The notes beneath the pieces are model-generated. The model made no database searches and was not told where the DNA came from. It worked only from the letters and a program-made list of their open reading frames with translations. This document shows, piece by piece, positions 1 to 39,887 of a DNA stretch of 39,887 nucleotides. Position 1 is the stretch's first letter. The number at the start of each line of letters is the position of its first letter. The translations under genes and the position numbers were made by a program. The DNA comes from Clostridia bacterium (lineage in GTDB: Bacteria; Bacillota; Clostridia; Oscillospirales; Acutalibacteraceae): assembly GCA_017382015.1 (NCBI GenBank), contig JAFOBC010000313.1:1-39887 (forward strand). Direction: 5' to 3'.

Positions 1-81
1 CAGAACCGAATTTTTTGAGATTTTCAGAAATCAAAAATGATTTTTTTTGAAAATAACCAATGAGAAGGGAGTTGAAGCAAG

Positions 82-396
82 TTGAACCGCAAAGATGAGC
101 TTACAAAATTATGCGGCTCTCTGGACGAGAGCACAAACAAGATCATTTCAAAAATAATCGAGGAGATATGTTTTTTAGAAGTGCAGCTCGACGAGCTTCG
201 GAAACTTCCTTTCATCGAGATCAATCCGAAGAACCCGAGACAGCAGAGAGCGACGCCGGCTTCCAAGCTTTACAAGGAAATGCTCCAGCAATACAACGGC
301 TGCATTAAAGTCCTGCTCTCAGCTTCCGGCAAGTCGGAGACATCAGAAGAGTCACCGTTGAGGCAGTATCTGAAAGGATTGCGTAAGAATGAATAA
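82..396 (+). CDS. Terminase small subunit, P27-like
   Basis: 104 aa. It resembles P27-family small terminases: an N-terminal helical part, then a segment rich in P/Q/R (PRQQRATPASKLYKEMLQQ, about residues 50-70) that is common in this family in Clostridia phages. The family binds phage DNA and hands it to the large subunit. The start is TTG at 82, with an AGGGA ribosome site at 66-70; no ATG fits. It overlaps the large subunit by 8 bp, indicating translational coupling. The family call rests on recognition of the pattern and on position. Confidence 0.8.
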   Translation: MNRKDELTKLCGSLDESTNKIISKIIEEICFLEVQLDELRKLPFIEINPKNPRQQRATPASKLYKEMLQQYNGCIKVLLSASGKSETSEESPLRQYLKGLRKNE

Positions 397-2080
397 TACG
401 TATATTCAGGATTATCGCAAGGCTATCAGATCCGGTGAGATCGTTGCCGGGCGTGAGCTCATCGACGAGCTCGACAATCTGATCCGGGACATGGCTGATG
501 ATCGGTACATTTTCGACACTACAGACGCCGATCAGCGAATTGATTTCATGGAACACTGTATCAGGTTGACGAAAAGTCCGTTCTACGGAAAGCCGATGAA
601 GCTTCTGTTATGGCAGAAGGCATTCATTACAGCGGTTTACAGCTTTAAGATGGCCGACGAAACTTATATCGATCCTTCCGGGAGAGAAAAACACGTTGAC
701 CGGTTCAAGAAGTGTGTGCTTCTGATCGCACGTAAGAACGCCAAGTCGGAGACTTGCTCCGGACTGACACTGACAGAAGCAATTGTCGGAAATGAGGGTG
801 CGGATCTTGTCTGTTCGTCGAATGACGACACACAAGCGAATATTCTCTATGATGCTATCGACACAATGCGGCTCATGATCGACCCGGAACAGAAGGACAC
901 ATGGCGAAATCAGAAGTGGATCCGTATCAACGACACCAACAGCAAGATCTTCAAGATCTCTGACCGAACCCGAAACAAGGAAGGCCGAAACATCGACTTC
1001 TCTGTTATCGACGAGGTTCACGAAATGAAGGAAAACACGATCATCAAGTCAATTGAGCAGTCGCAGTCACTGAAGGACAATCCGAAACTGATAATCATCA
1101 CGACTGAAGGCTTCGTGAACGATGGCGCTCTTGATGAGATCCTTCGCCAGTGCCGGCGCGTGATCCGAGGTGAAGACGACGGAGCATCAGCTGAACGTCT
1201 TCTTCCCTGGTTATACACTCAGGACTCTGAGCAGGAGATCTGGGCGGACGAGAGAAGCTGGCAGAAAAGCAATCCTTCACTTGGAGTTATCAAAAAATAC
1301 ACGTACTTAAGAGAGCAGATCGACGCGGCAAGGAAAAGCACTGCGGACAGAGCCTTTGTTCTGAGCAAGGACTTCAATATCAAGCAGAACGCGGCGGCGG
1401 CATGGCTGCACATTGAAGACTATGCTTACAATGCAGAGTATGATCTTGAAGATTTCCGCGGATCTCTTATCCTGGGTGGCGTGGATATGTCCGAAACAAC
1501 GGACATGACTTCCGCAAGAGCACTTGTGATGAGAGCAGGAGACAAACTCAAGTACATCATCCAGCATTACTGGATTCCAGAGTCGAAGCTGACCAGTGCT
1601 GACGACCGTGAGGCCGGCGCAAAGTATAAAGAATGGGCGAAAGCCGGAATTCTGACTATCTGTGAGGGAAACGACATTGATCTCAGTCAGGTTGCCGACT
1701 GGTATTACATGCTTTACAAGCAGTACGGACTCAGGCTTTTCAAATGCGGTTATGATGTTAAGTTTTCAAAGGATTTCTTAAAGCGTATGGATGAATACGG
1801 ATTCGAATGCGAGCTCGTATATCAGAGCAAGCAAGTCCTGAGCAATGCGATGAAGCTTGTCGAAGCTGACTTCAAGGCTCAGCTGATTAATTATAACAAT
1901 AACGAAATCGACAAATGGTGCCTCGGAAACGCGGCGGTCGAAGTTGATAATGCCGGGAACTGTCAGGCGGTCAAGATCAAGGGACAGCCGGCGAAAAGAA
2001 TAGACGGTGCTGTTACATTCATCATCGCTTATGAAATATTCAGGCGATATCGAAGTGAATATATGCAGATGCTACGATAA
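389..2080 (+). CDS. terL: Terminase large subunit (ATPase/nuclease)
   Basis: 563 aa, full length for Terminase_1-type proteins. The ATPase domain shows a Walker A-like ARKNAKSE (residues 114-121) and Walker B VIDEVHE (206-212). The nuclease half begins around residue 360 with GGVDMSETTDMTS, an acidic RNase H-like metal site. The protein drives DNA into the prohead and cuts concatemers. It follows the small subunit with an 8-bp overlap and precedes the portal, the standard packaging order. Confidence 0.95.
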   Translation: MNNTYIQDYRKAIRSGEIVAGRELIDELDNLIRDMADDRYIFDTTDADQRIDFMEHCIRLTKSPFYGKPMKLLLWQKAFITAVYSFKMADETYIDPSGREKHVDRFKKCVLLIARKNAKSETCSGLTLTEAIVGNEGADLVCSSNDDTQANILYDAIDTMRLMIDPEQKDTWRNQKWIRINDTNSKIFKISDRTRNKEGRNIDFSVIDEVHEMKENTIIKSIEQSQSLKDNPKLIIITTEGFVNDGALDEILRQCRRVIRGEDDGASAERLLPWLYTQDSEQEIWADERSWQKSNPSLGVIKKYTYLREQIDAARKSTADRAFVLSKDFNIKQNAAAAWLHIEDYAYNAEYDLEDFRGSLILGGVDMSETTDMTSARALVMRAGDKLKYIIQHYWIPESKLTSADDREAGAKYKEWAKAGILTICEGNDIDLSQVADWYYMLYKQYGLRLFKCGYDVKFSKDFLKRMDEYGFECELVYQSKQVLSNAMKLVEADFKAQLINYNNNEIDKWCLGNAAVEVDNAGNCQAVKIKGQPAKRIDGAVTFIIAYEIFRRYRSEYMQMLR

Positions 2081-2092
2081 GGAGATGAGAAA

Positions 2093-3358
2093 TTGAAATG
2101 GTGGGATAACCTTTTTCGGAAAGCACCGAAAAACAACAAACAGGCGCTGACGCTTGATGGTTTCACTCCCTGGTATACACAGTTCGGAACTGACATATAT
2201 GCTTCCGACGTTGTGCAGCAGGCCTTGAAGTGCATCGTCGATGAGATCAAGAAGCTTAATCCGACGCACGTCAGAGTAAGTGGAGCTGATCCGTCACCAG
2301 TGCCGAAGAGCTCGATTCAGAAAATTCTTGATGAACCGAATCCACTTATGACAACAAGCGAATTCATCGAGAAGATGACATGGCTGCTTCTTCTGAATTA
2401 TAATGCATTCGTCGTTCCGACATACTACACATGGATCGACGACAAAACAGGAGCTGAACGCCGGTATTACACAGCGTTATATCCAATCAAGCCTTCACAG
2501 GTAGATTTCATCGAGGATGAAAGCGGAGCCTTATTCGTTCATTTCTACTTTCTGAACGGATATGACACAACAATCAGGTATTCAGATGTCATTCATCTTC
2601 GCTTCAACTACAGCGTCAATGAATACATGGGCGGCGACATGCTCGGACAGCCGAACCACAAGGCAATTCTTGAGACACTATCCCTGAATCATGATCTGTT
2701 GCAGGGTGTAGCGAAAGCCATGAAAGCTTCTTACGCTGTCAACGGCGTTGTCAAGTACAATACTTTGATTGACGATGGTAGCATGGATAAGAACCTGAAA
2801 GAACTCGAAAAGAAGCTGATGAACAACGAGTCCGGCTTCCTTCCAATGGACTTGAAGGCAGACTTCACGCCATTGGAGCGCAAGACAAATCTTGTTGACA
2901 AGCCGACGCTGGAATTCGTAGATTCAAAGATACTGCGAAACTGGGGCGTTCCTCTTTGCATTCTCACTGGAGACTACAACAAGGAGCAGTTCGAGGCATT
3001 CTATCAGAAAACGCTCGAACCTTTGATAATCGGCTTTTCGCAGGCCTTCACGAAAAAACTTTTCAGCGATCGTGAAAAAAGCCTGGGCAATGAGATCCGA
3101 TTCCTGCCTAAGGAACTGATATTCATGACCGTGAGTCAGACTCTCGAAATGATCAACATTCTGAGTCCGACTGGCGCTCTCTATGAGAACGAAAAGAGAA
3201 TTGCTCTCGGCTTGCGGCCATTGCCGGAGCTCGAAGGAAAGAGATATATGAGTCTTAACTGGATCGACGCGGAAAATGCGGCGCAATATCAGACTCCGCA
3301 GAATGTGAAGGTCGATGTTGTTGATGAATCCAAGACAGTGACAGACGAGGAGGTATAA
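2093..3358 (+). CDS. Portal protein, HK97 family
   Basis: 421 aa. The N-terminus (KWWDNLFRKAPK) and the segments YASDVVQQALKCIVDEIKK and GGDMLGQPNHKAILETL match HK97-type portals, which form the dodecameric DNA channel at the capsid vertex. The start is TTG at 2093 preceded by GGAG; the nearby ATG at 2098 is in another frame and stops at once. The prohead protease, which normally follows directly, is displaced by 5.7 kb by the DGR block. Confidence 0.92.
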   Translation: MKWWDNLFRKAPKNNKQALTLDGFTPWYTQFGTDIYASDVVQQALKCIVDEIKKLNPTHVRVSGADPSPVPKSSIQKILDEPNPLMTTSEFIEKMTWLLLLNYNAFVVPTYYTWIDDKTGAERRYYTALYPIKPSQVDFIEDESGALFVHFYFLNGYDTTIRYSDVIHLRFNYSVNEYMGGDMLGQPNHKAILETLSLNHDLLQGVAKAMKASYAVNGVVKYNTLIDDGSMDKNLKELEKKLMNNESGFLPMDLKADFTPLERKTNLVDKPTLEFVDSKILRNWGVPLCILTGDYNKEQFEAFYQKTLEPLIIGFSQAFTKKLFSDREKSLGNEIRFLPKELIFMTVSQTLEMINILSPTGALYENEKRIALGLRPLPELEGKRYMSLNWIDAENAAQYQTPQNVKVDVVDESKTVTDEEV

Positions 3359-3360
3359 GA

Positions 3361-3528
3361 ATGGTTACACTTAATGGAAATAGCGGAGATTACAAGTGTC
3401 TGTCAAGCGATACAAAGCCGACACTCACTGATACTCCGGGAGATAGAAACGTGATGCTCGTCGAGCTCGACACCGGCCTCGTTTTCTACTGGGACGGCGA
3501 AGAGTGGCAGAAGTTCGGAGGTGATTAA
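3361..3528 (+). CDS. Small virion-associated protein (hypothetical)
   Basis: 55 aa, starting with ATG two bases after the portal stop, with GACGAGGAGG as ribosome site inside the portal end. The C-terminus contains FYWDGEEWQKFGG, a Trp-rich segment like those in small proteins encoded just before phage fibres. It is followed three bases later by the fibre-like DGR target, so it may be a fibre adaptor; that role is inferred from position only. Confidence 0.7.
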   Translation: MVTLNGNSGDYKCLSSDTKPTLTDTPGDRNVMLVELDTGLVFYWDGEEWQKFGGD

Positions 3529-3531
3529 GTC

Positions 3532-5808
3532 ATGAACATTCTTGATATCGCAATTGCGAAACAGCTCGCCGGTGGCGGCGGATCCGGAACGGATAACTAC
3601 AATGAGCTTTCGAACCTTCCGAAGATTAACGGAACCACACTTTCCGGCGATAAATCTTCTTCTTCTCTCGGACTCCAGAGCGAGATCAAGGAAGGCGCTG
3701 AACTTGCATCAGATCTTGTTGACGACACGGGTCAGGACAACAAGTTCGTCACTTCTGCAGAAAAGCTTGAATGGAGTGGCAAGCAGAATCTGATTGACAG
3801 TTCTCACAAGCTCAGTTCTGATCTTGTGGACGACACCAACAAAACAAACAAGTTCGTCACATCAACAGAAAAGAACACATGGAACGCAAAGCAGAATGCA
3901 ATCGATGCAGATCACAAGCTGAGTTCAGATCTCGTTGACGACACCAACAAAACAAACAAGTTCGTCACATCAACAGAAAAGAACACATGGAACGCAAAGC
4001 AGAATGCAATTGATTCAGAGCATAAGCTTTCAAGTTCGTTAGTTAGATTTTCCGAGGCAGAGGCCGCAGCACTTGCATCAGGCATCAACAGCACCAAGGT
4101 CGGTCAGATCAGTACGAACCAAACAAATATTTTGTACGCCATTAATACGGGCGTGAAGAATTTTGCAAACGCACAAGCTCCGACTCAAGTAAAAACGGGA
4201 TTAATTGCAACCAATCTTGATAATGGAGCAGTAAAACTTAGCGCAACATCACAGTCATGGACAGCCTATTATATAGGAAACACCAAGGTATTACCAAACA
4301 CAGAATATGTAATAAGCGTATATGCTGATTCTATAACTAATGCTCCGAATTTCTGGTTTTCTGTTTTTGATACAGATACTACTGGTACAGTTTTAGTAAG
4401 CAATAAACGTATCACAAGCACTGGTGAAACTTCAGCAACATTCACATCTATCTCTGATACGCTTATCATTAACGTTTATCCTAATAATTCCGCTACAGCA
4501 TTAACTACAGATGTAACTATTCGTATAATGCTTTGTGCAAAAAGTGTTTACGATCAAGATCCATCATATCAGACATACGCCCTACCAAACTATGATTTGA
4601 CACGGATGGTTTCTGAGTTACAGAAAAAGGCTGTAAAAGTTTACACTTACCATGTTAATCCAAATGAAAGTGATCCGGAAGATGCTGTAACATATCTTGA
4701 TGATGCTACAGGATTAACGCCAGCTAAAATGAGTGCAAGCTCATTTAGTTATGGTTCGTGGGCTAATGCTTGGTTTTTACCACGTCCATGCGTACTTAAA
4801 TTCGATGGTACTGTAGATTACTACCTTAATCCAAATGATTACAGTAAGAAAACAGACGGTACAGCCTCGACTATAGATAGTTCCAACTCAACGGGAAATG
4901 TTATGCTTGAATTCCCTAAGATTTGGGTTAAACGTGTAAATGATGGTAACGGCGCAAGAACTGTTTCGATTGCTCCTGTAAATGTAGATGGAACTTACAA
5001 ATGTTGGAGTAATATAAATGCCGAAGATAAGGAAGTGGATCACTTCTATTTACCGGCATACAATGGTACTATTCATAGCAGTAAGATGCGTTCACTCTCA
5101 GGAGTAACTCTCAATAGCACATATGCTCCAAATTATACAAGAGCACAGGAAGTTACAGCTGCAACAGCTAATAACCCAACCGGAAAGAATATGTGGTATA
5201 CAGAAACATGGGCAGACATGTGCTTAGTATATGATTTACTCTATCTTATGGGTAAATCTCTTGATGTACAGAGAACATTCGGTCAGGGATTTTCAAGTGG
5301 TTCGGAAACTGATATGAGAGCGTATGTTACAGGTGCACACAATGCAAAAGGTTTGTTCTATGGTGATATATCAGGAACAAGTACAGCTGTTAAAGCCCTT
5401 GGTATGGAAAACCTTTGGGGTTGCCGATGGCATGCAGTTGCTGGTCTTATTAATGATAGTGGTACTCTCAAAGTTAAGATGACTTATGGTGTTGCTGACG
5501 GTAGTACTGCTGTCGGATATAATACAACAGGAAGCGGTTATCTTAATTACGGCTCAACTTATGGTACAGCTGGATATGTTAAGAAGATGCAAGCAGACAA
5601 TACGATGGGTTATAAAATCATTGAAACTGCGGGCACTGATGCGACATACTACTGTGACTATTACTATGCAAACAACAGTCAATCGAATTATGCCCTTTTG
5701 GGGGGTGCATCCGGCGATGACGCTTATTGTGGTTTCTGTGTCAGTCTGGGCCTTGGGGCTGCGCTTACGCATTGGAGTATTGGGGGCTCGCTCTCTTGCC
5801 GACCGTAG
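3532..5808 (+). CDS. DGR target: virion surface fibre/adhesin with variable C-type lectin-like domain
   Basis: 758 aa. The N-terminus (1-50) has a Gly-rich linker after a short helix. Residues about 55-165 form repeats of about 36 aa (LVDDTNKTNKFVTSTEK), as in tail-fibre shafts. A middle domain follows. The C-terminal 380 residues have a formylglycine-generating-enzyme/C-type-lectin-like fold signature (ALGMENLWGCRWHAVAGL near residue 625) ending in the variable region. The last 36 codons carry A-directed differences from the template repeat at 5931-6040, so the gene is the diversified target and probably binds host receptors. Composition changes near 4120: the anchor resembles the flanking genes, the rest is AT-rich. 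Lying between portal and protease it could be a head fibre rather than a tail fibre. Confidence 0.88.
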   Translation: MNILDIAIAKQLAGGGGSGTDNYNELSNLPKINGTTLSGDKSSSSLGLQSEIKEGAELASDLVDDTGQDNKFVTSAEKLEWSGKQNLIDSSHKLSSDLVDDTNKTNKFVTSTEKNTWNAKQNAIDADHKLSSDLVDDTNKTNKFVTSTEKNTWNAKQNAIDSEHKLSSSLVRFSEAEAAALASGINSTKVGQISTNQTNILYAINTGVKNFANAQAPTQVKTGLIATNLDNGAVKLSATSQSWTAYYIGNTKVLPNTEYVISVYADSITNAPNFWFSVFDTDTTGTVLVSNKRITSTGETSATFTSISDTLIINVYPNNSATALTTDVTIRIMLCAKSVYDQDPSYQTYALPNYDLTRMVSELQKKAVKVYTYHVNPNESDPEDAVTYLDDATGLTPAKMSASSFSYGSWANAWFLPRPCVLKFDGTVDYYLNPNDYSKKTDGTASTIDSSNSTGNVMLEFPKIWVKRVNDGNGARTVSIAPVNVDGTYKCWSNINAEDKEVDHFYLPAYNGTIHSSKMRSLSGVTLNSTYAPNYTRAQEVTAATANNPTGKNMWYTETWADMCLVYDLLYLMGKSLDVQRTFGQGFSSGSETDMRAYVTGAHNAKGLFYGDISGTSTAVKALGMENLWGCRWHAVAGLINDSGTLKVKMTYGVADGSTAVGYNTTGSGYLNYGSTYGTAGYVKKMQADNTMGYKIIETAGTDATYYCDYYYANNSQSNYALLGGASGDDAYCGFCVSLGLGAALTHWSIGGSLSCRP
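3805..4020 (+). repeat. Two near-identical 108-bp repeats in the fibre shaft
   Basis: Units at 3805-3912 and 3913-4020 each encode 36 aa beginning HKLSSDLVDDTNKTNK and ending NAID; a degenerate copy precedes them and a partial one (HKLSSSLV) follows. The DNA is almost identical between the two units, suggesting recent tandem duplication that would change shaft length. Confidence 0.9.
5689..5798 (+). repeat. DGR variable region (VR)
   Basis: It aligns without gaps to the template repeat 242 bp downstream. Over 5692-5798 there are 24 mismatches, 22 of them at template adenines; only two non-A changes occur (5703 T to G, 5709 C to A). Of 30 template adenines, 22 differ in VR. The reading frame is kept and the changes cluster in AAY codons. 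This is the hallmark of adenine mutagenesis followed by copying into the target gene. The stop codon lies 8 bp beyond the homology. Confidence 0.97.
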
Positions 5809-5827
5809 GGCGGCTAAGGAAAGAGGT

Positions 5828-5852
5828 TTGGAGAAAACGTAGTTGTCTCCAA
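5828..5852 (+). promoter_or_regulatory. Hairpin downstream of VR
   Basis: A 7-bp perfect inverted repeat, TTGGAGA (5828-5834) and TCTCCAA (5846-5852), with an 11-nt loop, starts 30 bp after the VR. In the Bordetella phage DGR a hairpin just downstream of VR is needed for efficient homing; the same role is inferred here from position. It has no T-tract, so it is a poor terminator candidate. Confidence 0.5.
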
Positions 5853-5930
5853 TAAAACCCTAAATTACGTAGCAACAAAAATTAAATTGAACAGAACAAA
5901 TATAATAATATATACAGGGTTTATCGAAGC

Positions 5931-6040
5931 AAAGCCCTTTTAGGTGGTAACTCCGACAATGACGCTAATTGTGGTTTCTATGTCAATCTGAACAATGAGG
6001 CTGCGAATACGAATTGGAATATTGAGGGCTCGCTAACTAA
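5931..6040 (+). repeat. DGR template repeat (TR)
   Basis: A 110-bp non-coding repeat on the same strand as target and reverse transcriptase. Read in the target frame it would encode an Asn-rich stretch with ten AAT/AAC codons (for example CGFYVNLNNEAANTNWNIEG), the codon bias expected of a template whose adenines are to be randomised. Homology to VR starts at 5931 or 5934 and ends at 6040. No start codon or ribosome site suggests it is translated. Confidence 0.96.
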
Positions 6041-6132
6041 TCCTTAACAAAAAGCTTATATAAAATATACGCTTCGTTAAATCCTCACCCCTTGGTGAAA
6101 TTTGCTTTCGACATACAACTGTTAGTAATTAT

Positions 6133-6180
6133 TATTTCTATTTCTTGGGTGGGTGCGTATGCACCTACTCTATAGAAATA
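6133..6180 (+). ncRNA. Structured DGR spacer RNA between TR and reverse transcriptase
   Basis: A long hairpin with outer arms TATTTCTAT (6133-6141) and ATAGAAATA (6172-6180), and an inner 8-bp stem GTGGGTGC (6149-6156)/GCACCTAC (6161-6168) closed by a GTAT tetraloop. In characterised DGRs the TR transcript extends into the spacer before the reverse transcriptase, and the structured spacer binds the enzyme and primes cDNA synthesis. The hairpin is seen directly; its role is inferred. Confidence 0.6.
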
Positions 6181-6213
6181 AATATGAAAGCGGTCAAGAA
6201 AGGATAAGAGAGA

Positions 6214-7278
6214 ATGAAATCTTATAAATACTTATGGGAAGAATTAATATCTGACGAAAACATCAGAGAAGCTGTGTATAACGCATCGCATGGTGCTGTC
6301 AGAGGAAAACGTCAAGCTATGCTTAGAGAAATCAACTACAATATCGAAGCTGAAATTCCTAAGATACGTGAAATGATAGAAAACTATACACCGGCACAGC
6401 ACACACCGATGATAATTAATGACGGTATCACTCAAAAGAAAAGAACAATAATTGTTCCGACTATAGGGGAACATATTACGCAACACGCTGTTATGCTGAT
6501 ACTTAAACCAATCTTTATGAAAGGTATGTATGAACACTCATACGCTTCCATTCCTGAACGTGGCTGTCACAACGGTGCAGCAAGAATGAAGAAATGGATA
6601 GAAGAAGGTGGCAGACATATCAAGTATTGTGGTAAATTCGATATAAGAAAATTCTTTGAAAATATAGATCAGGATGTTCTTATTGATAAGCTGCAAAGTA
6701 TCATTAAAGACGATAAATTCATGGACTTGCTTATTAAAATAATCCGTACTACAGACAGTGGTTTACCATTAGGATTCTACACTTCACAATGGTTTGCCAA
6801 TTTCTACTTACAGGATTTCGATCACTACGTAAAAGAAAATCTTGGAGTTAAATACTATATGCGTTATATGGACGATATGGTTATATTCGGCTCTAACAAG
6901 AAAGAACTTCGTAAAGATAAAGACCTGATGCTTGAATTTCTACAGGAACGGCTTCATGTGTGGTTTAAAGACAATTGGCAGATATTTAGATTCGACACCA
7001 AAGAGCATAAAGGACGGTTTCTTGATTTTATGGGCTTTAGATTTTACCGAGATCACACTACTATGAGAAGATCTATAGCACGTAAGGCTATGAAATTAGC
7101 ATATAAACTCAGTAAGAAAGAGACTATAACAGTAGAAGATGCTCGAAGGATGCTTGCTTATTACGGATGGATAAAACATACAGATTCATATTTGTTCGTT
7201 CAGAAGTATATTGACCCATATGTTAATTTTGAAAAGTTGAAAAAGATTATATCCGAAGATAGCAAAGGGAGGGCTTAA
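6214..7278 (+). CDS. DGR reverse transcriptase
   Basis: 354 aa, the usual DGR reverse transcriptase length. Motifs: FDIRKFFENI with a catalytic Asp (142-151); GLPLGFYTSQWFANFYL (183-199), whose GxxxSQ form distinguishes DGR enzymes from group II intron and retron enzymes; and catalytic YMDD (218-221). No maturase, protease or endonuclease domain. It makes error-prone cDNA from the template-repeat RNA, misincorporating opposite adenines. Start is ATG 6214 with an AAAGGA site. Its stop overlaps the next ATG, so the genes are coupled. Confidence 0.97.
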   Translation: MKSYKYLWEELISDENIREAVYNASHGAVRGKRQAMLREINYNIEAEIPKIREMIENYTPAQHTPMIINDGITQKKRTIIVPTIGEHITQHAVMLILKPIFMKGMYEHSYASIPERGCHNGAARMKKWIEEGGRHIKYCGKFDIRKFFENIDQDVLIDKLQSIIKDDKFMDLLIKIIRTTDSGLPLGFYTSQWFANFYLQDFDHYVKENLGVKYYMRYMDDMVIFGSNKKELRKDKDLMLEFLQERLHVWFKDNWQIFRFDTKEHKGRFLDFMGFRFYRDHTTMRRSIARKAMKLAYKLSKKETITVEDARRMLAYYGWIKHTDSYLFVQKYIDPYVNFEKLKKIISEDSKGRA

Positions 7279-7544
7279 TGATGTGGAAAAAAGGCACAAG
7301 TACAGAGATACTTCCTGCAATTGATGATACATCATCTGCAACATATGTATATCTGTATAGGAATTTTGCAGAAAAGCAGAGAGAAACGGATAACGGTGAC
7401 TCTGAAACATACTATGAATACGAATATGCAAAGATCAAGAAAGACGTATATGAGTATGTAAAGGAACTTTGGGCAACGGAGGACAGAACAGCAGAGATTG
7501 AAGATGTCCTTGCTGAGTTACTTTTCGGAGGTGACGAAGAATGA
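7278..7544 (+). CDS. Small acidic protein after DGR reverse transcriptase
   Basis: 88 aa, strongly acidic, rich in Tyr and Glu, with YVYLYRNFAEK then YYEYEYAKIKKDVYEYVKE. This pattern resembles small proteins encoded after fibre genes in Clostridia phages. It does not look like Avd, which is a basic four-helix protein of about 120 aa. ATG 7278 overlaps the reverse transcriptase stop; ATG 7281 is better spaced from the GGGAGGG site at 7267-7273. It may be a fibre-assembly chaperone or a non-standard DGR accessory protein; neither is proven. Confidence 0.75.
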   Translation: MMWKKGTSTEILPAIDDTSSATYVYLYRNFAEKQRETDNGDSETYYEYEYAKIKKDVYEYVKELWATEDRTAEIEDVLAELLFGGDEE

Positions 7545-7687
7545 GTAATGCAAAGTTGAAACTCATGGTGTCAGTATTCAGAAGAAGAATGGCTGAAGGA
7601 GAAACTTTCGAGGAAATCGCAAGAAGCTATCCGAAGCTGACAGCTGTTGACATAGCAGACATTGAAGAAGCTTTAAGAGCTGAATAA
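7541..7687 (+). CDS. 48-aa helical protein (hypothetical)
   Basis: The start ATG overlaps the previous stop (ATGA), with a GGAGGTGA ribosome site at 7528-7535. The sequence has a basic N-terminal helix (LKLMVSVFRRRMAEG) and a second helix containing EEIARSYPKLTAVDIADIEEAL. It is too short for Avd. Small helical proteins of this sort often close fibre modules in Firmicutes phages. Function unknown. Confidence 0.7.
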   Translation: MSNAKLKLMVSVFRRRMAEGETFEEIARSYPKLTAVDIADIEEALRAE

Positions 7688-7690
7688 CAA

Positions 7691-7789
7691 CCGTACCAAA
7701 AATTTATTTGGTTCGACAGAAGTTTGAACCACGATGAACCACAGTGAACCAAACTGAACCACGCAAACCGTACCAAAATTTAATTTGAT
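7691..7789 (+). repeat. Repeat cluster: four 10-bp TGAACC repeats between flanking direct repeats
   Basis: TGAACC occurs at 7725, 7735, 7745 and 7755, exactly 10 bp apart (core TGAACCAc). The array is bracketed by two copies of CCGTACCAAAAwTT (7691 and 7768). The left copy contains the palindrome ACCAAA-N6-TTTGGT (7695-7712). Helical phasing suggests a cooperatively bound protein site. It lies immediately before the radical SAM gene, so it may be an operator or a junction scar. Confidence 0.75.
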
Positions 7790-7791
7790 AG

Positions 7792-9006
7792 GTGAAAGGA
7801 TGTGAAAATATTACTATCGCTATTATTGATGCAGATTTAATAGGTAGGCAAAAACATAGATTTCCTAATTTAGTATGTGAAAAAATATCGGCTTATTATA
7901 AAGAAAAAGGTGCTGAAGTTCAGTTAAAACTTGATTATGATGACTTATCAGAATTTGATGAAGTATTTATAAGCAAAGTGTTTACTGATACCCCAGTACC
8001 AAAATGGATAACTGATGCTGTAAATATGGATTCAGGTGAAGTTGATCTTCCTGATAATATTCATGTTGGTGGTACTGGATTTTTCTTTGACCATGCACCT
8101 AACCTTCCCGAAGAAATCGAACATCATATGCCTGATTACCATCTTTATGATAAATGGATAGCTGATAAAGTTGATGCTGCGAAGAAAGAAGCACAAGATA
8201 CCAACAAACCATTCAACGAAAAATCTTTTATGGTTCAATTTAAAGGATATACAGATTATAGTATAGGATTTACAACAAGAGGTTGTTTTAGGAAATGCCC
8301 TTTTTGTGTAAATAAAAAATATGATAAAGTGTTCTGTCATAGTTCTTTAGCTGAATTTTATGATCCTTCACGAAAGAAAATCTGTTTACTGGATGATAAT
8401 ATCTTAGGCAGTCCGAAATGGAAAGAGATAATTCAAATGTTAATAGATACCGGAAAGCCTTTTATGTACAAACAAGGAATGGATGAAAGACTTCTTACTG
8501 ATGAAAAATGCGAATTATTATTTTCTGCCAAATATGACGGTGACTTTACTTTTGCCTTTGATAACATTGCAGACTATGATCTTATAGAGCGTAAACTACA
8601 AATGATACGAAGATATACAAATTCATTTAATATTAGGTTTTATGTTTTGGTAGGATTTGAGAGTACAGATGTTCAGGATATTATCAATATGTGGAAACGA
8701 ATAGAATTACTTATGAGATATAATTGTTTGCCATATATTATGAGGTTTCAAAATAAGAATGAAACACCATGGATGGATTCTGAATTTAGATGTTTATATA
8801 CCGCAGTAGCAAGATGGTGTAATCAACCTTCATTCTTTAAAAAGAAAAGTTTTCGAGAGTTTTGCGAAGCTGATCAAAAACTATATAAAACGGTTTGCTC
8901 ATCAATGAGGGCGTTAGTTGATTTTGAAAAGCAATATCCAAATATAGCAAAAGAATATTTTGATATTAAATTCACAGACTACAATTTAGGAATCAAGATT
9001 AACTAA
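7792..9006 (+). CDS. Radical SAM enzyme with B12-binding-like N-terminus
   Basis: 404 aa. The radical SAM iron-sulphur motif CxxxCxxC is GCFRKCPFC (Cys165, 169, 172). The N-terminal 100 residues (TIAIIDADLIG, HRFPNLVCEKISAYYKEKGAEV) resemble the Rossmann-like domain before radical SAM domains in cobalamin-dependent or MiaB-like families, without a clear cobalamin-binding DxHxxG. After the cluster, LLDDNILGS fits the second strand of the SAM barrel. Substrate unknown. The gene is very AT-rich: 17 of 60 bases at 8281-8340 are G/C, against 29 of 60 at 10321-10380. The start is uncertain: GTG 7792 lacks a good ribosome site, and GAAAGGA (7794-7800) would favour a non-standard ATT at 7810. Confidence 0.85.
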   Translation: MKGCENITIAIIDADLIGRQKHRFPNLVCEKISAYYKEKGAEVQLKLDYDDLSEFDEVFISKVFTDTPVPKWITDAVNMDSGEVDLPDNIHVGGTGFFFDHAPNLPEEIEHHMPDYHLYDKWIADKVDAAKKEAQDTNKPFNEKSFMVQFKGYTDYSIGFTTRGCFRKCPFCVNKKYDKVFCHSSLAEFYDPSRKKICLLDDNILGSPKWKEIIQMLIDTGKPFMYKQGMDERLLTDEKCELLFSAKYDGDFTFAFDNIADYDLIERKLQMIRRYTNSFNIRFYVLVGFESTDVQDIINMWKRIELLMRYNCLPYIMRFQNKNETPWMDSEFRCLYTAVARWCNQPSFFKKKSFREFCEADQKLYKTVCSSMRALVDFEKQYPNIAKEYFDIKFTDYNLGIKIN

Positions 9007-9083
9007 ACAAAATTTGATTTTGGTCGGGTACAAACATTAATAAACTGTGAATAACCAAATAACAAAATAAGGAAGTGAAAAAC

Positions 9084-9746
9084 TTGAAAAATAAAGAACT
9101 TGAAAGAAGATCTTACAGCTTCGAGGTTCGCGCTGAACAAGGTGAACGGGGAAGCAGGATCACGGGAAGGCCGATCGTCTACAATTCCAGAACTGATATT
9201 GCTGGACTGTTCGACGAGATCATCGAGGAAGGTGCTCTGAACGGCGCCGATCTGAGAGACGTTCGCTTCCTGGTCAATCATGATCTGTCAAAGATCCCTC
9301 TTGCACGATCAAGAAATAACAACGGGAATTCAACTATGCAGCTGAGAGTTGATTCAGCCGGCATGGAAATCGACGTTGATCTCGATACTGAGAACAACGC
9401 TGACGCTCGCGCTCTTTACTCTGCAGTATCACGCGGAGACATTACCGGCATGAGCTTCATGTTCAGCGTTGATGATGAAGAGTGGGAGAACATTGAGACC
9501 GATCATCCGACGCGAAGGATCAAGGCAATCAGTTCCGTCGTTGAAGTATCTGCAGTGACATTCCCTGCATATGCTGCAACTTCGATAAATGCACGAGGGG
9601 GAGAGGCACTGGAGAGTGCTAAGGCCGCACTGGAGAGTGCGAAGCAGCTGAGTGCAAGATCACTGGAAAGTGATAGTAAGAAAAATAAGAACCTTAAAGA
9701 ACTTGAGCTTTTAAAGCTCAAAATACAGATTTTAGGAGGAAAGTAA
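9084..9746 (+). CDS. Prohead maturation protease, HK97 family
   Basis: Family hallmarks: the His motif VNHDLSKIPLARS, the Ser motif DITGMSFMFSV, and the conserved VSAVTFPAYAAT. It trims capsid subunits during maturation. TTG at 9084 is chosen because AAGGAAG (9069-9075) lies 8 bp upstream; GTG at 9075 would sit on the ribosome site. Product 220 aa. The C-terminal 50 residues are a Ser/Leu/Lys-rich helix, possibly scaffold-like. It is followed two bases later by the capsid gene. Confidence 0.93.
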   Translation: MKNKELERRSYSFEVRAEQGERGSRITGRPIVYNSRTDIAGLFDEIIEEGALNGADLRDVRFLVNHDLSKIPLARSRNNNGNSTMQLRVDSAGMEIDVDLDTENNADARALYSAVSRGDITGMSFMFSVDDEEWENIETDHPTRRIKAISSVVEVSAVTFPAYAATSINARGGEALESAKAALESAKQLSARSLESDSKKNKNLKELELLKLKIQILGGK

Positions 9747-9748
9747 AA

Positions 9749-11080
9749 ATGAGAAATATTCTTAAGAAGAGACTTGAAAGACTCATGAGCAAGAAGAATG
9801 ATCTTGCATCAAGAGCAATGGCTTCTGAAGATGCAGCAGAGATCAGATCTATCGGCGAACAGCTCAAGGAGCTTAACGAAGAAATCAAGGACATTAACGA
9901 CGAGATCACTGCTCTCGACGCCAAGGAAGATGAAGAAAAGAGAGCGGCTCAGCCTCTTTCAGTTCCTGCAGGTGCAGTTCCAGTGAACGGCGATATCAGA
10001 GGCGCTTTCGGTATTGCTAATCCTGATTCTGCAGAAGGCAAGAAGACAAACGAAAATCCTCTTGCTTCCGAGGAATACAGAGCAGCATTCAAGGACTATG
10101 TTCAGCGCGGTGTTGCTATCCCTTCAGATCTTGTCAAGAAAATTGACGAATACAGAGCAAGCCTTCCGGTTGAACAGCGTGCTAACGTTCCAGCGACAAC
10201 AGCTGACACAGGTGCAGCAATCCCGCTGACAATAATGCGTCAGATCATCAACACAGTTCGTGTTCGTTACGGCAATCTTTACAACAAGGTTCGCAAGATG
10301 AGCATTCAGGGCGGCGTTGAATTCCCGATCGGTTCACTCCAGGCAAACTTCAAGTGGATCAGCGAAGGAACAACTTCACCAAGACAGAACATTGGTTCTC
10401 TCGGCAAGGTATCCTTCGGATATCATACTGCAGAAATCAGAATCGCTCAGAGCTTCCTTTCACAGATTCTCACAATCGAAGCATTCGAGGAAGAGATCAC
10501 AAAGGTAATTGCGATCGCATATCTCAAGGCTATGGATTTCGTTATCCTCAACGGTTCAGGCGACGGTCAGCCTTTAGGTATTTTAAACGATCCAAGAGTT
10601 GCAGCAACAGGCAATGCAATCACAATGGCTGCAGCTGACATGAGCAATTGGACAGCATGGAGAAAGAAGTTCTTCTCAAAGCTTCCTCTCGGCTACAGAG
10701 ACGGAGAATTTATCTTTGCAAACTCTACGGTTGACAGCTATTTAGAGACAATGGCTGACGGCAACAACAACCCGATCTTCAGACAGAGCACCGGCCTTGA
10801 AGTTAATGACGGCGATGCTCAGAACCCGAACGGACGTTTCTTCGGTCGTAACATCAGCCTTGTTGAACCTGATATTCTCACAGACTTCGACACTGCAAGC
10901 TCAAACGACGTTATCGGCGTGTACTGGCAGCCACAGGAGTACGCTTTAAACGAAAATTACGGCTTCACAATGAGAAGATACTTTGACGAAGAAACAAACG
11001 AATGGGTTACAAAAGCACTTGTTGTCGTTGACGGTAAAGTTTTGAACCCGAACGGAATCTGGCTCATTAAGAAGGCATAA
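9749..11080 (+). CDS. Major capsid protein, HK97 fold
   Basis: 443 aa. The N-terminal 100 residues are a charged coiled coil (the delta/scaffold domain, probably removed by the protease). The mature domain follows, with typical features: PLTIMRQIINTVR, ISEGTTSPRQNIGSLGKVSFGYHTAE, FVILNGSGDGQPLGILN (E-loop and spine regions). It forms the icosahedral shell. ATG start with TAGGAGGAAAG upstream. Confidence 0.95.
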   Translation: MRNILKKRLERLMSKKNDLASRAMASEDAAEIRSIGEQLKELNEEIKDINDEITALDAKEDEEKRAAQPLSVPAGAVPVNGDIRGAFGIANPDSAEGKKTNENPLASEEYRAAFKDYVQRGVAIPSDLVKKIDEYRASLPVEQRANVPATTADTGAAIPLTIMRQIINTVRVRYGNLYNKVRKMSIQGGVEFPIGSLQANFKWISEGTTSPRQNIGSLGKVSFGYHTAEIRIAQSFLSQILTIEAFEEEITKVIAIAYLKAMDFVILNGSGDGQPLGILNDPRVAATGNAITMAAADMSNWTAWRKKFFSKLPLGYRDGEFIFANSTVDSYLETMADGNNNPIFRQSTGLEVNDGDAQNPNGRFFGRNISLVEPDILTDFDTASSNDVIGVYWQPQEYALNENYGFTMRRYFDEETNEWVTKALVVVDGKVLNPNGIWLIKKA

Positions 11081-11092
11081 TGAGGTGATCGC

Positions 11093-11464
11093 ATGAACGT
11101 CGAAAGCTTAAAGGCACTTTTCGAAGCAATCGGCGGCGATCCTTCGGACGTTGCGGAGACATCGACAATTGTCGGTGTTCTCAACGCAATCTCCGGTGTT
11201 CTCGGCGGTGCTACAAGCGCAACAACCAACGCCGAGGCAATCGCCAACATTGCAGCAGTCGCATCTGCTCTTGTACCGGATTACGAAGATATTGACGTAA
11301 CACCGACAACATCAGAGCAGGAGATCACAGCAACGAGCGGAAAAACGCTCCGCAAGGTTACAGTTGCAGCAGTTACAGCTGCAATCGATGATAATATCAC
11401 AGCCGGCAACATTAAGGACGGCGTGACAATTCTCGGCGTAACCGGTACATATGACGGAACCTAA
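11093..11464 (+). CDS. Capsid-associated/decoration-like protein
   Basis: 123 aa, Ala/Thr-rich, low-complexity N-terminal half, then a C-terminal module containing NITAGNIKDGVTILGVTGTY, a repeat often found at the ends of phage structural proteins. Ribosome site TGAGGTGATC just before the ATG. Position directly after the capsid gene suggests a head surface or decoration protein. Function inferred from context. Confidence 0.65.
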   Translation: MNVESLKALFEAIGGDPSDVAETSTIVGVLNAISGVLGGATSATTNAEAIANIAAVASALVPDYEDIDVTPTTSEQEITATSGKTLRKVTVAAVTAAIDDNITAGNIKDGVTILGVTGTYDGT

Positions 11465-11490
11465 TATCGAAGGACAGGGAGGAAAACATC

Positions 11491-11850
11491 ATGATTAATA
11501 ATGAAAGAATCGTGCCGATCGTAAGAACAGACCTTCTCACAGTTTACGGCACAATGATCAAGCTTGCAGGCACTTCAATTTCAGCAGCTGAATCTTCAGC
11601 AGTAGGCGAATTCACAGTTGCTTCAGCAAGCGGCAATTACATCGCTAACGAACCAGTTCGCAAGTTCAACTTTGCAAGCGGTACATCAGCAGTTGTATAC
11701 TTCATAGCTGACTATGAATACGACGGCTTCTACATTGCAGGTACAAAAGTTACAACAAGCGGAACAGCAGTTACTGCAGACGGCAAGACACTCTATTCAG
11801 CAACTCTTTCAGGAGGCAACGCTGTCGCAATTGCGAAAGTCGGCTTCTGA
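11491..11850 (+). CDS. Head decoration-like protein
   Basis: 119 aa, rich in Ala, Ser, Thr and Gly, predicted mostly beta, with no Cys. It contains FNFASGTSAVVYFIADYEYDGFY. Good GGGAGG ribosome site. Located between the capsid and head-tail connector genes, where many siphophages encode trimeric decoration proteins. No motif identifies it. Confidence 0.6.
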   Translation: MINNERIVPIVRTDLLTVYGTMIKLAGTSISAAESSAVGEFTVASASGNYIANEPVRKFNFASGTSAVVYFIADYEYDGFYIAGTKVTTSGTAVTADGKTLYSATLSGGNAVAIAKVGF

Positions 11851-11868
11851 TAGAAAAGAGGTGATCAC

Positions 11869-12129
11869 ATGGCAGATGTAACAATGCTGACGAGCGTGAA
11901 GAACGCACTCGGGATCACGGGAACTGCATTCGACGATACTCTCAAAGTATACATCGATGAAGTCACGGACTATATGTCAAGTGCCGGTTGCAATGCTTCA
12001 GTAATTGCGGCATCTGCCGGTGTGGTTGCTCGTGGAGTCAACGATCTCTGGAACAATCAGGCCGGAGCCGCGAAGCTGAGTCCGTACTTCTATGACAGAG
12101 TATCTCAGTTAGTGCTTAAGTCGAGGTGA
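11869..12129 (+). CDS. Head-tail connector, gp6-like
   Basis: 86 aa. Pattern MLTSVKNALGITGTAFDDTLKVYIDEVTDYM matches the small helical gp6/DNA-packaging connectors that sit under the portal. Ribosome site AGAGGTGATC. It is followed 6 bp later by the head-closure gene, the conserved order. Confidence 0.8.
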   Translation: MADVTMLTSVKNALGITGTAFDDTLKVYIDEVTDYMSSAGCNASVIAASAGVVARGVNDLWNNQAGAAKLSPYFYDRVSQLVLKSR

Positions 12130-12135
12130 TGGCGC

Positions 12136-12483
12136 ATGTACACACCAAGAGAGACATATGAACTCAGAACAGCGGTCGAACTGTTCTCCGCACCGACGAT
12201 CTCAAGCTATAACGGCGTGAGAACAAAGACATATTCAGAGACCGGGGAGAAGATCTTCGTGAACTGGAAGTCACGCGGCGGAACTGAGACGAACGTGAAC
12301 GGCGTGATCTCAATTCTTGACACGGCAACAGTGACGACCTGGTACAGACCGGATATCACGAGCGGAGCACGTCTGAAGCTTGAAGACGGTCGGATCTATG
12401 ACATCATATCAGAGCCGGAAGACATTGATATGCAGCATAGGTTCGTGCAGTTCAGAGTCCAACGAGCAAAGGGCGGTGTTTAA
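12136..12483 (+). CDS. Head closure / head-tail joining protein
   Basis: 115 aa, beta-rich, with VNWKSRGGTETNVNGVISIL and RLKLEDGRIYDIISEPEDI, resembling the phage head-tail joining (SPP1 gp16-like) family. It plugs the connector after packaging. The stop abuts the next ATG. Confidence 0.78.
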   Translation: MYTPRETYELRTAVELFSAPTISSYNGVRTKTYSETGEKIFVNWKSRGGTETNVNGVISILDTATVTTWYRPDITSGARLKLEDGRIYDIISEPEDIDMQHRFVQFRVQRAKGGV

Positions 12484-12915
12484 ATGGCGAAAAACAAGCT
12501 TTCACTTGATTTTCCGATGTATGATCATCTGAAAAAACAGCTTGAAAAAGCCGGCGGAAACTTGCTTAAGACAGCTGTTGACAAGGCACTGACAGAATCG
12601 GCGAGATACACCGACGAAGAACTTGAAAAAGCTATTGCACCGCATAGAAAATCGGGACGAACAGAGAAATCACTTGAAGGAGAGAGCCGTCCTGAATGGA
12701 GCGGAACGAACGCTTCAATTGACGTCGGCTTTGATATCAGTAACGGTGGCTTACCTTCAATATTTCTCATGTACGGAACGAAAGTCCACGGACAGCCGCA
12801 TGTTGAGCCGGATCGTAAGCTTTATAACGCAGTTTACGGAACGAAAGTCAAAAAAGAAATACAAAAAATACAGGAAGAAGCATTTTTCAGTATTGTCAGA
12901 GAGGTGATCAGATGA
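12484..12915 (+). CDS. HK97 gp10-like tail/neck protein
   Basis: 143 aa. The N-terminus LDFPMYDHLKKQLEKAGGNLLK and the later GTKVHGQPHVEPDRKLYNAV fit the HK97-gp10-like family, where the conserved His/Pro-rich stretch (xxPxPFLxPA-like) precedes the C-terminal helix. It takes part in tail attachment. It overlaps the next gene by 4 bp (ATGA). Confidence 0.8.
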   Translation: MAKNKLSLDFPMYDHLKKQLEKAGGNLLKTAVDKALTESARYTDEELEKAIAPHRKSGRTEKSLEGESRPEWSGTNASIDVGFDISNGGLPSIFLMYGTKVHGQPHVEPDRKLYNAVYGTKVKKEIQKIQEEAFFSIVREVIR

Positions 12916-13259
12916 AAGCTGAACTTATAGAAAAGCTTGAAACGTTCGGATATCCGGTATTTTTACAAGGATCACTGGATACAGCCGAGGATTACCCGGA
13001 CAGCTTCTTCACGTTCTGGAATTTCGAGACGCCTGAAGCGGCATTCTATGATAATGACGCTAACCGGGCAGTTTGGGGGTTCTGGGTGTATTTTTATTCA
13101 ACGGATCCAAAACTCGTTGAAGAAAAGACAGAAGCCGCAAGGCAGTTATTGAAATCTAACCGCTGGATCCCTCAGGGAAAGCCGCATGATATCAGTGTCG
13201 ACGTTTCGACACATACCGGCTCATTCTTCGAGGTTTACGGCGTAGAAAACTATACTTAA
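12912..13259 (+). CDS. Tail terminator/completion protein
   Basis: 115 aa. FFTFWNFETPEAAFYDN and VYFYSTDPKLVEEKTEAAR are typical of the minor tail completion proteins (gp11/gpU-like) that cap the tail tube. ATG overlaps the previous stop; ribosome site AGAGGTGATC. It lies directly before the major tail gene as expected. Confidence 0.75.
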   Translation: MKAELIEKLETFGYPVFLQGSLDTAEDYPDSFFTFWNFETPEAAFYDNDANRAVWGFWVYFYSTDPKLVEEKTEAARQLLKSNRWIPQGKPHDISVDVSTHTGSFFEVYGVENYT

Positions 13260-13271
13260 GGAGGAAAACAA

Positions 13272-14120
13272 ATGAAAGTAGTTGAATTCCGCGGATGTGA
13301 CAACGTTGTTGTTGCTGAAGTTACGAAAGACGACAACACCGGCTACACAGTCGGCACTGTTGTTTCGCTTGCACCGGTCGCTGAAGTATCGAAAACGACC
13401 GAAAATTCAAGCGAGACTCACTATTACGACAATGTAGGTGCTATCGTTATCAGAACAGAAGGATCAGACGAGATCACGCTTACCGTTCCGGCTCTTGAGC
13501 TCGGACAGCTCAAAGTGATCACAGGAAAATCGATTGATCCTGCAACAGGCGCTTATGTAGACGACGAAGGCACAGAAAAGTATTATGCGCTCGGTTATAG
13601 ACTCAAACTCACTGACGGTACCCATAGGTATGTATGGAGATTGAAAGGCGCGTTCTCGAACATCCCTGATGAAACAAGCTCAACAGAGTCTGATTCTGTT
13701 GACACAAACAACCAGTCTGTTGTATATACCGGCAACAAGACACTCTACAGCTTCGAGGCTGGAAACATCAAGGGCAGAGCGAAAGCAGTTGTCATTGATG
13801 AACGCGATGGTCTTGCAGACGTGAGCGGCTTCTTCAGTCAGGTTATCACACCGGACAACGTTGCGAGCCTTGCCAAGGCAACAACAACAGCAATTTCACT
13901 CTCATCAAGCAGTGAATCTATCGTCAAGGACGAAACAGCAACTATCACAGCAACAACAACACCGAGCGGTCAGCATGTAACATGGAGCTCATCGAATCCT
14001 GCAGTTGCTACAGTTGCCGGCGGTGTTATCACAGCGGTTGCTGTCGGAACAGCTGTTATCACAGCAACAAGCGGCAATTACTCAGCTTCATGCGCTGTTA
14101 CGGTTACAGCCGGAGCGTGA
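13272..14120 (+). CDS. Major tail tube protein with C-terminal Ig-like (Big_2) domain
   Basis: 282 aa. Residues 1-200 form the tail-tube domain. The last 80 residues, after a Thr-rich linker, are a bacterial Ig-like Big_2 module (GQHVTWSSSNPAVATVAGGV, then AVITATSGNYSASCAVTVTAG). Such displayed domains decorate siphophage tails and may bind glycans or cell surfaces weakly. Strong AAGGAGG ribosome site. Confidence 0.92.
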   Translation: MKVVEFRGCDNVVVAEVTKDDNTGYTVGTVVSLAPVAEVSKTTENSSETHYYDNVGAIVIRTEGSDEITLTVPALELGQLKVITGKSIDPATGAYVDDEGTEKYYALGYRLKLTDGTHRYVWRLKGAFSNIPDETSSTESDSVDTNNQSVVYTGNKTLYSFEAGNIKGRAKAVVIDERDGLADVSGFFSQVITPDNVASLAKATTTAISLSSSSESIVKDETATITATTTPSGQHVTWSSSNPAVATVAGGVITAVAVGTAVITATSGNYSASCAVTVTAGA

Positions 14121-14126
14121 TGAACT

Positions 14127-14354
14127 GTGTATCGAGCTGTTGAACAGTTTGCTGATCTCCAGGACGACAAATATATTTATGAAATCGGCATGATTTATCC
14201 GAGAAAAGGACATAATCCTTCCGATGAACGTATCAAGGAGCTCGCAAGCTCTGAGAACAAAGTCGGAAGGCCGGTCATTGAATTCTTTGCTGATCCGGAT
14301 CCTGTTAAACAGGAAGAAAGCAGACCGAAGAGAGAAAAAAAGCAGAAAAAGTGA
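14127..14354 (+). CDS. Small charged tail-region protein (hypothetical)
   Basis: 75 aa from GTG 14127. FADLQDDKYIYEIGMIYPRKG is followed by a strongly charged Lys/Arg/Glu C-tail. It starts 7 bp after the major tail gene. Similar short proteins with a YPR motif occur between tail tube and chaperone genes. Function unknown. Confidence 0.65.
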   Translation: MYRAVEQFADLQDDKYIYEIGMIYPRKGHNPSDERIKELASSENKVGRPVIEFFADPDPVKQEESRPKREKKQKK

Positions 14355-14361
14355 ACGAAAC

Positions 14362-14396
14362 AGCCTGCAGGCAGTGATGATCTGCAGGCTTGTTTT
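14362..14396 (+). terminator. Intrinsic terminator between major tail and tail chaperone genes
   Basis: A 9-bp perfect stem AGCCTGCAG (14362-14370)/CTGCAGGCT (14382-14390) followed by TGTTTT. It lies inside the late operon, so it is probably a partial terminator that lowers expression of tail assembly genes relative to capsid and tube proteins. Confidence 0.75.
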
Positions 14397-14416
14397 AGAT
14401 AAGAGGGTATAAAATT

Positions 14417-14734
14417 ATGGAATTAAAACTTAAAGTTATTGACAGCAACGGGAACGCGAAAATCTACAGAGCTGACACTATAGACTGCCAGTTCGGTGTC
14501 GTTGAAGATATTCTGAACGTGCTTGATGTCGACAATATGGATAACAAAGCTTCACTCGCAGCAATGATAATCAGATCATCGAAGCAGCTAAAACCATTTC
14601 TGAAGGATCTCTTTGACGGAGTGACCGACGAAGAACTCAGAACTGCAAAGATGTCAAATATTGTTGAAATATTCAAAGGACTATACAACTACGCAATCAG
14701 CGAACTCAGTGCACTTAGTAAGCAGGGAAACTGA
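14417..14734 (+). CDS. Tail assembly chaperone (gpG-like)
   Basis: 105 aa, acidic, helical, in the lambda gpG position between the tail tube and tape measure genes. Its last codons contain the slippery heptamer G GGA AAC in the correct phase, so a fraction of ribosomes should shift -1 and make a fusion with the next frame. Chaperones of this kind coat the tape measure during tail assembly. AAGAGGG ribosome site. Confidence 0.85.
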   Translation: MELKLKVIDSNGNAKIYRADTIDCQFGVVEDILNVLDVDNMDNKASLAAMIIRSSKQLKPFLKDLFDGVTDEELRTAKMSNIVEIFKGLYNYAISELSALSKQGN

Positions 14735-14754
14735 TGGAGGGCGAGCAATCGCCC
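14725..14754 (+). promoter_or_regulatory. Programmed -1 frameshift signal
   Basis: Slippery heptamer GGGAAAC at 14725-14731, in zero-frame codons caG GGA AAC just before the TGA. Seven bases on is a perfect 6-bp hairpin, GGGCGA (14739-14744)/TCGCCC (14749-14754), with a GCAA tetraloop. A -1 slip reads straight into the next frame. This matches lambda G/GT frameshifting (heptamer GGGAAAG). Confidence 0.88.
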
Positions 14755-14991
14755 GATAATATAGATATTTACGGAACACTATACGACATGAATGTGAACC
14801 TTTGTGACAGATTTCCGGCTTTATCTCCTTTTTCTGTCCGCCGGGAGCGGTTTCACGACGTTATTCTTATCTTTGCCCGACAGATCAGCAAGAACAAGCG
14901 GAGCGGAACCAGGAACGGGGAACGTGAATTCACGACGAAAAGCGGAGAAAAAGTGATAAGAAGGAAAGCGACAAAGGACGACTGGTATTAA
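14734..14991 (+). CDS. Tail assembly chaperone frameshift domain (gpT-like)
   Basis: 85 aa when read from ATG 14734, which overlaps the previous stop (TGATG). It is more likely expressed as the C-terminal part of a -1 frameshift fusion with the 14417 product. Contents: acidic start, then RRERFHDVILIFARQISKNK and a basic tail ending KATKDDWY. It ends 17 bp before the tape measure gene. No independent ribosome site of note. Confidence 0.82.
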   Translation: MEGEQSPDNIDIYGTLYDMNVNLCDRFPALSPFSVRRERFHDVILIFARQISKNKRSGTRNGEREFTTKSGEKVIRRKATKDDWY

Positions 14992-15007
14992 GAAGAGGTG
15001 AGGAGAT

Positions 15008-17992
15008 ATGGCGAAGGACGAAAACTTCACCGCGAAATTCCGCATTGACGTATCTGATCTCAAAAAAGGTATTGAAGAAGCGAACAAGCAGATAAAGTAT
15101 GCGAACGCTGAATTCAAGAACGCAACAGCTGGAATGGACGACTGGAGCAAGAGCGCTGACGGATTATCGGCAAAGATAAAGCAACAGCAGGCAGTCGTTG
15201 AAGCTGAAAAGCAGAAGCTTGAACTCTTAAAAGAACAACTGACAAGAGTGCAGCAGGCCGAACAGAACGGTCAGAAGATCATTGACGAGCTCAACGAGAA
15301 ATACAATGAAGCAGTCAAGCTTTACGGTGAGAACTCTGACGAGGCGAAAAAGTACGCGAAACAGCTTGATGACGCAGAAAAAGTGCAGGAGCGGAATGCG
15401 AAAGCAGCTGAAGATCTTGCACTGAAGATCCTGAATCAGGACACAGCTGTCAAAAATGCCGAATCTCAGGTCGGAAAGTTCGAGACAGCACTTGATCAGC
15501 TCGAAAAAGAGGAAGATGAAGCCGGGAAAGCAACTGAAGACATGGGTGACAGCTTCGATGAAGGGAGCAAGAGCCTTGATTCTTTCGGGGTCATGCTCGG
15601 GAACCTTGCAAGCAATCTGATCACTGCAGCAATCAATAAGATCGGCGAACTTGCAGGAGCTGTCAAAGACGCTTATCTCGAATTTGACGCAGGCCGTGAT
15701 GCCGTAGTAAAGGCAACCGGAGCGACAGGAGAAGCAGCTGACGAACTTGCCAAGAGCATGACGAACGTTTCACGAAAAGTGAAAGGTGACTTCTCTGCAA
15801 TCGGATCTGCAGTCGGTGAAGTCAATACACGCTTCGGCTATACCGGCGAAGAACTGGAGAACACGACTGAACAGTTCATGAAATTCGCTGAAATTACCGG
15901 AATGGATGCAACGAAAGCGGTTCAGACGGTATCTAAGGCGATGAACAACGCCGGAATTGACAGTTCTGATTATTCTGAAGTACTTGACGAGATAGCAGTT
16001 GCGGCTCAGGCGTCTGGTATATCCGCCGAAAAACTTGCTGAAAGTCTGACAAAGTACGGATCACAAACGAGAGCGGCTGGTCTGAATACCAAGGAGAGCA
16101 TTGCTTTATTCGCTCAGTTTGAAAAGAGCGGCGTCAATGCAGAAATGGCACTGGGAGGACTTAAGACAGCCGTCAAGTCGTGGAGCGACGAAGGCAAGAA
16201 CAGCAGAATCGAGTTTCAGAGAACGATTCAGGACATCAAGGATTCACCGAATATTCTTGAAGCAACTCAGAAAGCGATTGATGTCTTCGGATCCAAGGCC
16301 GGAACGGAACTTGCAGATGCAATTCACAGCGGTCGTTTTGAATACTCGGAATTTCTCGATATCGTAAAAGGCAGTGAAGGAACGGTTTCGGCAACGTATG
16401 AAGAGACTCAGAGCGGCTTCGACAAAGCGGCTCTTGCAGTTCAGAACATGAAGACAACAGCTGCAGAGCTTGCCGACGGACTTCTGAAGAAGTATTCACC
16501 GCAGATCGAGGCCGCAATTGAGAAGATAACTGATCTTATCGACGAATACGCGCCGAAGGTTGAAGCTGGAATCGACTGGATGACAAAACACCTTCCTGAG
16601 ATCGAGGCCGGAATTATCGCAATCGGCGTTGCGTTCGCAACTTGGAAGGTTGCAGGTCTGATCACGGCTATCACGACAGCGCTTGCCGGCATGAGTGCAG
16701 CTGAAGCACTTGCGGCGGCCAAAACATGGCTTCTTAACACTGCGTTACTTGCTAACCCGATAGGATTAGTCGTTGCAGCAATCGCCGGACTCGTGGCTGC
16801 ATTTGTTGTGCTATGGAACAAGAGCGAAAAGTTCCGTAATTTCTGGATCGGGCTCTGGGAGAAAATCAAAGCGGCGGCAATGCCGGTCATCCAGTGGCTT
16901 TCAGAGTATTTCAAGGCCGCGTGGGAAGACATCAAGAAAGTATGGGATCATGCATCAAAGTACTTTTCACTTATCTGGGATTCAATCAAGACGATCTTCA
17001 GCGTTGTCAAGGCCGTGCTTTCGGGTGATTTCGATGAAGCGTGGAAAGGCATTCGGAAAATATGGGATAATGTCGTTAAATATTACTCTCAGTTATGGAA
17101 CGATATAGTCAAGATCTTCAGTGTTGTTCCAAAGTTCTTCGCCGAAATCTTCTCTAAAGCATGGGACGGAATCAAGGCCGTGTGGTCACTTGTTGCAGCA
17201 TGGTTCAACGCATCTGTCGTTCAGCCGGTTCGTGATTACTTCACAGGCTTGTGGGACAGCTTAAAGAAAGGCGCTTCAGATGCCTGGAACGGAATCAAGA
17301 CCGTATGGAGCGTCGTGACCGGATGGTTTAATAACACTATAATCCAGCCTATAAAGGACTACTTCACAGGAATGTGGGACGCTCTGAAACAGGGAGCATC
17401 TGACGCCTGGGAAGGAATCAAGAACACGTTCGCTCATATCGCGGACTGGTTCCATGACGTCTTCAGCGGTGCATGGCAGCGTGTCAAAGATGTATTCTCG
17501 ACCGGCGGCAAGGTATTTGACGGAATCAAGGAAGGCATCACGGGTGCTTTCAAGGATACTGTCAATGCAATTATTCGTGGAATTAACAAAGTTATAGCAA
17601 TTCCTTTCAATAAGATCAACGAAGTTCTCGGGACTTTAAGAGACTTTGAATTCCTCGGAAAGAAGTGGTTCGAGGGTATCATCAACACATTTGAAGTTCC
17701 GAGCATTCCCGAGCTCGAACGAGGCGGTATTCTCAAGAAGGGTCAGATCGGTCTTCTTGAAGGTAACGGAGCGGAAGCTGTCGTTCCTCTTGAAAGAAAT
17801 ACTGAAGGTTTGAGAAAGATTGCTTCAATGCTGTCTGCAAACATGGGAGCAGTCAACCCTTCAGGAGCTGTAAGCAGTCCGAGCGGCACAACATACAACT
17901 TTGTTCAGAATAACACATCTCCAAAGGCATTAAGCAGATATGAGATCTACAGGCAGACGAAGAATCTGATCAGTTTATCGAAGGGGGTTTGA
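15008..17992 (+). CDS. Tail tape measure protein
   Basis: 994 aa, the longest protein here. Coiled coil over residues 1-180, a TP901-type phage tail core (SMTNVSRKVKGDFSAIGSAV, then TRFGYTGEELENTTEQFM), hydrophobic segments around 530-600 (VAGLITAITTALAGMSAAEA), Trp-rich repeats about 620-830 (WDSLKKGASDAWNGIKTVW and variants), and the usual closing motif LLEGNGAEAVVPLERN. Its length sets the tail length. Ribosome site AGAGGTGAGGAG. Confidence 0.95.
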   Translation: MAKDENFTAKFRIDVSDLKKGIEEANKQIKYANAEFKNATAGMDDWSKSADGLSAKIKQQQAVVEAEKQKLELLKEQLTRVQQAEQNGQKIIDELNEKYNEAVKLYGENSDEAKKYAKQLDDAEKVQERNAKAAEDLALKILNQDTAVKNAESQVGKFETALDQLEKEEDEAGKATEDMGDSFDEGSKSLDSFGVMLGNLASNLITAAINKIGELAGAVKDAYLEFDAGRDAVVKATGATGEAADELAKSMTNVSRKVKGDFSAIGSAVGEVNTRFGYTGEELENTTEQFMKFAEITGMDATKAVQTVSKAMNNAGIDSSDYSEVLDEIAVAAQASGISAEKLAESLTKYGSQTRAAGLNTKESIALFAQFEKSGVNAEMALGGLKTAVKSWSDEGKNSRIEFQRTIQDIKDSPNILEATQKAIDVFGSKAGTELADAIHSGRFEYSEFLDIVKGSEGTVSATYEETQSGFDKAALAVQNMKTTAAELADGLLKKYSPQIEAAIEKITDLIDEYAPKVEAGIDWMTKHLPEIEAGIIAIGVAFATWKVAGLITAITTALAGMSAAEALAAAKTWLLNTALLANPIGLVVAAIAGLVAAFVVLWNKSEKFRNFWIGLWEKIKAAAMPVIQWLSEYFKAAWEDIKKVWDHASKYFSLIWDSIKTIFSVVKAVLSGDFDEAWKGIRKIWDNVVKYYSQLWNDIVKIFSVVPKFFAEIFSKAWDGIKAVWSLVAAWFNASVVQPVRDYFTGLWDSLKKGASDAWNGIKTVWSVVTGWFNNTIIQPIKDYFTGMWDALKQGASDAWEGIKNTFAHIADWFHDVFSGAWQRVKDVFSTGGKVFDGIKEGITGAFKDTVNAIIRGINKVIAIPFNKINEVLGTLRDFEFLGKKWFEGIINTFEVPSIPELERGGILKKGQIGLLEGNGAEAVVPLERNTEGLRKIASMLSANMGAVNPSGAVSSPSGTTYNFVQNNTSPKALSRYEIYRQTKNLISLSKGV

Positions 17993-17994
17993 TC

Positions 17995-18852
17995 ATGTAC
18001 ACTTTGAAAATAAAAAACACAAACGGGGAGACCTTTGAGTTATCTCACGATTACGATAATTACTACATCACAGGCGTACAGGGTCTTACTCCACCGGCAA
18101 CGAACATAAACACGGCGAAAGCCGGTATTATTGACGGGACGTTCTTCAATTCTGCAAGTGTGGAAGAACGCAACATTGTCATCACGCTCGTTCTGAACGG
18201 TGACATTGAAAGCAACAGACAGAAGCTTTATCGCATATTTCCAAGAAAAACGCCTTGCACGATCTTTTTCAAAAACGAAAACAGAGACGTCAAGATACAG
18301 GGATATGTCGAGACGATCGAGTCAGACCTGTTCACGAAAAGGGAGCAGGTTCAGATCTCGATCATATGTCCGAGACCATATTTTGAAGATCTTGCAGTGA
18401 TCTGTGCGGAACTGTCGAAAAGTCTTGCATTATTTGAGTTTCCGTTCTCAATAGAAGTCTCTGAACCGATTCCGATCTCTGAAATTACAGACTATCCTTT
18501 ATGTGAGATTGTAAACAGCGGCGATGCAGAGTGCGGATGCGTTATCGATATTGATGTTCATGCGGCAATTCAGGGACTTAAGATCATGAACATGCAGACA
18601 GAGCAGTTCTTTTTCCTTGACACAGCATTCGTTAATCATGACAGAATACGAATTAACACGAATTCCGGACAGATGGGGGTCAGAATGGAACGCGGCGGTT
18701 CATCTTACAACATACTCAATACTGTCGGAGAGAATTCAACATGGCTGCGCTTAGTTCCGGGACTCAACAGATTCACGTATACGATTGACGACGGTGACAC
18801 AGGCGACGTCGATATCAGCTTCACTGCTACGCTTCTTTACGGGGGTGTGTAA
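17995..18852 (+). CDS. Distal tail protein (Dit-like)
   Basis: 285 aa. The N-terminus YTLKIKNTNGETFELSHD, the segment VQGLTPPATNINTAK and the later RVYRIF-like KLYRIFPRKTPCTI are typical of Dit/phage tail family 1 proteins, which join tube and baseplate. ATG 17995 is chosen over TTG 17989 because AAGGGGG (17981-17987) is 7 bp away. Confidence 0.87.
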   Translation: MYTLKIKNTNGETFELSHDYDNYYITGVQGLTPPATNINTAKAGIIDGTFFNSASVEERNIVITLVLNGDIESNRQKLYRIFPRKTPCTIFFKNENRDVKIQGYVETIESDLFTKREQVQISIICPRPYFEDLAVICAELSKSLALFEFPFSIEVSEPIPISEITDYPLCEIVNSGDAECGCVIDIDVHAAIQGLKIMNMQTEQFFFLDTAFVNHDRIRINTNSGQMGVRMERGGSSYNILNTVGENSTWLRLVPGLNRFTYTIDDGDTGDVDISFTATLLYGGV

Positions 18853-18853
18853 C

Positions 18854-19930
18854 GTGATCCTTTATATCTGGAAACTGAGGGAGAGCGGATTCTTTGATGA
18901 AGTTGCGGTGATCGACGATGCATCAAGCGTCATCTGGGTGGAGAGACACACCGACACAGGTGAATTTGAAGTATATATCAGAGCATCGAAAGAGCGGCTT
19001 GAACTGTTCGCCGACGGTGATGTGTTCATTACCAGAAGCGAATCAGATATTGCAATGTACGTCGAAAGTGTGAAACTCAACACCGACGAGGAAAACGGCG
19101 ACTATCTGACGGTTTCGGGCAGGTCGGCTGAAGTTATGCTTCACTGGAGAATCGTTCAGTTCGCTTCATTCACCGGTGAGACAGCGAATGCCGAAAATAT
19201 TATCAGATATCTGTTTACGCAGCAGTTCCTTATTCCGGCAGACGAGACGAAATATATTTCCTGGCTTAACCTTGAAGAGTCACATGAGTGGGAAGACGGT
19301 GCGGCTCATCAATACACGGGAAAATCACTCAATCAGATTTTCGGAAGCTTATGCGTGGAAGTCGGCTATGGGTACCGGCTCAGGTGGATCGGTACCGGCT
19401 TCCAGTTCGAGCTCTACAAAGGGACAGACCGAAGCTATGACCAGCACGTCAATCCTTTCGTCGTATTCAGTCCAACATTTGAGAATCTCGGAAATACAGA
19501 ATATGAAAAAAACACTTCCGAATATGCGAACGCAGCAATCGTCGGGGGAGAAGGTGAAGGAGCCACCCGAACGTTCGTTGAAGTTGCAGAACAGGGAAAG
19601 AGTGGATTCTATTTCCGGCAGGTATATCTTGATGCACGAAATTCGTCAAAGGAAGATCTTACTGACGAGGAATACGAAGAGCAGCTCACGAACGACGGCA
19701 AGGCTCAACTGGAAGAGCTGAAGGTTACAGCCGAATACAGCGGTGAGATCTTGAACTATAACTCGTATGAATACAGAAAAGACTATAATCTCGGTGATAA
19801 AGTCAGCATAAAAAATCAGTACGGTATCACCGGTAATGCAACGATAACAGAGATCACAGAGGTTGAAGACGCGAGCGGCTACAGAATTGTTCCGACATTA
19901 TCTGAATGGCAGCCGATCAGCTTTAATTAA
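18854..19930 (+). CDS. Baseplate/tail protein, ReqiPepy6 Gp37-like
   Basis: 358 aa from GTG 18854, right after the Dit stop. The N-terminal half (SVIWVERHTDTGEFEVYIRA, DGDVFITRSESDIAMYVESV, SGRSAEVMLHWRIV) fits the siphovirus ReqiPepy6 Gp37-like family, related to tail-hub/Tal proteins. The C-terminal part has DYNLGDKVSIKNQYGI. It probably forms the tail hub below Dit. Confidence 0.85.
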   Translation: MILYIWKLRESGFFDEVAVIDDASSVIWVERHTDTGEFEVYIRASKERLELFADGDVFITRSESDIAMYVESVKLNTDEENGDYLTVSGRSAEVMLHWRIVQFASFTGETANAENIIRYLFTQQFLIPADETKYISWLNLEESHEWEDGAAHQYTGKSLNQIFGSLCVEVGYGYRLRWIGTGFQFELYKGTDRSYDQHVNPFVVFSPTFENLGNTEYEKNTSEYANAAIVGGEGEGATRTFVEVAEQGKSGFYFRQVYLDARNSSKEDLTDEEYEEQLTNDGKAQLEELKVTAEYSGEILNYNSYEYRKDYNLGDKVSIKNQYGITGNATITEITEVEDASGYRIVPTLSEWQPISFN

Positions 19931-19944
19931 GGGGGAAATGGAAA

Positions 19945-20937
19945 ATGGCTATAAAATACGGTTTTTTTGATTCTGTCGGTGGCGACAGAAAGTATAATGC
20001 AGATGACATCAGCAATTACTTCCTGAGTCTGATCAGCAACGGTGTTTTTGCAACACCGGCAACATGCATGCAGGTCGTTGCTTCTTCAGGAATGACGGTC
20101 AATGTATCGCCGGGCTGGGGATTCGTCAGATGTAAGTACATACACAATACTACATACGAATCACTTACCCTCGAACCGGCGAATATGTTATACAACAGAA
20201 TTGACCGCATAGTTATCAGACTTGATCCTGCAAGCCGCAGTATCACCCTTGCAGTAAAGAAAGGGGAAGTCGCAATGTCTCCGGTTCCGCCGGAGCTCAC
20301 AAGAGTGTCAGACGGTATTTACGAGCTCTCACTTGCTCAGATCGCGGTCAACGCCGGTGTCATTGAGCTCATTCAGGCAGATATCACAGACGAACGTCCT
20401 GACACTAATGTCTGCGGATATGTTACCGGCCTTATAGATCAGATAGATACGACAAATCTGTTTGCTCAGTTCACTGCAGCGTTCAACGACTGGTTCGGAA
20501 ATGTACAGGATACAGTCAAGGCGACAACTGTCATGTATGAGCTCACGCATCACTACGAGACGGCAACTGATGACGAGTCAGAGATTGAGATCGGCATACC
20601 TTCATTCAATTACGCGCTTGACACGCTCAATGTCTTCGTCAACGGGCTTAAGCTTGTTGCAGGTATCGACTACACGCTCAACAGTGACCATGACGGCATT
20701 ATTTTGGCAAAAGCACTTGATGTGATCGGCACACCGGTCGACTTCCAGGTGCTGAAGTCAGACGATATTACTGACGCGGAAAGCATAGTCGGAGACTTTC
20801 AGCAGCTTGCAATACAAGTCCAGGCTCTTCAGAACAGGTTCGGCGGCATGACTCTCATGAAGTGCTCACAGGCTCAGTATGATCAGATGGAAAGTCACGA
20901 CGCCAACACGCTGTATATTATCTCTGACGCAGAATAA
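19945..20937 (+). CDS. Baseplate upper/receptor-binding structural protein
   Basis: 330 aa. The N-terminal 130 residues (MAIKYGFFDSVGGDRKYNADD, then a short beta stretch with VSPGWGFVRCKYI and YNRIDRIVIRLD) match the N-domain common to Firmicutes baseplate proteins that anchor receptor-binding modules. The remainder is helical, then a beta module with a FVNGLKL motif. GGGGGAAA ribosome site. Exact role not determinable. Confidence 0.7.
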   Translation: MAIKYGFFDSVGGDRKYNADDISNYFLSLISNGVFATPATCMQVVASSGMTVNVSPGWGFVRCKYIHNTTYESLTLEPANMLYNRIDRIVIRLDPASRSITLAVKKGEVAMSPVPPELTRVSDGIYELSLAQIAVNAGVIELIQADITDERPDTNVCGYVTGLIDQIDTTNLFAQFTAAFNDWFGNVQDTVKATTVMYELTHHYETATDDESEIEIGIPSFNYALDTLNVFVNGLKLVAGIDYTLNSDHDGIILAKALDVIGTPVDFQVLKSDDITDAESIVGDFQQLAIQVQALQNRFGGMTLMKCSQAQYDQMESHDANTLYIISDAE

Positions 20938-20948
20938 GAGGTGAGATA

Positions 20949-21623
20949 ATGGCAGATAAATACCTTAAGCTGACTTATGACGTTTACGCTACATTCACAG
21001 CCGGATCGACTTATCCGACGACAATGAGTGCAAGTCTTGCAGATAGTAACTTCACGACTGCAACTTCACGATGGTATTCTTATCAGTATGGATGGGGCGG
21101 AATTGCTCTCGGTCTTAAGCTTCCAGTTAAATGCAGATACTATCAGCAGCAGACAATTTTCAGAGATGATGTACTGATCAATCTTATGAACTCGGCAAAG
21201 CAGAATTATATCGTCGAGCAGATCTATTCTGAAGGCAGCAACAAAGTCAATATAGATCCGACAAGTTCAGAACGAATCTTTTTCAGTGGCTTAGGAAATG
21301 GCAATGATTACACTCCGGCATATCAGTCAGCGTTCTGCAATCATAGTGAAGTTGAAATGCAAGGACAGTTGGCGGCATCCGCAGATGGTACGGCTACCAT
21401 CACATTCATCGATATATTCGTTTTCCATGACAATGAAATGTCTGCATATAATGCATTGTTAGCGGCTTATCCGAACAATGTTACCGAATACGACCCGACG
21501 CCACCGGAGCCGGTGCATGATCTTTATGTCGGCGACGAGCAGGTCAGCGTTCTTTATCACGGCGACGAGCGGATTGATAAAGTATATCTGGGGGATAAAG
21601 TTGTACTTTTAAATCTTGATTAA
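20949..21623 (+). CDS. Putative tail tip/receptor-binding protein
   Basis: 224 aa, rich in Tyr, Ser and Thr, predicted beta. The last 35 residues carry three short repeats of the type YVGDEQVSVLYHGDERIDKVYLGDK, a pattern seen at the ends of Clostridia tail proteins. It lies between the baseplate protein and the endolysin. Receptor binding is suggested by position only. Ribosome site AGAGGTGAGA. Confidence 0.6.
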   Translation: MADKYLKLTYDVYATFTAGSTYPTTMSASLADSNFTTATSRWYSYQYGWGGIALGLKLPVKCRYYQQQTIFRDDVLINLMNSAKQNYIVEQIYSEGSNKVNIDPTSSERIFFSGLGNGNDYTPAYQSAFCNHSEVEMQGQLAASADGTATITFIDIFVFHDNEMSAYNALLAAYPNNVTEYDPTPPEPVHDLYVGDEQVSVLYHGDERIDKVYLGDKVVLLNLD

Positions 21624-21635
21624 GGGGGATTAATT

Positions 21636-22355
21636 ATGATGAATCGAAGAAAATTCGTTGAAGAAGCAAAGAAAAGAGTCGGCAAGTCCGGCGAAGATCT
21701 CTTCAGGCGTTATCAGATCAGAACAGACTGGTGTCTGATGCAGGTCTATTATCTCGAACATGATATCTCTGGAATCACAGACGTTCCGATGAACTTCAGC
21801 TGTTCGGGGTTCATGAATACGGAATTTGCAAAGCAAAGAAAAAACAGAGAATTCAAGACTGCAGAGATCGGCGATATCGTCTTCTTTGAGCTCAACGGCA
21901 ACAGAGGCGACGGAGCTGATCATGTCGGAGTCGTAATTGAGAACACAGGACATTCGATCAAGCTCGTTGAAGGCAACGTTCAGGGAAATTCGAGCGGCAT
22001 ATGGTACGACACGTCAGTTTCCGACATCTACGAATACGACTATTACAACAGCTCATTAGACTGGATCATCGACATGTCCGAGTACTTCACTGACGAAGAA
22101 GAGTCTGAACAAGAGGATAAGGAGAATACATTCTCCGTTCAGATCCGCACGCTGCGGAAAGGCGACAAGGGAAACGACGTCAAAGCGCTTCAGCGTCTCC
22201 TCTATTCAGACGGGTATTCGTGCGGTCCATGTTCAGATGACGGAGACTTCGGTGAATGTACCGAAAGTGCTGTGATGGAATATCAATCCGTTCATAAGCT
22301 TGAAGTTGACGGAATAGTCGGAAAGCAGACATTCTCTGAAATGTGGAAAAAATAA
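21636..22355 (+). CDS. Endolysin: CHAP peptidase/amidase plus peptidoglycan-binding domain
   Basis: 239 aa with no signal peptide, so release depends on the holin. The N-terminal CHAP-type domain has catalytic Cys33 (DWCLMQ) and His96 (GADHVGVVIE), plus VEGNVQG. An acidic linker (about 148-160) precedes a PG_binding_1 domain: LRKGDKGNDVKALQRLL and DGIVGKQTFSEM. It cuts host peptidoglycan at lysis. It is the last late gene; the holin is across the circle at 37785. Confidence 0.92.
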   Translation: MMNRRKFVEEAKKRVGKSGEDLFRRYQIRTDWCLMQVYYLEHDISGITDVPMNFSCSGFMNTEFAKQRKNREFKTAEIGDIVFFELNGNRGDGADHVGVVIENTGHSIKLVEGNVQGNSSGIWYDTSVSDIYEYDYYNSSLDWIIDMSEYFTDEEESEQEDKENTFSVQIRTLRKGDKGNDVKALQRLLYSDGYSCGPCSDDGDFGECTESAVMEYQSVHKLEVDGIVGKQTFSEMWKK

Positions 22356-22410
22356 TTAATGATATTACCTATTTGTTTGACATAACTTTATAACCCTCCA
22401 TAACCGTGAA

Positions 22411-22442
22411 AAGCACCTTTGAAATTATCAGAGGCGCTTTTT
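22411..22442 (+). terminator. Terminator of the late operon
   Basis: Stem AAGCACCTTTGA (22411-22422)/TCAGAGGCGCTT (22428-22439) with a 5-nt loop and one A-C mismatch, followed by a T-run. It lies 56 bp after the endolysin stop. Confidence 0.82.
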
Positions 22443-22465
22443 GCTTTTGATCTTCACGACACAAA

Positions 22466-22727
22466 TGTCGGAAACATACCTGCATGATTTGCGTTCCGAC
22501 ATCAATTCCGACGTTTTTTCCGACAAATAACTTAATCAAACTTGATTTCTTTTAACTTCTATATTATCCCATAAAGAGTGAAAACCACGCAAACATCAAG
22601 AATGCGTGGTTTTATCGCCCGTGTAGGATCGAATTGGATCAGATAAGTTTGCTGTTTTATCTTTTAGAAACCACGCATTCACTGCAATTCAAGCCTTTAA
22701 AAAACCGTTTCCGACATTTTTCCGACA
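22466..22727 (+). other. Candidate attP: phased TTCCGACA arm-type sites around an inverted-repeat core
   Basis: TTCCGACA (or its complement) occurs six times: inverted at 22466, direct at 22494, 22506 (TTCCGACG) and 22518 with an exact 12-bp period, then direct at 22709 and 22720 with an 11-bp period. Between them is a core with AAAACCACGC (22581-22590) and GCGTGGTTTT (22604-22613) inverted around 13 bp. Tyrosine recombinase attP sites have short arm repeats flanking such a core. The integrase gene is 1.2 kb away rather than adjacent, which weakens the call. Confidence 0.55.
22581..22680 (+). other. Competing hairpins
   Basis: GCGTGGTTTT (22604-22613) can pair with AAAACCACGC upstream (22581-22590, 10 bp). 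Alternatively its longer form at 22600-22612 pairs over 13 perfect bases with AAACCACGCATTC at 22668-22680. The two are mutually exclusive. This may be an attenuator-like RNA switch or, as DNA, three recombinase half-sites. Confidence 0.6.
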
Positions 22728-22748
22728 TTTTTTTATAAAAAGAAGGCG

Positions 22749-22777
22749 TTGAAATTCAATTTTGATTATGGTATAAT
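22749..22777 (+). promoter_or_regulatory. Promoter of ncRNA unit R1
   Basis: TTGAAA (22749-22754), 17-bp spacer, TATAAT (22772-22777), with TG at the extended -10 position. No protein gene lies downstream on this strand before 25608. Confidence 0.88.
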
Positions 22778-22783
22778 ATCTCA

Positions 22784-23050
22784 TAGACAAGCTCGATTTA
22801 AGCGTTCTTTAAGTAAAATTGAGTGTGTCTGTCTGTTTTCGGGAAGAAAAGCGGCTTTTGTTCTGCACATGTTTAGTTTTTGAGTAGCTCAGAATTCCTT
22901 TTCTTCTCTTCTCTTGTTTTAATTTATTCAAAACAATAAAGGATCCGGACGGATCCCACCGGCTGTGCCGGGCGGCTTTGGCCGTGAGCTCGTCTTCCAG
23001 GTGAAGAAAGAGTTTCTGAAAGCGTCGTGTTTATCGCACGGCGCTTTTTG
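22784..23050 (+). ncRNA. Candidate structured ncRNA R1 (about 267 nt)
   Basis: It runs from about 7 bp past the promoter to the terminator at 23021-23049. No plausible reading frame with a ribosome site. Internal stems include GGATCC-GGAC-GGATCC (around 22940), CCGGC-TGT-GCCGG, CGGC-TTT-GGCCG, TCTTC-CAGGT-GAAGA, and AAAAGC with GCTTTT near 22845. It is the first of six units. Function unknown; it is not recognised as a known RNA family. Confidence 0.7.
23021..23049 (+). terminator. Terminator of R1
   Basis: AGCGTCGTG (23021-23029)/CACGGCGCT (23037-23045), one G-U pair, then a T-run. The -35 element of the next unit begins 3 bp later. Confidence 0.88.
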
Positions 23051-23051
23051 C

Positions 23052-23080
23052 TTGCGCAGAAAAAACTTTTGTGTTAAAAT
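23052..23080 (+). promoter_or_regulatory. Promoter of ncRNA unit R2
   Basis: TTGCGC (23052-23057), 17 bp, TAAAAT (23075-23080), with an extended-10 TG. It abuts the R1 terminator tail. Confidence 0.85.
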
Positions 23081-23086
23081 ATAAAC

Positions 23087-23225
23087 GTGGCGGTTCGGGA
23101 GAGATATTCTTGAACTTCATTTGAGTCTGCCTTTCATCAAACCTTGAACATATCTCATAATCATGCAGGCAGACGATCCTTTCACAAAAAGACTGCGCTC
23201 CTTGACCTTGCTGCAGTCTTTTTGT
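23087..23225 (+). ncRNA. Candidate ncRNA R2 (about 139 nt)
   Basis: It lies between the TTGCGC/TAAAAT promoter and an 11-bp terminator stem. It contains GTCTGCC (23126-23132) and GGCAGAC (23168-23174), which pair over 7 bp around an inner loop. No convincing coding capacity. It shares promoter design with its neighbours but little primary sequence. Confidence 0.7.
23186..23225 (+). terminator. Terminator of R2
   Basis: AAAAAGACTGC (23186-23196)/GCAGTCTTTTT (23213-23223), 11 perfect pairs ending in the T-run. Confidence 0.92.
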
Positions 23226-23254
23226 TTGCGCAGAAAAAGGATATGTGATATAAT
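23226..23254 (+). promoter_or_regulatory. Promoter of ncRNA unit R3
   Basis: TTGCGC (23226-23231), 17 bp, TATAAT (23249-23254), with TGA at the extended -10. It starts directly after the R2 terminator stem. Confidence 0.9.
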
Positions 23255-23260
23255 TTAATT

Positions 23261-23331
23261 GACGTAAACCCCTTACGTCAACCAGCAGATTATGATCTAC
23301 AGCAAAGAAGTCGCTTTTGGCGGCTTTTTTG
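23261..23331 (+). ncRNA. Candidate ncRNA R3 (about 70 nt)
   Basis: The shortest unit: essentially a 5' hairpin TTGACGTAA (23259-23267)/TTACGTCAA (23273-23281), a linker of about 27 nt, and the terminator hairpin. The linker is too short to code for anything and is the likely exposed, pairing-competent part. Confidence 0.7.
23309..23330 (+). terminator. Terminator of R3
   Basis: AGTCGC (23309-23314)/GCGGCT (23320-23325) with a 5-nt loop and six T residues. Confidence 0.85.
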
Positions 23332-23332
23332 C

Positions 23333-23361
23333 TTGCGCGAAAAAAATGCCCGTGCTATAAT
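23333..23361 (+). promoter_or_regulatory. Promoter of ncRNA unit R4
   Basis: TTGCGC (23333-23338), 17 bp, TATAAT (23356-23361), with TGC at the extended -10. It begins 3 bp after the R3 T-run. Confidence 0.9.
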
Positions 23362-23367
23362 AAGAAC

Positions 23368-23656
23368 AATGAACGCGTTTTCTGGTGGCGTTCAACAATT
23401 GAATTCAAATCTTTGAACATTGTCCGCAAGGACAGCGCACGGCGGCGCGTTGGTTCAGGTTCTGACGTGTCGCTCTGGATCTTCGGATCCTAAAAATTTT
23501 TAGGGTGGTTCCCTATTTTCTTTTAGCACATGCCCTTGTCGGGCGGCAGGGGCTATCTTCTGAAATCCATTTATTTTGCGAGAGTACAAAACTCCTTGGT
23601 TGAATTTTTTAACGACTTACAGGAAACGTCACATTAAAAAAATGTGGCGTTTTCTG
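23368..23656 (+). ncRNA. Candidate structured ncRNA R4 (about 289 nt)
   Basis: The longest and most ornate unit. Stems seen: TGAACGC/GCGTTCA near the 5' end; TGTCC-GCAA-GGACA (23421-23434) with a GNRA tetraloop; GGATC-TTCG-GATCC (23477-23490) with a UUCG tetraloop; the palindrome CCTAAAAATTTTTAGG just after; GCCC-TTGTC-GGGC near 23533. Tetraloops of both stable classes argue for a folded RNA. It carries AATTCAAATCTT (23402-23413), also present in R7. The only ATG frame (14 codons) has no ribosome site. Confidence 0.75.
23624..23656 (+). terminator. Terminator of R4
   Basis: AAACGTCACATT (23624-23635)/AATGTGGCGTTT (23641-23652), 12 pairs including one G-T, with a T-run. Confidence 0.92.
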
Positions 23657-23657
23657 T

Positions 23658-23686
23658 TTGCATAGAAATCTGAGATATGATATAAT
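23658..23686 (+). promoter_or_regulatory. Promoter of ncRNA unit R5
   Basis: TTGCAT (23658-23663), 17 bp, TATAAT (23681-23686), with an extended-10 TG. It directly follows the R4 terminator. Confidence 0.9.
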
Positions 23687-23692
23687 TGATCT

Positions 23693-23835
23693 TGCGGATG
23701 GTACGTCGTGATGCAAGTGCAGCAAGCAGATCGACACTATGACCAGAAGGCACAATTCAATAAGACGACTCGTGGGGAGTCGAAGTTCTGAAAACTACAG
23801 AAGCGGTCTTATCTTAACGGATAAGGCCGTTTTTG
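23693..23835 (+). ncRNA. Candidate ncRNA R5 (about 143 nt)
   Basis: It contains a CGACTC/GAGTCG stem (around 23765-23782) and a strong terminator hairpin at the end. No reading frame with initiation signals. Same promoter and terminator design as R1-R4. Confidence 0.7.
23803..23834 (+). terminator. Terminator of R5
   Basis: GCGGTCTTATC (23803-23813)/GATAAGGCCGT (23820-23830), one mismatch or G-T pair, then a T-run. Confidence 0.9.
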
Positions 23836-23853
23836 TGTTCCAGTGAAAAAAGA

Positions 23854-23897
23854 TGGTGTTGAATGATACACCCATTTTGAATAGAATTAGAGTTAAC
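23854..23897 (+). promoter_or_regulatory. Promoter-like element A, shared with 37712-37755
   Basis: TGGTGTTGAATGATACAC (23854-23871), identical to 37712-37729, followed at the same 38-bp offset by GTTAAC (23892-23897). It contains TTGAAT (23859-23864), 17 bp, TAGAAT (23882-23887). It fires toward the 3' end of the convergent integrase gene. Confidence 0.75.
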
Positions 23898-23984
23898 CAA
23901 AATCAAATCTTTGGTTCTCCTTTTGAAAAAAAGTATTAAGCAGCGATCAAGACCGGATTATACCTATTCATTCCGGTCTTTTTC
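23894..23984 (+). ncRNA. Candidate short RNA R6, convergent with the integrase gene
   Basis: About 90 nt from element A to the hairpin at 23949-23980. It contains the stem AACCAAA/TTTGGTT (around 23895-23916), and its last 21 nt are complementary to the end of the integrase message. It may be a sib-like or antisense regulator; that is inference. Confidence 0.5.
23949..23983. terminator. Bidirectional terminator shared by R6 and integrase
   Basis: AAGACCGGA (23949-23957)/TCCGGTCTT (23972-23980) with T-runs usable on the plus strand. The left arm lies beyond the integrase stop; the right arm is inside its last codons. Confidence 0.75.
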
Positions 23985-25079
23985 GTTATCGTTACCGTTT
24001 GCGTTACTTATTCCGAGCATGTTTTTGATTTTCTGAATGTCCGGGTGTCCGTAGACCTGCTTGAGCATCTGAAGATCAGACCAGCCCATTTCTTCAGCAA
24101 TGGCGTAAAGGTTCCGATCCTGCTCGACCCATAGCGTGGCTCTTGTGTGCCGGAGCTCATGCGGATTAATTATCTCGATCTCATAACCGTAATTGTCAAC
24201 TATGTAATTCTGAGCGGCCTGCATGAATTTCGCGTATACCTGCCATCGCCAACGCTGCGGATCATAAGGTGATTCAGGATCATCAGCATGGATCAGATAC
24301 CGGAACGACGGATCACAGTTCTTCCGGATGAGCTCAACCGTCTCGGAAGAGATTGCAATTACACGCTTTCGGTGCTTGTTTTTCGGGTCGTTGACGTCGA
24401 GGTTGCCGCCGATCTTAGTGACAGCACGTTCTATTCTGATGGTGCCTTCCTCAAAGTTCACGTCGTTGTACTGCATTCCGAGAGTTTCGGAAATCGTCGT
24501 CCCATAGCTTAACATGAGATGCACGCTCAATCCTTCAGCTCGTCGCAAGGTGTATTCAAGAATAGCGTCAGCTTCTTCCTGCGTGTAGACCCGGCGTTCC
24601 TTTGCCTTGTTTTTTACCTTGTAATGAATTCCGGCACACGGATTGACCGAGAGCCATCCGTTCTCGACAGCATACTTGAAGACGGAAGCAAGGAACGAAT
24701 GAAGATCTTTCAGATAGTTCTCTGTGTACTTCTCGGACATCGCATTCAGGACATCCGATACATCTCGTTTCGTAACGGAAACGATTTTTCGATCGCCGAG
24801 TGCTTCAATCGTTTTCCTGAGTAACGTTTTCATGCGATACACGGAATTAGGCCGCAGATAGCTTTCTTTTTCTTTCATGTAAGCTTCAGCAAGATCCTTA
24901 TACGTGACATTATACGCCGGATCCTTTGCCTGTCGTCCGTTCTCAATCAGATACTCTTCAGCCTTGGCTTTCGCTTCACGCTTGCTCTTGCCGTAGAAGC
25001 TTTTCCGGATCGGCGATCCGTCGAGGCTCTTGCCGACGGTGATCTTCACTTCATAGCGACATCCAGTGTTATTCTTCAT
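23964..25079 (-). CDS. int: Tyrosine-recombinase integrase
   Basis: 371 aa from ATG 25079, chosen because the longer frame would run into the repressor and AAAGGCGAA precedes this ATG. An N-terminal Arm-DNA-binding domain (about 1-55), a core-binding SAM-like domain (about 60-150) and a catalytic domain. Catalytic residues seen: Lys in the NPKNKHRKR loop, HELRH (His307, Arg310), Trp in MGWSD replacing the usual His, and Tyr343 in VYGHPD. The first catalytic Arg, normally in TGLRISE or GISRSE, is absent: the segment reads GTTISE (193-198). The gene overlaps the repressor end by 11 bp, forming a lysogeny operon. Confidence 0.93.
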   Translation of the reverse strand: MKNNTGCRYEVKITVGKSLDGSPIRKSFYGKSKREAKAKAEEYLIENGRQAKDPAYNVTYKDLAEAYMKEKESYLRPNSVYRMKTLLRKTIEALGDRKIVSVTKRDVSDVLNAMSEKYTENYLKDLHSFLASVFKYAVENGWLSVNPCAGIHYKVKNKAKERRVYTQEEADAILEYTLRRAEGLSVHLMLSYGTTISETLGMQYNDVNFEEGTIRIERAVTKIGGNLDVNDPKNKHRKRVIAISSETVELIRKNCDPSFRYLIHADDPESPYDPQRWRWQVYAKFMQAAQNYIVDNYGYEIEIINPHELRHTRATLWVEQDRNLYAIAEEMGWSDLQMLKQVYGHPDIQKIKNMLGISNANGNDNEKDRNE

Positions 25080-25425
25080 GTGCTTCGCCTTTACCAAGAA
25101 TGAAGACCTGAACTTCAAGCTTTTCTTTTTCAGTAAGTTTGTTCATGTATGTTTTCCATACAAGATCGTTGTTGAACAGGTTTTGATTCTCAATCGGAAC
25201 TTTTCCGGCTTCCAGTTGAACGTAATTTTCCGTAATTCCGTAAAGTTCAGATATTGAAACCTGAAGACATTTTGCGATTAGCGGAATTTTATCTGCCGTA
25301 GGATAGGCGTTTCGATGTTTCCATCCTGAAATTGCAGAAGTAGAAATTCCGGTTTCCTGCGAAAGCGTTGTCTGCGAAATATGTTTCTTTTCCATGATTG
25401 AAAAGATTCTCTGTGTTATTGTCAT
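25069..25425 (-). CDS. CI-like repressor, XRE-family HTH
   Basis: 118 aa. HTH at residues 15-50: SQTTLSQETGISTSAISGWKH. The C-terminal part is helical and charged, with no LexA-type peptidase, so inactivation would need an antirepressor or another signal. It faces the rightward early genes, with operator-like CGCT/AGCG sites between. It is co-transcribed with the integrase; the stop overlaps the integrase start. AGAGGA ribosome site. Confidence 0.88.
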   Translation of the reverse strand: MTITQRIFSIMEKKHISQTTLSQETGISTSAISGWKHRNAYPTADKIPLIAKCLQVSISELYGITENYVQLEAGKVPIENQNLFNNDLVWKTYMNKLTEKEKLEVQVFILGKGEAHEE

Positions 25426-25494
25426 AAATTCAATCCTCTTTTACACAACAATTTCGGAAATGTATATAAAATCAATTTAAATGCGCTTTTCTGC

Positions 25495-25580
25495 TTGACT
25501 AATACGCTTTAGCGGAATATAATATTATTATAGCGTTAATAAATTGATAGTGACATATTGATTATAACATTATCGCTGAA
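25495..25580 (+). promoter_or_regulatory. Early rightward promoter with repressor operators
   Basis: TTGACT (25495-25500), 17 bp, TATAAT (25518-25523). The spacer holds the palindrome CGCT-TT-AGCG (25505-25514), and related half-sites occur at TAGCGTTA (25531-25538) and TTATCGCTGA (25570-25579), with another GCGCTT near 25483. The arrangement suits repression of early transcription by the divergent HTH protein. Confidence 0.82.
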
Positions 25581-25607
25581 AAATTACAAGATTGGAGGGC
25601 AAAAAGT

Positions 25608-25868
25608 GTGACAAACGCAATCAGAGATTTTCTTTCAGCTGATGAAGAAAAGATTGAAAAGTTAATCCATGATTATCCGACAAGCATTCCCACATCAGCT
25701 GCAGCCGAATTTCTTGGCATCAATCCAGCATCAATGAGAGCGGTTATGGAAAACGGAACGATAGGTCTGTCATGGAAGAAGGGCGGAGCTCTTAACAAAG
25801 GCTTTTTTCTTCCTACATGTCAGTTCCTGCGTTGGTACATGAGGTATGACGATGGAAATAAAAATTGA
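25608..25868 (+). CDS. Excisionase-like/HTH DNA-binding protein
   Basis: 86 aa from GTG 25608 with a GGAGGG site 8 bp upstream. YPTSIPTSAAAEFLGINPASMRAVMENGTIG reads as a MerR/excisionase-type winged helix, with a C-terminal FLPTCQFLRWYM. It is the first gene from the rightward promoter, the cro/xis position. It may direct excision or regulate the switch. Confidence 0.68.
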   Translation: MTNAIRDFLSADEEKIEKLIHDYPTSIPTSAAAEFLGINPASMRAVMENGTIGLSWKKGGALNKGFFLPTCQFLRWYMRYDDGNKN

Positions 25869-26049
25869 ATTATTGCGTTTAGGTAAAAAGCAAATTGATT
25901 TATGCAAGGAGCTCAACAGGCGCGGAATTAGTTGCTGTTCAAGTGATCTTAGTTATGCACTGAATAACGTTCCGCGGCCTAAATACGATCAGCTTCGCAC
26001 TGAATCAGAAAAAGTCATTAACGACTGGAAGGAAAAAGCTTATGATTGA
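25852..26049 (+). CDS. Small Cro-like HTH protein
   Basis: 65 aa from ATG 25852, with GAGG 7 bp upstream; overlaps the previous gene. The N-terminus MEIKIELLRLGKKQIDLCKE, then SSDLSYALNNVPRPKYDQLR, resembles small phage XRE-like proteins (YALN turn). Probably a second early regulator. Confidence 0.68.
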   Translation: MEIKIELLRLGKKQIDLCKELNRRGISCCSSDLSYALNNVPRPKYDQLRTESEKVINDWKEKAYD

Positions 26050-26422
26050 ACTCATGCTGGTGCTCACCGTACTCGGCGGCGCGGCATGGGTCGGGGGCAG
26101 ATTGGGAACAAGAAGAAATCCGGAAGAGAAGCCGCAGGAGATAAGTCGTGCGACGTATTCCGAGATTTCCGACAGAATAACCAAACTCAACCGTTACCGT
26201 GAAGATATTGACGAACTGTCCGATATGATTGCAGACATAATGAGCTGCAGTCCGGGTGAAGTGATGAAAGGTGTCACCATCCGGATCCCGGACAGTGGAC
26301 GAGAGATCAGTCTTCTGATTGACGGGGAAGACACGGCGACCGATCTGCTTCTGGATATCCTGGAGAATGAGCGTGAGCGTCTTAATACTTCCCTGCGTCA
26401 GGAAATCCGCAAAATATCGTAA
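26042..26422 (+). CDS. Membrane-anchored protein (hypothetical)
   Basis: 124-126 aa. One N-terminal transmembrane segment (LMLVLTVLGGAAWVGGRLG) followed by a soluble, acidic helical domain (YREDIDELSDMIADIM, LLDILENERERLN). It overlaps the previous gene by 8 bp. Possibly involved in superinfection exclusion or a membrane scaffold; unknown. Confidence 0.65.
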   Translation: MIELMLVLTVLGGAAWVGGRLGTRRNPEEKPQEISRATYSEISDRITKLNRYREDIDELSDMIADIMSCSPGEVMKGVTIRIPDSGREISLLIDGEDTATDLLLDILENERERLNTSLRQEIRKIS

Positions 26423-26528
26423 ACTGTGTAACGGTTTCGATTTTTCATTACCTTATCGTTAGATAACGAAAAGGGCAAAAAAGCCTTTGGGTTATGTCAC
26501 GATAAGGATAGCGAAAGGAGGGATAATC

Positions 26529-26801
26529 GTGGGAGTAGTGCCAACGATCAAGAGATGCGTCATGTGCGGCGTGCCGATATCGAACGAATACGAGGACTCA
26601 TGGTACCGACATATACGGATAATGTATTGTCCTAAGTGTCGGAAAGAAGTTATCCGCATTCAGAACGCTGACCGTGCCCGAAAGTTCCGTCAGGAAAAAC
26701 AGCGAAAGGCGGAATTTGCCGAGAAAAAGTTAAAAACCCTTGAAGACGAAAACAGAATTCTCCGTGAACGTCTCAAAGGGCTTTTAAACGATATTGAATG
26801 A
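26529..26801 (+). CDS. Zinc-ribbon plus coiled-coil protein
   Basis: 90 aa from GTG 26529, with AAAGGAGGGATA upstream deciding the start. CVMC and YCPKC form a four-Cys zinc site, then a long basic/acidic coiled coil (ARKFRQEKQRKAEFAEKKL). Typical of phage-encoded zinc-ribbon proteins of unknown role. Confidence 0.75.
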   Translation: MGVVPTIKRCVMCGVPISNEYEDSWYRHIRIMYCPKCRKEVIRIQNADRARKFRQEKQRKAEFAEKKLKTLEDENRILRERLKGLLNDIE

Positions 26802-26829
26802 TATATTGAATTGAAGGGAGTTTTTGAAA

Positions 26830-27048
26830 ATGGGAAAGATCAAGGTAACATGCACACCGGGAAGACAGTGTTTAAACTGCCCGTATGAGGACTGCATTCG
26901 CTCAGTTCGCAAAATCTACAGCGAAGAAGTCGATATGATCAAGTGTGCATCGCTGCCAGTGGATAGATCACACAACAAGAAGCAGAAGAAGCTTCCGGTT
27001 AAGGCCATAATGAAAAACTCCGTTCCTATTATAGCATTAAAAATCTGA
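26830..27048 (+). CDS. Small Cys-rich protein
   Basis: 72 aa; ATG 26830 is 9 bp from AGGGAG. CTPGRQCLNCPYEDC forms a compact Cys cluster near the N-terminus, with a Lys-rich tail. Similar small CxxCPYxDC proteins are common in Clostridia phage early regions. Function unknown. Confidence 0.7.
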   Translation: MGKIKVTCTPGRQCLNCPYEDCIRSVRKIYSEEVDMIKCASLPVDRSHNKKQKKLPVKAIMKNSVPIIALKI

Positions 27049-27073
27049 AAAAGCAAACACAGGGGGAAATATT

Positions 27074-27448
27074 ATGGCAATACGATTTGAAAAATGGTCT
27101 ATCCTCGAATTCCTGGGAGTGACCAAAGAAGATCATGAAATTTACGGCGAATTAAACAGTCTGCTTTATAATTACGCAGTTCAGAAAAAATTCTGGCCGA
27201 CGAAAAAAGAAATTCTCAGCAACTTCTCAGAAGCGGAAAGAGAACGTGCCGGATTTGTACTTGACGCATTTTCAGACGTTCAGATGATTTACAGAGTTTA
27301 TCGGGAAATGCGCGATAAGGATGGAGAATACAACAGAAACACTCCATGCTATAGTCTTTATACGGCAGCTGAACTCGAAGAGATTCACGGCTGGTGTGAA
27401 GCCGGTAGTGATGAATCAGCTCCAAAAGAACTTTTAACAGATGATTGA
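27074..27448 (+). CDS. Hypothetical early protein
   Basis: 124 aa with a GGGGGAAA ribosome site. Soluble, helical, acidic. SLLYNYAVQKKFWPTKKEILSNF has no family I recognise. It lies directly before the replication initiator, so it may serve replication. Confidence 0.65.
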   Translation: MAIRFEKWSILEFLGVTKEDHEIYGELNSLLYNYAVQKKFWPTKKEILSNFSEAERERAGFVLDAFSDVQMIYRVYREMRDKDGEYNRNTPCYSLYTAAELEEIHGWCEAGSDESAPKELLTDD

Positions 27449-27466
27449 CAGTGAGGTACGGGGAAT

Positions 27467-28231
27467 ATGGAAATAACACAGAACAAAGGCTACATAGCTA
27501 TAATACCAGCAGTCGTAAGATACGACAAGGATCTTAAACCGAGTGAAAAACTTCTTTTCGGTGAAATAAGCGCCTTAATGGACGCAAAAGGTTTCTGCTG
27601 GGCGTCGAATAAGTATTTTGCTGAACTTTACGACGTAGCAATTGAGACGGTTTCAAGGTGGATCACTCACCTGGTCAAGAAAGGCTATGTAAAAAGCAAG
27701 ATCGTTTATGCCGAGGACGGAAAAACGGTTCTCCAAAGAAAATTATGGGCGATGCTTCCGGTACTTGATGAAGACGAAGACCCTATTGACGAAAAGATCA
27801 AGGGTATTGACGAAAAAATCAAGACCCCTCTTGACGAAAAAATCAAGACCCCTATTGACGAAAAAGTCAAGGAGAACGTAACAAGTAATGAACTAACAAG
27901 AGTTAACGATAAAGAAATAAATAAAGAAAGTCAGCTTAAAAATGATTTCGAGGAATTGTGGAAGCTTTATCCGAGAAAGCGAGGAAAAGAAGCAGCATAC
28001 AAGGCATATAAAAAAGCAATCAAAGAGGGAACAACAAACGAAGAGATCAGACAGGGGATTATGAACTTACTTGAAGACATACGCAAGAACAGAACAGAAG
28101 AAAGATTCATTCCGTATGGAAGCACATTCTTCAATGGTAAAGGATGGACTGATGAACTCGGTTCAGAGATCAGGTTTAAGACCTGCGGTGACAACAGGCC
28201 GCCGGACATGGATCTTTCGATATTCGATTAG
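27467..28231 (+). CDS. Replication initiator, winged-helix N-terminus and DnaD-like C-terminus
   Basis: 254 aa. The N-terminal winged helix (LKPSEKLLFGEISALMD, then YFAELYDVAIETVSRWITHL) resembles phage replication HTH_36 domains. The middle is a repeat linker of DEKIK units. The C-terminal part (FEELWKLYPRKRGKEAAYKA ... FFNGKGWTDEL) matches DnaD/phage O-like ends that bind helicase loaders. The linker-coding DNA is itself iterated, so the origin probably lies inside the gene, as in lambda O. A helicase loader gene follows. Confidence 0.85.
   Translation: MEITQNKGYIAIIPAVVRYDKDLKPSEKLLFGEISALMDAKGFCWASNKYFAELYDVAIETVSRWITHLVKKGYVKSKIVYAEDGKTVLQRKLWAMLPVLDEDEDPIDEKIKGIDEKIKTPLDEKIKTPIDEKVKENVTSNELTRVNDKEINKESQLKNDFEELWKLYPRKRGKEAAYKAYKKAIKEGTTNEEIRQGIMNLLEDIRKNRTEERFIPYGSTFFNGKGWTDELGSEIRFKTCGDNRPPDMDLSIFD
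27782..27875 (+). repeat. Iterons: putative replication origin inside the initiator gene
   Basis: Four copies of a TTGACGAAAAAATCAAG-type repeat with TTGAC at 27786, 27807, 27831 and 27855 (spacings 21, 24, 24). Immediately downstream (27876-27950) the DNA becomes very AT-rich. This mirrors the lambda origin: iterons within O followed by an AT-rich melting region. Confidence 0.7.
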
Positions 28232-28242
28232 TGGTGAGATGA

Positions 28243-29076
28243 ATGTTTCAGCAGATAATGAAAGATATTTCAGAAAAAGTACCTGCATCGAAGGAAGATG
28301 AAGTCTTCATCGGTGAAGACGGTCTTCTGCACTGCAAGAACTGCGGAGGAGCTCGTGAGTGCATTCCGGCAAAGTCAGGGAGATTCGCAATAAAGGTCGG
28401 ATGTCTCTGCCCGTGTCAGGCTGAAGCGGAAAATATTAAAGTTCTGCAGCTGAAGACGGACATGTCTGATGCCGAGATCAGAAAGGCGCGACAGCTTGCG
28501 AGCATAGATCCGTCTTTCAAGGATCACACGTTCGAGAACGACAACGGCTCTCAGCCGTTAATGAAACAGTGCAGAAAATACGCAGCTGATTTTCCGCGGC
28601 ATTTGAAAAATCATTCCGGCCTGCTTATATACGGAAACTGCGGTTCCGGCAAATCATATGCAGCTGACTGCATCGCAAACAGTGTCCTTAATCAGGGATA
28701 TGCGGCAATCGTCACAAGCTTCGCCAAGATAGCGGAAACTGTCGGGAATATCGGATATGAAGGCCGGGGCGAATACTACGAAAGCCTGATGAAAGTTCCC
28801 TTACTTATCATCGACGATCTGGGAACAGAACGCGAAACTGAATACATGATGGAAATAATTCACCGTGTAATTGACGATCGTGACAGAAGCCAGAAGCCGT
28901 TGATCATAACGACGAACTTCACGATGGAAGATATTAAGAGCCCGAAGAGCGACGCATGGGCGAGAATCTGGTCAAGGATCATCCGGAACTGTTATCCGTT
29001 GCACTTTGAAGGCGACGACGTAAGATTCGGAAGCGGATTCGACCGGAACGTAAAAATGAAAAAATACTACGGATGA
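28243..29076 (+). CDS. DnaC-like replicative helicase loader (AAA+)
   Basis: 277 aa. N-terminal zinc-binding segment (CKNCGG at 31-36, CLCPC at 54-58), as in Firmicutes phage DnaC proteins. AAA+ core with Walker A GNCGSGKS (131-138), Walker B LLIIDDLG (187-194) and sensor ITTNFTMED. It loads the host replicative helicase at the phage origin. Its stop overlaps the next frame. Confidence 0.93.
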   Translation: MFQQIMKDISEKVPASKEDEVFIGEDGLLHCKNCGGARECIPAKSGRFAIKVGCLCPCQAEAENIKVLQLKTDMSDAEIRKARQLASIDPSFKDHTFENDNGSQPLMKQCRKYAADFPRHLKNHSGLLIYGNCGSGKSYAADCIANSVLNQGYAAIVTSFAKIAETVGNIGYEGRGEYYESLMKVPLLIIDDLGTERETEYMMEIIHRVIDDRDRSQKPLIITTNFTMEDIKSPKSDAWARIWSRIIRNCYPLHFEGDDVRFGSGFDRNVKMKKYYG

Positions 29077-29087
29077 GGAGCAAGGCA

Positions 29088-29447
29088 ATGAAAACTGATG
29101 AATATTACAAATTCACAAAAGGCTTCTTTGAAGCGTTCAAATGGGAAGTTACAGCCTTAAAAAATCAGACACACACAGAACTGCTCAGATATCAGTTTGA
29201 TGATATCGACACTGAAGCAATTATGAAAAACTTATTAGATCATGTTGTCAAGATGGGCGAATACCGTTCATTACTTCATGAAATACTCAGATTCGCAAGA
29301 ATCGAACCGTCTGAGTGTGATGAATACAAAGACGCGCTGGAAGTATGGAACGAAGTTGACCGTCTGCTCATAAAGGTTTATTCTGATTTCAATAATGATC
29401 TTGATGTCAAAGACCTTCTCAGGAACGTCTCACAGAGCCGTGAATAG
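29088..29447 (+). CDS. Hypothetical helical protein
   Basis: 119 aa from ATG 29088, eight bases after GAGGAG. Acidic, all-helical, no recognised motif. It follows the helicase loader in the same operon. Confidence 0.65.
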   Translation: MKTDEYYKFTKGFFEAFKWEVTALKNQTHTELLRYQFDDIDTEAIMKNLLDHVVKMGEYRSLLHEILRFARIEPSECDEYKDALEVWNEVDRLLIKVYSDFNNDLDVKDLLRNVSQSRE

Positions 29448-29449
29448 CT

Positions 29450-29491
29450 GTCTGATAGTTTTCGGGTGAAATTACCCTGCCAAAATCAGAC
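29450..29491 (+). other. Large hairpin at start of intergenic leader
   Basis: Outer arms GTCTGAT (29450-29456)/ATCAGAC (29485-29491), with inner TTTT/AAAA and GGGT-GAAATT-ACCC stems. No T-run follows at once. The 230-bp gap to 29678 also has CGGCTG-GAA-CAGCCG (around 29565) and GACGCC/GGCGTC (29632-29649). It could be a structured leader or small RNA. Confidence 0.5.
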
Positions 29492-29507
29492 CCGTCTTAA
29501 TGAGCCG

Positions 29508-29977
29508 CACAGAGCGTTTTAAGAGCATTCAAAAATTATGGGTAAGTCAAAATCGTTAACGTGGGAGCGGCTGGAACAGCCGTGAAGCACACTGAAAGAA
29601 AAATCAAGAGAATTATACTGCTGGTTTGAAAGACGCCTTAAACGGCGTCACAGAGCGTTACAAAAGGGGCGTAAAAAATGAAATATGAAATTCACAACAA
29701 GGGAAAATTCGTCAGATTCACCACAAAGCCGAGTCAGGCGGTTGCGGCATACGAAGACAAAGACGGGCGGTGCTGTATTGACATCTATCCGGTTGACGAC
29801 ATATCGAATTCGTATCTGAAGATCTGGTTCAATAGCGATTCGCTGCATATCATTACTTATGGCAGCGAAAAGACCGGCATAATCATCGACACCATTGAGG
29901 ATGTTATGAACAAGATCAGAGAGGATCTGACGAAAGCCGGGATCGAAGTGACACCTTAAGCGGCATCACAGAGCGTT
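29508..29977 (+). repeat. Repeated leader motif CACAGAGCGTT
   Basis: The 11-mer occurs at 29508, 29649 and 29967. The last two sit at the same place before two paralogous genes, each followed by AAAAGGGG and an ATG. A shorter CACAGAGC is at 29431. It likely spread by tandem duplication of leader plus gene. Confidence 0.75.
29678..29959 (+). CDS. Paralogous small protein 1 (hypothetical)
   Basis: 93 aa. MKYEIHNKGKFVRFTTKPSQ opens a small alpha/beta protein; the end (IIIDTIEDVMNKIREDLTKAG, then IEVTP) is a helix. It resembles its downstream neighbour at both ends (MKYxIxN at the start, AGIEVTP versus SGIEVSP at the end), so they are tandem paralogues. Function unknown. Confidence 0.72.
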   Translation: MKYEIHNKGKFVRFTTKPSQAVAAYEDKDGRCCIDIYPVDDISNSYLKIWFNSDSLHIITYGSEKTGIIIDTIEDVMNKIREDLTKAGIEVTP

Positions 29978-29995
29978 TAAAAAGGGGTTCAAATT

Positions 29996-30310
29996 ATGAA
30001 ATACTCAATTCAGAACAGGCATGTAGGGTTCAGCTTTACAACTGACTTGAAATTCAGCGTAAGCTCGTATTACCTGCCATATGACGGCATACCGCATGGA
30101 AAAGCTCAGTTCAACTTCCTTGAAACAGGCGACGACTGCGAGATCCAGACTGATTATTTCCCGTTCCCGTATTACGGAACATTCACAATCGAGGTCACGA
30201 ATGACGGAGTATGGATCTATATTGACAACGAGTCAGACTTCCGTCTGATCAAAGAAGCCATAGAGAAAAGCGGGATCGAAGTTTCGCCAATGTGGAGGGA
30301 AAATTCATGA
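29996..30310 (+). CDS. Paralogous small protein 2 (hypothetical)
   Basis: 104 aa. MKYSIQNRHVGFSFTTDLKF, with a beta-rich middle and the closing helix IKEAIEKSGIEVSP. It shares leader repeat and terminal motifs with the 29678 gene. The middle has diverged, suggesting an old duplication. Confidence 0.72.
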   Translation: MKYSIQNRHVGFSFTTDLKFSVSSYYLPYDGIPHGKAQFNFLETGDDCEIQTDYFPFPYYGTFTIEVTNDGVWIYIDNESDFRLIKEAIEKSGIEVSPMWRENS

Positions 30311-30522
30311 CGGACATGAAAAAATATATCAGTCGTGAAACCAAAACAGAAAAGTGTTGTGAAAACTGCTTGTATGGAAAAATCGACACACGAAACGTAT
30401 TACCTATCCTTTGCCTGAAAAGCATAAGGAGAGTCAAATCAAGGAATGCAATAAAATATTCGCTTCACAGTTGCGATGATAAATGCAGAAAGTGGAAAAG
30501 CGCTGAAACCGGGAACAAGTGA
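30307..30522 (+). CDS. Small Cys-rich protein
   Basis: 71 aa from ATG 30307 with GGAGGGA 6 bp upstream; 4-bp overlap with the previous gene. CCENCLYGK and a distal CDDKCRKW suggest a metal-binding or disulphide fold. Function unknown. Confidence 0.68.
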   Translation: MTDMKKYISRETKTEKCCENCLYGKIDTRNVLPILCLKSIRRVKSRNAIKYSLHSCDDKCRKWKSAETGNK

Positions 30523-30547
30523 CAAAAGACTGAAAGGATTTGAAGAA

Positions 30548-30949
30548 ATGAAAGCAAATATCACACCGACTCCGCAGATGGTCGACCGGATGAAGGATCA
30601 GGCATCGGATTTCTATTCGCGGTGGATGGAGCTGAACTGGTGCATCACCTTCGTGACGGTCTGCAAGAGTCTGAAGCTTGGGAAAGCAAGAGCGAACCGG
30701 CTCTTTCAGGACATCGTTGAGGAGATGGCACGCCACAATGAATACGAGAATTACAAGTGGAGCTGTGACGAACTGAAGAAGGAGCTTGAGCGGCTTGAGA
30801 TCCCGTGCGAGTTCTTCAGTGAGCGTTCAACTTCATCCTGGAAGCAGACGCTTCACAGGGAGAAGATCATACAGGAATCAAAGAAGGCCGGAATTGCAGA
30901 GTCTTATGAGATGGCAGCGAAGCTGAAGAAGATCAGGGAACTGATCTGA
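30548..30949 (+). CDS. Helical protein, possible paralogue of 36591 gene
   Basis: 133 aa from ATG 30548 (AAAGGA upstream). It contains WCITFVTVCKSLKLGKARANRLFQDI and a long charged C-terminal helix. The layout (hydrophobic helix, then a GKxRxxxL turn) resembles the 36591 product (LNQEFNFGKKRLKKLI). Function unknown. Confidence 0.65.
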   Translation: MKANITPTPQMVDRMKDQASDFYSRWMELNWCITFVTVCKSLKLGKARANRLFQDIVEEMARHNEYENYKWSCDELKKELERLEIPCEFFSERSTSSWKQTLHREKIIQESKKAGIAESYEMAAKLKKIRELI

Positions 30950-30970
30950 CTGCATGAAAGGGGGTAACGA

Positions 30971-31360
30971 ATGTATTTATCATTCAGGGAAAAAGGAAAC
31001 ACTGAAAGCACTTGCTATCAGCTTCCGCAGGATATGTCATTTACGGAAGCCAAGAACTACGGAAAGGACGTGATCCGCGGAAAGCTGAATGTGATCGATC
31101 CGCTTATCATCAGCCGGGCGGTCGCAACGCTTATCACTTCCAGCGGACTTATTGCCGCAAGGATCTATCTGACATCAGACAGACTCCTTGTATGGGAGGA
31201 TACGGATCCGGGACGGCTGCACGGGACTCAGAAAAAGGAAATGTGCAGACTGCTCGGATTCAAGAGTATATTTGAATGGGAAATCACACGAAGGCCGGAA
31301 AGACTGGAGGCTTTCGGAATCATGAGAGAAACAGGGGATAATTATGATGAACGAGGATAA
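30971..31360 (+). CDS. Hypothetical protein
   Basis: 129 aa, AAGGGGG ribosome site. Mixed alpha/beta, with FTEAKNYGKDVIRGKLNVIDP and LGFKSIFEWEITRRPERLEA. No family recognised. Overlaps the next gene by 17 bp. Confidence 0.62.
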   Translation: MYLSFREKGNTESTCYQLPQDMSFTEAKNYGKDVIRGKLNVIDPLIISRAVATLITSSGLIAARIYLTSDRLLVWEDTDPGRLHGTQKKEMCRLLGFKSIFEWEITRRPERLEAFGIMRETGDNYDERG

Positions 31361-31718
31361 TATTGAACTTAGAAACGGGATTCTGCAGGGAGTTCTTGAA
31401 AATTACAGCTTATCTGCCGTGCTGTCGCATGAAGAGAAGATCATCTTATGCGATGCACTTGCTGAGCTTGTCGCGGCGATCCGTCACAGATACGAGCTCA
31501 CGTCTATCTACTATGCGCCTTCAGAGAATAAGGCACTTTGCAGATACAGTGATGATCCGAATCTCAGAATTAAAGCAGATAACAACTCACGCTGGGTCGT
31601 CGATCATAAAGGCGAACTTCGCTGCAGTACATGCGGCAAGCGAGCGCTTCGCAAGATAACGGCGATTCAGGAACATTCAAAGTTCTGTCCGCAGTGCGGA
31701 AGCAGAATGATCTTCTGA
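31344..31718 (+). CDS. C-terminal zinc-ribbon protein
   Basis: 124 aa (ATG 31344 or 31347). A helical N-terminal half, then a clear zinc ribbon: CSTCGK ... CPQCGSRMIF at the very end. Such proteins are common in Clostridia phages, often of unknown function. Confidence 0.72.
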   Translation: MMNEDNIELRNGILQGVLENYSLSAVLSHEEKIILCDALAELVAAIRHRYELTSIYYAPSENKALCRYSDDPNLRIKADNNSRWVVDHKGELRCSTCGKRALRKITAIQEHSKFCPQCGSRMIF

Positions 31719-31723
31719 AGCTT

Positions 31724-31981
31724 ATGGAAAAGATCATCATGATAGCGATCATCGCATTTTACACGGTGCTGACGCTGATCTGCTTATGGAGCATTTACAA
31801 GGTTTACAGGATTCTATCCGAGATATTCCGGGACGTGCTCACTGAAATCAACGAAATCGAGGAGAGTTGGGAAAATGGAAAAGAAAAAGAAGAAGAAAAA
31901 GACGCCGCCGGTGACTCTGAAGAGCGAGCCGAGCTACCAGGAAGTGATGACAGCCATCAGAGCCCGGAGAAAGGAGAATAA
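31724..31981 (+). CDS. Small membrane protein with acidic tail
   Basis: 85 aa from ATG 31724. One transmembrane helix (IIMIAIIAFYTVLTLICLW) then a very acidic, Glu/Lys-rich cytoplasmic tail. The upstream part of the longer frame overlaps the zinc-ribbon gene and is not needed. Weak ribosome site, so perhaps translationally coupled. Confidence 0.6.
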   Translation: MEKIIMIAIIAFYTVLTLICLWSIYKVYRILSEIFRDVLTEINEIEESWENGKEKEEEKDAAGDSEERAELPGSDDSHQSPEKGE

Positions 31982-31986
31982 AAGAA

Positions 31987-32205
31987 ATGGGAAAAAAAGA
32001 AGCGGTCATTGATGAATACCGGAAAGGTCTTCATGACATCACGGTCGCAGGTTCGGAAGAAGAGATCGACAGGATCTCCGAGAAAATACAGGATCTGATC
32101 ACTGATAATTCAGGACTGTTCAGTGTCAAGGAGTACACAGAAAGCCTTGCAACGCTGCGCATCTTCACATGGAAGGCAAGGTATAAGATCCAGGAGGGAA
32201 TATGA
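31987..32205 (+). CDS. Hypothetical helical protein
   Basis: 72 aa, ATG with AAAGGAGAATAAAAG upstream. Charged and all-helical (EEEIDRISEKIQDLIT). Overlaps the DUF1064 gene by 4 bp, so co-translated with it. Confidence 0.65.
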   Translation: MGKKEAVIDEYRKGLHDITVAGSEEEIDRISEKIQDLITDNSGLFSVKEYTESLATLRIFTWKARYKIQEGI

Positions 32206-32579
32206 ACAAGTACAGGAATAAGAAATGCGTACTTGACGGCATTGAATTCGACTCTAAGAAGGAAATGCGGCGTTATTCAGAACTTAAGCTTCTCGAACGT
32301 GCCGGTGAGATCTCGGACTTAAAGACTCAGGTGCCGTTCCTTCTCCTTCCGGATCAGTACGAACCGAGTACCGAGGTCTATACCAGAGGCGAAAACAAAG
32401 GAAAACTGAAAAAGGGCAAGCTGATCGAGAAGTCATGCTCTTACATTGCGGATTTTACCTACATTGACCGGGGCGGTAATTACATCGTCGAGGACGTCAA
32501 AGGCAAGCGCACCAAGGAATATATAATCAAAAAGAAACTTATGCTGTATTTTCACGGCGTGAGGATCAAGGAAACGTGA
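32202..32579 (+). CDS. DUF1064 phage nuclease
   Basis: 125 aa. MNKYRNKKCVLDGIEFDSKKEMRRY, then SYIADFTYIDRGGNYIVEDVKG, is the DUF1064 signature: a PD-(D/E)XK-like active site (E in SKKE, D in ADF, E-x-K in VEDVKGK). These act as Holliday-junction-resolvase-like or branch-specific endonucleases in Firmicutes phages. The strongest functional call in this stretch of the early region. Confidence 0.9.
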   Translation: MNKYRNKKCVLDGIEFDSKKEMRRYSELKLLERAGEISDLKTQVPFLLLPDQYEPSTEVYTRGENKGKLKKGKLIEKSCSYIADFTYIDRGGNYIVEDVKGKRTKEYIIKKKLMLYFHGVRIKET

Positions 32580-32588
32580 GGTGAAAAG

Positions 32589-32810
32589 ATGATCGAAATT
32601 AAAGCAGCAGGAAAACAAATCGAAATCACTTGTCATGGAAAGAGCCTTGACGTTCTGACCGAAGCAGTTCTGACGTTTATATCTATTTCGGAAGATATGG
32701 CCGAGATAACCCGGATGAGCAAAGAAGCGACTGCTCGCATGATCTGTCAGAAGGCAATCGATATCATGAAGCATGAGGAAGAAGGAAAAAATGAAAGTAA
32801 AAACAACTGA
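32589..32810 (+). CDS. Hypothetical protein
   Basis: 73 aa, starting after GTGAGGTGAAAAG. MIEIKAAGKQIEITCHGKSLD, then a helical C-terminus with repeated Met. No family recognised. Overlaps the next gene. Confidence 0.62.
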   Translation: MIEIKAAGKQIEITCHGKSLDVLTEAVLTFISISEDMAEITRMSKEATARMICQKAIDIMKHEEEGKNESKNN

Positions 32811-33084
32811 TACCGAATGGGTCGAGTTGAGAGACAAGGCAGTGAGAGCGGTTCTCGAAAACGACGATTTGTCTTTATTTGAAAAATTCATTAAGCGGTA
32901 TTGTCCGGAGGTAAAGAAAAACCTGATCAAATGGAACAATAACGACACTGAAAGAATAAAAAAAGTCATGCGGCTCATGGCTTACAAGATGATACCAGAG
33001 ATCACGACTTTCACGGCGGAAGAACGCAACAAAGCGAGAGAATGGCTTCGCGAGCATAACAGCAAGCCGTTGAGCTGGGAATAG
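32791..33084 (+). CDS. Hypothetical protein
   Basis: 97 aa from ATG 32791, with GGAAGAAGGAAAAA upstream. Helical; contains LFEKFIKRYCPEVKKNLIKW. No family recognised. Confidence 0.62.
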   Translation: MKVKTTDTEWVELRDKAVRAVLENDDLSLFEKFIKRYCPEVKKNLIKWNNNDTERIKKVMRLMAYKMIPEITTFTAEERNKAREWLREHNSKPLSWE

Positions 33085-33094
33085 GAGGCACAAA

Positions 33095-33343
33095 ATGACA
33101 CTTGAACAGATGATTGAAAAAATCAAAAACACCGAACTGAGTGAGAATGTCGAATGCAACGAGTGCCGATCCGGTCTTCCTGAAGCTTTCCTCTATCTTG
33201 AGGAGCTCAGGCAGTGGAGGGAGAATCCGTTCCGGATGATGAAAAAGACCTGCGAAAGCATGGATAAGTGCGTCAATTGCGGATGGCATTACAAAGGATG
33301 TGCCGAGTGCTTAAGCAATACACCGGAGGAATGGAAGCTATGA
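33095..33343 (+). CDS. Small Cys-rich zinc-binding-like protein
   Basis: 82 aa with an ATAGGAGG ribosome site. Cys at CNEC near residue 20 and CVNCGWHYKGCAEC near the C-terminus suggest a zinc site. Function unknown. Confidence 0.66.
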   Translation: MTLEQMIEKIKNTELSENVECNECRSGLPEAFLYLEELRQWRENPFRMMKKTCESMDKCVNCGWHYKGCAECLSNTPEEWKL

Positions 33344-33675
33344 CAAAGAAAGAGTCAAGACAAGATGTTGAACAGAAGCTGATACAGGTTCAGAAATGGC
33401 TCTTTGAAAACAGAGCGGTTTTCGCTGAACATGAACTGTCGGTCATTTTCGCATTTACCAAGAAGCAGAGTACAAACAGCTCTGAAATGAGTGCTTTTTC
33501 CGGCGGAAAAGCTCGGGAAATCGGAGTTACATGCACGGGAATGATTTGTGAGCTCATAGATAGCATTGACGACGAGCGTGATCTTCAGAAGCTGTTCAAC
33601 CTTACTGCAGGCAAGATCTGCGAGAAATTCGAGGAGAAAATGAGAGAAGAAGGCTACATCGACGACGATGAATGA
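33340..33675 (+). CDS. Hypothetical protein, paralogue of the next gene
   Basis: 111 aa from ATG 33340 (overlaps the previous stop; GGAGG upstream). The pattern KLIQVQKWLFENRAVFAEHE, then LSVIFAFT, GGKAREIG and a late DDERDLQ, aligns with the 33689 product (KLEQIREWITANANII, FSVVYNFT, GRGDDIG, NDDRLRA). Tandem duplicate; function unknown. Confidence 0.68.
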   Translation: MTKKESRQDVEQKLIQVQKWLFENRAVFAEHELSVIFAFTKKQSTNSSEMSAFSGGKAREIGVTCTGMICELIDSIDDERDLQKLFNLTAGKICEKFEEKMREEGYIDDDE

Positions 33676-33688
33676 GAAGGGAAAGGTT

Positions 33689-33988
33689 ATGTCAGAAAAA
33701 GAAAAACTGGAACTCGAAAGCAAGCTTGAGCAGATCAGAGAGTGGATCACGGCCAATGCTAATATAATTACCAAATGCGGCTTTTCGGTCGTCTATAATT
33801 TTACAAGCACCGAGATGAAAAACGTGCACGCAGTATGGGCAGGACGTGGCGATGATATAGGACAGATCTTGAGCTCCAATAACGCCGAGTTCCTGCATGA
33901 AGCAGAAAACGATGATCGGCTGAGAGCATCTTTCGCATTCCTCACCGATCATCTCGTGAACGCTTATGACAGAGAAAAAAATAAATGA
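33689..33988 (+). CDS. Hypothetical protein, paralogue of the previous gene
   Basis: 99 aa from ATG 33689, with AAGGGAAAGG upstream. It shares the fold pattern and motif order of the 33340 product, with a shorter middle. Function unknown. Confidence 0.68.
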   Translation: MSEKEKLELESKLEQIREWITANANIITKCGFSVVYNFTSTEMKNVHAVWAGRGDDIGQILSSNNAEFLHEAENDDRLRASFAFLTDHLVNAYDREKNK

Positions 33989-34004
33989 TGAAAAGAGGGT
34001 AAAA

Positions 34005-34418
34005 ATGATAATCACATCAAAGGATTTATTTGAAGCTTACACAAAGACGGAGCAGAAGACCGGCTTCATTCAGAAAAAAGCCAAGGAGCTGAACGTTCCG
34101 AGATCATCGATCATCGCAGCACTGCTCATGAGCGGCTATAAGCTCGACGAGATCAGACGTTCTGACGAGAACAACTACAAGGCGGGACTTAACAAATACA
34201 ACAAGTGGGTCGAGGACGGCAAGCCGGACGTCACCTACGAAGTGCCGGAAGTCGCACCAGCGGTCACGAAAAAAGAATACAAAAAGCCGGTGATCCTTGA
34301 GGGAAGGCCGGAACCAGTGAAGGCAAAAGAAGATCCGGAGCCGGTTAAAGTATCCAAGCCGGAACCTGCAGAAGAAAAGCCGGAGTCAGTTGCTGTCACA
34401 GAACTGAAAAAAGGATGA
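34005..34418 (+). CDS. Pro-rich protein, possibly frameshifted to a longer form
   Basis: 137 aa from ATG 34005 (AGAGGGTAAAA upstream). The N-terminal 70 residues are a small helical DNA-binding-like domain (KELNVPRSSIIAALLMSGYK). The C-terminal half is Pro/Glu/Lys low-complexity (EDPEPVKVSKPEPAEEKPE). It ends at TGA just after a run of six A (34407-34412); loss of one A would extend it into the coiled coil at 34408-34698. Confidence 0.7.
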   Translation: MIITSKDLFEAYTKTEQKTGFIQKKAKELNVPRSSIIAALLMSGYKLDEIRRSDENNYKAGLNKYNKWVEDGKPDVTYEVPEVAPAVTKKEYKKPVILEGRPEPVKAKEDPEPVKVSKPEPAEEKPESVAVTELKKG

Positions 34419-34698
34419 AATATCAGTCGAAGACGTCGGCAAGCTCAGATTCAGGATAGCTGAGCTTGAGGCAGAGAATAGGAAAGCCGCCGACAAGATC
34501 AGAGAATTCGCAGAATACAAAGAAAAATACTCGAAGCTTCTTGACGAATACAATCTTGTTTCAGCTGATTTCGAGACGGTTCAGAATACAATGGCTGCAG
34601 AATATCAGAAAAGACTCGAAGCAGAAAAGAAGCTGAGAAAGGCTGAAAGGATCATCTGTGACAGGATCTATGAGGAAATGCCGGATGAAGCTGAATGA
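34408..34698 (+). CDS. Coiled-coil frame without a start codon (frameshift extension)
   Basis: 96 open codons encoding a coiled coil (RIAELEAENRKAADKIREF, YQKRLEAEKKLRKAERII), with phage-like codon use, but no ATG, GTG or TTG before codon 60. It is in the +1 frame relative to the preceding gene and joins it at the A6 run. It is either the C-terminal part of that gene expressed by slippage, or the result of a frameshift mutation or sequence error. Confidence 0.6.
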   Translation, partial: KKDEISVEDVGKLRFRIAELEAENRKAADKIREFAEYKEKYSKLLDEYNLVSADFETVQNTMAAEYQKRLEAEKKLRKAERIICDRIYEEMPDEAE

Positions 34699-34897
34699 CA
34701 GGAAGTCAAGGTTCACAAGAGAGGCACTAAAGCTTGACAAGTATGATCGGGCGGTCAATCTGACGTTCTTCGTCGTTGACTGTCTTGCCGTTCGGCGGTG
34801 CTCTCTGGAAGGAAAATATATTTCAGCAGCAGTCTTCTCAATCCTCGGATTGTGGTTTCTGAAAAACGAATTGCTTTACGGAAGGATGATGAAGTGA
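34685..34897 (+). CDS. Small membrane protein
   Basis: 70 aa from ATG 34685 with GAGGAAA 6 bp upstream. Basic N-terminus, then two hydrophobic stretches (AVNLTFFVVDCLAV; ISAAVFSILGLWFL). Function unknown. Confidence 0.6.
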   Translation: MKLNDRKSRFTREALKLDKYDRAVNLTFFVVDCLAVRRCSLEGKYISAAVFSILGLWFLKNELLYGRMMK

Positions 34898-34900
34898 AGC

Positions 34901-35113
34901 ATGGAACGATACACAAACGATTTTCTGAAACATGCATTCGTGAGATGTGCGAAATGCGGAAAAGAATTGAACTACGGATTAACACTTCCAAGAAAATGCG
35001 AATTCCTGCATATGAAGGAAGATGGAACACTCTGCTTTGATCCGGAGCAGTCGGAACCGTATTGCTGTGACTGCATTACGGAAATTCAGGGAGGGAAAAA
35101 AGATGAAACTTGA
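34901..35113 (+). CDS. Zinc-ribbon protein
   Basis: 70 aa. CAKCGK ... YCCDC gives a four-Cys zinc site around a short insertion. It overlaps the next gene by 11 bp. Function unknown. Confidence 0.66.
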   Translation: MERYTNDFLKHAFVRCAKCGKELNYGLTLPRKCEFLHMKEDGTLCFDPEQSEPYCCDCITEIQGGKKDET

Positions 35114-35465
35114 AGGATTCGAGTGGAGTGATGAACTGCAGGAAAAAGTGTGTGAACTCATGGAGCTCACAGGCAAAAACATTGATGAGAACGAAGATGC
35201 GCCGTCGAAACATGTACTTGACGGAGCGGCTCCTTTGATCCATGAGATCACAGAAATGATAAAGGAACTTCCAGAGCTAAAAATCGAGGGCGCACACAAG
35301 CAGGAATATATTGAAACTGATAATCCACCGGAGCTGATCTATTTGGATATGCTTCTGAAGATAGCCGATGCACCGTTTCGCTTTCTTATGATCGCAACAG
35401 TCAAGCTTCTGATTCCAATTATCGACGAAAAGCTTCAGAGGAGGGGAAAAGATGAATCGAACTGA
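35103..35465 (+). CDS. Hypothetical protein
   Basis: 120 aa from ATG 35103 (GGGAGGG upstream). An acidic N-terminal half (GFEWSDELQEKVCELMELTG) and a C-terminal hydrophobic helix (FRFLMIATVKLLIPIID), which may associate with membrane. No family recognised. Confidence 0.64.
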   Translation: MKLEGFEWSDELQEKVCELMELTGKNIDENEDAPSKHVLDGAAPLIHEITEMIKELPELKIEGAHKQEYIETDNPPELIYLDMLLKIADAPFRFLMIATVKLLIPIIDEKLQRRGKDESN

Positions 35466-35477
35466 GAGGTGGAAACA

Positions 35478-35633
35478 ATGTCTAAAACAATGATTATATG
35501 TCTTATAATCATGGGCATATGCACACTTGCGATTATTACAACGAGCTTATATTCGTTTATCATACAGGTGAAAGCTGATAAGGAGTTAAAAAAATTACAT
35601 GAAGGAAACGATGAACAAACAACAAAATCCTGA
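35478..35633 (+). CDS. 51-aa single-pass membrane protein
   Basis: ATG 35478 preceded by GAGAGGTGG. One hydrophobic helix (MIICLIIMGICTLAIITTSL) with a short charged tail. It was found by reading between annotated frames; its ribosome site and spacing to both neighbours support it. Confidence 0.65.
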   Translation: MSKTMIICLIIMGICTLAIITTSLYSFIIQVKADKELKKLHEGNDEQTTKS

Positions 35634-35937
35634 TGGATCATGGAGCAAGGCAGAACCGGAAAAGGCTTCATGGGAACTTAAAACAAAGAAAAGGACAATA
35701 AGGTTTGCCGTTCTCCAGTGGAGACAGCTTACAGCGGCATTGTTTTTTCTCACTTCCAATATGGTTTACAGGCGTGATTCTGAAAGCAAACTGACAAATA
35801 TGTTTTATATATTAGCTTTTATTGTGTTCCTTGTGGTATCGATTCAGAATCTCACAATCGCAATGAAAGCTTATGAAGAGGTGATGAAAGGCGGTGAACC
35901 AACAGAGGAGGAGAAAAATGAGGAAGAAAGATCTTGA
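35611..35937 (+). CDS. Membrane protein with two transmembrane segments
   Basis: 108 aa from ATG 35611 (AAGGAAA close upstream; ATG 35599 is possible). Hydrophobic segments LQWRQLTAALFFLTSNMVY and MFYILAFIVFLVVSIQNLTI, then a very acidic end. Function unknown. Confidence 0.64.
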   Translation: MNKQQNPDGSWSKAEPEKASWELKTKKRTIRFAVLQWRQLTAALFFLTSNMVYRRDSESKLTNMFYILAFIVFLVVSIQNLTIAMKAYEEVMKGGEPTEEEKNEEERS

Positions 35938-36145
35938 AGAGATCATTTTTCAGCCGGGAGCGGCACTGGTAGCAGAGATCGCACCGGAGCGGAACAAGTA
36001 CTTCATTCGCGCGATGGACGTTCATTACAAAATATCATCAAAACAATACGAATATCTTCTTCAGTACGGTTATTTTGAAGAACAATACGAAATAGATCGG
36101 GCTGGAGGAATGGGGTTTGAGATGCATATTCACAGGAGGAGATAA
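35918..36145 (+). CDS. Hypothetical protein
   Basis: 75 aa from ATG 35918, with GAGGAGGAG upstream and a 20-bp overlap with the previous gene. Contains YKISSKQYEYLLQYGYFEEQY. No family recognised. Confidence 0.64.
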   Translation: MRKKDLEEIIFQPGAALVAEIAPERNKYFIRAMDVHYKISSKQYEYLLQYGYFEEQYEIDRAGGMGFEMHIHRRR

Positions 36146-36146
36146 G

Positions 36147-36377
36147 ATGAATTTACAGCAGAAAAGCTTCTTAGACGACTTTGCAAAGCTTCTGAAGCAG
36201 TACAGCATAGACAGCATGCAGGTCGACGGGGAACATGTGATCTTTTACAGCAACTTTGAGGCTTTAAAGGTTCAGCGATTCGCATCCGTTGGCGGCGGCA
36301 AGCCGAAGTTTATCGGAGTAACAGCGGATTACAGGCCAGAAGAGACAGTCTTATCAGCAGGAGATTCGAATGAGTGA
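36147..36377 (+). CDS. Hypothetical protein
   Basis: 76 aa from ATG 36147 (AGGAGGAGA upstream). Small alpha/beta protein; no recognised motif. Overlaps the next gene by 8 bp. Confidence 0.64.
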   Translation: MNLQQKSFLDDFAKLLKQYSIDSMQVDGEHVIFYSNFEALKVQRFASVGGGKPKFIGVTADYRPEETVLSAGDSNE

Positions 36378-36564
36378 GAAAATCAGAGAGCGGTTCACCT
36401 GTCTGAGACGAGATTCAGGCGACTGCATCAAGGACATGGTGGGAAACGTCGCTTGTGAATTCTGCAGCATATACGCAAACTGCGGATATTGCGGACTGAA
36501 GGGAACGGAGCTCTGCAGAACATGTCTGATCAACGTCATCAAAGACGAGTCAGACAAAGAATAA
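36370..36564 (+). CDS. Cys-rich small protein
   Basis: 64 aa with eight Cys, including CEFC, CGYCG and CRTC, spaced like a treble-clef or double zinc site. Function unknown; possibly nucleic-acid binding. Confidence 0.67.
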   Translation: MSEKIRERFTCLRRDSGDCIKDMVGNVACEFCSIYANCGYCGLKGTELCRTCLINVIKDESDKE

Positions 36565-36590
36565 AACAGTGAAAGGGAGAGTGAAGGGTT

Positions 36591-37019
36591 TTGAAAGCGA
36601 GAGCAAATCTATCCAGGAAAATGACTGAACGTGCTGAAGAAACGATGTACGATTACACAGTCAGGGCGTGTGAGACGAATAACGCCTTTTTCATTCTTGC
36701 GTTGAATCAGGAGTTCAACTTCGGAAAAAAAAGGCTGAAGAAGCTGATAGCAAAGTATAACGAGATATCTCTGATGTATAGGGACAACATCAGGGACGGT
36801 TTCAGTGACGAAGAAATTCGGAATATGCTGAAGAAGGCGATATCAGAGATCGGACTTGATCCCGAACAGGTCTTCACGGACAAGGAACAGAGATCGTTCA
36901 GAAAAGTCAAGGCAGAAAAAAGGGCATTTGAGAAAAACAACGTTCCGAGTTTTGCGGAAGCATCAGAGGTGGCCAAGAAGCTGCAGCTGATGAAGTCACT
37001 GCTTAATGAAACAGGCTGA
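36591..37019 (+). CDS. Helical protein near the late regulator
   Basis: 142 aa from TTG 36591, with GAAGGG a few bases upstream. Basic and helical, with LNQEFNFGKKRLKKLIAKYN. Resembles the 30548 product in layout. It overlaps the late regulator by one base (TGATG) and may work with it. Confidence 0.68.
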   Translation: MKARANLSRKMTERAEETMYDYTVRACETNNAFFILALNQEFNFGKKRLKKLIAKYNEISLMYRDNIRDGFSDEEIRNMLKKAISEIGLDPEQVFTDKEQRSFRKVKAEKRAFEKNNVPSFAEASEVAKKLQLMKSLLNETG

Positions 37020-37414
37020 TGACCAAGGAACAGGAAATATTGAGGGATAAACTTAGACGTGGCAGCGATATTTACAAGAACATCGAATCACTTCGCGCAT
37101 ATATCGAAGCCAATGAGGCGATTGCGGAAGGCATGCACGATCCGCAGCTCCTCCAGCTTATCAACACTCAGACAACCGAACTCAACTTTCAGTATGCCAA
37201 GCTTCTGAAAGTTCGTTCGATGATCGATAAGTGCATATCATCTCTTGACGATAGGGATCTCCGAAGCATTATGACAATGCGTTATTTAGGACACTTAAGT
37301 ACGTTTGCGATTGCGGATCTTCTGCATTACGGACGCAATTCAGTAAATCGGAAGCATAAGCAGGCACTGAGCAAGCTCCTTGAGATAGGAGCGGATCAGT
37401 ATCTTGATTATTAA
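37019..37414 (+). CDS. Late transcription regulator, ArpU/sigma-70-like
   Basis: 131 aa. The C-terminal part (DRDLRSIMTMRYLGHLSTFAIADLLHYGRNSVNRKHKQAL) is a sigma region 4-like HTH, as in ArpU/RinA-type phage late regulators, which end the early region and switch on packaging and lysis genes. It is the last early gene. The ncRNA unit and the shared promoter-like element follow at once. Confidence 0.85.
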   Translation: MTKEQEILRDKLRRGSDIYKNIESLRAYIEANEAIAEGMHDPQLLQLINTQTTELNFQYAKLLKVRSMIDKCISSLDDRDLRSIMTMRYLGHLSTFAIADLLHYGRNSVNRKHKQALSKLLEIGADQYLDY

Positions 37415-37427
37415 TTCATGAAACTGC

Positions 37428-37456
37428 TTGCGCGTTTTCATAAAACGGGTTATAAT
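37428..37456 (+). promoter_or_regulatory. Promoter of ncRNA unit R7
   Basis: TTGCGC (37428-37433), 17 bp, TATAAT (37451-37456). Same -35, spacing and -10 as R3 and R4, 14 kb away. Confidence 0.9.
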
Positions 37457-37462
37457 AGAAAT

Positions 37463-37642
37463 TGACGACGGATCTGCAATTAGTCGTGAGCCGGAGCGTT
37501 CGCATGGTTCCGGCTCGTTAAATTCAAATCTTAATTAATTCAGATCGTGCGTTTATGTTTTTCTTTTTTGGCGAAGAGATTATTTTCACAAAAGCAACAG
37601 CGAGAAAAGGCACTCGGAGATTTTTCCGGGTGCCTTTTCTTT
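37463..37642 (+). ncRNA. Candidate ncRNA R7 (about 180 nt)
   Basis: Between the late regulator and the holin. Stems: ACGAC with GTCGT near the 5' end; GAGCCGGA/TCCGGCTC (around 37489-37516); a terminator at the end. It shares AATTCAAATCTT (37521-37532) with R4. No coding frame. Same promoter class as the 23-kb array. Confidence 0.75.
37605..37642 (+). terminator. Terminator of R7
   Basis: AAAAGGCACTCGG (37605-37617)/CCGGGTGCCTTTT (37626-37638) with an 8-nt loop and a trailing T-rich tract. Confidence 0.93.
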
Positions 37643-37711
37643 TATAAATTCAATACCTTTTCTGAAATTATTTCAAAAAAATATTAAATCATGAGCGGAT
37701 TGCTGAAAAAG

Positions 37712-37755
37712 TGGTGTTGAATGATACACAGAAAAACGTTTAAAATTTGGTTAAC
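37712..37755 (+). promoter_or_regulatory. Element B: putative late promoter
   Basis: TGGTGTTGAATGATACAC (37712-37729) and GTTAAC (37750-37755), the same pair and spacing as element A at 23854. TTGAAT (37717-37722), 18 bp, TAAAAT (37741-37746). It stands 30 bp before the holin and just after the late regulator, so it probably starts the late transcript. Confidence 0.72.
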
Positions 37756-37784
37756 ATAAAAACCGGGACGGGAGGGGAAAGAAA

Positions 37785-38234
37785 TTGCGATGGAAACACG
37801 TTCTGAGCGTGATCGGCGGATTCTTTGCCGCATTGGCTCATCAATATTCACTTATTCTGACCTGCGTCATTATCGCAATTATCTTTGACATAGTGACCGG
37901 ATTAATTAAGTCCAGGGTAAAAGAGAAGCCGTGGAGCTCCAGAAGGGGAGTGATCGGCTTCTGGAAGAAGATCGCTCTTCTTGTTGCTCTGTTCTTCGGA
38001 ATGTTCCTTGACTTTTTCATTCCAGTTGCACTGACAGCGGTCAATGCAGAACTTCCTTTTAGCAGTCCTTTCGGACTGATTATCGGCGTTTACATCACGC
38101 TGAACGAGTCAATTTCTATCTGTGAAAATCTTTATGCAATAAATCCGATGACGCTTCCGAAGTGGATCATGACTCTGATGCGCAAAACATCCGAGAAAAT
38201 CGACGATGGAGACGGCAAATCGGATAAAAAATAA
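37785..38234 (+). CDS. Holin, toxin-secretion/phage-lysis family
   Basis: 149 aa from TTG 37785 (GGAGGGGAAA upstream). Three or four membrane segments: VIGGFFAALAHQYSLIL, VIIAIIFDIVTGLIK, KIALLVALFFGMFLDFFIPV, LIIGVYITLNESISICENL, the pattern of the phi-105/Cph1-type holin family. The C-terminus is charged. It forms membrane lesions that release the endolysin. It leads the late operon and lies far from the endolysin. Confidence 0.92.
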   Translation: MRWKHVLSVIGGFFAALAHQYSLILTCVIIAIIFDIVTGLIKSRVKEKPWSSRRGVIGFWKKIALLVALFFGMFLDFFIPVALTAVNAELPFSSPFGLIIGVYITLNESISICENLYAINPMTLPKWIMTLMRKTSEKIDDGDGKSDKK

Positions 38235-38386
38235 AAGGTCGGTGACAGGCTTCATTTTACATCTTTTTGAGCGGCTTTTTAAAAAATTAAAATCGGTCAG
38301 AAATGCCGATAAAACCGAAGCTTCTGCTATGTCGTTCCGGCCTTGAAAAGTGCGAAAATATTAATTTTTTTAGGGAGGGGAACAGA

Positions 38387-38857
38387 ATGGCAGAAAAAAG
38401 AGGGAGAAAAAACGCATACGAAACCAAGATCAAGCCAAGGTTCGACGAAATCCGTGAATGGCTTATAAACGGTGCAAATAACGAGAATATCGCATATAAT
38501 CTTGGAATTAACATGGTCACGTTTTACAAATACGTAAAAGAAAAAAACGAATTTAATGAATTGCTTAAAAACGGTAGAATCGCGGTTGTCGCACAATTGA
38601 GGAGTGCGTTAATAAAAAAAGCGATGGGATTTGAGTATCAGGAATCAAAAATAATTGAAAGAACAGATCCGGAGACCGGCGAAAAGCATCAGACTGTTGA
38701 GACGTACAACAAAAAAGCGCTTCCTGATGTCGCGGCCATCAACTTGGCGTTAAAGAATTATGACTCAGAGAACTGGTCAAACGATCCGCAGGGAGACAAG
38801 ATCAAGCGTGAAGAGCTTGAACTTAAGAAGCAAAAACTTGAAAAGGATGAGTGGTAA
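38387..38857 (+). CDS. HTH DNA-binding protein, terminase-small-like
   Basis: 156 aa from ATG 38387, chosen for GGGAGGGG 6 bp upstream. An N-terminal HTH (IREWLINGANNENIAYNLGI, NMVTFYKYVKEK), then KALPDVAAINLALKNYDSENW, a pattern seen in small-terminase-like or packaging-site proteins of Clostridia phages. A separate P27-type small terminase exists at 82, so the role may be regulatory or a second packaging factor. Confidence 0.75.
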   Translation: MAEKRGRKNAYETKIKPRFDEIREWLINGANNENIAYNLGINMVTFYKYVKEKNEFNELLKNGRIAVVAQLRSALIKKAMGFEYQESKIIERTDPETGEKHQTVETYNKKALPDVAAINLALKNYDSENWSNDPQGDKIKREELELKKQKLEKDEW

Positions 38858-38859
38858 TC

Positions 38860-39192
38860 ATGGCTAATGTAATCAAAGACAACAAATGTTTCAGAGACGT
38901 TGCACAGTGCAGACAGACAGTGACAATTGCTTCTCTTAATCACGGCGAATCGACATCAGATGTTGTATTGTTCAAGCGCGAAAACGCCGACATTCTGCCG
39001 ACTGGATTCGCTTGCGTTGCAAGTCTTCATCCGAACGTTGTCGATGGTACCGAGTGCCTGATTGATGTCAAGTGCGTATGCACGGAAGCAACAGGAATAT
39101 CAGGAGTTGACACAGGTGTTTATATTTACGTAACAAACAACAGTCCGACAGATGATGTTACGGACTTAGTGATCAGTGTGATTGCAATATGA
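38860..39192 (+). CDS. Hypothetical beta-rich protein
   Basis: 110 aa from ATG 38860 (GTG 38851 is an alternative). Beta-rich and Val/Thr-rich, ending in GVYIYVTNNSPTDDVTDLVISV; it resembles small virion or packaging-region proteins. It overlaps the HNH gene by 4 bp. Function unknown. Confidence 0.62.
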   Translation: MANVIKDNKCFRDVAQCRQTVTIASLNHGESTSDVVLFKRENADILPTGFACVASLHPNVVDGTECLIDVKCVCTEATGISGVDTGVYIYVTNNSPTDDVTDLVISVIAI

Positions 39193-39866
39193 CAAAGCGT
39201 GCAAAGTTCTATCGTTCTGACAGATGGCTGAAATTCCTTGCCAATCTGAAGGACGAACGTGCTGACGAGTCAGGCGTTATCATATGCGCTCATTGTGGAA
39301 AGCCGATCGTGAAGAAATATGATTGCATCGGACATCATAAGAAAGAATTAACAGAAGAGAACGTCGATGATGTGACGATCTCTCTGAATCCCGACAACGT
39401 GGAACTGATTCACTTCAAGTGTCATAACTTAATTCATGACAGATTCTGCGGATATGTGCAGCGGAAGCCTCAACAGGTATTCATCGTGTATGGTTCGCCG
39501 TGTTCGGGAAAGCGAACATGGGTATCTGAAAACGCAGAGCCTGATGATATCATCATAGACATTGACAGACTATGGAATGCAATCAGCTGCAGTGAGAAGC
39601 CGGACAGGTTGAAGGCGAACGTCTTCGCGATGCGAGATCTTCTCTTAGATCAGATCAGAACTCGGAACGGGTGCTGGCGTCACGCTTATATTATCGGCGG
39701 TTATCCGCTGACGGGAGAGCTTGAACGTCTGGCCGACTTCGTTAATGCCGATGATGTTATATATATTGACACACCAAAAGACATTTGTTTACAGCGTGCA
39801 AAGTCTGAGGCAATGATCGGATATATCGAGGACTGGTGGGAGCGATACACTCCCCCCGTCACATGA
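39189..39866 (+). CDS. HNH endonuclease fused to a P-loop kinase-like domain
   Basis: 225 aa. N-terminal HNH nuclease (about 1-90): CAHCGK, GHHKKEL, then NPDNVELIHFKCHNLIH, with zinc Cys and catalytic His. C-terminal P-loop domain (about 95-225): Walker A GSPCSGKRTW, then DIIIDIDRLWNAI (catalytic Asp), resembling polynucleotide-kinase-like enzymes. HNH proteins next to terminases help cleave packaging sites. The kinase half may repair or modify ends; that is inference. Confidence 0.88.
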   Translation: MTKRAKFYRSDRWLKFLANLKDERADESGVIICAHCGKPIVKKYDCIGHHKKELTEENVDDVTISLNPDNVELIHFKCHNLIHDRFCGYVQRKPQQVFIVYGSPCSGKRTWVSENAEPDDIIIDIDRLWNAISCSEKPDRLKANVFAMRDLLLDQIRTRNGCWRHAYIIGGYPLTGELERLADFVNADDVIYIDTPKDICLQRAKSEAMIGYIEDWWERYTPPVT

Positions 39867-39887
39867 TTATTTTCGTTAAAAGGGTAC

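Follow-up and report, generated by a model that had tools for sequence, protein, structure and literature searches.

What does a temperate phage-like genome carry in the 1.6 kb between its endolysin gene, which ends at position 22355, and the convergent integrase gene, whose end is at 23964? The window, meaning the whole stretch of DNA analysed here, is contig C288 (39,887 bases) of a 399-contig assembly that is 92.9% complete and 6.4% contaminated. Its gene content resembles that of a temperate tailed phage, with terminase, portal (ORF 2093), prohead protease, major capsid, tape measure and tail genes. The endolysin (21636–22355, + strand), with CHAP-like and PG_binding_1 domains, is the last gene ahead of the interval, and is followed by a terminator-like hairpin (22406–22444, +, from a terminator scan), the putative late-operon terminator. 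Beyond the interval, on the opposite strand, lie an integrase of the Phage_integrase family (23964–25118, −) and a CI/Cro-like repressor (25069–25425, −). A reverse transcriptase gene was also found; no template/variable repeat was detected by a simple repeat script within positions 2000–9200, and a diversity-generating retroelement was set aside. Between endolysin and integrase there is no open reading frame (ORF) of at least 60 amino acids wholly inside the interval on either strand, in keeping with a first-pass annotation that saw no protein gene there. Among array ORFs of at least 20 amino acids, no hydrophobic toxin candidate of a type I toxin-antitoxin system stood out by eye.

The interval instead holds what appear to be five tandem non-coding units, A1–A5, each with a predicted promoter and terminator. 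The first-pass annotation had described back-to-back, independently promoted non-coding units at the lysis–lysogeny junction of a temperate phage, a description that the motifs support and that extends to relatives. It had counted six; the last (23859–23984, +), with a terminator-like stem at 23950–23979, was rejected, its weak promoter (TTGAAT/TAGAAT, 9 of 12 matches, no TG) being of a kind found at chance level. The other five promoters, all on the + strand, do have the 17-bp spacers and the TG before the −10 box: TTGAAA-17-TATAAT for A1 (22749–22777, also found by a consensus scan), TTGCGC-17-TAAAAT for A2 (23052–23080, adjoining the A1 terminator), TTGCGC-17-TATAAT for both A3 (23226–23254) and A4 (23333–23361), and TTGCAT-17-TATAAT for A5 (23658–23686).

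These sites were assessed with a strict rule, chosen after they had been seen, that demands TTG, 16–18 nt ending in TGn, and TAnnnT, with at least 8 of 12 matches. Across the whole 39.9-kb window the rule finds five sites on the + strand, which are the five array promoters, and three on the − strand (25589, 27056 and 27528). For the interval 22356–23963 the null mean is 0.07 strict sites, and none of 2000 Markov resamples attained five. A looser, unbiased scan of 3.5 kb on both strands returned six promoter-like sites against 5.3 expected, so that −35 and −10 matches are by themselves no proof; terminator-like sites were enriched in the same scan (11 against 3.3 expected). A neutral spacer whose promoters and terminators arose by chance would agree with the chance-level promoter scan, but is already disfavoured by the strict promoters, and by the conservation in relatives and the covariation described below, and is very improbable.

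Terminator stems end at 23045, 23221, 23326 and 23649, just upstream of promoters 2–5, and in these four of the five promoters the −35 box begins 5–9 nt past the stem end. The claim that every −35 element lies close to a preceding terminator thus applies to promoters 2–5 but not to the first, whose nearest upstream terminator (22406–22444) is about 300 nt away. Likewise, the unit bodies differ in primary sequence as had been stated, whereas a common sequence (TTTTTGCTTGC...) recurs at the terminator-promoter joints.

Taking the inferred +1 as the start and the T tract as the end, the predicted RNAs, all on the + strand, are A1 (22784–23050, about 267 nt, ends inferred), with a UC-rich stretch followed by a structured 3′ domain; A2 (23087–23224, 138 nt); A3 (23261–23331, 71 nt), a 5′ hairpin with a CCCC loop and then the terminator; A4 (23368–23657, 290 nt); and A5 (23693–23836, 144 nt), with its terminator stem at 23803–23830. 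These lengths agree with the range of roughly 70 to 290 nt first proposed. All five units fold better than shuffled sequences, with z-scores of −5.9, −3.5, −5.9, −5.6 and −4.3 respectively, to which the included terminators contribute, and inspection by eye shows UUCG and GCAA loops, bearing out the internal stems with UUCG and GNRA tetraloops of the earlier description.

Two further arrays, B and C, occur on contigs C373 and C374 of the same genome, after endolysins 78% and 74% identical to that of the window; all three arrays therefore come from one metagenome-assembled genome with 6.4% contamination. Both B and C reach contig edges, so the integrase side of each is unseen. Unit 1, including the A1 3′ domain, is common to the three arrays. 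In unit 2 the promoter and the leader are kept and the body is replaced, A3 corresponds to B4 and C4, and A4 to B5 and C5. By eye, array C has one extra terminator-promoter joint, where array B has a tRNA-like insertion instead. Within this genome, array DNA is confined to the phage contigs C288, C373 and C374; the T-arm-like pieces discussed below are thus not long copies of host tRNA ends, and an attP site in a tRNA was set aside.

A fourth array came from viral metagenomes. A terminase search gave 15 IMG/VR loci, six of which have short, weak matches to array-A DNA (best E 0.017), and among the five for which longer flanks were retrieved one has an endolysin adjoining an integrase. This phage, IMGVR_UViG_3300031998_000285 (40.7 kb), carries in the same slot a shorter array, D, with three extended −10 promoters, two back-to-back non-coding units and one small ORF. 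An endolysin profile found seven viral loci, namely D, L168–L170 and the weaker L171–L173; the retrieved flanks of L168–L170 contain neither an array nor an integrase relative. A tail protein search found D, L164, L165 and L166, and no promoters of the array kind occur in L164 or L165. The phages related to that of the window presumably infect Bacillota.

Beyond these relatives no other array came to light. Among 50,697 phage records none matched the array DNA; array A, its own genome aside, matched four of 60 relatives over 20–41 nt, and array C matched six of 398 family genomes, the five foreign ones over 25–53 nt. The endolysin, at E ≤ 1e-20 against 198 relatives, was found in its own genome only, and scans of genome contigs yielded no relative. 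The promoter-joint pattern gave 71 stretches in viral contigs, ranked by promoter clustering, and none of the six inspected (L065, L020, L070, L068, L009 and L078) was as compact as the window's. The pattern GAGCTCGTCTTCC... gave three GC-rich matches in viral contigs without promoters of the array kind, which were taken as chance.

Two features of prophage "morons" are recognisable in these arrays. By motif, each of the five units would have its own sigma-70-type promoter and intrinsic terminator, and the units vary in presence among related phages, differing across arrays A, B, C and D. As read from the DNA, the swapping of units between shared terminator-promoter joints is the anatomy of morons, here apparently made of RNA, and we consider this reading of the array likely.

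Small RNAs (sRNAs) at moron sites are described from E. coli prophages (PMC4104026), so the idea of the array is not wholly new, and the statement that no phage system of this kind had been described needs narrowing: the literature searched holds no such tandem array, but moron-site sRNAs are known. In that account, the lambdoid prophages of E. coli O157:H7 carry short RNAs (EcOnc01/AgvB and others) at an insertion-tolerant site of a temperate phage, as here, and one of them acts on a host sRNA. There, the sRNAs are convergent and lie downstream of the Q-controlled PR′ promoter, whereas in the window five units all point the same way and their terminators and promoters are fused at the joints; the likeness drawn here is one of layout. 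The Pas sRNAs of pathogenic E. coli prophages (PMC13192938), as described there, are also terminator-ended, some with tRNA matches and with structured RNAs nearby, but they adjoin capsid or tail genes, and their multiple copies are attributed to repeated acquisition rather than tandem duplication.

The best conserved part of the array is the last 119 nt of A1 (22934–23052, +), a structured domain of four hairpins and the terminator, described by covariance models R1 and R2. A model built from arrays A, B and C found a fourth copy in phage D (L155:6111–6231, 73.8 bits, E 2.7e-18), located away from its array, between ORFs downstream of a reverse transcriptase gene and the prohead protease gene. 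In the four-sequence alignment, which was fitted to the covariance model and so leans towards the modelled structure, 98.1% of cells are paired and double changes occur in 15 of the 40 pairs, a result equalled by none of 500 shuffles; slid structures had at most two doubly changed pairs. The compensatory changes that the first-pass annotation had called for in homologues are thus present in the 3′ domain of unit 1, albeit among only four sequences. Weak matches to R1 in 19 of 394 order genomes (E ≤ 0.01) and to R2 in four of 398 family genomes (E ≤ 0.001), both counts including the own genome, were not accepted, and when the retrieved match loci were searched for the core described next, the own genome, G621 and G104 were the only ones to have it.

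Within the domain lies a 37-nt core hairpin (22983–23019, +; model R3, 51.5 bits, part of the model) common to many phages. It is a helix-loop-helix, with an outer stem CUC/GAG, a small internal loop, an inner stem CUAC/GUAG and a CAUGU loop, and a terminator follows. Bacillota phages, P1 and a Vibrio phage all preserve not only its shape but also its base sequence, on both sides of the stem, while the surroundings change. An alignment of 15 copies, leaving out L189, L193, L195 and other near-identical records, is 96.0% paired, with five of ten pairs doubly changed (0 of 500 shuffles). In single-sequence folds the hairpin forms in G1051 and L192 and partly in G104 and P1; the lowest-energy fold lacks the core as modelled in Ruminococcus albus and the outer stem in P1. 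A micro-ORF in the core (AUG UGU AGA ...) was considered, and an encoded peptide was rejected since the frame is not kept among copies: by eye, L192 stops after three codons and the window copy lacks the AUG.

BLAST with one core copy matched 24 phage records (16 Bacillus, mostly of the SPbeta/phi3T type by name, six P1/P7, one Vibrio and one Geobacillus) and 70 plasmid records. Of the latter, 67 are from E. coli or Salmonella, with a 24-nt match where listed, and the other three are two from Bacillus and R. albus pRUMAL01, which has the entire A1-type domain (68.2 bits). The P1 copy gave weak matches in the Streptococcus phages Javan423/425 and in Mammaliicoccus phages (E 0.2–0.8). In viral contigs the core pattern occurs in seven stretches, one of them the D copy and four (L189, L193, L194 and L195) near copies of one another; all seven score with model R2. 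Model R3 has 18 matches in 45 loci, every one a model sequence or near copy, and in 398 phylum genomes it matched two, the own genome and G1051, a rarity expected of a phage-borne element. Three sequences outside its training set, G1051, Javan423 and phi116, score 36.2, 32.1 and 32.8 bits. The family defined here by R1–R3 thus combines covarying stems and a conserved loop with matches outside the model. Rfam 15 gave no gathering-score match over array or core in the window and the scanned loci (L189, L193 and L195 being outside the scans), and the literature searched holds no account of the core hairpin, although an uncurated description is conceivable; as far as these sources show, the core family is undescribed.

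A hairpin before a T-rich stretch lies within 70 nt of the core in 17 of 18 copies by a simple scan, some of these being poor as terminators. In P1 the core, at about 52,975 of AF234172 on the minus strand, lies between convergent pmgF and rlfB, and in L192 between endolysin/holin-like genes and a convergent integrase (ORFs by eye), as in the window. A transcription barrier, in which a series of terminators, one of them core-regulated, shields the integrase and repressor region from late transcription, would fit these positions and hairpins. Five strong predicted promoters aimed at the integrase are, however, the opposite of a barrier, and the same simple scan found no terminator after the core in the Vibrio phage. 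Copies arranged as promoter, core and terminator also exist: in three of 18 (P1, G104 and G1051; no chance control) a promoter-like site scoring 9–12 ends 1–2 nt before the core model start, so that the predicted RNA would be little more than core and terminator. In pRUMAL01, which is outside that count, the full domain begins at 2942, two positions past the end (2940) of a TTGATT-17-TATTAT site. In 14 of the 18, again with no chance control, no good promoter lies directly 5′ of the core. A barrier is quite unlikely on this evidence.

Transfer RNAs are a second recurrent neighbour, counted here as raw proximity without a background rate. The core abuts tRNA-Lys in L191 (4881–4973; core model from 4972) and tRNA-Ala in Javan423 (1410–1501; core model from 1499), and a tRNA-Trp lies about 0.85 kb from it in L193–L195. 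In phi116, tRNAs and drum RNA (RF02958) lie 0.7–1.1 kb downstream, the latter at about 0.8 kb, and in phi3T the DUF3800-VIII RNA (RF03075) lies about 90 nt downstream. These two are structured RNAs near core copies, but separate families, neither matching core or array in the Rfam scans. The Vibrio phage has an Rfam tRNA match about 330 nt upstream of the core, without an ARAGORN call, and ARAGORN called no tRNA in the remaining core loci submitted to it, including those of P1, G104, G1051 and R. albus.

Several units themselves have tRNA-like folds. C2 has a cloverleaf-like fold with three arms (z −3.6), which in B2 is the minimum free energy structure but not the centroid; five of the 16 consensus pairs of C2 and B2 are doubly changed, in a consensus without a D-like arm. 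Just 5′ of its domain, B1 has a tRNA-Sec-like stretch that scores 27.2 bits against a gathering score of 47 and folds no better than shuffles (z −0.95). A 12-bp stem-loop in A4 (23442–23473, +) aligns with a minihelix in arrays B and C resembling an acceptor and T arm. A4, B5 and C5 retain every one of the 11 pairs counted, one via a double change, with one further position A-C in B and C; B5 and C5 have identical stem letters, and the comparison is therefore one of two sequences. Although cloverleaf- and minihelix-like folds recur and two phages have true tRNAs directly next to the core, the array folds differ from tRNA and tRNA-Sec (RF00005, RF01852) in scoring below gathering, in having no ARAGORN call in the window or L001–L003, and, by eye, in having no normal anticodon arm. 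As signs of tRNA mimicry the modelled folds are suggestive, not proof.

These folds, with the tRNA-abutting copies in L191 and Javan423, could also be those of a decaying phage tRNA island, in which the units derive from tRNA genes, the core is a 3′ trailer aiding tRNA processing or termination, and the other RNAs are relics. The lack of any called tRNA in the arrays or near the P1, G104, G1051 and R. albus cores speaks against such an origin, as do the B1 z-score, the B2 centroid and the missing D-like arm, and covarying stems and consensus promoters are not what decay would preserve. We regard decay as rather unlikely.

A different alternative is that the units are base-pairing sRNAs that use C-rich loops and UC-rich stretches to block the ribosome-binding sites of mRNAs from phage or host. 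The CCCC-loop 5′ hairpin of A3 is shared with C4 and, by eye, B4 has CCCC at the matching place, and A1 and C1 have a UC-rich stretch in common; AAGGGG occurs at several phage gene starts, the endolysin's included, and the endolysin start is, weakly, the best of 57 A5 targets (−6.0 kcal/mol). Once accessibility is counted, however, it falls outside the top six A3 targets, and its control by A3 was rejected; energies are modest in a search covering phage starts only, with no shuffled control. Base pairing is unlikely on these grounds, and the first-pass suggestions of host mRNA interference or of packaging or lysis control gained no support from this simple search of 57 phage gene starts, which, without a shuffled control, gave no coherent target.

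The explanation to which we lean, if only slightly, joins a five-unit array of RNA morons to a core that works in trans, as a decoy or ligand, through a conserved host factor to which it binds. Short non-coding transcription units would have been inserted tandemly into the endolysin–integrase slot, and then gained, lost and replaced as cassettes, the joints being fused terminator/−35 sequences. Host housekeeping RNA polymerase would read each unit from its own extended −10 promoter, and the unit's own terminator would stop it, so that all could be produced in a resident lysogen while the late genes are silent. Transcription would probably be constitutive in the lysogen, which suggests a role in lysogeny.

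Because the sequence of the core, and not its shape alone, is kept across phyla, the A1 core most likely binds, and would thereby capture, a host factor conserved across those phyla. The RNAs would then act in trans, with a protein as the presumed partner and base pairing as the alternative; the best candidate is a protein or some other host component that is conserved, though we name it tentatively. More broadly, the core may belong to an undescribed small RNA of phages from several phyla, its 37 nt being preserved almost letter for letter because they capture a host component that Bacillota and Pseudomonadota have in common, and this lineage could have built core and tRNA-mimicking RNAs into a constitutively expressed tandem battery of effectors; we advance this extended picture as possible, with less than even confidence.

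Phage effectors have been sought mainly among proteins, and this locus presents a modular battery of what are predicted to be non-coding cassettes. It also leads to a compact RNA common to the model phages P1 and phi3T, in which its function is directly testable. If the core does bind a conserved host factor, phages would have in it a tool of a new kind, for controlling the host or countering its defences.

The core hairpin of array unit A1 is found elsewhere in the company of other structured RNAs and tRNAs. In phage phi3T (fetched locus L202:2998-3188), a DUF3800-VIII RNA lies ~90 nt 3' of the core hairpin, both being contained within a 0.7-kb non-coding gap. The copy in Mammaliicoccus phage phi116 (L211:1496) is located upstream of a consecutive row of tRNA-Asn, drum RNA (77.1 bits), tRNA-Tyr and tRNA-Pro (L211:2250-2645). 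Geobacillus phage PT9.1 carries the core twice (L204:2868-3034), the copies being 130 nt apart, with arpU on one side of them and a DNA methyltransferase on the other. The innermost base pair of the outer stem is altered on both sides in one of these copies.

Within the window, the ORF behind the portal gene (3532-5808) encodes 758 aa and contains 108-bp tandem repeats at ~3720-4070. A reverse transcriptase gene (6214-7278, + strand; Pfam RVT_1, 61.9 bits, with generic PADLOC RT matches) also sits within the structural gene region, followed by a small ORF (7278-7544). This reverse transcriptase possibly belongs to a diversity-generating retroelement; a simple repeat script found no template/variable repeat across window positions 2000-9200.

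Numerous similar extended -10 promoters are dispersed over two IMG/VR contigs, L065 and L009, and in L065 most of them precede a common motif, e.g. TTTGGCGCC. In the shorter array of the IMG/VR relative (array D, locus L154), a small ORF of helix-turn-helix appearance, as judged by eye, lies between RNA units on the reverse strand (~7380-7700), and is a protein cassette occupying the same slot as the RNA units.
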